Below, piece after piece: positions 1 through 64,000 of a DNA stretch of 64,000 nucleotides. This stretch comes from Chrysopilus asiliformis. Its lineage: Eukaryota; Arthropoda; Insecta; Diptera; Rhagionidae. The stretch's first letter is position 1; each line of letters starts with the position of its first letter. The stretch spans positions 37,020,361-37,084,360 of the forward strand of contig OZ035963.1 of NCBI GenBank assembly GCA_964034945.1. The letters run 5' to 3'. A model generated the notes under the pieces. It saw only the letters and a program-made list of their open reading frames with translations, had not been told where the DNA came from and searched no databases. The position numbers and the translations under genes were made by a program.

Positions 1-284
1 TTCAGCTCTCGCCTTCCTCTTTACTCGGCCTTCGGCCTCGACTCAAATGCATATAGTTAACCCAAAAAAGGGAAATTTTTTTTTAGAGACATTTTTCTTT
101 GTGACCCAACGGTGTATTACAAAATCGTACTGTTTACTTACAATATATTCAATAACGGTAAAAGGTGGTTATCCACACGGGGAAAGACAATATTGTGGGA
201 AATGTCATTCTTTTTAATTCATGTCATACATTGAAGCACCAAATCCCTTTAGAATTGCAGAAGATAGCAGGTGAGGGCTATACA
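1..284. other. No gene recognised
   Basis: AT-rich sequence with no convincing coding frame. The last 8 bases (277-284, GCTATACA) are one copy of the target duplication of the neighbouring MITE. Confidence 0.5.
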
Positions 285-789
285 TAACGATGGTATCTAT
301 ACTGTTTTTCGCAGTATTATATTGTTTTTCAGACTCCAATACTGCATAATTGCTTTTTTCCCCAAAATACTGTATTTAAATACTCAGAAAACTTTAATTC
401 TTTAACGTTTCGAAATTCAAATTTATTAATAGCAATGCAAAACGTCAGTGGCAACACAAAACAGTGGCATCACTTGGCAAGTGTAAATACATTCAAACGA
501 CGAACAGCGAAGTATTGATGGCAACATGTCATATAGATTCGCTTCTTCCTTTCCCCATCGATTACTGTCTTGTCATTATTCATCCTTCTTCAGAACGCGT
601 TATTTTGATTTTGCTTTCCATTGTTAATTTAAAAGAATAAAAATGTCGAAATTAAAAGCAAAGACACAAATTTTCATTGAATAAAGTTTATACTGCGAAA
701 AATACTTTTTTTTTCAAATCGATTTACTGCTTTTTTAAATTTTTAGGTGAAGTATACTGTTTTTTGTCCGAAAAAAGATACCATCGTTA
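285..789. mobile_element. hAT-like MITE 1 (505 bp)
   Basis: The ends form a 14-bp inverted repeat, TAACGATGGTATCT at the left and its complement at the right. The element is flanked by a perfect 8-bp direct repeat GCTATACA (277-284 and 790-797). An 8-bp target duplication with short terminal repeats is typical of hAT transposons. No transposase frame is present, so it is non-autonomous. Subterminal sequence has repeated ACTGTTTTT-type motifs at both ends. Confidence 0.8.
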
Positions 790-1130
790 GCTATACATAA
801 AAAGGAGGGGTAGATATTAGTGAGCAAAAATTTTCCCTGCGGGCTGACCTCTCTCGTGGTGAAAATCGGATCCGAAACCCTTAAGCGCATAAAGAGGTTT
901 CAAGAGAGGGAAAGGGGTTGCTATTAAACTGGATCCGACACCCTTGAGTAAGAGATATCAGAAGAAACGGGGATTGACATCAAAAAGAATCAGATCCCTT
1001 ATTCTGTCAATAACTGTCCCTGTGTGCAAAGTTTGATCAAAATCGGCCGCGCCGTTATTGCGTGATGCCGGAACAAACATTCACTCAAACAGACAGAAAT
1101 ACCGACCGACATACAGACAGACGGACAAAC
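790..1130. repeat. Degenerate LINE/SINE-type 3' tail
   Basis: No coding frame. Around 1018-1125 the text runs from an 'aaagtttgatcaaaatcgg' stretch into a CAGACAGA/GACGGAC-rich microsatellite. This arrangement is commonly seen at 3' ends of RTE-type LINEs and their SINEs. Assignment is by resemblance only. Confidence 0.35.
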
Positions 1131-1567
1131 ATAAATTTTAAGCATAACAAAACCTATAATTGCCAGTCTGGCAATTATTAGAAACTCGTATAGTGATATT
1201 CCTATCAAAATTGGAACAGTTGTATCAAAATTCCAGTTTGAGTCAAACTTTCCAATAAGATTTTTTAAAATTTGTTCCAATAGGATTTTCATGTATTGGA
1301 GTTTTATTTAGAATCATATCCTAAATAACTTTTGTTCTTGCACTTATTTGATAATATGAACAGTTTTTGAGATATTCGCAAAAAACATTTTCGTTCGTAT
1401 GGGGGGTACCCCCCTAATGGTCCATTTTTGCTCTTTAACGAACTAAACCTTGCATTTTACGAAAAACGGATCTGCTCAAAATTTCAAGTCTCTAGCTCAA
1501 TCCGTGCGCCCGCAATCCGCGCCACAGACGGACATGCAAAAATCAATTTTGTTTATCATTCTAAACC
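1131..1567. repeat. Dispersed repeat family A, copy 1
   Basis: Starts with 'cataacaaaacctataattgc' (1134 on) and ends in a 'cgccacagacggacatgc' segment. Related copies lie at 1966-2131 and 2446-3053. Translations are open by chance and not conserved between copies, so it is treated as non-coding. Confidence 0.55.
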
Positions 1568-1960
1568 AGTGGTTCCCAAAATGGTCCCTACGGACCCCCA
1601 GGGGTCCCCGGGATCATCCAGGGGGTCCGTGGAAAATTAAAATTGATTTGGGGGTCCCTGAACAACGTCAGGGGGTCCGCGCAAGGTTTAATATAAAATT
1701 AAAAAAATTGTGACACATTTATATTAATATGGAAGTTAAAATAAATAACAGAAGCTGTTGATTGCTTTTCCGTCTTCCTATTTGGTAGAACGTAGATTCA
1801 GTGCCGTTATGAGCCTCATCACAAAAAAAAAAGAAATGTTTGATTTATATTTTATTTTTACGTTACCATTTACCATTCAAGACATCAAAGTTAAATTTGT
1901 AATTTTTCTATTAAACATTTACATATGTAGTTTTTCACCCAGAGTCCGTGGGCAAGTTTT
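1568..1960 (+). mobile_element. hAT (Charlie/Buster-like) remnant with transposase C-terminus
   Basis: The left end begins CAGTGGTTCCCAAAATGG, like the terminal repeats of Charlie/Buster hAT elements, followed by repeated 'gggggtcc' blocks. At 1757-1850 the plus strand encodes FPSSYLVERRFSAVMSLITK, which matches the C-terminal dimerisation motif of hAT transposases. The rest of the transposase is absent, so this is an internal-deletion derivative. The right terminal repeat was not found with confidence; the end is taken near a 'gagtccgtggg' stretch at about 1940. Confidence 0.6.
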
Positions 1961-1965
1961 GACTA

Positions 1966-2131
1966 TGAACATAACAAAAGCTATAATTGCCAATCTGGCA
2001 ATCATTGGAGACCCGTATGGTGATATTCGTATTAAAATTCGAACAATTGTATGGAAATTCCTCTTTGAAGTAAAACTTTTCAATAAGATTTTTTCAAATT
2101 TATTCCAATTGGATTTTGATGTATGGGAGTT
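1966..2131. repeat. Dispersed repeat family A, copy 2
   Basis: Contains the same 'cataacaaaagctataattg' start and 'gacccgtatggtgatattcg' segment as the other copies, cut short at the left arm of the fold-back element. Confidence 0.55.
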
Positions 2132-2445
2132 TTAATATGCATATTGACTTTTATTTGAAATTTACTGTTTATTAGCATATATTTTCGAAATTTCAGGTTG
2201 AAAAATATATAGGTATAAATACACGACAATATAATTATTACCTTACATATATTATTGTTTTCATTTCTGTTGGCAGTCCCCAATGACTGCAGTTTTTTAT
2301 TACTTAATTTATCTTTAAAATTTATATTCTTACTACTGAATAAGTGTAAACTACATCGCGCCAGGTACGGGTTCCATTCTAAGCGGTGGCAAAATATTTT
2401 TTTTTTTTTTTTTTTTTGTTGAAATTGAGTTTTTTAAACGTAAAA

Positions 2446-3053
2446 TTAAACATAACAAAAGCTATAATTGCCAATCTGACAATCATTGGAGACCCGTATG
2501 GTGATATTCGTATCAAAATTCGAACAGTTGTACCAAAATTTGAGTAAAACTTTCCAATAAGATTTTTATACCAGTTTTATCAAAATTCCACTATGAAGTC
2601 AAACTTTCCAATAAGATTTTTTAAAATTTGTTCCAATCGGATTTTGATGTATGGGAGTTTTATGTAGAATCATATCCTAAAAAACTTTTGTTCTTGGACT
2701 TTTGTGATAAGATGCACCGTTTTTGAGATATTCGCAAAAATCGGTTTCGTTCGTATGAGTGGTACCCCCCCCCCCCTCCTAATGGTCCATTTTTGCCCAT
2801 TAACGAACTTAGCCTCGCATTTTACGAAAAACGAATCTGCGCAAAATTTCAAGTCTGTAGCTCAATCAGTGCATCCCGCAATCCGCGCCACAGACGGACG
2901 GACGGACGGACGGACATGCAAAAATTAAATTTTTTTGTCCTTCTAAACACACTGGTGTAATACATTTTTATGTGTGATGACGGGGTCGTGGCGTTACAAA
3001 CGGTAAGGCAAAGTTAATATACCCTTTGGTTTCACCATACGGGTATAAAAATG
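2446..3053. repeat. Dispersed repeat family A, copy 3, with GACG microsatellite
   Basis: The longest family A copy. It contains a (GACG)n run at 2894-2917 and ends near 3050 in 'ttcaccatacgggtataaaa'. The segment 'accatacggg' is the complement of 'cccgtatggt' near its start, so the copy has short inverted ends. Confidence 0.5.
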
Positions 3054-3159
3054 TCATTTTTGGCATCAGTATTATACGACCAAATACATCAATGTATGTC
3101 AATATTTTTGAGAAAATCCAAAATTACAAAAATTGTCCCCTTTACAGTTTTTATTATAT

Positions 3160-3480
3160 AGATGGGTAAAAAGTAAAATGGACACATCTAAAGATAATTT
3201 TCTAAAAGTTATTTCTTGCATTTGCATTATCCTTACAGGACGTTCCGTTTTGAATTTTGAAAATCTGAAAAAACCGGATTCGGGATCAGCGACCCCAAAA
3301 ACCCCCGAGTGATACTTTTCAGCCTCCTATTGAGCAGGATTCATGGCGAAAATCACGGTTTAAAAATACCCAAACCCCCTTTACCCCCCGTTCACCCCCT
3401 TAGCGCTAAAATTTCGAAAAATCTCGATGGTGGGACATATTCTGAAAGTTTCAAGTCTCTATCTTCAGGGGTTTGGGCTG
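3160..3480. repeat. Single dispersed monomer of the 118-bp repeat
   Basis: At 3228-3302 the text 'ccttacaggacgttccgtttt...gatcagcgaccccaaaaac' is a diverged copy of the unit tandemly repeated at 10,672-11,765. No coding frame. Confidence 0.55.
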
Positions 3481-3884
3481 GGCGTCAGGTTAAACGATTT
3501 TATATATAGAGCAGATGGTTTTCACTTGTTCCAATAAAGACTCAATTTCAACAAAAAAAAAAAATATTTTGCCACCGCTCAGAATTGAACCCGTACCTGG
3601 CGCGATGTAGTTTACACTTATTCAGTAGTAAGAATATAAATTTTAAAGATAAATTAAGTAATAAAAAACTGCAGTCATTGGGGACTGCCAACAGAAATGA
3701 AAACAATAATATACGTAAGGTAATAATTATATTGTCGTGTATTTATACCTATATATTTTTCAACCTGAAATTTCGAAAATATATGCTAATAAACAGTAAA
3801 TTTCAAATAAAAGTCAATATGCATATTAAGGTTTGAATTCCTGAGCAGCACATGATTTTCTTATACTAAAAATGGCTAGAGATA

Positions 3885-4435
3885 TTTATTTTTTTCTGTA
3901 TAAGAATGCCACGTGTTGTTTAGAAATTTTCTGTGTAATTTTATTTTGCTGTATATTTTCTAAAAAAAAATCGATTTTTTGTTGTATAACAAAGTCACGT
4001 GCTGTTCAGAAATTTTCTGTCTCATTTTATTTTACCGTATATTTTCCAAAAAAAAATCGATTTTTTGTTGTATAACAAAGTCACGTGCTGTTCAGAAATT
4101 TTCTGTCTCATTTTATTTTACCGTATGTAATTTCCAAAAAAAAAATCGATTTTTTGTTGTATAACAAAGTCACGTGCTGTTCAGAAATTTTCTGTCTCAT
4201 TTTATTTTACCGTATGTAATTTCCAAAAAAAAAATCGATTTTTTGTTGTATAACAAAGTCACGTGCTGTTCAGAAATTTCCTCGTTAATTTTATTTTACC
4301 GTATGTAATTTCCAAAAAAAAAATCGATTTTTTGTTGTATAACAAAGTCACGTGCTGTTCAGAAATTTCCTCGTTAATTTTATTTTGCTCTGTACTGTCT
4401 TCCAAAAAAAATCGATTTTTTCTTTATAAAAAAAA
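3885..4435. repeat. Tandem repeat, about six units of 86-89 bp
   Basis: Successive units begin 'tcgattttttgttgtataac' at about 3971, 4057, 4146, 4235, 4324 and 4412, with a partial first unit from 3885. Each of six units carries a palindromic CACGTG (E-box type) core. Open frames across it are repeats of one peptide and look non-coding. Confidence 0.85.
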
Positions 4436-4599
4436 TCAAATGAAAGCAAATCAGCATTCTTAAGCTGTTAAATTAGCATGTCGGTGACGCGAACTCATAA
4501 GATTTTACCCATCCAAAAATCGCCCAACGCGCCTAAAGAAGTATAATATAAATAAAATAAGTAATTTAAGGTCAAAAAAAAATTAAAAAAAAAACATTT

Positions 4600-4800
4600 T
4601 GTCAACACTCGGAATCGAACCCGCGGAGTAAAAATGTAAACTTAAAGATAAATTAAGTAATAACATATTAATAAAAGTAAATAAATCGACAAAAAAAAAT
4701 TTGAAAAGAAAAAAAAGAATTTTGTCACCGATAGGAATCGAACCCGGTGCCTGGCGCATGGTAGTCCAACTTCTAACTCACTGCACTAATCGAACAGTAC
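4600..4800 (-). repeat. tRNA-like SINE fragments
   Basis: Sequences near 4611 (ggaatcgaacccg) and 4734 (ggaatcgaacccg) are the complement of a tRNA/Pol III B box (GGTTCGATTCC). The second is followed by a stretch that reads on the minus strand like the D/anticodon part of a tRNA. A-rich runs adjoin them. A third, weaker copy is at 3581. Confidence 0.45.
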
Positions 4801-4888
4801 GAAATGTCGTTTTAACATTGAAGACTTAGTTAGCGGCATATTTATAATTTTGAAAGGCAAATTACTAATAAAGTATTATTAAAAATGG

Positions 4889-5042
4889 GGAAAAAAGTAA
4901 AACGGACATATCTACAGCTATAGAGCTTTCATCTAAAAAAAAAATCATCAAAATCGGTTCAATACGGAAAAAAGTAAAACGGACATATCTACAGCTATAG
5001 AGCTTTCATCTAAAAAAAAAATCATCAAAATCGGTTCAATAG
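4889..5042. repeat. 77-bp direct duplication
   Basis: Units 4889-4965 and 4966-5042 are essentially identical ('ggaaaaaagtaaaacggac' to 'aaatcggttcaata'). A related single unit is near 3168. The block runs into 'tttaaatatatagat' at 5091-5105, a LINE-tail-like end. Confidence 0.75.
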
Positions 5043-5105
5043 GAACTCCAGGAGCTCTGTCGAAAGAAATCCATACAAAATCGCTTTGCCTTTTAAATAT
5101 ATAGA

Positions 5106-5704
5106 TTGGAGTAATCAATTTTTACGACTTTACTGTTCGGCGGTCTGAATGAGACTAAATGTTAACTAATGCTTGATTGTTCGTTGATCCTCAACAAAGG
5201 CCAACTACCGTCGTCACAACCTTTTGATCCAAAAACTTTCTTTTGAATGAAATGATAACTGATTTAAAAAAAATTGTTGGAGTGGAGCTTCTTCCCTTCC
5301 ATGTCTTGTAGACTTTATATTTATTGGCAAGTGCGGCTACCTCTGGTGGGGCCTCTTCACTTGTTTGAATTGAGATGAAATTAACTTCTTTTAATTTACG
5401 TCAAATGCGGCTACCTCGGGTTGGGCCTCTTCAATTGGTCATCACTCAAAGAAAGATTAACTGTTTCTAAAGTTTATTCTGACAAAACACTATTTATATA
5501 CAAAAATTACTTAACGTTATTTACATAGGAAATTCTAAATTCTAAATAGTTCCCGTGAGAAGATTTTCCAGACGCTTAGTCAGCAGCAAAAAGCGAAAAC
5601 AGATCTTATTTCGTTTTATCTTATGTTGTGGTGAGAAACGTTGTCTGCCTCACGTGGTGATACAGGTGCATCGGGTGACAATTGCTGACGGTTAGTACCG
5701 AACA
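5106..5704 (-). mobile_element. Putative 3' LTR of the BEL/Pao element
   Basis: On the minus strand a purine-rich stretch (GGGGGAGTA, 5705-5713) is followed at 5704 by TGTTCGG, a credible LTR start. The far end is proposed at 5106, where the strand would read ...CTCCA, giving TG...CA ends and about 599 bp. Two internal direct repeats 'gcggctacctc.ggt.gggcctcttca' occur at 5334 and 5405. No second LTR is in the window, so the boundaries are provisional. Confidence 0.4.
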
Positions 5705-6595
5705 TACTCCCCCGGCTTGAAGGTCTTGAAGGATGTCTTCAAAGTAAAATCCTCTGCGTGAACTCCCATTATCTTCCTGAAATAATATAAATTTATTATA
5801 ATTTAACTTATATTTACTTTGGTTCCTCCATTGTGAAATGACAGACGGAATGACCCTGAGTGACACCTCGAACTGTGTCGCCGAACGAAAAGACGCGTCG
5901 CTAGTATGCAACGACGCGTCGCCATACACGATTGCTTTTCATAATGAAAGACGCAAATTCGTGTCTGCGTCTCGTTACACAATTGATGCCCAGATCTTTT
6001 CCAACCCCTTGCTGGTACCCTCCATCTGCGAAAAATCTGAGGCAGGCGCTAATTTTATTTGGGGGCTTATGCTCAAACTTCCTACTCGCCGGCGAAGACC
6101 TTCATTTAAAACAAAGTCGAACGACTTCTTGTTTAAACGAAAATTCTTTCTAAAACTGTATTTAAATACATGGTTAAATAAAATATATCAATTTGAACAA
6201 GTATCTACTTACGCTTCTTCAGTTAATCCCATAATATCTCAGTAGTTTCTCAGAAAATACCTTTGCCGTCGCAGAGAATTGATCTCCTCCTCCCTCATCA
6301 TCAAAATAAGCGTTAACGAATTATCCATCTGTGTTATGTAGTACACTGCAACTCTTAAAATTTACCTTTACATTTTCAATATATATTTAAAATACCTTAA
6401 AACGAATCTAAAATAAAAATTTCGAATCTAACAAACAAAAACTCAAGGTAAACAAATTATTTTTGACAACCCGTTGTCATGCGATTCTATAAGTTGTTTC
6501 ATGTATGAAACGCAGTGCGTCCGCCGTTTTGCAGAATACGAATCGAGGAGAAAATCGAATCGAACGCGTTGCGTTCTGCCTTCTAACTTCGTATC
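5705..6595 (-). other. 3' untranslated region of the BEL/Pao element
   Basis: About 890 bp between the env stop and the putative LTR. No convincing frame. It includes the polypurine tract-like GGGGGAGTA next to the LTR. Confidence 0.4.
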
Positions 6596-7738
6596 TCAGA
6601 AGCGGGGTGATTGACCTTCTATAAGAGATTTACACCAAGGAAATGCATATTTTTCAATATAGAAGTGTTCACGATATTGATTTATTGCAACGTACTCCAT
6701 GCTGGGTTCTATGAATCTTGCTTCATTGCCATGTGGAGTTGGCATGGGTATTACCTTGAATAGGTTGAAGACTTCGTTATTCACCAGAGGGATTTCGATG
6801 TCAAATATTAGGAATTGTTCCGAAAAGTGTGATCGTGCGTTCATAAGCTGGTACAATTGCGTAATTTCTAAATTTTTCGGCAACATCAGATTTTGTGGCA
6901 GTTTTTTCCTGATGATGCTCAACTCCCTTATAAGTTGTTCGGAAGTTATGATTAACTGACTCATTCGACTGTGATGAAGGTCTGTAACTAAGTCAATCAA
7001 TGCACGCTGTTGCTGATATTGAGCAACAATTATAGATGATCTCAGAGACCAGTAGGAAAGGATTTGTGTGACCCTTTGTTTCTGTATTTCATCCGATAAG
7101 GCGTTGAATTCCGTCATTACCAATGCAATTTGTCCACTTAAAGTTTCAAATTGTTTTTGCATTTGCTTGTGTTCTTTGTCTATCATATTAGCCGTGGTTT
7201 CAAGTATAGATATTTGGTTCTCCATTAGTGCTAGTAGATGTTCTTCATTTTTATCCACTTGGTTTATGGTTTCGGCCATTTGTTTTGCGTAGTCTTCATC
7301 GAGTACGACAAATAAGTAGTTGGCTGCAGACCCAACAATGTTCATTAATCCACGCTTATGCCGACCTTTATGCATGTGTAACAACGCTTCATTGTTAGTC
7401 CGGATAGCCCTAACTTGAATGTCGAATTGGTTTAGGATGCCTTCGCAATACACTTGATATGCTTGTGTCTGATTACACTTTTGATGCAGTCTGTCTAGTT
7501 TTGTAACAAATCTTTCGAGTTCTCCGTAGAAGGAACTTGTATCATAGTATACCACCAAGTTCCATTTGTCTGTGACCACGTGTACTTCTCCTAACTGCTC
7601 GAAGAATATGCCTGGACGGTGGGTGAACCTTTGGATGTCAATGGGACTGGACCCTACATTACTGCAAGGTGTTAACGCTAGCAGTACTATCAATGCTATG
7701 CTAAACAGATTTGCCTTACGTTTTGGGGCGTTGATCAA
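6596..7738 (-). CDS. env: Envelope (F-like) fusion protein of an insect BEL/Pao retroelement
   Basis: The 380-residue frame resembles baculovirus F / errantivirus-type envelope proteins. Visible features are a hydrophobic N-terminal segment (residues about 11-24, signal-peptide-like), paired cysteines at about 88 and 98, a basic furin-type site RHKR at 126-129 followed by a glycine-rich fusion-peptide-like stretch, a long helical region, and a C-terminal part ending near PWCKSL. No transmembrane anchor follows before the stop, so the frame is truncated relative to typical family members. The frame continues upstream of 7738 without an ATG at that point; the listed start is not a true ATG. It lies directly downstream of a DUF5641-type pol end, the order seen in env-bearing BEL elements such as Drosophila roo. 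Probably a decayed copy. Confidence 0.8.
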   Translation of the reverse strand: MINAPKRKANLFSIALIVLLALTPCSNVGSSPIDIQRFTHRPGIFFEQLGEVHVVTDKWNLVVYYDTSSFYGELERFVTKLDRLHQKCNQTQAYQVYCEGILNQFDIQVRAIRTNNEALLHMHKGRHKRGLMNIVGSAANYLFVVLDEDYAKQMAETINQVDKNEEHLLALMENQISILETTANMIDKEHKQMQKQFETLSGQIALVMTEFNALSDEIQKQRVTQILSYWSLRSSIIVAQYQQQRALIDLVTDLHHSRMSQLIITSEQLIRELSIIRKKLPQNLMLPKNLEITQLYQLMNARSHFSEQFLIFDIEIPLVNNEVFNLFKVIPMPTPHGNEARFIEPSMEYVAINQYREHFYIEKYAFPWCKSLIEGQSPRF

Positions 7739-7770
7739 GGGTGAGGTATCCCGTTTCTGCTGTGCACGTT

Positions 7771-8049
7771 CTAACCACTTAGGATTGATGGCATCTTCAA
7801 GCCGTTTCTTAGTTTTTTAGTCGGCGATGATCCTTGTTGCGGTTCGTCAAACTTGTCTGTCGTCAATACGGGGAGGGGACATACTCGGGGAATGGCACGT
7901 TTTGTGATTCCCTTGGCAGTTTTTAATTCTACTACTCTGATTAAATTGTCCTTTTCGGGGTGCACATTTAAGACCCGTGCCATGGGCCATTTTAACGACG
8001 GTATATTGTCTTCCTTCAAAATGAGATTTCCAGGAGAGATTTCTCTAAT
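7771..8049 (-). pseudogene. BEL/Pao pol C-terminus (DUF5641-like), copy 1
   Basis: The minus strand reads ...LKEDNIPSLKWPMARVLNV, then VVELKTAKG and a CPLPV motif. This is the signature of the DUF5641 domain at the C-terminus of BEL/Pao polyproteins. Only this terminal domain remains; upstream pol is replaced by AT-rich sequence after about 8055. The env frame follows in a different frame. Confidence 0.75.
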
Positions 8050-8235
8050 ACAATAGATCGAAAGATTTAATACATTAGATCGAAATTGAATACAAATTCA
8101 AGATCAAATACAATAGTCAAAATTAATAGAATAATCCAAAATTGAAGGTCAAAATAAATTTAGTTCTAACAAATTCAATAATTTAAATAAAAGCGTTGAT
8201 CAAGGGTGAGGTATCCCGTTTCTGCTGTGCACGTT

Positions 8236-8514
8236 CTAACCACTTAGGATTGATGGCATCTTCAAGCCGTTTCTTAGTTTTTTAGTCGGCGATGATCCTT
8301 GTTGCGGTTCGTCAAACTTGTCTGTCGTCAATACGGGGAGGGGACATACTCGGGGAATGGCACGTTTTGTGATTCCCTTGGCAGTTTTTAATTCTACTAC
8401 TCTGATTAAATTGTCCTTTTCGGGGTGCACATTTAAGACCCGTGCCATGGGTCATTTTAACGACGGTATATTGTCTTCCTTCAAAATGAGATTTCCAGGA
8501 GAGATTTCTCTAAT
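8236..8514 (-). pseudogene. BEL/Pao pol C-terminus (DUF5641-like), copy 2
   Basis: Second member of the tandem duplication, with the same protein as copy 1. It is followed by only the first few env codons before the unit junction at 8192/8193. Confidence 0.75.
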
Positions 8515-8657
8515 ACAATAGATCGAAAGATTTAATACATTAGATCGAAATTGAATACAAATTCAAGATCAAATACAATAGTCAAAATTAATAGAATAAT
8601 CCAAAATTGAAGGTCAAAATAAATTTAGTTCTAACAAATTCAATAATTTAAATAAAA

Positions 8658-9038
8658 CAAACTCTAAATTCAACTGTTCTTTTCCTGCTAATATGGAATA
8701 TCGAGTTTCCTGATTGTAATTGTTAACAAATAAGTCATTTGTTTGATTGAAACAATTTAATTTAACAGTGGCTGGATTAATCCTACAACACCTTGACTGA
8801 AGGGCACTAGATTTACAAATCATATATAATTCAATTTGAAGTTTCTTCGATGTATCACGTCCAAGTAAGGCTGCAGAAGACAACAATCATGGAAATTAAC
8901 TTAACTTTATCATAAATTTTCCGGTAGCAATAAATCTTACCATAGGAGTAAATTAGTATCTTTCCAATTCCGTAATATCCGCTGTCAGTCAAAATGCCGC
9001 AGGAAAAATCAATCGGTATTACAGATTTACTGATAAAG
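8658..9038. other. No gene recognised
   Basis: A 90-residue minus frame (to 8886) has no recognisable motif. The segment separates the BEL element from the Gypsy-H gag wreck. Confidence 0.4.
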
Positions 9039-10076
9039 CTAGTCGGATTGCCGGTAAATTGGTTTAATAAAAGTGCATCGATCAGGATTTAACAAGAAAG
9101 TAAAACTCACCATGTACATAGCATTTAATGTCTGTGCTACTTCTTCGTGGTCATCATCATATGGGTTGTTTGAGGTGGTAATTGTACCGGAAACTGAAGT
9201 TGCTGATGTCTGCTGGTTTTTCCTGGGGCACGTCTGAAGTTGGTGGTGTATGTCTTCGTAACGGAAACAAGATCCCGGAGCTCGCTTGGGGGCCTGACAA
9301 TCCTTAGCTAGATGGCCGAATCGGGAACAGTTGAAACATCTAGTGGCTTCCTTTAAGCTTCGCGGGCCGCCCATTTGGTGTTGCCAGGACCACGAGTAAC
9401 AGTACGAATCGCGGGGCCCGCTCCAACTGAAGGGCCCGGCGAAGCGACAGACTGGCTTCCGGTAGTAGTTCGCCTTGCTGTGGAAGATAATCTCGTAAAT
9501 CCTCACTCTGTCCCGCAATCCGTCCATAGTGGTCGCCCTGCTAGAATGGTGATATGGGCGGAAGTGTCCCTGAGTCCGGCAATGATCAGATGAACCAAGT
9601 CGATCTCCTTTACATCAACATACTGGGCCAACTCGGACATATCAATGATGCACCTATCAATTGGCTCGTCTCGTCTCGTCTCCTAAAGAGCTGTGATCTT
9701 CGCTGTGATTCCGATAAGACGTCTCGCGCATCTGTATTTGTCGCAGTCATCCGTCCGTAACCACTCCACCACATCCTCAAAGTTTGTTATCCACTTAGCA
9801 ATCACGTAGTCATCGGAACGCAGTGTCGCCGGTAAAGGGCAGCACTCCGTTTTCGACATCGGAGAAATCAATCCGCCGGCGCCGTCCCAGGTGCTGCGCT
9901 TTCTCCAGTTGGGCCACAGTGTGGCGTAGTCTTAATAATTTCTCTCTGATATTGAGTTCATCAATTTCCCTCTGCATTTTCTCCATGTCTCTGGCAGAAC
10001 TCGTGAACCCGTCTGATTTTGTTATATTATTTTTTCTCTTCTTCACTGTGTTACAGCTTTCAATCAACTCCGACAA
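9039..10076 (-). pseudogene. gag: Gypsy-H gag, frameshifted
   Basis: Three minus-strand frames together look like one Ty3/gypsy gag. The N-terminal part starts with ATG at 10,076 and has a coiled-coil-like MEKMQREIDELNIREKLLRL stretch. A capsid-like part at 9683-9871 (WITNFEDVVEW, YRCARRLI) resembles Gypsy-A gag. A C-terminal part carries a CCHC zinc knuckle (CFNCSRFGHLAKDC, about 9300-9341). At least two frameshifts separate them, and pol is missing. Gag packages element RNA into virus-like particles. Confidence 0.7.
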
Positions 10077-10575
10077 TCACCGTCGCCGTTCATTAGTTAA
10101 ATTGGTAAAATCTCACTTGAGACCGATTTCACTGTTAGTCACAAATAAAGAATATTCGGTTTGCAAAATATTTAACGATATGATTATATTTATTTCTGTT
10201 TTAAATCAATTACAAGTTGAACTTATTTCTTAAATCAATTACACTTCGATTTTATTTCTCAATACTTATTTTTTAAATCAATTTACACTTTGATTTTAAT
10301 TTTCAACGGTTAATAGAGTTTTCTTTTGATTAATTAGAAACTGTTATTTCTGCCGAGAGTCTTGGGTCGAGTTTTCAAGGTCTCCTTTAAAACCACAACA
10401 CTTTTAGCACTGATTGTACTGTTAGTAGCGAGAGGAATCCTTCGATTTGTAACTTGGTAACAGAAACATTAATGATATGAAGTTAATGATATGATATATT
10501 TGTTGTACGTTAGGTCACAAATTGATTATAAATTGAATACGGAATACTTTACGTTTACACCTTATATATTTACTA
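10077..10575 (-). other. Probable leader and LTR part of Gypsy-H
   Basis: No frame. 'tgttagtcacaaataaag' near 10,131 could be the inner end of an LTR, with leader sequence up to the gag ATG. Continues at 11,906 after an inserted repeat. Boundaries are inferred. Confidence 0.3.
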
Positions 10576-11905
10576 GCAGACCCTTCGTTGGCAGCTAAAA
10601 GTTTTTTGTATAAATTTTAGAATGCCAAAAAACCATAAATAACTTAAAAAGTTTTGGGAAAAAATGTTGTCCTTACAGGACCTTCCGTTTCGAATTTTGA
10701 AATTCCAACTCGAGATTCGTGATAAGCAACTCTAAAAACCTCCCAGACTGTTTTTGCGAGAAAAATTGGAAAAAGGACATTTCCGTTATCCTTACAGGAC
10801 CTTCCGTTTAGCAGCGACCTCGAAAACCCCTTAGTGGCAATCGTTTCAAGAAAAATTGGAAAAAGGACATTTGCGTTAAGCTTGCAGGACTTTTCGGTTA
10901 GAATTTTGAAATTCCAACACCGGATTCGTGATCAGCGACCCCAAAAACCCCCTAATGACGATTTTTCCCAGTAAAAACGGGAAAAAGGATATTTATCCTT
11001 ACAGGACTTTTCGTTTCGAATTTTGAAAATCTAATACCGGATTCGTGATCAGCGACCCAAAAAACCCCATAGTGCCAATTTTTCCGTGGAAAAATGGGAA
11101 AAAGGATGTTTTCATTATCCTTACAGGACCTTCCGTTTCGAATTTTGAAAATCTAATACCGGATTCGTGATCAGCGCCCCAAAAACCCCCTTATACCGAT
11201 TTTTCCGAGGAAAAACGGGAAAAAGGATATTTATCCTTACAGGACTTTTCGTTTCGAATTTTGAAAATCTAATATCGGATTCGTGATCAGCGATCCAAAC
11301 ATAATGCCAATTTTTCCGGGGAATAATGGGAAAAAGGATATTTGCGTTATCCTTTCAGGAACTTCCGCGACAGTTTCGCAAATCTAATACCGGATTCGTG
11401 ATCAGTGCCCCAAAAACCCTATAATGCCAATTTTTCCGGGGAAAAATGGGAAAAAGGATATTTGCGTTATCCTTTCAGGACCTTCCGTTTCGAATTTTGA
11501 AAATATAATACCGGATTCGTGATCAGCGACCCCAAAAACCCCATAATGCCAATTTTTCCGGGGAAAAATGGGAAAAAGGATATTTTCATTATCCTTACGG
11601 GACCTTCCGTTTCGAATTTTGAAAATCTAATACCGGATTCGTGATCAGCGACCCCAAAAACCCCATAATGGCAATTTTTCCGGGGAAAAATGAGAAAAAG
11701 GATATTTGCGTTATCCTTAAAGGACCTTCGGTTTCGATTTTTAAAATCTAACATAGCTAAAAACCTGCTCCTGGCAACGCAGATCATTTTGCAAAAAACC
11801 GCGTCAAAATCGGTCCAGTAGTTTTTAAGTTTTGTAATCTCAAACGGACAGACAAACCAACAAACAGACAAACCAACAAACATCCATTTTTATATATATA
11901 GATTT
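10576..11905. repeat. Inserted repeat element carrying the tandem array
   Basis: Begins 'ctagcagacccttcg' and ends 'aatcggtcca...aaacggacag...tatatatagat', a LINE/SINE-type tail. Both flanks contain 'ttatata.ttta' sequence, possibly a target duplication. The body is the array annotated separately. Confidence 0.5.
10672..11765. repeat. Tandem array, about ten units of 94-122 bp
   Basis: Unit landmarks 'ccttacaggaccttccgtttcg' recur near 10,672, 10,791, 10,885, 10,990, 11,121, 11,237, 11,352, 11,471, 11,592 and 11,713. Each is followed by 'ccggattcgtgatcagcgacc' and an A-rich part. The 138-residue minus frame at 11,467-11,883 is a repeated translation of the array and not a gene. Confidence 0.85.
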
Positions 11906-12654
11906 TATATATATTTATTCACCATTATCATTGGCTACAAATACTTTTAATTCACTTTTAACTTGTAATCATACTTCGTTTAATAAGCCGATCTGTTACC
12001 GTTTTTCATTGACTTTTATATCTTTTTAGTTTCACCGTTTTAACTCGACCCTTTCTCGATCACCAACTCTACTCAACTGGAACTGACTGACTCCTACTGA
12101 CTACTACTGACTCCACGCATGCTTTTGTGGCTCCCGATATTCAAACCGCCCACGCGCTGATCGATATTTTCTTATTAATCATTCGCGGTGGTCTTTTGTT
12201 TGCCGAATTGGCGAAATTAAAGGGCTTTCTGTGATTTCGCGTGTCATTTGATACCGAGAACACTTGCGCGGAAATCATTGTTGATTTTATTTTAAGTGTG
12301 GAATTTTTATTCCACAGCGTTCAGATTTTCTTGGATTGCCGAATTGGCAAAATTGCTTTCAAAACTTTCTTTGATTCACAGTGTCATTTGACACCGTGAA
12401 CACTTGCCCGGAAATCGTTGTTGATTTCATTTGAACTGTGGAATTTTTATTCCACAACAATTTGGTCGGGCCAAGGGCAAAGTACCCCTCCCATCAAACT
12501 CGTCATTCGGCGGTAGTTCTTGTGAATGGGCCTCCTCTACGTTTTGAATCTATGATTCATTTGACTATTTTTCCGATTATGATTTCATCTAATTATTTTA
12601 TTTTAATACAATATTTTTAATTTTGATTTTTATGGAAAATATATGTACATAACA
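11906..12654 (-). other. Probable Gypsy-H LTR/U3 with two direct repeats
   Basis: Non-coding. Two direct repeats of about 125 bp (about 12,196-12,320 and 12,336-12,460), spaced about 140 bp, each contain 'gccgaattggc.aaatt' and end in a perfect hairpin TGTGGAA-n6-TTCCACA. Such duplications are common in LTR U3 regions. The right flank of Gypsy-A starts at 12,655. Confidence 0.35.
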
Positions 12655-12838
12655 TGTGGGATGATAAGGAAACAAAGTAAAATAGTAGTAAGATTTAATT
12701 CAACAATAGAGTGTTTCTATAAAATTTAACTTTACAACTTATCGTTCGTAACTTAACGTTTCTTTTTCTTGACAACTTCTCTTGATATTCTTTACTTAGC
12801 GACTAAAATTGACTTGGCGTAACTAGCTGATATCTTGG
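12655..12838 (-). repeat. Gypsy-A 3' LTR
   Basis: 184 bp shared with 19,704-19,887, one difference (ctgatatc versus ctgttatc). It may extend to the pol stop near 12,876, where TGTAGGAAG could be the true U3 start. Confidence 0.8.
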
Positions 12839-12877
12839 CGAACTTGACTGAAGTACTTCCAGCTGAAGTACTGCTTC

Positions 12878-14056
12878 CTACATTCGGCTATCCTGATCGT
12901 CTTCATCTGACCCAGATGACTGACCAGAATCTGCGTAGCTCCATGGCTTCATTAGGTCCGCTGCTGTAGACGTGACGTTTGGGCCTTCATGACTACCAAT
13001 TTTCTTAACCTCGTACCGGTTGCATCTCTTGACTTTGCGTACTTCATAGGGACCAAAAAATTTTGCTTGCAACTTAAATCCACCTCCAAACTGAGTCCGT
13101 TTGATGGCAACTAGGTCTCCCTCGTTGTATTGCTTGCTGGCTTTGCGTTTTTTGTTGAAAGTTCTGCAATTTTCTTCTTGAATACGTGTGATTTCGTTTC
13201 TCGCTTCCAATCTCATCTGCTGTCGTTCTTCCTCAAAACTTTCGATTAGTGCCTCCTCTAGCAGCATGTTTAATTTGATGTCTTCTGGTTTAAACATTTG
13301 TGCTCCAAATAAAAGTTCAAATGGGGTTTTATTCGTACTTCGAGAGACTGTTGAGTTTAAATGCTTCATCAGCTTCGGGACGTGTCGGAACCATTTTGAG
13401 GGTTCTTCTACTGTGAGTTTTGCTAATACCGATATTATTGTTCGAATTATGCGTTCAACTTGTCCATTACCGCGCGGGACACCAGTGGTTATCTTAATAT
13501 ATACGATTTTATTCACTTTACAATAATCTTCAAAGTCATTCGCTGTAAAAGCTGTACCCCGATCGGAAATTATTCTGTGCGGACACCCGAAAATTTCACT
13601 TTGTTTTTCTAGTTTGTCCAAGACTTCTTTCGTAGTTGTCGATTTTACCGGATATAACCAAACAAATTTCGAAAATGCGTCCACGACCACAAAAATGTGT
13701 TTATAGTTTTTCGAAGTAGACGTTAACGGGCCGACATGATCTATGTGGAAAGTATGTAACGGTACATCCAACTTATCTATCGGATTTAAGAGTCCTTCTT
13801 GTTTTCCACTTTTTCTTGACACTAAGATACACGTAACGCAATTTCTGATACCATTGGCTACTTTTTTCCGCAAGTTTGGAATAAAATAGTCCTGACGTAA
13901 TTTTCCTTCCATTTTCGTAGCACCGGCATGACAATCTCCGTGCGCGTTCTCGATTATTTCACTTTGCATTTTCTTTGGAATAACAATTAAATAGTCGTCA
14001 TTCAATAGTTTATATAATACACCGTTTCGAGCCACGTAATTTTCGTACTCGCTTTG
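12878..14056 (-). pseudogene. pol: Gypsy-A integrase
   Basis: Encodes the zinc-binding HHCC region (HGDCHAG...NCVTC) and the integrase core with catalytic D, D, E visible in HIDHVGPL, SDRGTAF and GNGQVERIIRT. A GPY-type C-terminal segment (FFGPYEVRKVKR) and an acidic tail ending at 12,878 follow. The upstream part is a duplicated segment: 13,672-14,056 repeats 14,085-14,472, joined by a 29-bp filler, so the original pol frame is interrupted here. Confidence 0.85.
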
Positions 14057-14085
14057 CCTAATTAGTCGGATTCTAGTATATACGA
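14057..14085. other. Templated 29-bp filler at a duplication junction
   Basis: 'cctaattagtcggattctag...' at 14,057-14,085 is identical to 16,961-16,988 (within the Harbinger element). It joins the two copies of the integrase segment. Microhomology (gc and cga) is shared at both ends. Confidence 0.8.
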
Positions 14086-14941
14086 AAATGCGTCCACGAC
14101 CACAAAAATGTGTTTATAGTTTTTCGAAGTATACGTTAACGGGCCGACATGATCTATGTGGAAAGTATGTAACGGTACATCCAACTTATCTATCGGATTT
14201 AAGAGTCCTTCTTGTTTTCCACTTTTTCTTGACACTAAGATACACGTAACGCAATTTCTGATAGCATTGGCTACTTTTTTCCGCAAGTTTGGAATAAAAT
14301 GGTCCTGACGTAATTTTCCTTCCATTTTCGTAGCACCGGCATGACAATCTCCGTGCGCGTTCTCGATTATTTCACTTTGCATTTTCTTTGGAATAACAAT
14401 TAAATAGTCATCATTCAATAGTTTATATAATACACCGTTTCGAGCCACGTAATTTTCGTACTCGCTTTGCTCTAACACGTTTAAAATTGCTTTACACGTA
14501 TCGTCTTCCCGTTGCGCGTTTCGTATCTTCTCTAACAAGCCGTCTTTCACGAGCGATATAGATGGATATCTCGATAAAGCATCTACATGTTTCATCAGCT
14601 CTCCGCTTCTGTGATGAATGTTGTAATCGAATTCCTCGAGTAACAACGCCCACCTTGCCACTCTCGTACATAAATCACGTTTCTCCAAAGTTTGTTTAAA
14701 TGCTTTACAGTCCGTATAAATGTCGAAATGTATCCCTAGCAAGTATCCTCGTAACTTCTTTACACACTTAATTACTGCGAGCATTTCTAATTCGTAGCTA
14801 ATATAGTTTCTTTCCGCGGCAGTTGTTTTGAAGCTAACGTAGTAAACCGGATGTAAGCTTTGGTTGCACTCTTGGCGCTGGACTAGTATTCCTCCAAATC
14901 CTTCAATACTCGCATCTGTATGCAATTCTGTTGGTAGAACT
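14086..14941 (-). pseudogene. pol: Gypsy-A RNase H and integrase N-terminus
   Basis: RNase H motifs are clear: HTDASIEGFGGIL, YELEMLAVIKCV, YTDCKAF and MKHVDALSRYP. The integrase zinc-binding region follows. The frame stops near 14,062 because of the duplication filler. Its 5' edge is the Harbinger insertion, in the linker between reverse transcriptase and RNase H. Confidence 0.85.
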
Positions 14942-15275
14942 GGGGTGGCTTCATGTAACTTACTTCGACCACAATTTTTCGACTATTTCCGAAATTGGGT
15001 TCATGTATCAAAATTTCGACCTTTTTGGTCGAACGATAAAATCAAATTTAGTCGATGGTGAAATATCATTCGTCCAGCAGGTCGAAGAAAAGTTTTGGCT
15101 GAAGATATTTGTTAAAATGTGACTATAGTGGCATTTTTTGCGAAAAACTTTAACTATATCTATAATTTAATATGAAATTTATATATAATGCATTGATTTC
15201 AGGGCGAATTCCAATAAACTAAGCCAAGAGAAGCAACTTCCGTCCACGGGTATCAATCACGCCCAAAAATGTTTG

Positions 15276-15480
15276 TTAGCTGCCACTGGCCAATAATTTT
15301 AAAGTCGTTGCTAACTTTATTATCGTTGGTACACTAGTGTTTCTACTGGTTATTGGTGTCTCAATCGTGTTTAAAGTGTAGCTAAAAATGTCCTTGGAAA
15401 CCCTAAACCTCATTTTAAAGCTGAAATATTTCAAAGAATCATAATTCATATCTAAAAAATATTCATATTTCACATAATCA
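15276..15480 (-). pseudogene. Harbinger transposase fragment
   Basis: The minus strand reads FRVSKDIFSYTLNTIE, then ITSRNTSVPTIIKLATTLKLLASGS. This resembles the region preceding the DDE core in PIF/Harbinger transposases. A stop follows at once, and only a FLGVID-like scrap remains, so the catalytic core is deleted. Confidence 0.6.
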
Positions 15481-15482
15481 TA

Positions 15483-16775
15483 ACACATGGATCAATAAGT
15501 CCCGAGACTAACCCAGAGATGACGCTCGTAGTAAACCAGTAACCACGTCTTTCTAGAGTACTAACCTTTGCTTGAAACGTGTCAAAATTTTAAGTCGATC
15601 GGACCAGAAACAGCTGAGTTATCGAGGTTGGAGTAAAGTCGTTTTGTAGTTTGTTTAAAAAATGGAAAAAACCGAGTTTCGTGTTCTGATAAAACATTGT
15701 TTTTTAATGGGTAAAAACACCGTGCAAGCGAAACAATGGATTGAAAAATGTTACCCGGACTCTTGTCCATCAAAAGCAACGATTTGTCGGTGGTTTGCCG
15801 AGTTTAAACGTGGTCGTACCGACACAAATGACGCGGAACGCTCGGGTAGACCTGTGGAAGCCGTTACACCGGAAAATGTGAGTGAAGTGACAAAAATTAT
15901 AATGAAAGATCGTAAAGTGAAGCTCCGTGAGATTGCTGAGATAACACAGATATCATATGGAAGTGCATTTACTATCCTTCATGAAAAATTGAGCATGAAA
16001 AAGGTTTTTTCCAAGTGGGTGCCGCGATTGCTTTCGATGGAACAAAAACAGCAACGAGTCGATGATTCAGAAAGCTGTTTATCGCTATTTACTCGCAATA
16101 AAAAAGATTTCTTGCGTCGTTACGTGTCCATGGACGAAACATGGATACATCACTACACTCCAGAGTCGAAGCGGCAGTCATCTGAGTGGCGCACAGCTGG
16201 CGAAAGCCGTCCGAAGCGTCCGAAAACGCAGCAGTCAGCTGGCAAAGTCATGGCGTCAGTTTTTTGGGATACGCATGGCGTGATTTTCATTGACTACCTC
16301 GAAAAAGGTAAATCGATCAACAGTGATTATTATATTGACTTGCTGGTGCGTTTGAAGGAGGAAATCGCAAAAAAACGACCGCACATGCAGAGAAAAAAAA
16401 TCCTTTTTCACCAAGGCAATGCACCCTGCCACAAGTCGATGAAAACAATGGCAAAATTGAACGAATTGGGCTTTCATCTGCTTCCCCACCCCCCATACTC
16501 GCCAGATTTAGCCCCCAGTGACTACTGGCTCTTTGCTGATCTTAAAAAAATGCTCCAGGGAAAAAGATTTGGCTCAAATGAGGAGGTCATCGCTGAAACT
16601 GAAGCTTATTTTGAAGCGAAAGATAATTTTTTTTATAAACATGGTATTGAAAAATTGGAAAAGCGTTGGAACGATTGTATCACCCTAAAAGGTGATTATA
16701 TTGATGAATAAAAAAAAATTTGGCAAAAAAAATGTTGTTTTCATTGTTAGTCTCGGGATTTATTGATCCATGTGT
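15483..16775 (+). mobile_element. mariner element, complete
   Basis: 30-bp terminal inverted repeats ACACATGGATCAATAARTCC... (15,483-15,512 and 16,746-16,775) have one mismatch. The insertion is at a TA dinucleotide duplicated on both sides (15,481-15,482; 16,776-16,777). The transposase frame is uninterrupted. The element sits inside the N-terminal coding part of the Harbinger transposase. Confidence 0.95.
15662..16711 (+). CDS. mariner transposase with a lost catalytic Asp
   Basis: A 349-residue frame, normal mariner length, starting at an ATG 149 bp inside the left repeat. The N-terminal helix-turn-helix domain spans about residues 1-115 (CRWFAEFKRG; GRPVEAVTPENV). In the DD34D core the first Asp is in SMDETWIHH and the third in SPDLAPSDYWLF. 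The second, normally in HQDNAPCH, is replaced: codon 252 (16,415-16,417) is GGC, giving HQGNAPCH. Transposase cuts and rejoins the element ends in the nucleus using metal ions held by the triad, so this copy should be catalytically dead although unbroken. Confidence 0.95.
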   Translation: MEKTEFRVLIKHCFLMGKNTVQAKQWIEKCYPDSCPSKATICRWFAEFKRGRTDTNDAERSGRPVEAVTPENVSEVTKIIMKDRKVKLREIAEITQISYGSAFTILHEKLSMKKVFSKWVPRLLSMEQKQQRVDDSESCLSLFTRNKKDFLRRYVSMDETWIHHYTPESKRQSSEWRTAGESRPKRPKTQQSAGKVMASVFWDTHGVIFIDYLEKGKSINSDYYIDLLVRLKEEIAKKRPHMQRKKILFHQGNAPCHKSMKTMAKLNELGFHLLPHPPYSPDLAPSDYWLFADLKKMLQGKRFGSNEEVIAETEAYFEAKDNFFYKHGIEKLEKRWNDCITLKGDYIDE

Positions 16776-16779
16776 TACT

Positions 16780-16888
16780 CTGTTTCTGCCAATGCTAAAG
16801 GGTTACTAATATGCCTAAGACGTCTTCCTTCAGCCGTTAAGTCCTTTAAAAACTCCTCATCACTGCTCTCAGTGTCAAAAAACATTTT
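16780..16888 (-). pseudogene. Harbinger transposase N-terminus
   Basis: From an ATG at about 16,888 the minus strand reads MFFDTESSDEEFLKDLTAEG, then RRLRHISNPLALAE, similar to the acidic start and ISNP(L/F) motif of PIF/Harbinger transposases. It runs into the mariner insertion and resumes in frame at 15,480. Confidence 0.55.
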
Positions 16889-17106
16889 TTAAATTTTTTC
16901 CGTGACCACAGAAAATTGGAAATACTTTCGCGCGACTCTTCGATTTTGACAGCTTAAATGGCCTAATTAGTCGGATTCTAGTATATACGACATTAGGCAA
17001 TGCCTAATTCGTGGTCGAAGGAATTACATGAACCCAATATCAATTTTCTTCGACTAAAAAAATCGTTCGACTTTCTGGTCGAAGAAATTTTACATGAAGT
17101 GGCCCC

Positions 17107-18933
17107 TGGATCGAACAATTTTAAAACTGGACTGCTACATAATAACGATTTTAGTTTCTGGAATGCTTCTTTTTGCTGCGTGTTGAAACGGAATGGCATA
17201 TCTTTTTTCGTCAAATCACTTAGCGGTCTCGCAATAACCGAGTAACCGTAGATAAATTTTCGAAAATAACCGGTTAGACCGAGAAAGCTTTGTACGTCCT
17301 TTAATTTTTTTGGTTCTGGAAAATGTGTAACTGCTTTAAGTTTCTCTTCAGAGGGTGTGACTTTATCGTTTTCGACTATATAGCCGAGAAATTCGACTCG
17401 CGTTTGAAGAAACTTACATTTTGGCCATTTTATTATGATACCATTTCGTTCTGCTACTTCTAGTACTTCTCGAAGACTTGCCAAGTTTTCTTCCACGGTA
17501 GAAGATGAAATAATTATATCGTCCACAAAAACTTTGATTACTTTTCGTAGCAACAGGTCTTGAAAAACCTTTCCCAGATATCGTTGAAAAACTGCTGGCG
17601 ATTTGCAAAATCCAAACGGTACTTTCAGGAATTCATATAATCCGTCGGGCGTTATAAAAGCTGTGTACTTTCTGCTACTTGGTTCTACATCTACATGGAA
17701 AAAACCGTCCTTCAAGTCCAGAGTTGAAAAAATTTTGGCATTATGTAGCTCATCAATCACATCTTCAACTACTGGAGTTGGAAATCTGTCTTTAATTACT
17801 TTAGAATTTAACTTTCTAAAGTCGACACAAAGCCTGTACGTCGAATCTTTTTTCTTGACTAATACGATGGGACTGGCAAAGTCGGAATTACTTGGCTGTA
17901 TAATTTTATCTTTCAACCAGTTTGCTATTTGTTTTTTCACACTATCCTTTTCGTACGCGGATAATCTTCGCGGGGTTTGATAAACAGGTCTTTCATCTTC
18001 TAGTTCAATTCTCATCTCATAACAGGACTTTTCAGGTCTTACCGGATTGTACTTTGCTACTAACATTTCGATTTCTTTTCTAAATTTTTCGTTTCCAATA
18101 CATAACGATTCGTCTTGTTCTGCCTGTATTAACGCAATAACGTCCATACCTTGAAAACTTTCGCAACAATCTGCTTCACGTTCTTTGCGCTGACTGCTAA
18201 TTTCTACTTTGCCTTCCTTGACGGTCAAATTCGCTTCTCGTAGTAGATTTTTACCCAAGAGAAAATCTTCTTGAATTGACTCATCCTTTATAACATAGCA
18301 TTTAATTGAAAACATTTCTTCGCATATTTTTACTAACGGCATAAAATATCCCAGAGTGCTTGTCACATTATAACCGAAACCTGACAGTGGCATTTTTTCA
18401 GAATACCAACTCGTCTCGCCCTTAGCTGAAATTGAGTCGAAGATATTCTTTTTAATTACTGTGACGTCACTCCCTGTGTCTACTAACGCCTTTATTTTAA
18501 TACCATCTATTTCCACTTCCAAATGCATATCTGGTACAGAAATTACGTTTACCGAATCATTCTTTTGACTAGTTGATGCTGCCGTTGTTTTTGTTTGATT
18601 GTTTTTGGATGGACCTCCTTTGCATTGTGATGCCATGTGACCGAATTCATTGCAACTAAAGCAACGAGTTCCTTTTGTTGCGTGCGGGCAATTTTTTGTG
18701 CCATGTCCTAGAGCACCACAATTTTTGCATCGAACACGTTCGTTTTGATTGTCTCGCTGTCCTGACTTAGCAGTATTCGTATTACTGTTAGATGATTTAT
18801 TGTTCTTTTCACTTTCCTTTAGTGATTCATAAATTTTTAGATTTTGTTTCAGATCTTTGTACGTCTTGGCTTGAAACAAAATGACTTTGTTTGTCGTACT
18901 GTCCGGAATACCGTTGACAATATGCGTGATTAC
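17107..18933 (-). pseudogene. pol: Gypsy-A nucleocapsid, protease and reverse transcriptase
   Basis: Two CCHC knuckles (CKNCGALGHGTKNC, CFSCNEFGHMASQC) are followed by an aspartic protease with the canonical ALVDTGSDVTVI and LLGKNLL. A reverse transcriptase then has RLCVDFRKLN, TLDLKDGFFHV and the catalytic FVDDIII. The frame is open from after the nonsense codon at 18,934 to the Harbinger insertion and ends in a few Harbinger-encoded residues. Apart from the breaks described it looks little decayed, in keeping with the near-identical LTRs. Confidence 0.9.
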
Positions 18934-19597
18934 TTAAGCTTCGTCTACCTTGCCCCTCATCCCTAATTTGATCATCTTATAAGTGTATTCTTTTAACGTT
19001 TCGTTTTGCATCTTTTTTCTGTTAGTCAACAAATTGTGCATTTCGATCGCGCTCATTTCATTTGAAAACTCAGTTATCAATTGCGACTTCAAATTATCCC
19101 AATTGTTAATTTCTGGCGAAGTCTCAACAAAAAGTTTAGCAGTTTTGCGTAGTAGTCGCCTAGCGTAGATGTATTTCTGTACGTCTGACCATTTGCATAT
19201 GACGGCCACGTCCTCAAACTCCTTTACCCACTGTATTACACAGCTTGGGGCGCAACCGTCAAAGGTTTCCAATGACTTTCAAGTCTTTGAAAGTGAACGA
19301 CGCATTTGTTTCCGACATCTTTTTCTTTGCACTTATACTAGAATTTTCAAAGTTTGACTTTACCTCTTTCTCCGGCGATTTGGATTGGCTTTCCTTCTCG
19401 TTACCTTCTGTTCTCGATGTTTCGCCTATCACTTTGTCCACGTGTTGCTTCAAACGCTTCACTAGGTCTTCTTTGGAATTATGCGATGTCAGAAGTCCCA
19501 GCTCTTGGAGGTTTTCTTTTAGTTCTGGCACTGTATATTCACCAAACGACATGAGCCACACAAAATGGACGTGTCTTCTCGTAAAGTTAGACGACAA
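18934..19597 (-). pseudogene. gag: Gypsy-A gag with SAP-like N-terminus
   Basis: The first frame (from 19,597) contains TVPELKENLQELGLLT-type sequence matching the SAP DNA-binding helix-loop-helix pattern. A one-base frameshift near 19,275-19,283 leads to the capsid-like frame (VKEFEDVAVICKW, YARRLLRKTAKLF), which ends at a TAA codon at 18,934-18,936. Beyond that stop the same frame continues into the nucleocapsid, so gag-pol was originally one frame. Confidence 0.8.
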
Positions 19598-19687
19598 TTA
19601 TGCGATCGAAGCACTTTTGCAATCACGTGGTAAAAACCACACTTTTCAACAAATTTCCGTATAACACAACAATAATCGCGTTTTTAA

Positions 19688-19699
19688 GTTGAGCCCCCA
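19688..19699 (-). other. Gypsy-A primer-binding site
   Basis: On the minus strand, four bases after the LTR end (CA), the sequence TGGGGGCTCAAC fits the 3' end of a tRNA-Pro whose acceptor stem begins GGCTCAA. This identity is from general tRNA knowledge and not checked against the genome. Confidence 0.6.
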
Positions 19700-19703
19700 A
19701 AAT

Positions 19704-19887
19704 TGTGGGATGATAAGGAAACAAAGTAAAATAGTAGTAAGATTTAATTCAACAATAGAGTGTTTCTATAAAATTTAACTTTACAACTTATCGTTCGTAA
19801 CTTAACGTTTCTTTTTCTTGACAACTTCTCTTGATATTCTTTACTTAGCGACTAAAATTGACTTGGCGTAACTAGCTGTTATCTTGG
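19704..19887 (-). repeat. Gypsy-A 5' LTR (outer end truncated)
   Basis: Copy of 12,655-12,838 with one difference. Its outer end abuts the env scrap region at 19,888 without a recognisable TG start or target duplication. Confidence 0.8.
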
Positions 19888-20385
19888 ATATATCATTATA
19901 TTTTTATAATATATGGGTTATTTAATGTTATCATTTTGCAGATTTTTATCATTACAGAATCTTTACTATTTTTATAATTATCAACAAGTGCTACTTTATT
20001 TCTTGATTTTGAAATAATAAGAAACTTTCGTTAGGGATTTATAATAATCCTCTTTTTTAATAATCCTCTTTTTTGTGCTATTGGTATCATGTTATACAAT
20101 TTATAAACTTCTTGATCTGTAATTGGTACTTTGATTATGAAAACTAATCTGTCATTTTGGATGTAGCATACAACTTCAGAAATCTTTAACAATAAATAAA
20201 TATTTTCTTCTTTAAGTGATATTGGATAAAAGACTCTTACCGATAATCTTGTGATTCTAATAGTTTTGATAAATATTTTTTCATTGGTATAATTGCTGGA
20301 TGTATTTCTCCGGTTTTGACAAACATTACAACGTGTGTAAGCACATTTAAATCTATTTCTGTTTCAATGGTAATTGTATTAAATT
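19888..20385 (-). pseudogene. env: Errantivirus-type envelope scrap
   Basis: Between about 20,035 and 20,385 the minus strand encodes two overlapping-frame pieces. One has VMFVKTGEIHPAIIPMKKYL; the next has YIQNDRLVFIIKVPI and VYKLYNMIPI. These match the C-terminal ectodomain pattern of insect F-like envelope proteins (compare FDIEIPLVNN...LFKVIPMP in the BEL env). There is one frameshift near 20,240 and a stop near 20,035. It is fused at about 20,385 to hAT transposase. It is probably the 3' end of Gypsy-B. Sequence 19,888-20,034 has no recognised frame. Confidence 0.6.
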
Positions 20386-22068
20386 AATCAAGTATCGCCG
20401 CTCAAATTCTGAAATTACTTTGTCTCTGAATTTTCTAGCCGTTTCAGACTGACAAATTGCTTTTTTTAACTGTTCGCGTCCACAGTGCACCAGAGGAATT
20501 ATTTGGCTCAAAGTTCCATATTTTTCACCACTTACTTGTGTGGTCATCGCTTCCAACGGCCTCAATACGGAAATGATCTCAACCAGGTTTTCTTTCTCCC
20601 TTGGAGATATCATAGAAGGCGCATCTACATGATTAAGCGTAATTTGGCTGATGTATGGTAGCAATTTCAAAAATCGTTCCAACATGAAATAGCAAGAATT
20701 CCACCTGGTCTTCACGTCCAAAATGAGCTTTAAAAATTTTCCTTCTGGTATTCCATCATTTGATTGAATTTTGCGAAGTTCGTCATTTGCATTTACGTGA
20801 CGTTTCATCCAGGTCACAATATCTCTGCACTTTGAGATAAGGACTTTAATTTCTGGCACATCCAAGGAGTTTTGACACACAAGATTTAAGGTGTGTGCAA
20901 AGCATGGGACGTGTTTATGCTTTCCAAACTCGTCTACAACGGCTTTCACAATCTTGGCTCCATTGTCAGTAACAAAAGCTACTATTTTTTGCGGGCTTAT
21001 TTCAAAATCTACCAGGATTTGTCTTAAAACAGTAGATATATAAGTAGCTGTATGCGATTCCGCCAATTTAAAAACTCCTATTGTTCCGGCAAACATTGAA
21101 GTGTTCCTTAGACCATGCACTGTTACACCTAACATGCTGTTCATTTGCGTATCGGTCCAGATGTCAGCAGTTAGACACAAATATGGAACCTCTTTAAAAA
21201 AAATCATGAAATTTTTCATTTCTTTTTCATATAAATTATCTATGTGGGCTTTAACAGTGTTTCTGGTGGGGACCTTGTATAGTGGAGAGGTTTGCTTCAT
21301 GAGAGCTTTGAACCCTTCTCCTTCAACAAAATTAAAGGGCAAGTTATCTTTAATTAACATTTCCACGATTGCCTGTGTCAATTTTACATTTTTCACTCCG
21401 CCAGCTAAAAAATAAAATTTTTGTTGATACATCATACATCTCATACATATTCATATGGATAGGTACATAAATATTTGAATAAATTACAAAAGTATTGTTT
21501 ACGTTATAATTTCGAAAAAATTGCAAAAAAATGTGGAAAAAATATACGCAAAAAATGTTCTGTACCTGTATACATTATATTTAGATTTTGATACCTACAT
21601 GTGTAACTTTCAATGTTGGAAAATATGTTTGGGAGGCTTGCGACACTAGATGGTTTATGCTGGTCATTTTCTTTATCGTTTTCCCTTGTGCTGCTGCTAC
21701 TTGGTACATTTTTATTAAAAATACTCCTATTGTCTGTACTTGAAGTACTTCTCATTGGCAAGCTTACAGTTGGGTCTAGGGTTGGGGCGCTCCTATTGTC
21801 GATTGCGGTGCTCTTCCTGGTGCTGCTAGTTGCCTGTGAAATACATTTTGAAATTGATGATGCTTAAAAAAATATTTAAAATATGTTTCTTTACCGAATT
21901 TAACCCTTCCTCATTAAGAAGGTAATCCTGGTGCTTCAGTTTTAAATGTTGCTGCATATTTGTTGTATTATTTGAAGCTTTAAATGTTTTGAAACACAAG
22001 TTACACTTCACTGTCTGATTGTCCAATCTTATAAAATAGTTCCAAACCTTGCTTTTTGGAGGAGCCAT
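20386..22068 (-). pseudogene. hAT transposase (BED finger), 3'-truncated, spliced
   Basis: Exon 1 (22,068-21,895) starts MAPPKSKVWNYF and has a BED zinc finger (CNLC...HLKLKH). Intron 1 (21,894-21,834) and intron 2 (21,607-21,405) have GT-AG ends and preserve frame. Exon 2 (21,833-21,608) is a Ser/Asn-rich linker. Exon 3 (from 21,404) is the RNase H-like core, with the first acidic residue in LTADIWTD, the second in VTDNGAKI, and CFAHTLNLV. It stops after SEFERRY near 20,385, where envelope sequence begins. The final catalytic Glu and dimerisation domain are gone. BED-hAT transposases excise DNA in the nucleus. Confidence 0.8.
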
Positions 22069-22596
22069 TATTTTAAATATGTTTGGTGTATTCACCGAAA
22101 AACAAATTCACAAAAAAACTTCTAAGCTATTAACTGTTTTTATTTTGAATTTATTTTTTTAACCTCTATCTCTAACCTTTAGTTCGATTTTTCGTCTCGT
22201 CGGTGTGATTTCTGATTTGATTTGATTTGACTTTTGATTGTTTCGTGTCGATGTTGCCATATCGATAATCCATATCTATACGACACTTTTTAGAAAATTA
22301 GACCTTGGGTGTAAGGTATAAGATTTAATTTGCCTGAACATGATTTTGTTTTACGCTGTGGGGAACTCTAAATAAATTTGTAATAGATCTAAAACGAATA
22401 ACTGGGAGCGGAAATAATAGTAGATCTGCCAGTATAGTAGTAGTAGCAGGTTCAAAAAAAAAATAAAAAATCGATTATTTACCTATTAATCGATTACATA
22501 TTTTTAAATTGAAAGGAAAAATGTGATATGATTAATCGACATATCAAAACAAAATAATCGATTAATGCAATCATTTGATTAATCGTTGCCATCACT
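20386..22596 (-). mobile_element. hAT transposon, truncated, in Gypsy-B
   Basis: The right end on the plus strand is 'gattaatcgttgccatcacta' (about 22,576-22,596). On the minus strand this reads TAGTGATGGCAACG, a standard hAT-style terminus, immediately after Gypsy-B protease codons. The left terminus is missing because of the fusion at 20,385, so the target duplication cannot be tested. Confidence 0.7.
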
Positions 22597-23139
22597 AAGT
22601 ATAGCACTGTCTTCTTTAAATGTATAATTTATAGGGTGAATTATTTCCGATCTTGGTGGAATTTGTATTGTTTCTATTTTGTATAATTTTGTGTTTATTG
22701 GTAAGGTTATTTCTTCGGCTCCTATAATGAGTGTTAAAGTAAAAGTTTCATAATCAATTTTGGATACATATTTTGTTAAAAAGTCTCTTCCTATTATGCC
22801 ATCAGTTTGAATGGGGAATTTATCATCTACTACGTGGAATTCGTGATTTAGAATTTTCTGAAATGTTTTGAATGATAATTTTGAAGTTCCTAAAGATGTG
22901 ATTTCTTCATTAGTAATGCCTGTAAATTTGCATTTTTGTTCTGGTGAAAATTCTTGATCAAGATTTATGTGATCAATCTTGCATAGTGAAATATCTGAAC
23001 CAGTGTCTATTAGAAAAGTTAAATCTTTTTCTTTATTTGGATATGTTAGTGTTCTTAGCGTAATATAATTTGTGAGGTTTCTGGGAATATTGTAAATATT
23101 TTTATTTTTACCGGGGCAATGTAATTCCCTTTTTAACAC
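22597..23139 (-). pseudogene. pol: Gypsy-B protease region
   Basis: The minus frame begins before the gag stop, -1 relative to gag. It contains the retropepsin motif FLIDTGSDISLC and the GIIGRDFL motif, then runs to the hAT insertion (about 22,597). Reverse transcriptase, RNase H and integrase are absent from the locus; the deletion also took the hAT 3' end and most of env. Confidence 0.8.
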
Positions 23140-24348
23140 TCCTCCGGTTCTTCCACGTTTCCCTGGTTCTGAATTGTGTTGACTCTTCTGTTATGATTTT
23201 GAAATTTATTTCCTTGATTATTCTGATGTCTGTTGTTGTGGAATCTTGTGTTCTGCGGTTTATAATTTTGGTTTCTATTCTGATATTGGTAGTTATATTT
23301 GTTCGTATTATGGTTATTATTTCTTTGTTGGAAATTTCTGTTATTATTAGGATTTCTGGCTTGATTGCTGTAGTTATTTCTATATCGATTATTATCATAC
23401 TTTTTGTAACTATTTGTGTTCTGATTGTTGTTTGGAAAATTCCCGATCCCACGTTGTAAAGAGAAAACTTTTTGTGTTTTTTCACAGTTCTCTAATTCTA
23501 GAGCTAAGTTTCTTGCATCTGTTAACCTTTTTGGTTGTGCAGCGAAAACTGATGTCTTATATTCATCTTTTAATCCATTTTTAAAAATGTTCAACGCGTA
23601 TGATGCGTTGGCATTCATTATAGCTTTCTTTTCTGGTTGAGTGGCTGATGGACCTAGCTCATTAATCTGTAAGCTATTTAAGTCTCCGATGAGTGATAAT
23701 ATTTTTTCTGAGAACGTGTTGACACTCTGATTTTTCTGCGTTATGGTGGATAGACTTGAGACGATAGAAGGTATTGTTCTATTGTTTTTATATCTTTCTT
23801 CTAGTGATTTTTTTAGTTCTATGAATGTCGTTGGTTCGTTTACTGAACCTATCGCAGTTCTAACGGCGTTGTTGAGCTTTAAATAGAATACCAATTCTAT
23901 TAGGCTTTTCTTGCCTTCTTCGTTTAGCGTTTTGTATACTAATTCCGTAATTTTTAGGAATGGTTGCAGTTCTGAAAAGTGTCCATTGAAGTTAGGGATG
24001 GCTTTGATTGCCGTCTCCATGTTAAAATTCGCCATTTCCCTTTGTATATTACCATTTTCTTGAATATTATCTTCTTGATCTTGTTCTTCTTTTTCTTCTT
24101 TTTCTTCTATTTTAAGTTTTTCTTGGATGAGTTCCTCCAATTTTTTGTATAGTGTAATTAATTTTTGCTTCGCTATTAGTGTAAGTGAAGCTGATGTGTT
24201 GTTTTCTTCTGTAAACCTATCAAAGCTTTTTATAATCTCCTTTGCTAATAAGAGTTTTTCAGTTAGCGTCTCTGATTTAAATTTTCTGTTGGGGTTTTTC
24301 TTGATGCTTTGGTAGAGATTTTCTAATTATATTTGGAATTCATCCATC
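23133..24348 (-). pseudogene. gag: Gypsy-B gag (errantivirus type) with early stop
   Basis: An ATG at 24,348 opens MDEFQI, then TAA at codon 7, after which the frame stays open to 23,133. The N-terminal part is Lys/Glu-rich and coiled-coil-like. The central part (METAIKAIPNFNG...) matches errantivirus capsid. The C-terminus is an Asn/Arg-rich basic domain without zinc knuckles, as in gypsy, ZAM or 17.6 relatives. The last codons overlap the protease frame by -1, with a slippery site at 23,157-23,163. Apart from codon 7 the frame looks intact. Confidence 0.8.
23157..23163 (-). promoter_or_regulatory. Gypsy-B -1 frameshift slippery site
   Basis: The minus strand reads G GGA AAC in the gag frame, eight codons before the gag stop. 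This is a canonical X-XXY-YYZ heptamer that would shift ribosomes into the protease frame. Confidence 0.6.
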
Positions 24349-24455
24349 TGGTTTCAAAGTAGATTTATAAACACATATATATTTTTTCTCTTTTTATTTA
24401 TGAATTTTCATTTGATTTTATTTTATTATACTATATTTAAAAATTCTTCTTAGTT

Positions 24456-24608
24456 TTATACATTAATACTATTACTAATTCTTTTTTTAACATAATTTTT
24501 GAAATAATTGTTTATTTTAATAATAACTATTGCTATTATAATTATTATTATTATTAATGCTATTATTTGCGATAATTGCTGATTTCCAAAGGATGTGGTG
24601 GACGCTTG
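24456..24608 (-). pseudogene. C-terminal part of the Gypsy-B leader ORF
   Basis: The reading frame broken by Gypsy-C at 35,017 resumes here in the same phase and ends at TAA 24,456-24,458. It encodes about 50 residues with an Ile-rich hydrophobic stretch resembling one membrane segment, then a basic tail. The stretch is partly an ATT/AAT microsatellite, so it may be low-complexity coding. It ends 108 bp before the gag ATG. Confidence 0.5.
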
Positions 24609-25566
24609 TGTGACACCTATTTTGTTAGGGTGAATTTAAAAACGTTGTTGTTATTCTGCCAATTGATTTATTATAATTCTCCTCTATTAATTACACTGAA
24701 TCTGCTTACACTATGTTTACAAATTTCTAACTTTTATCTTTTATTATTACACAAGTTATATTATTAGTTAAGTTCCTCTTTTACTATTATACGCACAACA
24801 ATTTCTTAACTACTCAACTTCAAACAAACTTTTTCTAAACTTCAAACAAACTTTTCCCTTTTTTCTAAACCTTGATTCCTCTGCAGCTCCCGACTTCAAC
24901 TCACTTCTCTAACTCAAAAAACCGTACTCCCTAACTGGCTCATTAACTAACTCCCGAGTCAGGCCTTAACACTTTCTTTTATAGGCTTCTTGACCTGCTC
25001 AATTTTTTGTCGTTCAGACAATTTCCTAATTAACCTACATTGTGTAATTGCAATATAGGTAAAAACTTCAATTCAGATGTGAATTATGAAATCATTTAAT
25101 TCGTATTTGCTCTGGTCGTGAGCCCTCAGAATTATTTGGAAGAATCAGCATTTTTACCGGCTTGGTGAAGATCGACATACAATTGTTATGAAAACAATAC
25201 AATTGTTGTGAAATAGGATCGCGTTTGTCGCGTGCCTTCACTAAACGTATTTTGTACGTTTGGGGTTTATTGAGTTGTACATCGACGAATTGTTATGAAA
25301 TATGAGGTCGTGCCTTTGATAAACGTATTTTGTACGTTTTCGGGTTCATTGATTTGTATGGCGGAATTATTATTATGGTGAAATGTAAGGTTTATGATGG
25401 GTACAAAGTACATTGACCGGAGTGCACTTGTGCAATTTTTTGATTGTGGAATTTTATTGAATTTATTGAATGGTTCAATGTTCTGATTTGGAACTTTGTA
25501 CCTTCTGCTTTAACTCAGGTGATGGATTGCATCCGGTTTGGAAAAGTTGAAATGCAATTCATCACA
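24609..25566 (-). repeat. Gypsy-C 3' LTR
   Basis: 958 bp, direct repeat of 34,059-35,016. On the minus strand it starts TGTGATGAATTG after a purine tract (GGGGGTAAGGAA, about 25,567-25,578) and ends GGTGTCACA. Confidence 0.95.
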
Positions 25567-26462
25567 TTCCTTACCCCCTGAAGAAAGAAAAATGTAATTT
25601 TTCGAAATATCACCAAAAAATGTTTTTGTGTTCTTGTGCATTTTGTCTTTTAGTTAGCTTTTTTTTTTTTTTTTTTTTTTTTAAACTTTCAATTTTAATT
25701 AAAATATTTTATATCAAGATGTTTTTGTTTTGTCTTCTCATGATATATATATATTTTTTTTTTTTTGACATTTAATAAAAACTTATTTTTTTCTAAATCT
25801 TAACCTAACACATGGATCAATAAGTCCCGAGACTAACAATGAAAACAACATTTTTTTTGCAAAATTTTTTTTTATTCATCAATATAATCACCTTTTAGGG
25901 TGATACAATCGTCACGCCATGCGTATCCCAAAAAACTGACGCCATGACTTTGCCAGCTGACTGCTGCGTTTTCGGACGCTTCGGACGGCTTTCGCCAGCT
26001 GTGCGCCACTCAGATGACTGCCGCTTCGACTCTGGAGTGTAGTGATGTATCCATGTTTCGTCCATGGTCACGTAACGACGCAAGAAATCTTTTTTATTGC
26101 GAGTAAATATATTATGCTCAGTTCAAACTTTTTTTTTTTTTTTTTTCTTTATCTTTATTTTAATTGTTTTGCTGTTGCGCTTATATAATTTTCTTTTTCT
26201 TTGACATTTAATGAAAATTTATTTTTTTCTGAACCTTTACATATTATTAACATATTATTTTTTCTAAACCTATATCTTATTAGGTTCCCTTTTTTTTAAA
26301 TATTTTACCATATATTGATACAAAATTCCGTTTTTTTTTTCAAAATTCAATTATTTTTAAAGGGATCAGTATATTTTAGTATAAAATTTTCAAAAAATAA
26401 AAAGCGAATAAAAAATTTCCAGTTATTGTCATCGACGGTAATGGATTTCAAAATTTTTAGAC
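25567..26462 (-). other. Gypsy-C 3' untranslated region
   Basis: AT-rich, with polypurine tract next to the LTR and no convincing frame. Contains the truncated mariner at 25,808-26,109. Confidence 0.6.
25808..26109 (-). mobile_element. Truncated mariner, same family as 15,483-16,775
   Basis: One 30-bp terminal repeat (25,808-25,837) follows a TA at 25,806-25,807. The minus strand then holds the transposase end, an internal deletion joining the last codons (near 25,913) to the block ending WDTHGV, and upstream sequence to 26,109, where similarity stops. The first catalytic region TMDETWIHH is retained; the rest of the core and the 5' end are gone. Confidence 0.85.
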
Positions 26463-27121
26463 CTAATTTTGGTGTTTATCTCGACTAATATATTCTTTCA
26501 GTCGATTATTATGGATGCGAACAAGTTTGTTGCGAATTTTTAGAACTGAGTTTACGGTACTAGGGGTTTCTTGGATTTCATATGGTCCTAACCAAATTGG
26601 ACTTAACTTATTTTTACGACTTTCGTTTTTAAGCAGAATCCAATCTCCGACTTGGAAACTTTTGTTGACGGAATTTTTGTCATAATAGATTTTGCTTTTC
26701 ATTTTGCTCGCCAATAGATTTTCTCTAGCCTTTTTGTATGCCTTTTGCAGTTTGTATTTTAAGAGGTGGTAATAATTTTCATCGTTATATAATGGTTCTG
26801 GATCTCTTTTCACGCTTGTAGGAAGTTCAGCGGAAAAACCGTATAATAAGTCCATGGGAGTGAATTTGGTTGAAGCATGTATAGTGTTGTTATGCACGTG
26901 TACTGCCTCCCTAATCCATTCATCCCAAGTAGTCGGATATTCATTTACGAAATTTCGTAAGTATTCCGCCAGGGGTCGATGGGACCGTTCAAGTGCTCCA
27001 TTAGTTTGAGGATGGTAAGCTGTTGTTTGTAACTTTCGTATTTTCAACAGTTTACACAATTTTTTGAATACGTCGCTCAAAAAATTGGTTCCTTGATCAG
27101 TGACCAATTTCTTGGGTATTC
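26463..27121 (-). pseudogene. pol: Gypsy-C integrase, C-terminal part
   Basis: Contains the second catalytic Asp (VTDQGTNF) and the Glu (HPQTNGALERSHR) of the integrase core, then the GPY-type domain (WLGPYEIQETP). It ends at 26,463. It is separated from the first part of pol only by the mariner at 27,124-28,044, which left the frame otherwise sound. Confidence 0.85.
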
Positions 27122-27123
27122 TA

Positions 27124-28044
27124 CAGGGTGCGCCATCTATTCCTCCGGTATGAGAATGTTGAATAACTTTTGAAAGAAACAATAGATTGCAAAAAATGGT
27201 GTTTTTTTATTTAGTTCAATCCTTTACAATTTATGTGGACTACCTTTTGAAAACAACATCGATCAAATGACCACCTTTATTGGCCACCGCAAACTGTGCT
27301 CTTTTTCGGGCATTTTCCATCACTTCTTCGAGCATCTCCGTCGGTATGGCAGCTATTTCGGCACGAATATTGGTCTTGAGCTCGTCAATGGTCTTCGGGT
27401 TGCTGGCGTAAACTTTACTCTTCAAATAACCCCACAAAAAGAAGTCTGGGGGGGTTAAATCAGGGGATCTTGGTGGCCAGTCAATATCGCCTCTTTTCGA
27501 TATCACACGTCTAGGGAATTTTTGTTGCAAAAACCGTATTGTTTGGTCCGCTGTGTGGCATGGCGCCCCGTCTTGCTGAAACCAGAAGTCAGTCAGACCT
27601 TTTTCACGCATTTTCGGACACACAAAATGTGCCCACATCCACCGATATCGATTACCATTAACTGTTTCACCTTCATTGAAGAAAAATGGCCCAATGATGG
27701 TTTTTGCGCACACGCCGGCCCAAACAGTCACTTTTCGATCATGCAATGGTATTTCATGAATCTCGTGAGGATTTTCTGTCGCCCAAATGCGGCAATTTTG
27801 TTTATTAACACCGCCAGAGAGAGTGAAATGTGCCTCGTCGGTCATTAAAACTTGCATCCAAAAGTCCGGCATGGTTTCCAACATACATCGTCACTATTTC
27901 GGCGCGTTCTTTCGGTGTGAAGCGGTTCATGGTTAAAATTGTACTGGTTTGACGTTTCCAAAACGTGTCTAGGAAAGCAAATCGGTTGACAAATGGCGAA
28001 GTTATTGAATGTTTACATACCGGAGGAATAGATGGCGCACCCTG
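27124..28044 (-). mobile_element. DD41D mariner-like element, internal deletion derivative
   Basis: Terminal inverted repeats begin CAGGGTGCGCCATCTATTCC, with TA duplicated at 27,122-27,123 and 28,045-28,046. At 921 bp it is about 300-400 bp shorter than full Tc1/mariner elements. It lies within the Gypsy-C integrase. Confidence 0.9.
27240..27884 (-). pseudogene. DD41D transposase catalytic domain
   Basis: The frame carries MTDEAHFTLSGG (first Asp), WFQQDGAPCHTA (second) and PDLTPPDFFLWG (third), with 41 residues between the last two. That spacing is the DD41D (rosa-like) arrangement of the IS630/Tc1/mariner group. The normal N-terminus, MNRFTPKERAEIV, is present in another frame from about 27,931. 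A deletion between them removed the roughly 110-residue helix-turn-helix part and shifted the frame, so it cannot make a working transposase. Confidence 0.8.
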
Positions 28045-28046
28045 TA

Positions 28047-31000
28047 TATCTTGTAATAATTTGTTCATAGAATGCTTTAGCCACTGTCTCAGCTTCACAA
28101 TTTTCTATTGCAACGCAATCGAAAAATCGGGTTAGGTCATCCTGGAACGTGAGAAGATATTTATTTCCCCTATTGGTTACTGGAAGTGGACCGACTATAT
28201 CTAGATATACTTTGTCAAAGGGGAGTAGTGCCGTGTCTGTAATGACCATTGGCATACGCGTGTAGCGTGAATATTTGTTTACTTGACAAAGTCGACAACT
28301 TTTGACAAAGTTTTCGATGTCTTTCACCATATTTTTCCACCGGTAATGGCGTCTTATTCGGTGGTAAGTTTTGAAAACTCCTTGGTGTCCACCTAGAGGA
28401 CTATTGTGATAGGTCGTGAGTACAGATTCTATTTCTTTTCGGTCAGTTAATTGCTGAATATTTTTTGTGGAAATAACTGGGTCAATAGAATCATCTAAAG
28501 TTTCACAATTATTACCTTGTTTACTTTTTTCATGAAGTTGCATTTCATCGTTTTCAGGTGCATTGTCTTCCTGTAATTGCTGAATTGCAGTTTTATCATT
28601 CGAGTTAATTGTTGTTGTACTCTCACTTTGATTTGGGTTTTCTATCTGTTGTTTATTTTGTTTACTTTGGCTTCGAGTTACAACTTGTATTCGTTGATGA
28701 TTGTTGGTCGAATCGTTTATTTTATTCCTCACCTCTTGTTCCTCAGTTTTAATCATACCGCTGTGTTGTGATACATTTTCATGGATTGAAGTTTTTGTGC
28801 TTTCGTTGAGCATTGTCTCTTGGGTTTTTTCGTATTGTTGTTGTTGGAACGTTGTATTTGGATTTGTCGTACTTTTGAGTGAGGGCATTCTACTCAGCGC
28901 ATCAGCTGCAGTATTTAATTTACCTGCCTTGTACTGAATTTCGTAATCGTAATCGGATAATTTGTGACGAAAACGTGTAAGACGAGTTGTAGTGTCCTTG
29001 ACATTGAACACTCCTTTTAGAGGCCTATGGTCGGAGTAAACGATGAATTTACGTCCTAGTAAATAACATCGAAAATGTTTAGTAGCCCAAACTATTGCCA
29101 GCAATTCTTTCTCTATTGTTGAATATCGGCGTTCAGCCTCATTCAAGGTTCGGCTAGCGTAGGCTACTGGCCTTTCGTCCTGCGATAGTATTGCTCCAAG
29201 TGCTTCTCCACTAGCATCTGTGGTTAACGCAAATGGTTTAGAAAAATCTGGATATACCAGAAGAGGTGGAGATGTTAAGGCTTCTTTTAGTGTTTCGAAT
29301 GCCTTTTCACATGATTCATTCCACGCAAATTTACTACCCTTTCGAAGTAATTTCGTGAGAGGTAAGGCTTTTTTGGCAAAGTCTTCAATGAATTTTCTAT
29401 AATAATTAGCCAGTCCTAAAAAACTTTGAATTTGTCGAATAGTTTTTGGACGCGGGAAATTCTTTACACATTCTATATTTTGGGGATCGGGGAGAGCGCC
29501 TTCTTTCGTACATTTGTGTCCTAAATAAATTACTTCCTTTTTGAGGAAGTGACACTTCTCGGGTTGCAATTTGAAATTGTGGATTCTGAGGCGTTCGAAA
29601 ATATCCATCAATTTTTGGTTATGGTCATCTAGGGTTTTCCCGTAAATGACCAAATCATCGATGTATATGAAACACTTTATTCCTTGTAACCCTGTCAAGG
29701 CGTGATTCATAGCCCTTTGGAATGTAGCAGGAGCCGATTTTAATCCAAACGGCATCCTTGTAAATTCGAAATGACCAAAAGGAGTACTGAAAGCTGTTTT
29801 TTCTCTATCGTTTGGCTCAACTTGAATTTGATGGTATCCGCTAGCTAAATCTAGTGTGGTGAAGTAAGTGGAGTTTCCCAACTGGTCCAGAATCTCTTCG
29901 ATTCTAGGCAGTGGAAAAGCGTCTCCAATAGTGACGTCATTCAGTTTCCTGAAATCCACCACTACTCTCCACTTCTTCTCACCGTTTGCTCCCGCTTTCT
30001 TAGGCACTACTAAGAGAGGGGAATTCCAGGGACTTTTGCTAGGTTGGACTATTCCTTCTTCCACCATTTTATTAACTTGTTCGTTAATAACTTTCCGGTG
30101 GGTTTCGGCCAAACGATAATTCTTTAAATTTAGAGCTCCTTGGTCCTGACGTATGGGTATTTTATGTGTAAGAACGTTAGAATGTGTTAATTTATCATTG
30201 GGAAGATGAAAAAGATCATGAAATTGCGAACAAATGTTTATTATATACTGGCGTTCTTCGTGATTTGCCTCTGGATCCATTTGTATGGATTCGATAATTT
30301 CCCGAATCCTTTTATATATAGGAGATTTAAACCGGTTAGTCTGGCTTAAATTTTCTTGACATGAAAAGATTTTGAAATTTTTTGCTTTCACAATTTTTAG
30401 GGGTATTTTATTCAAAGTTATTTGGTAGGTATTTGAGTTCAGAATGCTAACCGTAATCTTCCCATTTCGGGGCCGAACTAGAGTGTTAGCTACGTACACT
30501 CCTTCAGCGATTTCCCTAGACATACAAAGATCTTTATTCCCGTTTTGGATTGGTACTTCGATCACCTTTTCCGTTCGTGGGGGTATTATTAGATTAGTTG
30601 GACAATCGTAAATCTTTTGAGAAAATTTTTGTTTTTCGGAAGGATTATAATCATTGTTCAGATTATATCTTTTGGTTGAGTTAATGTCCGTATGTGCGGT
30701 TTTGTTTTCCGCTAACGGCTTAAAAATTTGAATGTTGAGTTCCTTTTCCAAAATTTTGCACAAATTTCTAACATCATCTATATTTTTGATAGAATTCCCT
30801 GTGTGGTTAGAGGGAAAGTTAATTGTTTGTATTTGAGTGATATTTTTAGGTTTGTTTAGATTACTTGTAGATTTGGTTGACGAGTTAGCAGTGCTTTTTG
30901 ATGGAACCAATTCAAATTGGTTAGGTTTTGACCATGTTGCCTTCCCGATTCGTCCTGTACGACTTGGTTGTGAAATTTTCGCTATCTCGGCGTAAGATTT

Positions 31001-31980
31001 GGATGATTGGGCCACGGCATTTTTTGCACGTGGATCCGAACCTACGGTAGATAGATCACAAGTGACTAGGTTATTCCATGTACCTGACCTTGATAATACC
31101 TTCTGAGTCGTGATCTCAGATTTGGTTGTTTTGTTCAAGGGGTTATTGGAATTTTCTAGCTGTTTCACTTGTAGTGATTTTGGATTTTCAGAAGTTTTGT
31201 AAATCGGTTTATGATTACCGACCTGACCATTTTCAGTATGAGCTTTCGATATTTGGACCAAACCCTTTTTTGAGCTTGGATTCGAATTTGCAATCGTTTG
31301 AGTTTGAGCCGTTTTACTGTTATATCGACCTGTCCTTAGCATCACTTTCTGAGTCGCGATTTCAGATTTTGTGATTTCGTGCAAGGAGTCATCTATAAAG
31401 TCAAATTTAAACTCGTGCTCTGATTGCAGCGCTTCTATTGCTGGAAAATGGAGTCGTTTCATAATACAATCGATTCTACTTCTATTCCATAAAATATCCC
31501 TTCCTATGATACCATCGCAAGGAACCGATTCATTATCGTTGACTACGTGAAAATGACAAGTCAACGCTTCTTTATTTGGGTCTCGCATTACAGCCGTCAT
31601 TTTGGCTTCACAGATGCCTATCGATCGTTCAGATGCACCGTATAAACCAGTCAGAACTACTAGTCTATTTCCGTTAATCGGAGTACCGGGTTTCAAGATC
31701 GATCGTCTAATTAGACTTACATCTGCTCCTGTATCCACCAAAAATTGAACTGGCTTTTTACAAGCGATGTCAACATCCGCGGTTATTACGGCCTCGCGAT
31801 ATAGTTTTTGGTATGGGAGAATTATTTCAGTAGTAGGCATGGGGTCAATTTTCTTTTGGGGTTTTGATTTTTTGAGAGATAATTTAGCATTTGCATGTTT
31901 CGTAGCAGTGGTTGTATTTTTAGGTTTACACCCCTTTTTGGCTTGGTCTGAAGGTGGGTGCAGAGCTTCAAACCCTATTG
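28047..31980 (-). pseudogene. pol: Gypsy-C pol: protease, RT, RNase H, integrase N-terminus
   Basis: The frame opens at the slippery site and continues without stop for about 1,310 codons to the mariner insertion. In order: protease FLVDTGADVSLI with GIIGRDIL; a long Ser/Asn-rich linker; reverse transcriptase with WRVVVDFRKLND and the catalytic YIDDLVIYG; RNase H (TTDASGEALGAIL; YSDHRPL; AADALSRMP); the integrase zinc finger (CRLCQVNKY); and the first catalytic Asp (YLDIVGPLPV). The polyprotein copies element RNA and inserts the DNA. Only the mariner breaks it. Confidence 0.95.
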
Positions 31981-33852
31981 GTTTCCCTGTATTGATGGGA
32001 GATTATTTTGAGAGCCTGAATTAGTTCTTTGTTCCCATTTTCGTTTTGAGGGACACTGATTTATAGTGTGGGTGTCTCGCTCACACCAATCACAGCGTTG
32101 AGGTTTTAAGATCTTATTTTGGCTTAAATGTATTTGTGCTTGGTTTCGTTTTGGTGTTGAAGTTTGGAAATTTGAATTAGGCGTTTGTTTCCAACAGCGA
32201 TCTGTGCTGTGGCCATTAGTTTGGCAATTAGAACAGAAGTATTGCCTTGTTCGGCAATTTTGGTATTCGTGTCCTAATCGTTTACAAAAGCTACATGTTG
32301 TATTTTTCTTGAAACTTTGAACATTTGTTGATTGATTATTAGGTTGAGGAAATCTGCTAAAATTTCCTAATGGATTTTGGTGAAAACCTCTGCTTGTGAT
32401 GTTTTTAAATGGGGAACTTGAGTTAGGGCAAGGTTGAATTGTAGTACTAGTTGAATTAGTTGAGTTAGGGAAATTAGAGAATTGTTGGGTCCAATTAAGT
32501 GCATCAGACATAATTGAAGATTGTTCAAATGATTGATTCATTCTTCTACCTTTATATGCCTTTAATTCGTTTTTTTCTATGGTGTCAGCTAGAATCATGA
32601 GTGATTCCATTTTGTCTAGGGTACTACTTATTAAAGCCTGCCGTATGGTAGGACTTAAAATTCCTACTCGGTAGGTGAATCGAACTTCCTCTTCGATTTC
32701 CTTAATAAGAGCATAACTCCCTTCCGGATATTTTGCTTGGACTGTATTATACATTTCGGTATGGATTTTTATTAATCGACATCCGAAAGCTTGAACAGTT
32801 TCCCCGGGACTTTGTGCACACCTTCGTAATTCGGCATAAAAATCATCTAAAGACTTAGTGGGGGCATAATATGTGAGCATCATATTTTGAAAATTTGAAA
32901 AACTAGTAAAGGAATGTGAACCGATTAGGCTATATGCATTCCCTTGTAATTTGAAACGTAAAACTGATAGGAATGTGGGAACAGCATCGGCTGTTAATGT
33001 GTCATGGATTTGCTTTACACAATCTAGAAATCGTCTCAAATCCATTTCCAGTGTCGGGGTCCTTTCTCCAGTGAAAACTGGGACCATCAGACTTACTAAC
33101 TTGGAAATTTCCATTAACGACATTTTATTGGTTTGATTTTCTATTTTAATATTTTTTCTAGACAGCAAATTGTCTACCCGCACAATAAATTCTTGAATTG
33201 ACTTAGATACGTTATTAATTTGCTGATCGGTCAGCTCTAAAAATTCGGAATTTTGACTTTTAATTGAATTTACAGAGTCTTCACTATCTAAGATTACAAA
33301 ATCGTTATTATCCCTATCTAGTACTATTCTATTTCTAAAGTTTATAATATTATCAAATTTTTCGCTTACTGTTTTGTGATTGTCTGATGAAGTTTTTTCC
33401 GGGGATTTGCTGCTTCTTTGATGCGCTTCTACTCGTCTAGATGCTGACACTTGTTCTGCTGCACTTCCGTTAGTGATGTTAGATACTGGTATGCTGGATA
33501 CTGGACAGTTGTCTCCTTGCCTTGGGTTGATACCGCTGGGTCCGGGTTGTGGGTTCCTGAAGGTGCCGAATAGATTTTGTAGAGTGTTGGATGCGCCGAA
33601 AAGTTCCTCAATCTCTTCTTGTAGGTGATGTGAAATTTGTTCGAATGGGATGCTGGCGAATTGCTGTACCTTTCTTGCGGTGTTGCTGTTGTCCTTCTTT
33701 GGAGTTGATTTCTGTTGCGCTTCTTTGGAGTTGATTCCGCGGTTGAATTCCTCTGAACTTATGGATGAGCTCTCTGCTTGTGGAGTTTTGTATTTTCTCG
33801 TAGCGCGTCTTCTCGGGTTTCTGCGAAGAAATTTCCGTAGTGTATCTGACAT
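31975..33852 (-). CDS. gag: Gypsy-C gag
   Basis: An intact 625-residue frame from an ATG at 33,852. The N-terminus is basic and Ser-rich, then a capsid-like region (about residues 240-400, including ELRRCAQSPGETVQAFGCRL). Three zinc knuckles follow: CSFCKRLGHEYQNC, CSNCQTNGHSTDRC and CDWCERDTHTINQC. Gag binds and packages the element RNA. The stop TAG (31,975-31,977) lies two codons after a -1 slippery heptamer. Confidence 0.9.
   Translation of the reverse strand: MSDTLRKFLRRNPRRRATRKYKTPQAESSSISSEEFNRGINSKEAQQKSTPKKDNSNTARKVQQFASIPFEQISHHLQEEIEELFGASNTLQNLFGTFRNPQPGPSGINPRQGDNCPVSSIPVSNITNGSAAEQVSASRRVEAHQRSSKSPEKTSSDNHKTVSEKFDNIINFRNRIVLDRDNNDFVILDSEDSVNSIKSQNSEFLELTDQQINNVSKSIQEFIVRVDNLLSRKNIKIENQTNKMSLMEISKLVSLMVPVFTGERTPTLEMDLRRFLDCVKQIHDTLTADAVPTFLSVLRFKLQGNAYSLIGSHSFTSFSNFQNMMLTYYAPTKSLDDFYAELRRCAQSPGETVQAFGCRLIKIHTEMYNTVQAKYPEGSYALIKEIEEEVRFTYRVGILSPTIRQALISSTLDKMESLMILADTIEKNELKAYKGRRMNQSFEQSSIMSDALNWTQQFSNFPNSTNSTSTTIQPCPNSSSPFKNITSRGFHQNPLGNFSRFPQPNNQSTNVQSFKKNTTCSFCKRLGHEYQNCRTRQYFCSNCQTNGHSTDRCWKQTPNSNFQTSTPKRNQAQIHLSQNKILKPQRCDWCERDTHTINQCPSKRKWEQRTNSGSQNNLPSIQGNQ
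31981..31987 (-). promoter_or_regulatory. Gypsy-C -1 frameshift slippery site
   Basis: The minus strand reads CAG GGA AAC CAA TAG in the gag frame, so G GGA AAC is a canonical -1 heptamer just before the stop. The -1 frame is open from here into the protease. Confidence 0.75.
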
Positions 33853-34036
33853 TTATCACTTCGGACTGGTTTCTGCCGGTGATTGCACAGCACACTTCAC
33901 CCTTTCCGTTCGATTTTAAAAACAAAATGTCACAAGAGTTTTGTTGTAATGACCGGGATTACGTTTGTCACGAAACAACTATTTTTAAATCACTCGTACC
34001 ACTTGTCCTGCTGAACTGTGGCCTCATAAACGAGTG

Positions 34037-34054
34037 ATCCTACCAACTGCGCCA
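34037..34054 (-). other. Gypsy-C primer-binding site
   Basis: On the minus strand TGGCGCAGTTGGTAGGAT follows the LTR by four bases. It fits the 3' end of a tRNA-Ser (acceptor GCAGTTG), the primer used by 17.6/297-type elements. Confidence 0.7.
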
Positions 34055-34058
34055 TAAA

Positions 34059-35016
34059 TGTGACACCTATTTTGTTAGGGTGAATTTAAAAACGTTGTTG
34101 TTATTCTGCCAATTGATTTATTATAATTCTCCTCTATTAATTACACTGAATCTGCTTACACTATGTTTACAAATTTCTAACTTTTATCTTTTATTATTAC
34201 ACAAGTTATATTATTAGTTAAGTTCCTCTTTTACTATTATACGCACAACAATTTCTTAACTACTCAACTTCAAACAAACTTTTTCTAAACTTCAAACAAA
34301 CTTTTCCCTTTTTTCTAAACCTTGATTCCTCTGCAGCTCCCGACTTCAACTCACTTCTCTAACTCAAAAAACCGTACTCCCTAACTGGCTCATTAACTAA
34401 CTCCCGAGTCAGGCCTTAACACTTTCTTTTATAGGCTTCTTGACCTGCTCAATTTTTTGTCGTTCAGACAATTTCCTAATTAACCTACATTGTGTAATTG
34501 CAATATAGGTAAAAACTTCAATTCAGATGTGAATTATGAAATCATTTAATTCGTATTTGCTCTGGTCGTGAGCCCTCAGAATTATTTGGAAGAATCAGCA
34601 TTTTTACCGGCTTGGTGAAGATCGACATACAATTGTTATGAAAACAATACAATTGTTGTGAAATAGGATCGCGTTTGTCGCGTGCCTTCACTAAACGTAT
34701 TTTGTACGTTTGGGGTTTATTGAGTTGTACATCGACGAATTGTTATGAAATATGAGGTCGTGCCTTTGATAAACGTATTTTGTACGTTTTCGGGTTCATT
34801 GATTTGTATGGCGGAATTATTATTATGGTGAAATGTAAGGTTTATGATGGGTACAAAGTACATTGACCGGAGTGCACTTGTGCAATTTTTTGATTGTGGA
34901 ATTTTATTGAATTTATTGAATGGTTCAATGTTCTGATTTGGAACTTTGTACCTTCTGCTTTAACTCAGGTGATGGATTGCATCCGGTTTGGAAAAGTTGA
35001 AATGCAATTCATCACA
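34059..35016 (-). repeat. Gypsy-C 5' LTR
   Basis: 958 bp, no difference from 24,609-25,566 noticed by eye. Bounded outside by CTTG (35,017-35,020). Confidence 0.95.
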
Positions 35017-35425
35017 CTTGTGCTATGTTTTCATTTATTATTACCTTATCTTTCGATAGCTTTTTCCCATTTCTTCTGATGTACTGGACCTCCTTTATTA
35101 TTTCTTTAATTTCGTCTAGGCTTGTAGAAAAATTTGCTCGTTGATATAGCTGCGCGATGGTCTTCCTTTGCTGGAATTTTGTTGCTGCTTTTTTCTTTCT
35201 CTTTTGCGAAACTAGTTGAGGCACCTTTACTACTTTGTTGTTTCTTTTTAAATATTCCCCTATGGTAATCTTTTTGGGGCCAGCTTCTTTATCGATAGGG
35301 ATGTACTTCGGTGCTACTTCTCCTTCACCTACTGGTTTTATTGGTTGCGGGGTGTATTCCTCCACGGTGCCGCACCAATTCTCGAAGATATTGTCGAATC
35401 CTTCTTTGTTAATAGTTGTATCCAT
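35017..35425 (-). pseudogene. Unidentified leader ORF of Gypsy-B, N-terminal part
   Basis: An ATG at 35,425 opens a 135-codon frame rich in Lys, Glu and Gln. Notable runs are ENWCGTVEEYTPQP, PKYIPIDKEAGPKKITIGEY and RKTIAQLYQRANFS. I do not recognise the family. It lies 35 bp downstream of a primer-site-like sequence and LTR end, and upstream of gag in the same orientation. Before Gypsy-C inserted, the frame continued into 24,456-24,608, for about 185 residues in all (counting the target duplication once). An accessory or leader protein before gag would be unusual for an errantivirus. It could instead be the end of another element. Confidence 0.5.
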
Positions 35426-35460
35426 GTGTAGGGACCGATATAGATTATCTAAACAAATTC

Positions 35461-35476
35461 GTCCGCAGGATCGCCA
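35461..35476 (-). other. Putative Gypsy-B primer-binding site
   Basis: On the minus strand TGGCGATCCTGCGGAC directly follows an LTR-like end ...TTACA. It begins with the TGG expected of any tRNA 3' end; the tRNA was not identified. Confidence 0.45.
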
Positions 35477-36014
35477 TGTAATAAAGTTTGATGTAATTCA
35501 AATGACATGTACTATGATGCCTATAGCTCCGTTATTTTCTTTTAACCTGCTGGCGGAGGAACCAGCAATTTAACAGGCGTCTAAAAAGACTGCCAAAATG
35601 GTAATTGAGAAATAGAGCATACTGCTCGACTTAAGCGTAAATTTTATTCTGAATTTCTTCCTAGAGCTAATACGGCTTTTATAGGCGCCGCTTTCTTATT
35701 TAAAATATTGCACATAGTTTTATAAGTGCCCTAATTTTTAAATACATAATTTCTTTCTTAAATGTTAAATAACATTTTCTCACGGTGCACTTTGTTGACT
35801 TAGGTTCGAATCCATAAATTACCAAATGTTCAATTGTGTCATCCGAATCAAATTTCATCTTCGATTTGAATGCACTTGACTACCGTATGCATGTGCATTA
35901 AGTGGTCTTTATGTTGAGTCATGAAGTCCACAGCACGAGCGATCCACTGCATGCATACTCATGGTTGCATTGCAATTTGTCATCGATTGTTTGTTTTGTT
36001 TCAACTTATGACTT
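35477..36014 (-). repeat. Putative Gypsy-B 5' LTR
   Basis: The inner end is at 35,477 (CA on the minus strand). A TATA box (CCTATAAAAGCC, core at 35,677-35,683) lies about 200 bp inside, and AATAAA on the minus strand is at 35,643-35,648. The outer limit is uncertain; the partner LTR is not in the window. No coding frame. Confidence 0.45.
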
Positions 36015-36025
36015 ATGATCTTTAC

Positions 36026-36370
36026 TTATGATCTCGATACCATTACAACGCGTTCCCACGGCCCTTTGGGGTACTCCCAGTGGTGCTCCCTAAACTTGGG
36101 CAGCGCATGTGCGTGTTTTGCGCATTCATTACATGCTTTTGCAACGCGTTCTATATCGGCATTGATTCCGGGCCAAAATACAAACGATCGAGCCAGGACC
36201 TTCATTTTCACTATTCCCAGATGTGCTGTATGCAAGTCGCTGAGTATTGGTTCGCGCAATGTCGTTGGAATCACCACTCTCTGTTCGAAAGTCAAATTTT
36301 CCACTTGTTCCTTTTTTTTCACGATAGAAAATCCCAATTCTAACACCACTGTTGTGTCTTGATTATTCAA
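36026..36370 (-). pseudogene. Gypsy integrase zinc-finger scrap
   Basis: A minus frame with RVVIPTTLREPILSDLHTAH and an HHCC zinc-binding pattern (HTAHLGIVKMK...CNEC), the N-terminal domain of a Ty3/gypsy integrase. No flanking RNase H or catalytic core remains. It belongs to a further element, distinct from Gypsy-A, -C and -D by sequence. Confidence 0.75.
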
Positions 36371-36719
36371 ACTCCGTTAATATTTGCAATATTCTCGTTT
36401 ATTAGGAAACAGTCGTGTTAACACTTTTACAGATAAACAAATGATGATGCAATAATAGCAACTATTACAAACAAGAACAAGAACAAACATACAGTCGGGG
36501 TTGCCAGATACAAGCAAACTCAGTGAAGATGGAATACCCTAAAACCTCATAGTTGTAAGTGTTGAGTTTAGGGGTTAAACTAAAATGTAACTGGCCATCA
36601 GTCTCGTTACACAGGTCATGGAATAAAGCTCGTAAAGACATATAAATCACAGTGTTTTAATTCTTAGTGTGAAACTTTGCATAGACTACTTCTTGAATCG
36701 TGAAATATATCTAATTTAA
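36371..36719. other. No gene recognised
   Basis: Non-coding sequence between the integrase scrap and LINE-B ORF1. A 61-residue minus frame here has no motif. Confidence 0.4.
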
Positions 36720-36957
36720 CACCTAAGTTCTGTACTGCCATTTTACACTTTCGCTTTTACAGTCCTTAAACTCATGATTTTCTGCGCATTTCGAACACAC
36801 TTTTTCATTTTTCCATTCAATTGCTTTATGGTCAAAACCTTGACACTTGAAACATCTTTTGACATTTAAGGATTCATACACCATGCACTTTTCTTAAAAC
36901 TTTCTCCGTCAATTTCAACAACTGCATTATATCGCTTTATATTATTTCTTGCTTTAC
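36720..36957 (-). pseudogene. LINE-B ORF1, C-terminal part
   Basis: The minus strand continues LINE-B ORF1 after the Gypsy-D insertion (YNAVVEIDGESFK) and then has zinc-knuckle cysteines (KCQGFDHKAIEW; CSKCAENHEFKDC). A frameshift near 36,885 separates the two. A stop follows at about 36,725. ORF1 proteins of I/Jockey/LOA-type LINEs bind element RNA. No ORF2 follows. Confidence 0.65.
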
Positions 36958-37221
36958 TGTTGACTTCTTACCATTTTTGCAGCAGACCCACCACCGCGCC
37001 CCGTGCCGGCTTGCCCCTGAAACTTTGCCCGAGGATCAAACCGCCTGTTCGGGATCACTGTAAGATGTTGACTGACTATTAAACCAGGGCGTTTCAGGCA
37101 CCTCCGGCCACGATGGTGGGCCGCCCTCACCATGAATTTGCATGGCTGGCAGATACACTTTCCTCGAGAGAAAGAGGGGATTTCCTTTCTATTTATCTCT
37201 TTGACTCAACGACCGCTTACA
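36958..37221 (-). repeat. Gypsy-D 3' LTR
   Basis: 264 bp, identical by eye to 43,565-43,828. Confidence 0.95.
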
Positions 37222-37601
37222 GTCGGCCTTCCTGGAGTCTTCACCGCCCTCGGTGAATGGACGTCTTCTTTATGCGTCCTTGGTGACAAAAAAACATTTC
37301 GGCTTTCCTATGCTCCTTCATGAGACTATTCATTATCACACATTAAAAGCAAAATTTAATGTGCTTAATGACAGGTCTTTACTTTTTTTTTTATATATAT
37401 GAGTGTCAACCGATCAGAAACAAAATCTAATCCGCTGTACTCAAATTAGTCTCTATGGTCTTCGTATGCTTATCATCTTAATTCTAGAAGAAAATAAAAT
37501 CATGCTTTTAATTCAGTTCATAGTAAAACAAAATCCGTGACGAATTCAAATCGTACAAAAAAAGAAATTAAATAGTAAGAGAATATTTTTAAAGTTTTAT
37601 T
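37222..37601 (-). other. Gypsy-D 3' untranslated region
   Basis: Non-coding. Includes the purine-rich stretch before the LTR (AGGAAGGCCGAC) and an AT-rich part from 37,320. Confidence 0.55.
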
Positions 37602-38755
37602 TTAGTATTTTGAATCTGATTCCTCGGATCCCAAATCCAAATCAAGTTCTTCGAAGCTGCACCAGGGTTTAAGTCTTTCCGCTGTGTACGTCGAAGTAAA
37701 AGTACGTCCGCTAACTTTCATTCCCGGCGGGTCCGCTATAACATATCTTCCTTTGTCCAAGACCTTGGTTACTATGAAAGGTCCCTTGAATTTTGCGAGA
37801 TGCTTTCTTGGTTGGCCTGTATGCCCGGCGTCTGATTTTTTTAGAACCAGGTCTCCTTCTTGATAAATTTGCGGTGATTTTTTTCCCTCGTTTACGCGTT
37901 CGGTTTGTGTGTCGCGGTTATGTGTTATTCGTTCAGCAGCGAGTCGTCTTAATTCGTCCAATGGAATGTTTTCCTTATCGTCTGGGTTATCAATGTCCTC
38001 GTGTAAAACGGCAGTTAATTGAATCCCCAGAGGATTTTTCGGTGTGTATCCCAACAATAGCTTTTGGGCTGTTTGACCAGTAACTCGATGAGGCAAACAG
38101 TTGAGGCCCCATTGAATACTGTCTAGATGGGCATCCCAGTCTCTACCATCAGTTCTAGTAGTCACTGTCGAAATCGATGCGCTAATGGTCCTAAAATACC
38201 GCTCGATTTGCCCATTAGCGCGAGGCGTTTGTACGGTGTTTTTAATGTGTGAAATTCCGTTGCTGTCACAATATTCTTTGAATTGACTGGACGTAAATGA
38301 ACTTCCCCTATCGCTTACTATTCGACTTGGGACTCCGAAGAATTGGGACAATTCATTTAGAGCCTTTATGGCATAAATTGTACTTGTCGATTTCACCGCC
38401 CTTAATATCACAAATTTGGTGAAGGAATCAATTATTTCGATGAGATGCATATTTTGCTTACTGCTCCTGGGATATGGACACAAATGATCAATATGCACCG
38501 TATGGAACGGGATTGGATCTGTGCTGAAAGAATGTAACTGATAATTTGTACTGTCGTTGCCCCTTTTGTTGTATGCGCACTGCATACAATAATCTATGTA
38601 TTTCTTAGTAAAAATACTTTCATTTTACTGAACCAGTACGATTTGCGAAGATGGTTCATCGTACGATCCAGAGCAGGGTGACCAATTGTATCATGGGATG
38701 AGCGCACTATTTGATAACGTATATTTTTCGGGACCACAAACCTTAACCCATCTCA
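37602..38755 (-). pseudogene. pol: Gypsy-D integrase
   Basis: From a nonsense TGA at 38,753-38,755 the frame continues through an H-x-H zinc-binding stretch (SSHDTIGHPALDRTMNHL). A frameshift in a T run near 38,614 follows. Then come the catalytic core (HIDHLCPY; VSDRGSSFTSS; RANGQIERYFRT) and the C-terminal domain (KFKGPFIVTKVLD; RLKPWCSFEEL). The acidic tail ends at 37,602. The two lesions inactivate it. Confidence 0.85.
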
Positions 38756-40297
38756 TTTCATGGCATATTCCTTACACACGCGTTTATGTTCCCGGTGGTT
38801 TTTGTTTTGTAAGGTGCTAATGAGATCCATAAGAGACAGATCCTTTCGTTGTAAAGATACGACCCAATCTTGTTCATTAGAATTTACGACTAAAACTTCG
38901 TTACCAACCTCTACAGATTCTCGACTCGGTTCACAGGCGGCTCTACTTAAAGCATCAACGTGTGACATTTTTGTACCGGGTCGATATTCGACCGTGAAAT
39001 CGTATTGCTGGATTTTGAGTAGCCAGCGGGCAATACGTGGTACCAACTCCCTTTTTTCCATCGTCGCTTTCAATGACGCGCAGTCGGTGTATACTTTAAA
39101 ATGTTTTCCTAGGATATAGTAACGGAATCTTTCCAGGCTTTCCACAACCGCCAACGTCTCCAGTTCATAGCTGTGATAGCGTTGTTCCGTCGATGTGGTA
39201 GCTCGGCTGAAATAGGAAACTACATTTCTTTCATTTCCGCTAACCTGTAGGAGTATACCCGCCAATCCTTGGGAGGAGGCGTCTGTATGGACTTCGTGTT
39301 CTGCGTTCGGTGAGTAAATCGCAAGAACTGGTCGTTCAGAAAGTCTTGTTGTTAATTCCTGGAATGCACTCTCTTGGGGCTCACTCCAATAGAAATTTAC
39401 CTCTTTCCTTAATAGTTTATTTAAGGGAAGTGCGATGTGGGAATAATTGGGTATGTATCTTCGAAAATAGCTAGAGAGTCCTAGAAATCGACGTACTTCG
39501 GTCGTGCTTGTAGGAGTCGGATAAGTTAGGATAGTATTCGCTTTTAAGTGACCTGGACGTAATGTGCCAGCGCTCACTTCATGCCCTAAGAACTCAACCT
39601 GTTCCTTGAAAAAGAAACACTTTCGCACGTTCAATACAAGTTTTGCCTCTTTTAGAACCTTCAGAAGTTTTTCCAAGACTTCAAACATTTCGTCAATGGT
39701 TTTGCATGCGAGTAAAAAGTCATCCATGTATCCTACTAACCGTTTGTCATTTACGTGACTAATTACCTTCCTCATTAGTTTCATAAAATCCGCGGGGGCG
39801 TTTGTTAGACCGAAAGTGGTTTTTTTATATTGATATTTCCCAGTCTTGGTAACAAAAGTAGTGTATTTTCGAGATTCGGGAGCTATGGGCATCTGATGGT
39901 AACCCGTCCAGAAATCTAAGCTCGTGAAATACTCCGCGTCGCACAGCTGGTTTAGCGTTTCTTTGATATTGGGAGGCGGAAATTTATCCTTTCTTGTTAC
40001 CGCATTTATTTTTCTATAATCGACTACCAAACGAAACGTGCCGTCCTTTTTACGAATTAAGATAACTGGGCTACTAAATTCGGAACTCGATTCTTCTATT
40101 ATTCCATTCAGTAACAAATCGTCTATGATTTTGTTTAATTCGGACTCAAGGTGGTACGGAGTTTTGTAAGGCTTGCTTACAATAGGAGTTTCGTCCTTCA
40201 GTTTGATTGACACTTCAATCCAATCGGTTTGTGTTAAGTCGGACGTTTCTAGCGCGAAGCATTCGCGGTATTTATTTACTAAACTATGTAGCTTCTT
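38756..40297 (-). pseudogene. pol: Gypsy-D reverse transcriptase and RNase H
   Basis: Contains FRLVVDYRKIN, SLDFWTGYHQMPI and the catalytic GYMDDFLLA of reverse transcriptase. RNase H follows with HTDASSQGLAGIL, YELETLAVVESL, YTDCASL and MSHVDALSRA. The frame is open to the nonsense codon at 38,753. Its upstream edge is the 12-bp target duplication of the inserted LINE; before that event it was continuous with gag. Confidence 0.9.
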
Positions 40298-41395
40298 CCA
40301 CATGAGTCCATTATCGATTTCGTAAAGTCTAAAGTACCCGCTCTATCTTTAGAAAGCGACTTGCAGCCGGAGTCCTACCTGGAGGCCAATGTTTGTAAGA
40401 GCATTGATCTCCGGGACAAGTGGAAGACAGGAGTTGTCACACCACCTGAAGCGGACATAACGGTATATACAGACGGCTCCAAGATGGATAACCTGACTGG
40501 CGCTGGACTGTTCTGCGAGGAGCTCGGAGTGGAGCGATCGTTCAAATTAGACAACCATGCTACGGTCTTTCAAGCCGAAGTAATGGCAATCAAAAAAGCG
40601 AGTCTGCTTCTGTTGGACCTTGCAGTGACTGAAAAGGATATCTGCATCTGCTCAGACAGTCAAGCAGCCATCAAAGCGATTTCTTCACACACTGCCAAAT
40701 CTAAGCTTGTGCAGTCATGTAAGGAAGACCTAAAGAGACTCTCCGAAACCAACCACCTTAAAATGGTTTGGGTTCCCGGGCATAGTAATATTCCTGGAAA
40801 TGAGAAGGCAGATGAACTTGCTCGTAAGGGTACATGTATGGACAGTCAACCCATTTCTGTTGGGTTTCCGATTCAAACCCTTAAACTGCAACTTAAGCAG
40901 TGGGCGGATCAGGAGAACCAACAACTTTGGTCCATGTGTCAGATCGGCACTACAACAAAGGAATTATGGGGTGGCTTAAATGCAAACCTTACTAAGAGCC
41001 TCTTAAATCTGGAACGGAATCCCCTTAGTCTAACGACTTGGATTCTAACTGGGCACTCCCTCCTGAAGGATCACGCTTTCAAGATGAGGCTGGTGGATAA
41101 TCCACAATGCAAGAGCCGGAAACGGTGGAGCACTTTTTGTGTCACTGTCCAGCCTTAACCCGTACTCGCGTCAAATGCTTCGGCTATCCCTTTCTAGAGG
41201 AACTCCATGAGGCAGGAACTCAGGGCTGGGAGCCGATTCGGAAATATATAGCACTGGCGGGATGGCTAAACAACCGTACTTGAGCTCAATCTGCTCCAGC
41301 GAGGGACATCGGAGGTGTACAATGGGCCCAATTTGAGGCCTTCGTGCGTGGGGTTCCCTGGTGAACCCCCCTCCTATCAAACCAACCAACCAACC
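40298..41395 (+). mobile_element. 5'-truncated LINE with RNase H
   Basis: Flanked by a perfect 12-bp target duplication ATGTAGCTTCTT (40,286-40,297; 41,396-41,407). It ends in a short (CCAA)n tail, the mark of target-primed insertion. Carries the 3' end of ORF2. It is one of very few plus-strand elements in the window. Confidence 0.9.
40361..41285 (+). pseudogene. LINE ORF2 C-terminus: RNase H and zinc finger
   Basis: RNase H motifs: VYTDGSKMDNLTGAG, FQAEVMAIKKA, ICSDSQAAIKAI and WVPGHSNIPGNEKADELA. This domain is typical of I, LOA and R1-group LINEs. A frameshift near 41,115 splits the terminal CCHC-like finger; its second half (ETVEHFLCHCPAL) continues in another frame to about 41,285. Reverse transcriptase and endonuclease are missing through 5' truncation. 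Confidence 0.8.
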
Positions 41396-41407
41396 ATGTA
41401 GCTTCTT

Positions 41408-42853
41408 TGTAATTTCCGGACTACATTTTCCCCCTATATTTAAATCAGTTAAATGGATCGGTTTTTGGCGAACTCTAAGTTGCATACGTGTCCCTACGTC
41501 AATTGGACTATTTGTACAAAATTCCGTATTAACCGAATCTTTCAAGATTTTTATTTCCCCGAACCGTTTTACCGCTTGAACTCCCGGTCTGTTCGTGAAA
41601 GATTGCCCTATCAACATAGGAGTCTCTTGTGCATAATTTTCCACGACCAAATTTTCAGTTGGCAGCACTACCTCTCCTATCTCAATAGTCCTCATCAATT
41701 TCCCAAGAGTTCGAGACACTGCACCCCCAAATCCGGTTAACAACTTCGCATCCGACCTATCATATTCCCATCCCAATCGCTCACAGTCAGATTTCCTAAT
41801 TGTCGTGCAATCGCTTCCTAAATCGATGAACGCTTCGATTTGGGCTCCACCCACTGTTATTAATTGATTCAATTCGCATCGGTTTGAATTTACTAGTCGC
41901 ATCTTGTTATTAAAATTATTTTTCGCAGGACATCGCGACGCAATATGACCTGGCTCTCCGCAACTGTAACAATTCCCCTTAATAACCGGAGAAAATAAAC
42001 GCGGTTTTTTATTCACAGGATGGAATTTTTCATCTGACTGTGACTTTGCGTTACCTTGCGTGGACGTACCTGCGTCCCGATTGGACGATCTTCGAGGGAG
42101 ATTGTGAACAGATTCCCTTACCGAGGTACCCAAATCAAATCTTCGTGCATTGGTTTTATGTGTTCTATTACTTTGTGCGGTGTCATTTTGATTTAAAAAT
42201 CTTCGCATCGGGGCTTGCTGGGATATGGTCGCGTTTTTGGTCGTTTCATACTCATGAAAACTCTCGTACGTCTTTATTTTATTCAATACTTCGACAGGGG
42301 TATTATAAGAATTAAAAATTAAATTATTTTGAAGTTCTTTATTCCCTAAGCCGGATATTAAGTAATGAATTGTAGACTCATTACTTAAATTTATTGACTT
42401 CGCTAGAGCCGAAATTTCGTAGTAGTACGATTCGATGGGCTCTCCTTGCTTTCGCGTTCGCGCTGTGAGTTTTGCATGTATGGTGGCTTCTCTTCTGACC
42501 TCGGGGAAACCCGTTATAAAATCCGCTTTAAATTTTTCCCAACTATCTGAATCGTTTTCGCTTTGACGTGTCTGCAGCCAAAACTGTGCAGCTCCCTGCA
42601 GACGCATGCTCGCGAACAAAAGAGTTGAACGATCAGACCAAGAATACGTATTTTTTAATTTTTCTACCTGCGAAACCCATTGCACAGCACTCAAAGTTCC
42701 ATGTTCACCCGGCCTGAATTCTGGTATAAGTGCCCGTATCTCCTCTGGGCCTAACCGCATTTCAAAGTTATTCGAAGTTTCCCGAACGAATTCATGTGAC
42801 GAAGTTTCACTCCCCCCTTCTAATGTCTTTCTTAGTCTTTTTCGGCCGGCCAT
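41408..42853 (-). pseudogene. gag: Gypsy-D gag and protease
   Basis: An ATG at 42,853 (MAGRKRLRK) opens a frame of about 480 codons. It has a capsid region (WEKFKADFITGF; RKQGEPIESYYYEIS), one CCHC knuckle (CYSCGEPGHIASRC) and a retropepsin-like domain (AFIDLGSDCTTI; MLIGQSF). The active-site triplet reads D-L-G where D-T-G or D-S-G is usual. The frame runs into the inserted LINE at 41,396 and was continuous with reverse transcriptase. Confidence 0.85.
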
Positions 42854-43564
42854 TTTGTTGGCAACACAAAACCCCTGGGAAAACAAATTAATCCAAAATC
42901 AGTTCCGAATTCACTCACTGACACTGATAAGATCCTTTTAAATCACGTAAACAATTTTTTTTTTAATAAATGGAAAAAATTTACTTATCTTATAAAGTTG
43001 TTTCTAATATTTTTCCTGAATTTGTTTCGGCGCGTGCGTTCTCCGACCTATTCACTTCGACTGCGTATACAACAATGATCATGTCGTAACGGCTTCCACT
43101 AAGGCTGGATAATGGTCGCAGTGCACTTGTGTTTGTGAGTGTCCGTATTTCGATGCATTCCACCGGTTGGCGAATTTCACAACTTCATGCAATTTACGTC
43201 TGACTAAGTTATCGTAATAGCGCAGGATGTGCTTGTAGTTGTGATTTGCCGCTGTGAATTCCATCGACTGACGAAATCATTCCCCTGCGACCCCCCCCCC
43301 CCCCACTCTCCGTCTCACCTCCGTTTTGTAATCCACGGCTGGGTGCCCGAATATATTTTATGCCTTCCCATACCCCACTATTTTCAAACCACTGCTATAA
43401 AGGGCATTGATTTAGTGGCTGGGTGCATTTTTTAGAATTTTAGGAGCCTTCCCATATCCCGTATTGGAAAACCTTTGGATGCGAGACATATCGAGAAGAG
43501 AGAGAGTCACAAAGATGGATGTGGCGAATTCCATTATGGATGTGGCGAATTCCACTTCTGATAC
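42854..43564 (-). other. Gypsy-D leader region
   Basis: Non-coding leader between LTR and gag. It has a C run of 15 at about 43,291-43,305 and a 22-bp direct duplication ('gatgtggcgaattcca' twice) near 43,516-43,553. Next to the LTR the minus strand reads GTATCAGAAGTGG, vaguely like an initiator-Met primer site. Confidence 0.45.
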
Positions 43565-43828
43565 TGTTGACTTCTTACCATTTTTGCAGCAGACCCACCA
43601 CCGCGCCCCGTGCCGGCTTGCCCCTGAAACTTTGCCCGAGGATCAAACCGCCTGTTCGGGATCACTGTAAGATGTTGACTGACTATTAAACCAGGGCGTT
43701 TCAGGCACCTCCGGCCACGATGGTGGGCCGCCCTCACCATGAATTTGCATGGCTGGCAGATACACTTTCCTCGAGAGAAAGAGGGGATTTCCTTTCTATT
43801 TATCTCTTTGACTCAACGACCGCTTACA
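43565..43828 (-). repeat. Gypsy-D 5' LTR
   Basis: 264 bp, identical by eye to 36,958-37,221. Confidence 0.95.
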
Positions 43829-44546
43829 TTACGGAGACTGATTACTTTAAATTCACTATCTTTCATAACTTCATTCTGCCCTCGAAGTATTTCCTCAATT
43901 TCACTCTCATTAATTTCTTCAGATATACCACATATAATCACTTTTGGTTTTCTCATCACCGGTATATTAACATCATATTTCTCACTTAAATGTTCTTCAA
44001 CCGCCTTTTTTAATTCATCCACAGAATCCTTTTCACACTCAATCGCCACCATTCCATTTTGCCTATTGTACACTCCATCAATTTTCAATTTACTTGGGTC
44101 CACTTTACTTTTTAAATCTGCTTTGGTTTTATTCGATTCTTGAATTTGTTTTGGTTTCAGTATGACACAGCTTTTTTAATAGCATCAGCGTAGGTTTTTT
44201 TTTATTATTCTTATCATGGTCTATTTATGACAATTTCATGATTTACACTGACTTTTTTATTTAACTCGTTCAAATTACTTAAAATGTTTCTTGAATTATT
44301 TGTTTGTTTATCCAGATTTGAAGTAACAGTTTCAATCAGCTGATCAATTTTGCTATTAATTCCATTTATAGTTGATTTGCACTCATTGCACACAAACAGA
44401 ATATTCACATTTTTATTTACCATGTTCATTTCATACTCTGAGAGTTTTGTACATTTGTTGTTAAAAGTTTTACCATACACACCGTTGCATGGAAACCCGG
44501 CCTCTCCCCTTATGCCCTTCTTGCACCCCTTACATACGGTCCCCAT
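43829..44546 (-). pseudogene. LINE-B ORF1, N-terminal part
   Basis: The start (MGTVCKGCKKGIRGE...CNEC, 44,546-44,214) has a PHD-like Cys-rich finger as found in ORF1 of some I/Jockey-group LINEs. A coiled-coil-like stretch follows. After a frameshift between 44,214 and 44,103, the second frame has an RRM-like block (KVIICGISEEINESEIEEIL). It stops at the Gypsy-D insertion and resumes at 36,957. Confidence 0.65.
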
Positions 44547-44769
44547 TTGTATACCGTTGTAAATTCGTCTTTGGGTAACTTTAGTTATCTTCTCACTAGT
44601 TTTATTTTGTTTTTGAATTTTATGATTTTCGAAACCGCACGAAAAAACACTATGTTACATCAAATTTTCAATGCCAACTTGTAATTGTAACTTTAAAAAT
44701 CAAATATAATTTAATGTTAGCTCGATATCCATCCAAACACTTTCAGTGTTACCAACTCCCTGTGAAACG

Positions 44770-45185
44770 AATCTTATACTAGTGCTTAGGCGTTTAAATA
44801 AATTTAACGTAAAAGTAAAACTTGAAAAGTGTAAGTTTTTTCAAAAAAATGTGAAATATTTAGGCCACGAAATTTGTAAAGAGGATATTCGTCCTAAAAA
44901 GGACAAAATACGTGCTATTTTGGACGCACCTTCACCCAAAGATTTAACCTCACTTGGTTTCGTGCGAAACTTATCACCTAGATTATCTGAATTGTACGAT
45001 TTGACAAAAGAAAACGTACCATTTTTTGGAGTGAAAAATGTGAAGAAGTTTTCCAAGAAAGCAAATCTTTCTTATATGAAAATAATTTACTTGTCCACTA
45101 TGATCCTTCTAAACCAGTTGGAGTTGTATGTGACGCATCGTCCTATGGAATATGGGGAGTTGACGCGAGTCCGTTTCTGAGTCTT
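44770..45185 (+). pseudogene. Plus-strand gypsy reverse transcriptase scrap
   Basis: Reads KLEKCKFFQKNVKYLGHEIC, the thumb region of a Ty3/gypsy reverse transcriptase. After a deletion and frameshift comes the start of RNase H (HYDPSKPVGVVCDASSYG in another frame). It is the only LTR-element fragment read on the plus strand. Confidence 0.75.
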
Positions 45186-45749
45186 TCAGCAGCTCGGAAA
45201 ATCCCAGTTGTCCTCTTGTTGAAGTTACATTCTGGAAGAGCATAAAAGAAAGCCGCCGCTGAAAAGAAAGGAAGAAATTTAAGTAAATTGTCACTGGAAA
45301 TTCAATACTTATCTTCGGTTTAATCAGCTTTGATTCCGAGTTGCGTCTGTCCGTTGAGTTCGCCATCCATCAAACTTTAGAGTCCAGAAAATCCATATCT
45401 TTAAAAAAACCGCACTTCGATTTGATTCCTAAAATTAAATTAATTAAAACATGAAATGTCAAAAAATTAACATGTAAACAAAACACATTTTTAATCACAA
45501 CGCTTTCAGTACATCGATTACACAAATACATGCAAAATAGACAACAAATACAATACATTTGAATTTTCATCTTGAATTTCGTCTTCGTCTGTCCGTAAAA
45601 TTAATGTAAACTATTTTCCCTTTTGATTTAAATAAAATTAAAATATTTCACATGCAATTAAATTTCCACTTTCTTGATTAAAATAAAACCGAATAAAAAT
45701 TCAATAACAAACAAACAAGCAATTTACCACCACAAGAACGAACGATCGT
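45186..45749. other. No gene recognised
   Basis: AT-rich. Short minus frames here have no motif. Confidence 0.4.
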
Positions 45750-46130
45750 TTACGCAAAGGGCATCATAACAAAATCACCCACAATATGAACCTTAAAACT
45801 GTGAGTTATTACTTGCGCTGAAGTTTGTTTTTCTGCCGATGATCGTTTATAGTTGCAATCGATGATCATCTCGTTTGCTGATGCCGAAATAAAGAAAAGA
45901 TTTATATCAAATTTGGATTTTATTTTCAATGATCTTACCTTTGTTGATATTTTTCCATCTGGATATTTGGTTGTTTCTCGATTCACGTGATTATGCTGAT
46001 CGATACAAATGGGTCGATATTTGTCGATATTCAATGTCTGTAAAATAAAAGATTAGGAGTTAATAGAAATTTAATGAAAATTTTAGAAAACTGATGTACT
46101 TACTTGGTATTTTGTTGATAACTTCGCCAT
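45750..46130 (-). CDS. Candidate small spliced gene, unidentified
   Basis: An ATG at 46,128-46,130 opens nine codons (46,104-46,130) followed by GTAAGT. After an intron ending in a pyrimidine-rich AG, a 33-codon exon (45,939-46,037) encodes TLNIDKYRPICIDQHNHVNR and more, again ending at GTAAG. A third exon could start near 45,886 (MIIDCNYKRSSAEK) and end at the stop at 45,750. The first two exons are in phase; the third acceptor is uncertain, because the nearest AG leads to a stop. No family recognised. It may be a chance arrangement. Confidence 0.25.
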
Positions 46131-47667
46131 GATTCTTACAAACACACAAACTTACACACAATATTGGAATTACTTCAAGTAATTAAAATGTAGTGGAATT
46201 AATTATAGTTCTCAAATATAGAGGGATAACAATTGCGGATGTTAGAAATCTTGTAATTCAGGAAATACAGGAATGTAATATTAATTATGGACGCATTTCC
46301 TGTGACCATCTTTAATTTTACATTTCCGGAATTCCAAGAACATATAGTGTAAAGTCATCCTAGAAGTTTGAACGTTCGAACGTTGAACTAGATTAAATTT
46401 TTCCCGGGAAAGGTGAGAAAAAGAAAAAAAAGTGCGCTTACTTTAATTAATTAAAGTTATTTTGAAATAGCGCCCAGGAATAGATTTGCTCATCGAGAAA
46501 TTTCCAATTTGAGGCGCTGCGAAGATTTTCTTCTCATCCTTTTTTTTTTGATTGTGACGACTATTTGGCGAAATACAATCCCCAGGAAATTGAAGAAAAA
46601 TCATCTTGCTCGCCAAAATTCGACCGGTCTATGAAAAGACGCAGATATTCATCGATCTGTTCCACCACATGGTTTAAGAAGTGACCTTTGGTCAATGAAA
46701 GGGTTTAACATCGATCATATTAGGGAAACTTTTGCTCAAGTAAGATTAGATTAAGCAAAATTTTTAAGTGCGTGATTAGCTAAAATTTAATACCATTATC
46801 AGGTGAACACGAAGGTGTGCTCTAACCTAGACGGCGGGAGCCTGAGCAGCTTTCCCAGTTTTGTTGTTCTTTCTTTTTCTTTTATTAAGAAATTATAAAA
46901 TCTAGTTTTATTCGTATAAGTTACAATTATTTCGAATCTCTGACAATGGACCTCCATTTGTTATGTAGTATTATAATAAATGTTGTTTATTATTATAGAT
47001 GTTGAGTATTATTATAAATGTTGTGTATTGTTAGTTATTAAAACTCATTTGCTTTTTCTTTATTTTGAGTATGGATAATTTATTCAAACACATACACCTA
47101 ACAATTTCACAATTAATTAATACTACCACATTATTTACTAATTAAAACTGATATTACTATAATATATTTGTCTTAACTTTGATTTTTACTTCCCAACATG
47201 CTGAACACAAGCTAATCGTCGAATAGGGCAATTGAACTAAATTTATATTTATTCACAATATTTTCCAGAGTATAATTTTTTACGTAATAGTTTTAACATA
47301 AGGTATAAGTGCTTTCTTAAATATATATAAATTTCTTTCATTTTTCAATTCATTGGGTAAATTATTAAATAAATTAAGACCTTTGGGGCTGTTCACAAAT
47401 TACGTAACGCTTTTTTTGCGCTTTTTAGACCCCCCCCCCCACCCCCCCTAAGGAATAACGTAACAAAGATTAAAATACTTTTTAAATAATTTTGATTTAA
47501 ATTTTTTATTAAAATAAACAAAATTAACTTTAAAATAACAACCAAAAAGGAAAAAACAAACTTCATTATAGCTTTAAATAAAAAAAAAAAAGCAAACATA
47601 GTCCGATGATCTGAAATAAAAACCAAGCACTTTAAAAAACAGCCCTTTTTATAAATATTTCAGACAT
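46131..47667. other. No gene recognised
   Basis: AT-rich. Near 47,381 'ggggctgttcacaaattacgtaacgc' resembles one end of a common insect MITE. A C-rich tract (ccccccccccacccccccc) lies at about 47,430-47,449. The other end of any MITE was not found. Confidence 0.4.
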
Positions 47668-48630
47668 GCCTTATTCAGTCTCCCACGGAGAAGCAAAGTA
47701 TTCATCCATTGACAAAACGGGGATGTCATTTCCAGTAAGTATATCCTCAGAAACAATTTTAACGTTTGTCAAATCGACGTTCTCTTCATCAATCCATTCA
47801 GCATCTTCATATCCTTCCTGCACAGCAATTATAGCCATTAATTCACGTTGTCTTCGGGCTGCAACATGCAATGGCATAGTTTTTTTTCACATAGATCGAT
47901 GATTTGTGGTGGACACTTTTGACATGATCTTTCAGCATCACTTGAGGAGCAAAGTACATTTCACAACTTGAGCATGTTCTATCTTTCAGAACATTTTGAA
48001 CTGAAGGACAATATAAATCGTACGGTAAAGATTTCGGTGGTTGTTCAATTATAGATAATAAACATAAGTTGTTCAATAAGAACAATGGGCAAAACTTGAC
48101 GTTTCACCACTTTTTCTATCGGTGGCAGCTTTCAATCCATTATTAGTTTGGATAAGTGGAATTGGTGGTGGTAAAAATCTCTTTTTGTTCATTACAGTAA
48201 AGTAACTACTTCTAGGTTTTGCACAACAATTTTGATTATCACACTTAACAATCTGAGTGCAATATTGACTTGTTTGAACATGTCTAGAGAACCATTCTGA
48301 ATTTTTGAACAAAATATTTTCCTTTGGGATTTCCGATTTATCTGGTTCGATATATTCAGCAACTGTAGCACAGTTATCAATAGTCATACTACTCCAGATT
48401 TGTGAGAGAGTCTCGCCTGCAAATTTGAAATTTTGCTTTTCTAATTCAGTATCATTTGTATGTCCGTGCTCGTCTAACTTCCAAAATGACTGTACGGTAA
48501 AATTACTCCTGATAACTCACGACTTAAAGGCGCCATTCTTCGTTCCACCCTGTTGAATGCACTGCGTCCAGGAGCATTTGTAGCTATAAAAAGAGCATCT
48601 ACGTCATGCTTCAAAAAATGATGAAGTTAA
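47668..48630 (-). pseudogene. Decayed copy of a multicopy arthropod gene with C2H2 finger
   Basis: Minus-strand pieces in several frames: HHFL...DVDALFIATNAPGRSAFNR and RRMAPLSRELSGVILPYSHFG; then IWSSMTIDNCATVAEYIEPD and KKRFLPPPIPLIQTNNGL; then YDLYCPSVQ with a C2H2 finger (CSSCEMYF...HVKSVH). It ends ELMAIIAVQEGYEDAEWIDEENVDL. I recall similar uncharacterised proteins being repeated in arthropod genomes, probably mobile-element derived, but cannot name the superfamily. At least three frameshifts break it. It abuts LINE-A at about 48,610-48,630. Confidence 0.5.
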
Positions 48631-49752
48631 CAATTTTCTCAATAACTTTAGCTTCCAATATAATAGTGTTCACTGGCCGAAATTCTTCACATTTTTTTGT
48701 ACCTTTTATTTTTTCTACAGGTACAACTATTGTTTCTTTCCAAAACTCTGGAAAACAACCACTTTCTAGTGACTTATTAATAATAGATAGAAAATTTTCA
48801 CCAATAAGATCAAATGAGTCAATCAGTAATTTCACATTCACAAAGTTATTATCTTTCTTGTTGTTCATACTTTTTAAGGTGCTTTTTAGTTCAGTTAATG
48901 TTACATAACTAAATTTAAAATTGTTATTACCTGACTCAATTAAATTGCTATAAACCATATTATGAATATTTTTATGAATATCATATACACTGTTTACGAA
49001 ATACTCATTAAAGTTATTGGCAATTAGTTCATTATCTTTAATTATTTCATTGTTGAATTTAATTTCTTTAATTTCAGGAGGTCTTTTATTAAAAACATAA
49101 GTTTTAATATTACGCCACATAGTCTTTTGGTCATGTGAATTATCAATTTTATCCCGAATAAACTTATTTTTAGCATCATTAATTTTTTTAGTATACAGAT
49201 TTCTTAACGATTTGTATTTATACCAATCGTAGCTTCTATTTGTCCATACTGCTAAGTTATATTGGTTGTTTCTTTGTAGTTTTAACATTAAAAGATCTTT
49301 TGTAAACCATTCATTATCAACAGCATATAACGATTTTGTGACAATGAATTCATTTATAATATTATGCAATGATAAACTAAAATTTCTTGCTTTTAAGTCA
49401 CAATCACCAAAGTAAATGGTCATTATAGCATTTCTAAGAATTTTACTTCTAAATTGATCCTTATTATATCGTAGAATCTTTGTTGATTTAAAGTCATCGT
49501 TAACTGTTTTGTCATTTTTAATTTGAAACATAATTTTTATAGTTTCATGATCACTTATTTTTAGGTTTGATTCAATTTTTACTTCAATTCTTTCATAACA
49601 ATTTGACACCACCCAGTCTATTAATGTTTTTGAAGTTTGAGAAATACGTGTATGGTCATTTACTATTTGCTTAAATAAATTCTCTTCAAAAATTTCACTA
49701 ATTTTCATTTTAAAGTTATCATCTTTCAACCAGTTTATATTAAAGTCTCTTA
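48611..49752 (-). pseudogene. LINE-A ORF2: endonuclease end and reverse transcriptase start
   Basis: Begins within the endonuclease (DFNINWLKDD; LIDWVVSN...SDHETIK). It passes through the linker to the first reverse transcriptase block (FPEFWKETIVVPVEKIKGTK; EEFRPVNTI). It is cut off after KVIEKIVNF at 48,611, so the catalytic YADD part is missing. Frame intact otherwise. Confidence 0.8.
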
Positions 49753-49880
49753 CGGCCAATTTATTCACTAGGAGTTAAATCGCCTTAACTCCCTTAACTC
49801 ACCTTTAACATGGAAAATAAGGTTAGCTAACTCCCTTAACTCACTAACTCGGCTTAACTCCTAGTGAATAAATTGGCCGC
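49753..49880. mobile_element. 128-bp palindromic MITE in the LINE-A endonuclease
   Basis: Terminal inverted repeats of about 26 bp begin CGGCCAATTTATTCACTAGG. TA lies on both sides (49,751-49,752; 49,881-49,882). The interior repeats 'cttaactcccttaactcac'. It splits the endonuclease between IILA and VRDFNINW. Confidence 0.8.
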
Positions 49881-50288
49881 TAATATTATATCATTCTGAC
49901 TTAACTCTTCTAATTGACCAATATAAGAGTTTATTTTAACGAAAAAATCAGAGTTTAGATTTAAATATTTGGGTGATCGGTATATCTTGGCCACATGAAA
50001 TACATTACGGGCATAGGATATTTTTATATGTAACCACCACATTGACTGATTCGAACTTGTGCTATTAATGGTCTCAAAGCTCATGGAGTCCTTTATATAT
50101 AAAATAACACCACCAGTATGCCTCGAGTGACTATCCACTCTAACAAAATTGTAACCATCAATATGTATTAAATCTCCGTCATCATCTTCTGTTAAATGAG
50201 TCTCAGTCAAGCAAACCACATCGACACTTCTTCTCAATATTAGCTCTTCAAGTTCCACAAAATTTTTAAATAGCCCTTGGGTATTCAT
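49881..50288 (-). pseudogene. LINE-A ORF2: AP endonuclease N-terminus
   Basis: From an ATG at 50,288: MNTQGLFKNFVELEELI, then VVCLTETHLTED (catalytic Glu motif), HTGGVILYIK and VAKIYRSPKYL. This is an APE-type endonuclease that nicks the target DNA. The frame ends at the MITE. Confidence 0.8.
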
Positions 50289-50304
50289 ATAAAATATCTC
50301 GATA

Positions 50305-50482
50305 TTATTTAATTGCTAATATAAAATTTTATTTGACTCAATTTTAAGCTTTTTTTGTAACACTTTACAGTCATTGCTGTACGCATGATGAGAGGTATCA
50401 CATTCTTCGTCACTTAAGTTCAAACTCTCTTTTACTTTTTTGCAGTTTACACAAGAACAATGTCACTAACACATTCGCTTGC
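50305..50482 (-). pseudogene. LINE-A ORF1, C-terminal zinc knuckle
   Basis: Reads VCVNCKKVKES...HHAYSNDCKVLQKKLK and a stop near 50,318, just before ORF2. It is the last zinc knuckle of ORF1, separated from the others by the MITE at 50,491. Confidence 0.6.
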
Positions 50483-50490
50483 TTTATGGT

Positions 50491-51219
50491 TAAGGCTCCC
50501 ATCTATCCTGTATTTTACAGGTTTATCCTGTATTTTTGAGTGCAATCCTGTTTTTTTTTTCAAAAACCTGTATTTATCCTGTATTTGCCTGTATAACCGA
50601 GATTTAATGAGGAAAATATCGTATATCGTTCCTGTTTTGCTCAGTCTAGCACAAATGTTATGAACACTTATGCACTCTACTCGTAGCGACTAGAGAATAA
50701 ATAGCGTCTCGCAAGAAACAAGCTGGTAACACTGTGCAAGATATTATTACAGTTCGTTTTGTGTGTCCGAATATAAATTTTATATTCAATTTATAAACTG
50801 AAACAGGACGTGGACAGATGAGAAAACTCAATTAAAAATTGAAACATTAAAAGCGATTCTCACGATCAAAACCAATATGAAACTATCTTGCTTGGAATTC
50901 TATGAATTCCTGACGTCGCAGCCGGAAATGCTTCGGAAAATAGCTTCTAAAGACAAATACAACACGTGAGTTGATAATAAAACTCTCGAAATTGACAATG
51001 ACGACAAAAGCAATGATTTTACACTTAATGAATGATACAATAATAATTACATTCACAAGTGTATTGGATTTTTTATGTAAATTTTTTTCAAATAAATGAC
51101 TTGGAACTGTATCCTGTATTTATCCTGTATTTTGAAAAAAATATCCTGTAAAATCCTGTAAAATCCTTAATTTTCGCAGGTTTATCCTGTATTTTAGCCA
51201 AAATGAGATGGGAGCCTTA
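50491..51219. mobile_element. hAT-like MITE 2 (729 bp)
   Basis: Ends TAAGGCTCCCATCT and its complement form a 14-bp inverted repeat. A perfect 8-bp target duplication TTTATGGT flanks it (50,483-50,490; 51,220-51,227). The subterminal regions are full of 'atcctgtatttt' repeats. No transposase frame. It sits inside the zinc-knuckle region of LINE-A ORF1. Confidence 0.9.
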
Positions 51220-51480
51220 TTTATGGTCAGTACCAGCACACTTATAGCATACCAAACTATTTGCCGTACATTTTTCAACAGTGTGGTTAAAACCAAGGCA
51301 CTTATAGCATCTGAGGACATTTAATTTTTTCATAAACTCTACAACTATTGAAGTCAATTGTTAAGACTTTCTTTTTCATAATTACTTTAAACGCTTCACC
51401 ATCAATTTCTATTAATGCATTAAATTTGTTTTATTTTCATCTTTAAACAATTAATATATTGTTATTTGAATTTAAATTTG
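51220..51480 (-). pseudogene. LINE-A ORF1, zinc knuckles and preceding region
   Basis: The minus strand reads NALIEIDGEAFKVIMKKKVL, then after a frameshift LNVLRCYKCLGFNH...CTANSLVCYKCAGTDHK, which are two CCHC knuckles. It is homologous to LINE-B ORF1. The N-terminal half is missing. Confidence 0.65.
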
Positions 51481-51531
51481 TAAAATTAGTTATTTTCTGC
51501 TAAACAAACGAATTACGAAACTTTTGAATTA

Positions 51532-52456
51532 CAGTCTGTAAAGTAAGAGCGTGTACGGGTTAATGTGTACAAAAATTTATTTTTGATGATTTTTAAGTAC
51601 ATGGATTTGTTGTATTGCACAAGAAGAAAAATGCTATATCATTAATAATGAGTCCAGTCACCACCGGCATTGATAATTGCTGGCATCTCCGAGGCATACT
51701 TTACACTAAGTTGACTGCGTATTCGTTCGGTAAAGACCCTCAAATGAGACGAATTTATCATGTCAGCTGCTTCAAAGTGCACACTCTTTTTCCTCGAAGC
51801 TTGTGCTTGAGATATGCCCACACAGAATATCCCCAAACAGAAGCTTCGTCCGTACAGATCACGTTGCTCCAATCTCGGTCCAAATTCTCCTTTGCCCAAA
51901 AGAGTCTTTTCGTCACATTTTTTTCGCTAACAGTGGTTTCTTAATTGTGCTTCGACATTTGAAGTTATGCGCAAGGAGATAGGTTCGAATAGTTGTATGT
52001 GATACCTGTATACCTTTCTGTTTTAATTTTGCCGCTCCTTGTCGCAATGTTAAGGTGGGGTTCCCGTTAAACAAATTCACAATTTTTTTTTCCATGTTCG
52101 GCGTCACTTTGCCTATCGAGCCACGTTTTGGCAAGTCATCGACATTTTTGATCTTCTTATATTGCTGAACCCACTTAGCGATGAACGATTTTGACTTTCC
52201 CATGTATTTAGCAGCAGATAGATATGACATTTTTGGTCCTTTGGGGTGGGAACAAAGGAACACAGCCTCGTGGCGTGATGCATATGTGGCACTCATGGCG
52301 GTTAACTTGTTATTCGGGTAAGAACTCGACGCCAACTGGATCTTTTGTGACAAAGCATTCACGACAAAGATTGCATCTATCTGCCCACCAAAAACTAGGA
52401 CGATATTTCAAAGCCAATTGCCATTTATGCCGTACACGCTCTTACTTTACAGACTG
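51532..52456 (-). mobile_element. Tc1-like element, internal deletion derivative
   Basis: Terminal repeats CAGTCTGTAAAGTAAGAGCG (27 bp match) lie at both ends. TA is duplicated at 51,530-51,531 and 52,457-52,458. Length 925 bp versus about 1.3-1.6 kb for full elements. Confidence 0.9.
51642..52362 (-). pseudogene. Tc1-like transposase remnant
   Basis: The N-terminal frame (52,362-51,913) carries the bipartite helix-turn-helix (KMSYLSAAKYMGKSKSFIAK; QGAAKLKQKGIQVSHTTIR). After a frameshift, the piece at 51,642-51,899 overlaps a catalytic-core start (ICTDEASVWG in another frame) that is joined directly to the C-terminal SVWAYLKHKLRGK block. The second and third acidic residues were deleted. 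Confidence 0.75.
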
Positions 52457-52481
52457 TATATAAAAATTTATAAGAAAATAT

Positions 52482-52820
52482 CTAAGAAAAATTCTCCTGA
52501 ATTTTGTTAATTTGATAAATTCCTTTATTTACCGGATTGGATAAACATATATTATCTTCAATTTCTTCAGCAATTTTTTTTAAATACATAGCCTCTTTCG
52601 TCGCTTCGCTAAGAGCCATGTACTCTGCCTCAGTTGAAGATAAAGCCACTGTTCTTTGTTTCCTCGATTCCCATGATATAAGATCTCCATTAAAAGTAAA
52701 TGAATAGCCCGTAAAAGATCTTCTATCATCTAGACAAGCACCCCAATCTGCATCAACATACCCTTGAAGTCCAACTCCAGCGCTTTTGAAAATTATTCCA
52801 ACATTCGAAGTTCCTTTCAA
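52482..52820 (-). pseudogene. Copia-1 RNase H
   Basis: GYVDADWGACLDDRRSFTGY, WESRKQRTVALSSTEAEYMA and LSEATKEAMYLKKI are the standard Ty1/copia RNase H motifs. Its 5' edge is a deletion junction: it directly adjoins the protease frame, with integrase and reverse transcriptase missing. The stop is at 52,482. Confidence 0.9.
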
Positions 52821-53203
52821 ATTAATTTGATATTGCCTTTTTTATCAACTACTTTAGCCTTTATTTTGTCAAAAATTACATCGTAGCCTTTGTCCGCTAT
52901 TTTGCTAACTGACAATAAATTTGTACGTAAATCACGCACATAGAGAGTATCTGATAACTTGTACGTCATTTCACAACCATTTACCTTAGTAGAGAGTTGT
53001 GCAATACCTTTAGCACTTATTTCCGTTGTTGCACTTTTTGCCAAATTTAATTTACCAAGTTCATTAGCTTCTCTTTTTACGAAATTACCCGAATCTTTGC
53101 ACAGATATGACGTACATCCACTATCCAAACACCAAGTTTTATTTTTCATATTATTTGAAACATTAAAACTTTCACACGTATTTGATTCGACCGTTACGTA
53201 CAA
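52817..53203 (-). pseudogene. Copia-1 protease
   Basis: WCLDSGCTSYLCKD is the copia protease active site (D-S-G), followed by DTLYVRDLRTNLLSVSKIAD. The zinc-knuckle region just upstream is partly legible (KCFRCQKFGHKSSEC-like, 53,225-53,275). A frameshift separates it from gag. Confidence 0.85.
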
Positions 53204-53310
53204 TGACTGTTGGTATTCTTTTGAATTTTTTTTCTGTTTACATTCAGAAGATTTATGTCCGAACTTTTGACATCGAAAACACTTGATTTTTCACTATTCA
53301 CTATCACTAT

Positions 53311-53916
53311 TCACTTTGTTCTGAATTTTTTTCTTCCAGTCTCCAGTGCTGAATTGTCCTTATTTCTTGCATCACTTTCTTCAATAATCTTGATGCGTAA
53401 GTTTTCCAGTGATGGTAGTTCACCACGAGACTCTATTGCATATCTGAAATTATCAAAATTACCTGGAAGACTATATAGGAGCATAATTTGCAGAAGCTCG
53501 TGGTTTATTATTATTTCCATCTCTTCCAGCTTGTCTACAATATCGAAAAATCTTCGCAAATAGTCTCGAACATCTTCTCCATCTTGCATTCTTTGAAGAA
53601 AAAGTTGCTTTAATAGTGTCGCTTTTCTTACCGGTCCTATCGATTGGTAAATTGACTCTAATTTCAACCCAACATCTCGTGAACTCATACAACCTTTAAT
53701 TTGCTTTAATTCCGTTGGATTTATTGATAAGATGATATCTGACTTCGCTTTGTTGTCTCGCTTTGTCCAATCTTTTCCTGCTGCTACAGATGCCGCATTA
53801 TCAGCATTGACTACGGGTTTAGTGTTGACTCCATTCACATAATCCCACCCGTCGTTCTTAATTAAAAGTGCCTCCATCTGTATTTTCCAGGTATCAAAAT
53901 TATCTCTGGACAACAT
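53311..53916 (-). pseudogene. gag: Copia-1 gag
   Basis: Contains LSRDNFDTWKIQMEALL at the start and KLESIYQSIGPVRKATLLKQLF, then VRDYLRRFFDIVDKLEEM, the UBN2-type capsid of Ty1/copia elements. It starts near the LTR side at 53,916. The frame ends just before the knuckle. Confidence 0.85.
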
Positions 53917-54784
53917 CTCGATCCGTATTGCATTAACACTTATCGTAACTATTTTTTTTATTTAAAACGAATTTCTTACGTTAAAAAAAAATTTAAATCG
54001 TTTTCAGAATTTCTCGAAATTAAAATTCGCGTATTTTTCTTTATTTTAATTATCAGTACCAGGAAGACCGAGCCATGCTTGGCGACCTTAAGATCTGATT
54101 TTTTGATAATTGCTGATTTTTTGGGGAAAAACTAAATTCACATTATCTTTACAGACCTTTTCCAGAGTTTTTAAATTCCCGACCTAGAGAAAAAGGAAAT
54201 TTGCGTCATTCTTACAGGACCTTTCGTTTTAATTTTTTTTTTTTAAATAGCCCTGCTGGCATTCTTGATGATTTGAAAATCGCTGTTGTAGAATTGTAGA
54301 AAAAGTTTGATTTTTCGATTGGTGATTTTAAACAGAATGATGATGGCGATCTACTTCGAGACGCTGATTTGGTCCGTCGTCGGTTTCGGCTGTTCGGCGT
54401 GTGGCGTGACTTCTGATTGAGAAGTATTAAGATGGCTTATGATTTCAGATATTCTTTCTTTACTTCTGGTCTTAGCAGCGCGGCTAGGTTGAGTTGAAGT
54501 AGGCGACTGCTCATCAAAATGTAATGGGTCGAGCAATACGTCAGAGTGCGAAGGCCCAGGTCGCGATGAACCTGGCAAGTTATACTGGAGACAGGGTGAA
54601 ATAGTAATTACCATGAATTGTAATTCCTAATTCAGTCTGTCTCTGAGTAATTGAATCCGATTGTAATTGCAACATGATTCGTATAATGAGGTTCAGGGAA
54701 CTTGATTGTTTTGTAATTACTACTTATCGCTGCCGATAGATATTTAAAAAGTGATATTTTTAGAATGCATATCGAAAAACCTTA
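53917..54784. other. No gene recognised; one dispersed monomer
   Basis: Around 54,140-54,240 two diverged copies of the 118-bp repeat ('cttacaggacctttcgttt') occur. An 87-residue minus frame at 54,351-54,614 is Ser/Pro-rich and unrecognised. Confidence 0.4.
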
Positions 54785-54792
54785 CTCCCTAG

Positions 54793-55458
54793 CATAGTCG
54801 GGCGTTTTCAATTCCCATTCAATTTCAATTCCCATTCACTTACTGAATGGTATTTGAAATTTTTACTCCATTACCATTCAGTAGTGAATGGTAATGGCCA
54901 AAAAATTCAACTCTCCATTCACTGAATGGGAATGTAAATCCATTTCCATTCCCATTCGATTTGAGTTGAGATTTTATGATTTTAAGTGAATGGTAATTCA
55001 ATTTAGTCAAATGATTTTTTTATATGGAAAAATGCTCGAAATCGATCGAAATGAGGGCAAAGTTAATTTGCCTCAAAACGACAGGACCGATTTTTATGAT
55101 CCATATCACATTGGATAGGGATCAGTGTGGCCTATAGTACTAGATATGAGGCATTCTAGAAAAACCAAAATGGCGGCTATTAGACGACATTTTGTCCAAA
55201 TTACCCCAATAAAGACCCATCAAGATGGGTATCAAATGAAAGAGCTCTGGAAGAAACTTACAAATATCTATATCATGGGTATAAAAAAAACAAAATGGCG
55301 GCTGTTAGACGACATTCTGTTCAAATTACCCCAATAAAGACCCATCAAGATGGGTATCAAATGAAAGAGCTCTGGAAGAAACTTACAAATATCTGGAATT
55401 TGAATTTTGAATGGAATTTTGAATGCATTCAATTTTGAATTGAATACGCCCAACTCTG
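54793..55458. mobile_element. hAT-like MITE 3 (666 bp)
   Basis: Ends CATAGTCGGGCGTTTTCAATTC and, reversed, CAGAGTTGGGCGTATTC. An 8-bp target duplication CTCCCTAG flanks them (54,785-54,792; 55,459-55,466). The interior is rich in 'attcccattca' and carries a direct duplication of about 123 bp (55,168-55,290 and 55,291-55,396). It is inserted in the neighbouring tandem repeat. Confidence 0.85.
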
Positions 55459-55462
55459 CTCC

Positions 55463-55800
55463 CTAGCAATATTGCGAATTTTCATTAAGATACCTTCACG
55501 TAATTCGAAGACACCAGGCGAGGGGTATCGAGGAGAGGGAAAATTAAGGTTTGTAGTGGAAAAATCGACAGCCCTTAGCCCCTTTAGTAATACTGTAAAG
55601 TTTCATTAAGACCGGACCACCCAAATCGAAGATACCAGGCGAGGGGTATCGGGGGGAGGGAAAATTCAGGTTTGTAGTGGAAAAATCGAAAGCCCTCAGC
55701 CCCCTTAGTAATACTGTAAAGTTTCATTAAGATCGGACCACCCAATTCGAAGGTACCAGGCGAGGAGTATCGAGGGGAGGGAGAAGTCAGGTTTGTAAAT
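55463..55800. repeat. Tandem repeat, about three units of 118 bp
   Basis: Units contain 'gtttcattaagaccggaccaccca', 'accaggcgaggggtatcg' and 'ggaaaaatcga.agccct.agccc'. They lie at about 55,463-55,574, 55,575-55,691 and 55,692-55,800. The array is intruded on its left by MITE 3. Confidence 0.8.
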
Positions 55801-55829
55801 AACTTTGGTTCAGAAAAATCTACAATTCT

Positions 55830-56690
55830 GAGGATTAGAGCGGAGAAAAGCTTTTTAATGTTGATAAGCTCCAATTTTTTGATTCGTCTTGAAACCAAAA
55901 TCAAATTATCCACGTAAACTATGACGATAACTCGATCTTCTCCTTCCCCAAATACATACACGCAAGGATCCGCGGAAGTACATTTACCACCGTTCTTCGT
56001 AAAGTAGCCATCAAGTTTGTAGTACCACTTACGCCCCTATTGTTTCAATCCATATAATGGTTTAAGCAATTTGCATACCTTTTCCTCATGTTCTTCCTGA
56101 ATAAACATTTCCGGCTGTTCCATGTACACTTCGTCACTCAAATGACCTTGAACATACGCTGAAATCACAGCCATTTGATGTACATGCATCTCGTCGTTTA
56201 CAGATGTTGATAGCAACTTACGAATTACCTTTGCGTGTGTCCGCGAGAAACCAATCTCGCCTTGTATGTATAAATTTCTCCACTCTGCTTAATTTTCGTT
56301 TTCAATATCCATCTGTTCGTCAAAATATTCTTATTCGTTGGCCTAGGTACTAGCATCTATGTTCCATTTTCCTATATTCCTTCTTCCTTGTTCATGGCGG
56401 TTAGTCACAAATCGCTGTCGGTTCGACTCAAAATTTCAGACGGAATCTCAGGATTCAGAAATTGTCCGTTGTCTACTTGCCTACCTTTTCGTGGCCTACC
56501 ACGTTTACCAGTCCTTAAGATTTTTGGACGTCCTGGTCCTCGCCGTTGATCCGCACCTTCTTGTTGATCTGGTTGATGATCTTCTTTTGAAATGTCGTCG
56601 CTAGTATCCTCTTTGATGTCAACATCTTGAACGTCACCACTCGCAATATCCTCATGTGAGTGATCTTCAGTCGATTCTTCGGTTGGAATT
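55830..56690 (-). pseudogene. Copia-2 reverse transcriptase and integrase-end remnant
   Basis: From 56,690 downward the minus strand reads an acidic spacer, GRPKILRTGKRGRPRK, then KTKIKQSGEIYTYKARLV-type sequence with gaps. Next come AVISAYVQGHLSDEVYMEQP, KLLKPLYGLKQ followed by an in-frame TAG, and WYYKLDGYF. The catalytic box reads VIVIVYVDNLIL, with the second Asp of the usual YVDD replaced by Asn. Several frames are involved. Confidence 0.75.
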
Positions 56691-56694
56691 TGCC

Positions 56695-57207
56695 CAATTA
56701 ATAAAATTAATTTATTAATTTTTCTTTGATTTCACATTCACTTAGTAACTTTAATTTACTTGGCTAAAACAGTTAATTAGATTTTAACTAACAAAACAAA
56801 CAACTAACGATATTTTTACTACTTAAAAACAACTGACTAATGTCTACCGGTTAAATCAAAAACAACTTAACCGGTTAAATCAAAACCAACTGTCTTTCAT
56901 GACTTCCTTGAAACGACTCTCTAATGTGGTGACTTGGTTTCTTCAAATTAATCGAAATTACCTATTGACGTCATTACCGTACAATGACCCTTTTGCAATT
57001 CAGCATTATGAATGCATATATTTTCTTATTGAGCAATATTAATTCTTAAGAAATTAATTTGTCAATCAGGTAATATTGTAACATTTGCACAATTACAGAT
57101 ATATCATTGCGGCATGAACTTTTATTTAATTTGATTTTTGCTAATATAGACAAAGTCAATAACCTTTGTCGATATTAGCCCTAGCCGATTTCCGCGTCAC
57201 CACATTC
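56695..57207 (-). repeat. Putative Gypsy-E 3' LTR
   Basis: At 57,207 the minus strand reads a purine tract (AAAAGGGGGAGGAA) followed by TGTGGTGACGCGG, parallel to the Gypsy-C arrangement. The low end near 56,695 is inferred from where copia similarity begins. Includes a 'ccggttaaatcaaaa.caact' direct repeat at 56,845-56,890. Confidence 0.45.
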
Positions 57208-57378
57208 CTCCCCCTTTTAAAAAAGAAAAATGCAATTTTTCTAAAAAGTTACAATGGGGGATTTACTTTATTCTTATTATTTAATTTCTTATTTTATTTA
57301 ATTTTTTAATCATTTTACACATCTATAAATATTTTTTTTTTAAATCTTTACAGTGAGCTCATTTTTTTTTGTTTTATA
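57208..57378 (-). other. Gypsy-E 3' flank before the inserted element
   Basis: Purine tract and AT-rich sequence without a frame. It ends in TATA (57,375-57,378), one copy of the target duplication of the next element. Confidence 0.45.
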
Positions 57379-58103
57379 CACTCTCGAAAAAATGGAGTCG
57401 ATTACGCACCGAAAGGGAGTTTGAGGGAGTCCATCACCTTTTGGAGAAAATCCAACTCCGGGCCAAGTAGTTGCACGGTACTTCTTTTAGGTGCAATTAT
57501 TTTTGAAATTTTTAGGAGTAGCTGAAACTTTGTGTTTGACGCTACTGATTAATACTTTTGTGGTGTGTATCACACACTTCGAAGGTGCAATTTTCCAACT
57601 CCTCCTGGAGCATAAACAACTCTTTCTTTTAGTAAATTTTCCCTGAAAAGGAGTTAAATAAGTAACTACCTGGATGTGTTGCCGAAACTCTAGAACCGGA
57701 GTTTCTTTAATTACCTCGTGTATGTGCTTCTGTAACTCTGAAAGAGGAGTTAAATATCTCGCTCTCAACAGGTGTTTTTTTTATTCTGAAAAAAGGTTTA
57801 AAATATCCCCTGTCACTGCGTTCTTGTTAATAAAAAACTTTTTTAACGACACATAGGTACTTTAATTCATTTGTTATTACATTGTTATGTGTTATTACAT
57901 TGTTTAATTCATTTGTTATTACATTGTTATGACTTATATTAATCTACATGTGATATATGTGTCTATTGGGTTCAAAACGAATCTATTCCATTTTTGAAAA
58001 AAATGAAGTTACGATTGATTTTGGTTCCTACTGTTGGTTCCCACGACTTACTTAACCATTCGTTATGATCAAACCGATTTTATACCGTATAACATATAAA
58101 CTA

Positions 58104-60368
58104 TTACAACATAATTTTTGGAATAACATAAAATTTATTATCCTTGTAGTTTGAATGTACTTCAAAAGAATTTTTAATTTTTACGCTTGACAATTTTATT
58201 AAATTTTTTTCCCCTGTAGATTTAATCTCATATCCGAATACAATGGTTTTATCATAGTTTATTGTGTGATACTTCGTTGTAACAAAAAAAAAATCGTTCT
58301 TCGCCTCAACAATAAAATTAATTTTTTCAAACATAGGCCAATTTTTATAGTCCGAGAATGTTGCTAAGAAAAACCCACGTTTATATTGAAAACCACAATG
58401 CAAGTATTTTAAAATTTTTATTTCATCAGTTGATGATAGTTTAAAATTTTTTAATATGTAATTTACTGTGTCATCAAATGGAGAATTTTCTATATAAAAA
58501 GTATTTTCTACTACTGTATTTACTTCAACGGCAAATTTGTTTAAAATATATCTTGGACCATAAAACTCTTGATGAGCGGCCGCTAAAGTTTTACATATAT
58601 AAATTATAAGTATATTTATTGTTTTTTTTAATGTAATTTTTTACCAATCCTGGCGTATCCAAAAATTTGGGAAATATTGTCATGCGGATTGTTTCGTCGT
58701 AAGCCAATGGTTCTTGCTGTTTTTTCAAAAATCTCCTTTCTCTGTAAAATAGGGTATGCGTGTTTCAGAAACAATATGTCGTCCGCAAACGTGTTTTCCT
58801 CGAATAATTCTACAGCGGTCTGTGTTTTGACAGCTTTGTTGGTTTCATATCTTGAAGGACCGCAAGTTGATGTCCTATTTAAAGTTTTCAATTTATTTCC
58901 TAGGTATCCAGTTCGAGTAATTGGATTATAGAGCAAATACTACAGAAAAAATAGATTTAAATTCGTACAAAACTTTGAAATTGCATTTTACTTACATAAT
59001 TATTTTCACCGCTTCCACATAATGAAGGAAACAATGCTGCTAGTCCTTGGGCATACTCAATTTTCTCTGTTTTTGTAGGGTGGTTTCCCGCTTCTGCAAT
59101 TAATAAATTGGTGACAACGTCAACCAGTCGCCTTCTTGATGAGTCGCTTAACGTATTTGATGTGTCATATTCACGAAGAATATTCTGCCCAGTTTTAGCT
59201 TTGCTTAGATTCTGCCGAAGCTCCTTTAAAAATGGCCCTTTTTTATAAATAAAAGTGAAAAATATCTTTAGTTGTACCTTGGCTAAATGCTATTGAATTA
59301 AATTTTTGTCTTTTCGGAGCATTTTCATCAAAAAAATTCGACGGTCTTAAAGGTTGAACAAGTTGATCATAATTGCAAACCGTATCTGGGTCAGTTTGAC
59401 ACTCACAATCAGACGTCAGATTTTCAAGAGTATCTTGTGTTTGAGTTCCGACACTCTTTAATCGTGCTGCAAAATTATAAATAATTGCTATATGTTTTCT
59501 GAAAAGGTTTCAATTGATGACTGTAACTAGTAAAGACCCTCTCGCTACAGAAATAAGGTTTTACAGGTATTACAGCAAAATGCACCCAATATTTTATTTT
59601 AAAAATTCACAAAATCAATTTGCCCAAGCAACTTCAAAGAAGCACTACAATTCTATAATAAACAATTGAAAGTTTAGTGCAAGTACAAAATCTTTGAAAA
59701 ATTCTTTTGTATATTGTAATACATGAAACCCTCATGTAAACATATCCGAACGCGCGTCTGGACTGGTTCTCCAGGAGTCGAACCGCAGACGCCGGCGTCC
59801 AGTAGCCAATTGCGATCGGCCGGACGCCGTGAAACAAACCGGCAACACATATGATCATAAAACTACTCGATTTCAACGATCGCCGCGTCCAAAGGTGGGA
59901 CAGACAGACAGACTGACAGACAGACACACTGGCTGACAGACAGACAGACACGAAGGCAAGCTAAATACAAGCTTTTAAAAAATTACCATTTTTGATAAAA
60001 TTGCAAATAACTGTTTCGTTTGTGTATAACACTCAATAAATGTATAAAATAATAAATACCTTCGTTAATCACCTGGCGCAATACAAAAATTTCATCCGAT
60101 TTTGTCGGATCTCGCAAGAATAATCCAAACACTTCCTCATCGATTATTGCCCCTTCCGTGTCCGAAATCTCATGAAAAAAATTATCATTAATCGCCAAGT
60201 GGAACTTTTCGCAAGCTGAAATCAAATTTATGTAGATCGAAATATAAATATTCTATTATAAAATATACCTGATAATATCAAATCGTCTATTGTAGTCAAA
60301 TCGGCAGAGAAAACCACAAAATACCGTATCACCGTGTTGTGTTTTACACGAAAAACTCTTTGACTCAT
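58104..60368 (-). CDS. Six-exon gene of unknown function, about 486 residues
   Basis: Exons: 60,368-60,269; 60,215-60,060; 59,466-59,278; 59,237-58,996; 58,939-58,645; 58,582-58,104. All introns are GT-AG and phases match, giving 487 codons including the stop. Exons 1-2 (MSQRVFRVKHNTVIRYFVVF...GAIIDEEVFGLFL) resemble a ubiquitin-fold domain of CIDE-N/PB1 type. Exon 4 has RRRLVDVVTNLLIAEAG and EYAQGLAALFPSLCG; exon 5 has LLYNPITRTGYLGNKLKTL. The last exon has a beta-rich-looking region (FEKINFIVEAKNDFFFV). Similar uncharacterised proteins, some labelled SAMD3-like, are many-copied in fish and invertebrates as far as I recall. The 40-bp fourth intron is short for an insect. Role unknown; perhaps a transposase or accessory protein. 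Confidence 0.65.
59560..59955 (-). repeat. tRNA-derived SINE with GACA microsatellite, in intron 2
   Basis: On the minus strand GGTTCGACTCC (59,769-59,779) is an exact Pol III B box within a GC-rich tRNA-like block (about 59,740-59,830). The plus strand has a (GACA)n run at 59,897-59,953. It interrupts only intron sequence. Confidence 0.6.
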
Positions 60369-60858
60369 ATTTTTTATGTCTCGTTTACAAAGCGACTCGG
60401 GAAATACTGAGAACAAAACCAAATTTTAGGGGGAACTTACATTTAAAGGGAGCTAATTCAACTCCGATTACTGGCAAAACCGTTGAAAATGCATTCTTGT
60501 TCTTCTTACACTTAACTGTAAATTTCGTTTCGTCGGCGATGGTTGCAGGTGGCATCTAATCGAAGGAAATTCAACTCCTATTAGATGCAAATCTTGCACC
60601 ATCGGATATTGCGGTATACATGCCTTTTATAGAAGTTGAATTAACACATATTAGGGGTAAAATCGAATTTTTTTTTGTAGTGAAAAGTTTTTGGTGTTAT
60701 CGGAGTTAAAAAAAACTTTTTACTCCGCGCCGAAGTTATTTCAAATTTACTCCACGCTGTGGTGTAAAATTTTTCAGGTTTAGCACCGCTTGTCGTTAAA
60801 TTTATGCTATGTTTTCGGGCGGTGTTACTTTGTCCCCGGATTTTTTCGAGAGTGTATA

Positions 60859-61324
60859 TATTAAAGTTTCCTTATTTTCTCTTGTTTTATAACAATTTTT
60901 TTTTTGTATGACTATGTATATAGCTAATATCTAACAAATTTTTTTTTTTGAATATTAATATTATTTATTACCTGAAAATATATTTATTTTTCGTATATTA
61001 CTTAATTTGTTTTTTTCTTTTTTTTTATATTTATATACTTATGTGTAATTGTAACTATCACTTTATGTAATTATTAAAAATCATTAATTTTCCTTTATAC
61101 TATAAAAAATCCGTATACCTTCTTAGGTTATTCATCAAAATAGTGATTTACTTTAGAGAATTTTTTACTGCTTTTAGTTTCTTTCAGTGGTGATTCGTTC
61201 TTTTCTGTACCTATTCTTAACGATCTCGGTAATTCTCCTAGTTCTATTTCTACAACCCCAGCTTTGTTATTTAATTCCTGTTCCGTTAATTTGGTTTCGA
61301 TTTCTTTGTCTTCCCGTTTGGTTT
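60859..61324 (-). pseudogene. Gypsy-E C-terminal frame and AT-rich flank
   Basis: From about 61,330 to a stop near 61,126, one minus frame reads RLKTKREDKEIETKLTEQEL and on to KKFSKVNHYFDE. It is Lys/Glu-rich and probably the polyprotein tail of Gypsy-E after a deletion. The rest, to 60,859, is AT-rich with no frame. Confidence 0.4.
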
Positions 61325-61735
61325 TTAATCTAAAACCTGAGGCCTTAACTGGTAGGTTTCTTTTTTTCTGTTGTCATAATATGACTTATTCGTTTCTTTG
61401 CTTGATATAAGGTTTTTTCTAGCTACTTTGTACCCCTCTTGCAATTTCTTTCGTAGATCAAATACATAATTTTGGTAATTGTAAACTGGTTCAGGTTCTC
61501 GTTTCAATTCCGTAGGAATTTCAGGAGTGAATCCAAAAAGAGTTTCCATTGGAGTTAACCCTGTACTACGGTGAATTGTAGTATTATGCACGAACATGGC
61601 TTGACGAAGATGTCTGTTCCATGTTCGGGGGTTCTTGTCTATAAAACTCCTTAGATATTTCACTAAGGGTTTATGACTTCTCTCCAAAGCTTCAGTACTT
61701 TGCGGATGGTATGCAGTGATTTGCAATTTCTTAAA
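61325..61735 (-). pseudogene. pol: Gypsy-E integrase, C-terminal part
   Basis: ITAYHPQSTEALERSHKPL carries the catalytic Glu of the integrase core. HNTTIHRSTGLTPMETLFGF and the following helices closely parallel Gypsy-C integrase. Its 5' edge is a deletion junction at about 61,735; the first two catalytic Asp residues are missing. Confidence 0.85.
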
Positions 61736-62630
61736 TTTAATGTTAATTGATCACCCGGTAAATGAAAAATGTCGTTAAATTCTCGGCAGATATTTATCAA
61801 TTCTTCACGTTCTTCGGCGTTATACTCTTCATTGAGTTTTAGTTCTGTAATTAATTTACGAACTCTCTCTTCCCCCCGCGTTCTCACTACCCTAACTCCT
61901 ACCAAGTCATTTATTTTTCCCTTTCCTGTCAATTCCCAATCCCTTGGATTCATTATTTCAAAATCTTTCAACAGCGATGTCTCCACAACGATAGATTCAA
62001 AAAATTCACTGTTTTCGGTAGTATTCAAGATACTAACAAAAATTCTATTATTTCTTACTATTATTTCTTAAAAAAATACCTTGTTTTAATTGTTTTTTAA
62101 AACAAATTACGTCTTCATTTCCGTTGAATGGAATTTCGATAATCATGTGACTTCGTGCTGGTATTTTTGTAACTTTCATGTCCAAATGACTTAAAGTATG
62201 CTTAGGCTCGCAGCTCATACCTGATAGGTTTTTACCCCTAAAATCTTTTTCTTTTGTATTTATCGATACTTCCCTTATTAAACATTTATCTCCTTTTATG
62301 CTATTATACGCTTTTGTATCTACCCCGGACTTCATTTCTACCGGAAATTCTAAATCTAAAACTTTATTCTTTTCAATTTTTTCCTCGGCATCACCGTTAA
62401 TTTTCCCCTCAGGGCGAGATTTCTTTTGAAACATTTCGGATTCTACTTTAGTAGGTGAGTCTTGTCTGAAAAGCACATTAGGTTGCGAACTAACTGGAAA
62501 AGATTGTGTCAATGCAAACTTATTATCATTTTCCTTTGAGCCTTCAGTTTGAAAAACACAGTTTTCCTCAGATAAATGTGTTGTTTTTTCTGACTCGTTT
62601 AAAGAATTCTTCCCATGAGACCTGTGTGGC
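61736..62630 (-). pseudogene. pol: Gypsy-E pol, region before reverse transcriptase
   Basis: Frames 62,630-62,048 and 62,028-61,736 contain KIPARSHMIIEIPFNGNED and KQGIFLRN, then the helical block ELINICREFNDIFHLPGDQL. They match the linker-to-RT entry of Gypsy-C (IINICSQFHDLFHLPNDKL). A frameshift lies near 62,030-62,060. Protease and gag are cut off at 62,630 by the Gypsy-F LTR. The 3' edge joins integrase, with the whole reverse transcriptase and RNase H deleted. Confidence 0.75.
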
Positions 62631-63480
62631 CGATCACCAATCGCTACCGCGTCGTAACCTATTCTGAAATTTTGAGTAGGTTACGACTATTAATTATTAA
62701 GCCAATGTAAGTACTAAACTTGCGTATGCAATATTATGTTAAGCTACTAATTTATCTACTATACTATGTTCTACCATGGTATACTAAATTATGCCAAAGT
62801 TTACCAAATTCTACCTCGAGGTTCATGCATCGTCCCAAATTTTCATGGAATTCACATCAGATCTTTCCAAAAGATCCATCAAACACAATACTTCAAAGTG
62901 CATTGAAGCATTCCTTTCTCCGAACTAAATTCGAATTTCTTTTTAGAGCAATTGCTCTACCTTCAACAAGCTCAACAATTCTGTTGAATAACCTTGACAA
63001 CCATGCCCAACAACTTGTTGAATAACCACTCTACCTGTAACAGAGCCTAACAGCCCTGCTGCGGTGAACCGCCAACCATGCGACTGCCTAACAGCAGACC
63101 ATATTCGGAAGTGACGGTAGAATTTCATTGCAACAATTTCGAGCTACGGTTCTTTCGATTATTTCACTCAATTACCTTTTAAGCATTTCCAGCTTGTCAA
63201 TATCTCTTGAAATGGTCCATCAGTATCACCTGTTACAGTGCCTAACAGTACTGCAGCGATAGATGGCCTACCTCAGCTTACGTGATCAACCACGTCAGCA
63301 CATTAGTAGTGACGGTGATCTGATAGAACTTCAACAATATAGAACACCCTTAGCTGTCTTTTGCACAGACTTCAAGGTCTAAAATTAGAAAATAATTATA
63401 TCAAATCAATTGTCAAATCAATTATATTTATAGAGAACAACGGTAATTATTCTTATTCGGTAACCTTCAGAATCAAGTGG
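62631..63480 (-). repeat. Putative Gypsy-F 3' LTR
   Basis: The outer end is TGTGTGGCCGATCACC on the plus strand at about 62,631, right where Gypsy-E similarity stops. Internal related blocks begin 'cctaacag..ctgc.gcg' at 63,047 and 63,240. A TATAAATATA sequence on the minus strand is near 63,420. The inner limit is approximate. Confidence 0.45.
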
Positions 63481-63509
63481 TCTAGCCATTGCAAGTAGAT
63501 GGATGCAAT

Positions 63510-64000
63510 TTACGACTGTGCGTCCTCCTCGTCCTCTCCGTCCTCTCCACCATCGTCACTGGTAATCTCGAATCCTTTATAGTCCGATAACCTGCACCAG
63601 GGTCTCATTCGATCGGCGGCGTACACGGAATGAAAAGGTTTATTTGATATTTGCATTCCAGGCGGGTCCGAAAGTAAATAACGATCGTTATCAAGCACCT
63701 TCTCAACCACATAGGGTTCCTTATAACGGGGCAGATGCTTCTTCGGTTGTCCCGTCGCAGGATGTTCACACTTGATTAGAATTAAGTCATCAACTTCGTA
63801 TCTTCCAGGCGGACGTAACGAAGTGTTTCGCCGTTCAGCCGTTCTGGCGGTTTCTTTATTGGTTCGTGTAGCGACTTGATCTCGCAATTCAGCGATAGGA
63901 ATATCATCCTCATCGTCAGTAAGTTCATCATTGAGAGTCATCGTAATCTTATTGGTGAGCAAACCGTGAGGCTCGTAACCAAGCAGAATCTGTTGTGGGG
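63510..64000 (-). CDS. pol: Gypsy-F integrase C-terminus (runs off the window)
   Basis: The open frame at the window edge ends at 63,510 with an acidic tail. It has YEVDDLILIKCEHPATGQPK, RYKEPYVVEKVLD and AADRMRPWCRLSDY, the C-terminal chromatin/DNA-binding part of a Ty3/gypsy integrase. It is similar to the Gypsy-D C-terminus (KFKGPFIVTKVLD; RLKPWCSFEEL). Just upstream, LLGYEPHGLLTNKI matches the usual segment before it. The catalytic core lies beyond 64,000. Confidence 0.85.
   Translation of the reverse strand, partial: PQQILLGYEPHGLLTNKITMTLNDELTDDEDDIPIAELRDQVATRTNKETARTAERRNTSLRPPGRYEVDDLILIKCEHPATGQPKKHLPRYKEPYVVEKVLDNDRYLLSDPPGMQISNKPFHSVYAADRMRPWCRLSDYKGFEITSDDGGEDGEDEEDAQS

Follow-up and report, generated by a model that had tools for sequence, protein, structure and literature searches.

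Positions 57379-60854 of the window, the whole 64-kb stretch of DNA that was analysed, were found to be a copy of a CAC-ended DNA transposon that has subterminal sites in clusters and carries a coding gene, a conclusion that is well supported. The reading that we prefer, with a confidence a little below even, is that this is a cut-and-paste CAC...GTG element which carries an accessory gene only, encoding a TnpA-like helper. Since no transposase signature was found and clusters of motifs in mixed orientation lie at both ends, a helper fits better than a novel transposase. The preliminary description of this DNA had left the choice between a novel transposase and a helper binding the AACTCC arrays; judging from the sequence, the second option appears the better one and the first lacks a signature.

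The element spans 3476 bp, and the outer 15 bases at each end form perfect inverted repeats, CAC...GTG, with CACTCTCGAAAAAAT at 57379-57393 on the plus strand and at 60840-60854 on the minus strand. The sequence outside the ends reads TTGTTTTATA on the left and TATATATTAA on the right. Inverted 15-mer pairs no more than 20 kb apart are abundant in this window (542, versus a mean of 4.5 in dinucleotide shuffles), and given the low shuffle mean most of them are genuine repeats or simple sequence. However, the pair bounding the element is the only one in the window to combine a CAC start with 4-bp flanks that are equal on both sides, and no such pair was obtained in 40 dinucleotide shuffles of the window, which confirms the perfect 15-bp terminal repeats described before. 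TATA is indeed present on both sides, as had been noted, at 57375-57378 and 60855-60858, and might be a target-site duplication. Because TATA is its own reverse complement, though, a 4-bp duplication is one of three equivalent readings, the others being a 2-bp TA duplication and a 19-bp terminal repeat (TATACACTC...). A further copy of the element was not found within the 64-kb window, where blastn of the element against the remaining sequence gave just three matches of 32-43 bp, all of them simple repeats. The right end had no match in plasmids. The 15-mer end was matched once each in 41 viral contigs and twice in none, and these matches were dismissed as chance.

Adjoining both ends are arrays of a short motif. 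The left array, which is 3' of the gene (57379-57778), contains six GGAGTT in both orientations, at 57416+, 57454-, 57597-, 57650+, 57698+ and 57746+. Four of these belong to a longer site, GGAGTTRRAWW, which came from an alignment of all nine hexamer sites in the element and is fitted by seven of them. The other three are in the right array, 5' of the gene (60455-60854), at 60460-, 60573- and 60702+, where the motif is embedded in imperfect repeats of 24-39 nt. Six and three hexamers in the terminal 400 bp of the left and right sides therefore account for all nine, with none in the intervening 2676 bp, and the clusters of AACTCC/GGAGTT reported near both ends are borne out. In 1000 shuffles of both ends none reached nine GGAGTT/AACTCC, the maximum being four. 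The longer site occurs eight times in the full 64 kb, seven of them within the terminal 400 bp of the element and in both orientations, but as it was extended post hoc from the sites themselves its P=1e-16 cannot be taken at face value; GGAGTT, having been named beforehand, makes the fairer test. The position of these arrays, next to both ends and absent between them, also argues against the explanation that ends and gene are unrelated, the repeats having paired by chance or arrived with another insertion. This we regard as very improbable, given also that the pair is the sole one of its kind in the window and was missing from all 40 shuffles, even if a palindromic TATA flank in AT-rich DNA favours it and one copy alone is no proof.

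Between the arrays lies a gene modelled with six exons on the minus strand: exon 1 at 60269-60368 (ATG 60368-60366), exon 2 at 60060-60215, exon 3 at 59278-59466, exon 4 at 58996-59237, exon 5 at 58645-58939 and exon 6 at 58104-58582 (stop codon 58106-58104). The coding sequence is 1461 nt including the stop and encodes 486 amino acids. All introns are GT-AG, with lengths of 53, 593, 40, 56 and 62 nt, and reading through any of the five brings an in-frame stop. The gene fills the room between the arrays, with 486 and 725 bp remaining on its two sides. Additionally, the stretch 60369-60555 contains an upstream ATG, at 60555, whose frame would continue into exon 1 if a 34-nt GT-AG gap were spliced out, so the protein might begin earlier, in which case the motif at 60460 would be coding.

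Splicing by hand proves little in AT-rich DNA of this kind, because about 900 nt of open frame can be reached by free splicing through chance. For this reason the model was compared with the best spliced frame (up to five introns) in 2000 dinucleotide shuffles, which had a mean of 904 nt, an SD of 117 and a maximum of 1419 nt; none of the 2000 reached 1461 nt. On the other hand, 29 of 35 tiles of equal length cut from the window, of which two overlap the element, also reached 1461 nt by free splicing, so that spliced length alone fails to separate the gene from its coding-rich neighbours; mobile elements with genuine open reading frames make up most of the window. The composition of the coding sequence by codon position is uneven (chi2 53.7, P=8e-10, compared with P=0.002 for the window's mariner ORF as a yardstick), and G is the commonest base at codon position 1 in all six exons. 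Exon by exon, the periodicity is significant in exons 3 and 6 and not individually in exons 1, 2, 4 and 5. Intron 2 and both subterminal regions, each assayed in one frame, showed no significant periodicity. From the shuffle control and the codon periodicity we conclude that the gene is coding. The earlier claim of six exons in phase over 1,461 nt is upheld by these two results, but whether the gene is intact hinges on the 40-nt intron 3.

This intron (59238-59277, GTACAA...AAAAAAG) is the weakest splice call of the model. If it is in fact a frameshift, the gene is decayed or mis-modelled and the copy is dead, an explanation that we consider quite unlikely. Its short length, weak donor and A-rich acceptor, together with the stop on read-through, are what that explanation would predict, and longest-frame models with four, five or six introns bypass it. 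However, the seven-intron longest-frame model uses exactly intron 3, and the adjoining exons 3 and 4 are both open with G commonest at codon position 1.

Intron 2 (59467-60059, 593 nt) carries a GC-rich block with a TCTG-repeat tract at about 59717-59966, where five 50-bp steps from 59717 have a GC content of 0.46-0.60 while the other seven have 0.20-0.38. The free-splicing optimum of the element is a five-intron model of 1725 nt running through this block. We discarded it, as the block has a foreign composition (54.5% GC versus 33.9% for the element) and the codons of the six-exon model are periodic. The block contains GGTTCGACTCC, which we take to resemble the B box of tRNA genes, and may be an inserted SINE-like piece. 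A tRNA search found none, and Rfam gave nothing on the window and two matches at chance level on intron 2. A sigma-70 promoter scan was set aside, the model being a bacterial one.

The preliminary description had also argued from the condition of the surroundings, in which everything was said to be broken. This is contradicted by a mariner ORF at 15659-16708, which is open over its full length. The argument from broken neighbours is thus weak, and an open gene less remarkable than had been claimed. The ORF matches HTH_48, Transposase_1 and DDE_3, and runs, with methionine as its second codon, to a stop. When ten long ORFs of the window were compared with Pfam, seven matched families and three did not, the families being reverse transcriptases, integrase domains, copia gag, a Baculo_F envelope, DUF659 and mariner. 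This repertoire suggests an arthropod genome. The open 1329-aa pol ORF at 28016-32002 matched protease, RT, RNase H and integrase zinc-binding domains; having no match to the integrase core, the element that bears it may be interrupted. Within 28016-33852 it overlaps an ORF of 625 aa that matched nothing in Pfam. The envelope domain (Baculovirus F, E=1e-33) is in an ORF at 6599-7816, as in the errantiviruses of insects, and DUF659, which occurs in hAT-type transposases, is in a 365-aa ORF at 20356-21450. A short near-palindromic insert at 49753-49879, whose arms CGGCCAATTTATTCACTAGGAGTTAA also contain GGAGTTAA, is flanked by minus-strand ORFs at 48614-49774 and 49857-50315, which we interpret as pieces of a single non-LTR element; the first of them had no match in Pfam.

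Searches with the 486-aa protein did not assign it to a family. At full length it matched no Pfam model, and no transposase model among them, at E up to 5, nor any NCBIfam model at E up to 10, so the statement that the gene has no recognisable transposase stands. Homology searches of a protein database accepted no relative for the whole protein (E<=0.001, 6497 word-sharing candidates), for residues 150-349 (E<=10, 870 candidates) or for the 179 aa of exons 4 and 5 (E<=10, 69 candidates); the share of animal proteins in this database is unstated, and these results are consequently weak evidence for an orphan. There was no match to the whole protein in the PDB, no match to the protein pattern in viral contigs, and no relative encoded by the 31 stretches of prokaryote genome contigs that fit a short pattern. 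In the window outside the element, tblastn gave nothing below E=1.4, and no transposon with such a protein was found among the titles and abstract openings listed by keyword searches of open-licence papers. With the first 85 residues, the PDB search returned two bacterial polyketide synthase chains at E about 1, discarded as chance. A link to the SAMD3-like proteins, a multi-copy animal group, was not taken as evidence either: a single fish sequence gave a local score of 76 versus a shuffle mean of 59.8, and 37 of 500 shuffles scored as high, which is not significant. Within the collections searched, the protein appears provisionally to be an orphan.

When the protein was searched in pieces, Pfam gave DUF7610 on exon 4 (E=0.079, below the cut-off) and, on the first 85 residues, CIDE-N (PF02017) with E=0.11 and 13 bits versus a cut-off of 23.5, which is short of the gathering score. 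The CIDE-N alignment joins residues 4-72, supplied by exons 1 and 2 and spanning their junction, to profile positions 2-65 of 76 (64 of the 76). One of nine shuffled controls equalled this score, against another family and over a short stretch, and for that reason CIDE-N stays a lead, compatible with chance. In one published study, CIDE-N is reported to be over-represented alongside transposase domains in two Hydra genomes, with counts of 10 and 7 versus 1-3 in five other cnidarians (PMC7642931). The parallel is suggestive only. Residues 1-150 are acidic (pI by segment 4.8 and 4.4) and residues 150-486 are basic (8.9, 9.5 and 9.0). The linker in exon 3 contains KRQK, similar to a nuclear signal, at residues 137-140, and two of the three QT motifs (residues 94, 109 and 269), which resemble those bound by dynein light chain. 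Exon 6 had no family match. Structure prediction from the single sequence was unusable (mean pLDDT 31.5 for exon 6 and 54.8 for exon 5), and no DNA-binding fold was recognised.

The ends of the element are intact and no other gene was found between them, so the protein could itself be a very divergent transposase, making the element autonomous and the founder of a new lineage. We think this unlikely. As such divergence would predict, the family models gave nothing above cut-off and the three protein searches no homologue, but the protein has no match to C-x2-C, H-x3-H or H-x4-H, which are reported as motifs of the CMC/Transib group (PMC12730594), and no transposase model recognised it even at E up to 5, while the window's mariner ORF was recognised at 1.3e-23. 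Five introns and no transposase signature would also agree with a Pack-type capture, in which a non-autonomous element has picked up a gene of host or foreign origin that plays no part in transposition. Captured genes are usually fragments, however, whereas this one fills the space between the arrays and its frame is still open, and we judge capture rather improbable.

On the preferred reading, that of a helper-only copy, the 56-kDa protein would enter the nucleus and its basic part, residues 150-486, would bind the GGAGTTRRAWW sites. The acidic, perhaps ubiquitin-like N-terminus could then link the bound molecules and so pair the two ends, on which a DDE transposase supplied by another, complete copy would act. 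The element itself would derive from a complete one by internal deletion or splitting, and would move only when transposase is supplied from elsewhere. Against a helper stand the lack of a recognised DNA-binding fold, a CIDE-N score below cut-off, four of six exons that are not significantly periodic singly and the 29 of 35 tiles; likewise, no further copy came to light, and neither a complete relative nor an empty site. A bolder proposal, to which we give a really small chance, is a new animal lineage founded by a CIDE-N/ubiquitin-like protein with no DDE core, which would coat the GGAGTTRRAWW arrays and use either an unrecognised chemistry or hijacked transposases of unrelated elements. If other copies share both ends and gene, animals would have in this element their own counterpart of a helper-only transposon that coats motifs. 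Its protein and its 11-bp site, both defined, could then be used to ask how helpers that are not transposases pair transposon ends, and one of the kinds of orphan gene that occur in many copies in animal genomes could be named.

Among known systems, the ends agree with those of the Chapaev-Mirage-CACTA (CMC) group, including Chapaev and animal EnSpm, for which two papers give 5'-CAC...GTG-3' ends, with a target-site duplication of 3-4 bp in Chapaev and TWA in Chapaev3 (PMC4079192), and 2-5 bp in the wider group (PMC12730594). The TATA/TATA flank is compatible with such a short duplication but, being palindromic, equally with a longer terminal repeat. Animal TRC/CACTA elements begin with CCC according to a third paper (PMC1636069), and they and Chapaev3 differ from the CAC start and TATA flank found here. 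CMC/Transib elements are described as having a DDE core with C-x2-C and H-x3/4-H motifs (PMC12730594), and since the product here has neither a match to a transposase model nor these motifs we did not file the element as CMC. A complete relative of it could be a CMC member.

A further likeness is to En/Spm, where short motifs in many copies and in both orientations are placed near both ends. Clustered short motifs of both orientations are likewise present near both ends of our element and, by analogy with TnpA, a gene that is apparently not a transposase lies between them. En/Spm requires two proteins, TNPA and TNPD, and TNPA on DNA is stabilised by TNPD (PMC1636069). Our element differs in having no TnpD-like partner, and the likeness is one of architecture, with binding of the motifs being putative. 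Maize En/Spm also has derivatives that carry TnpA only, and these are the parallel for a helper-only element.
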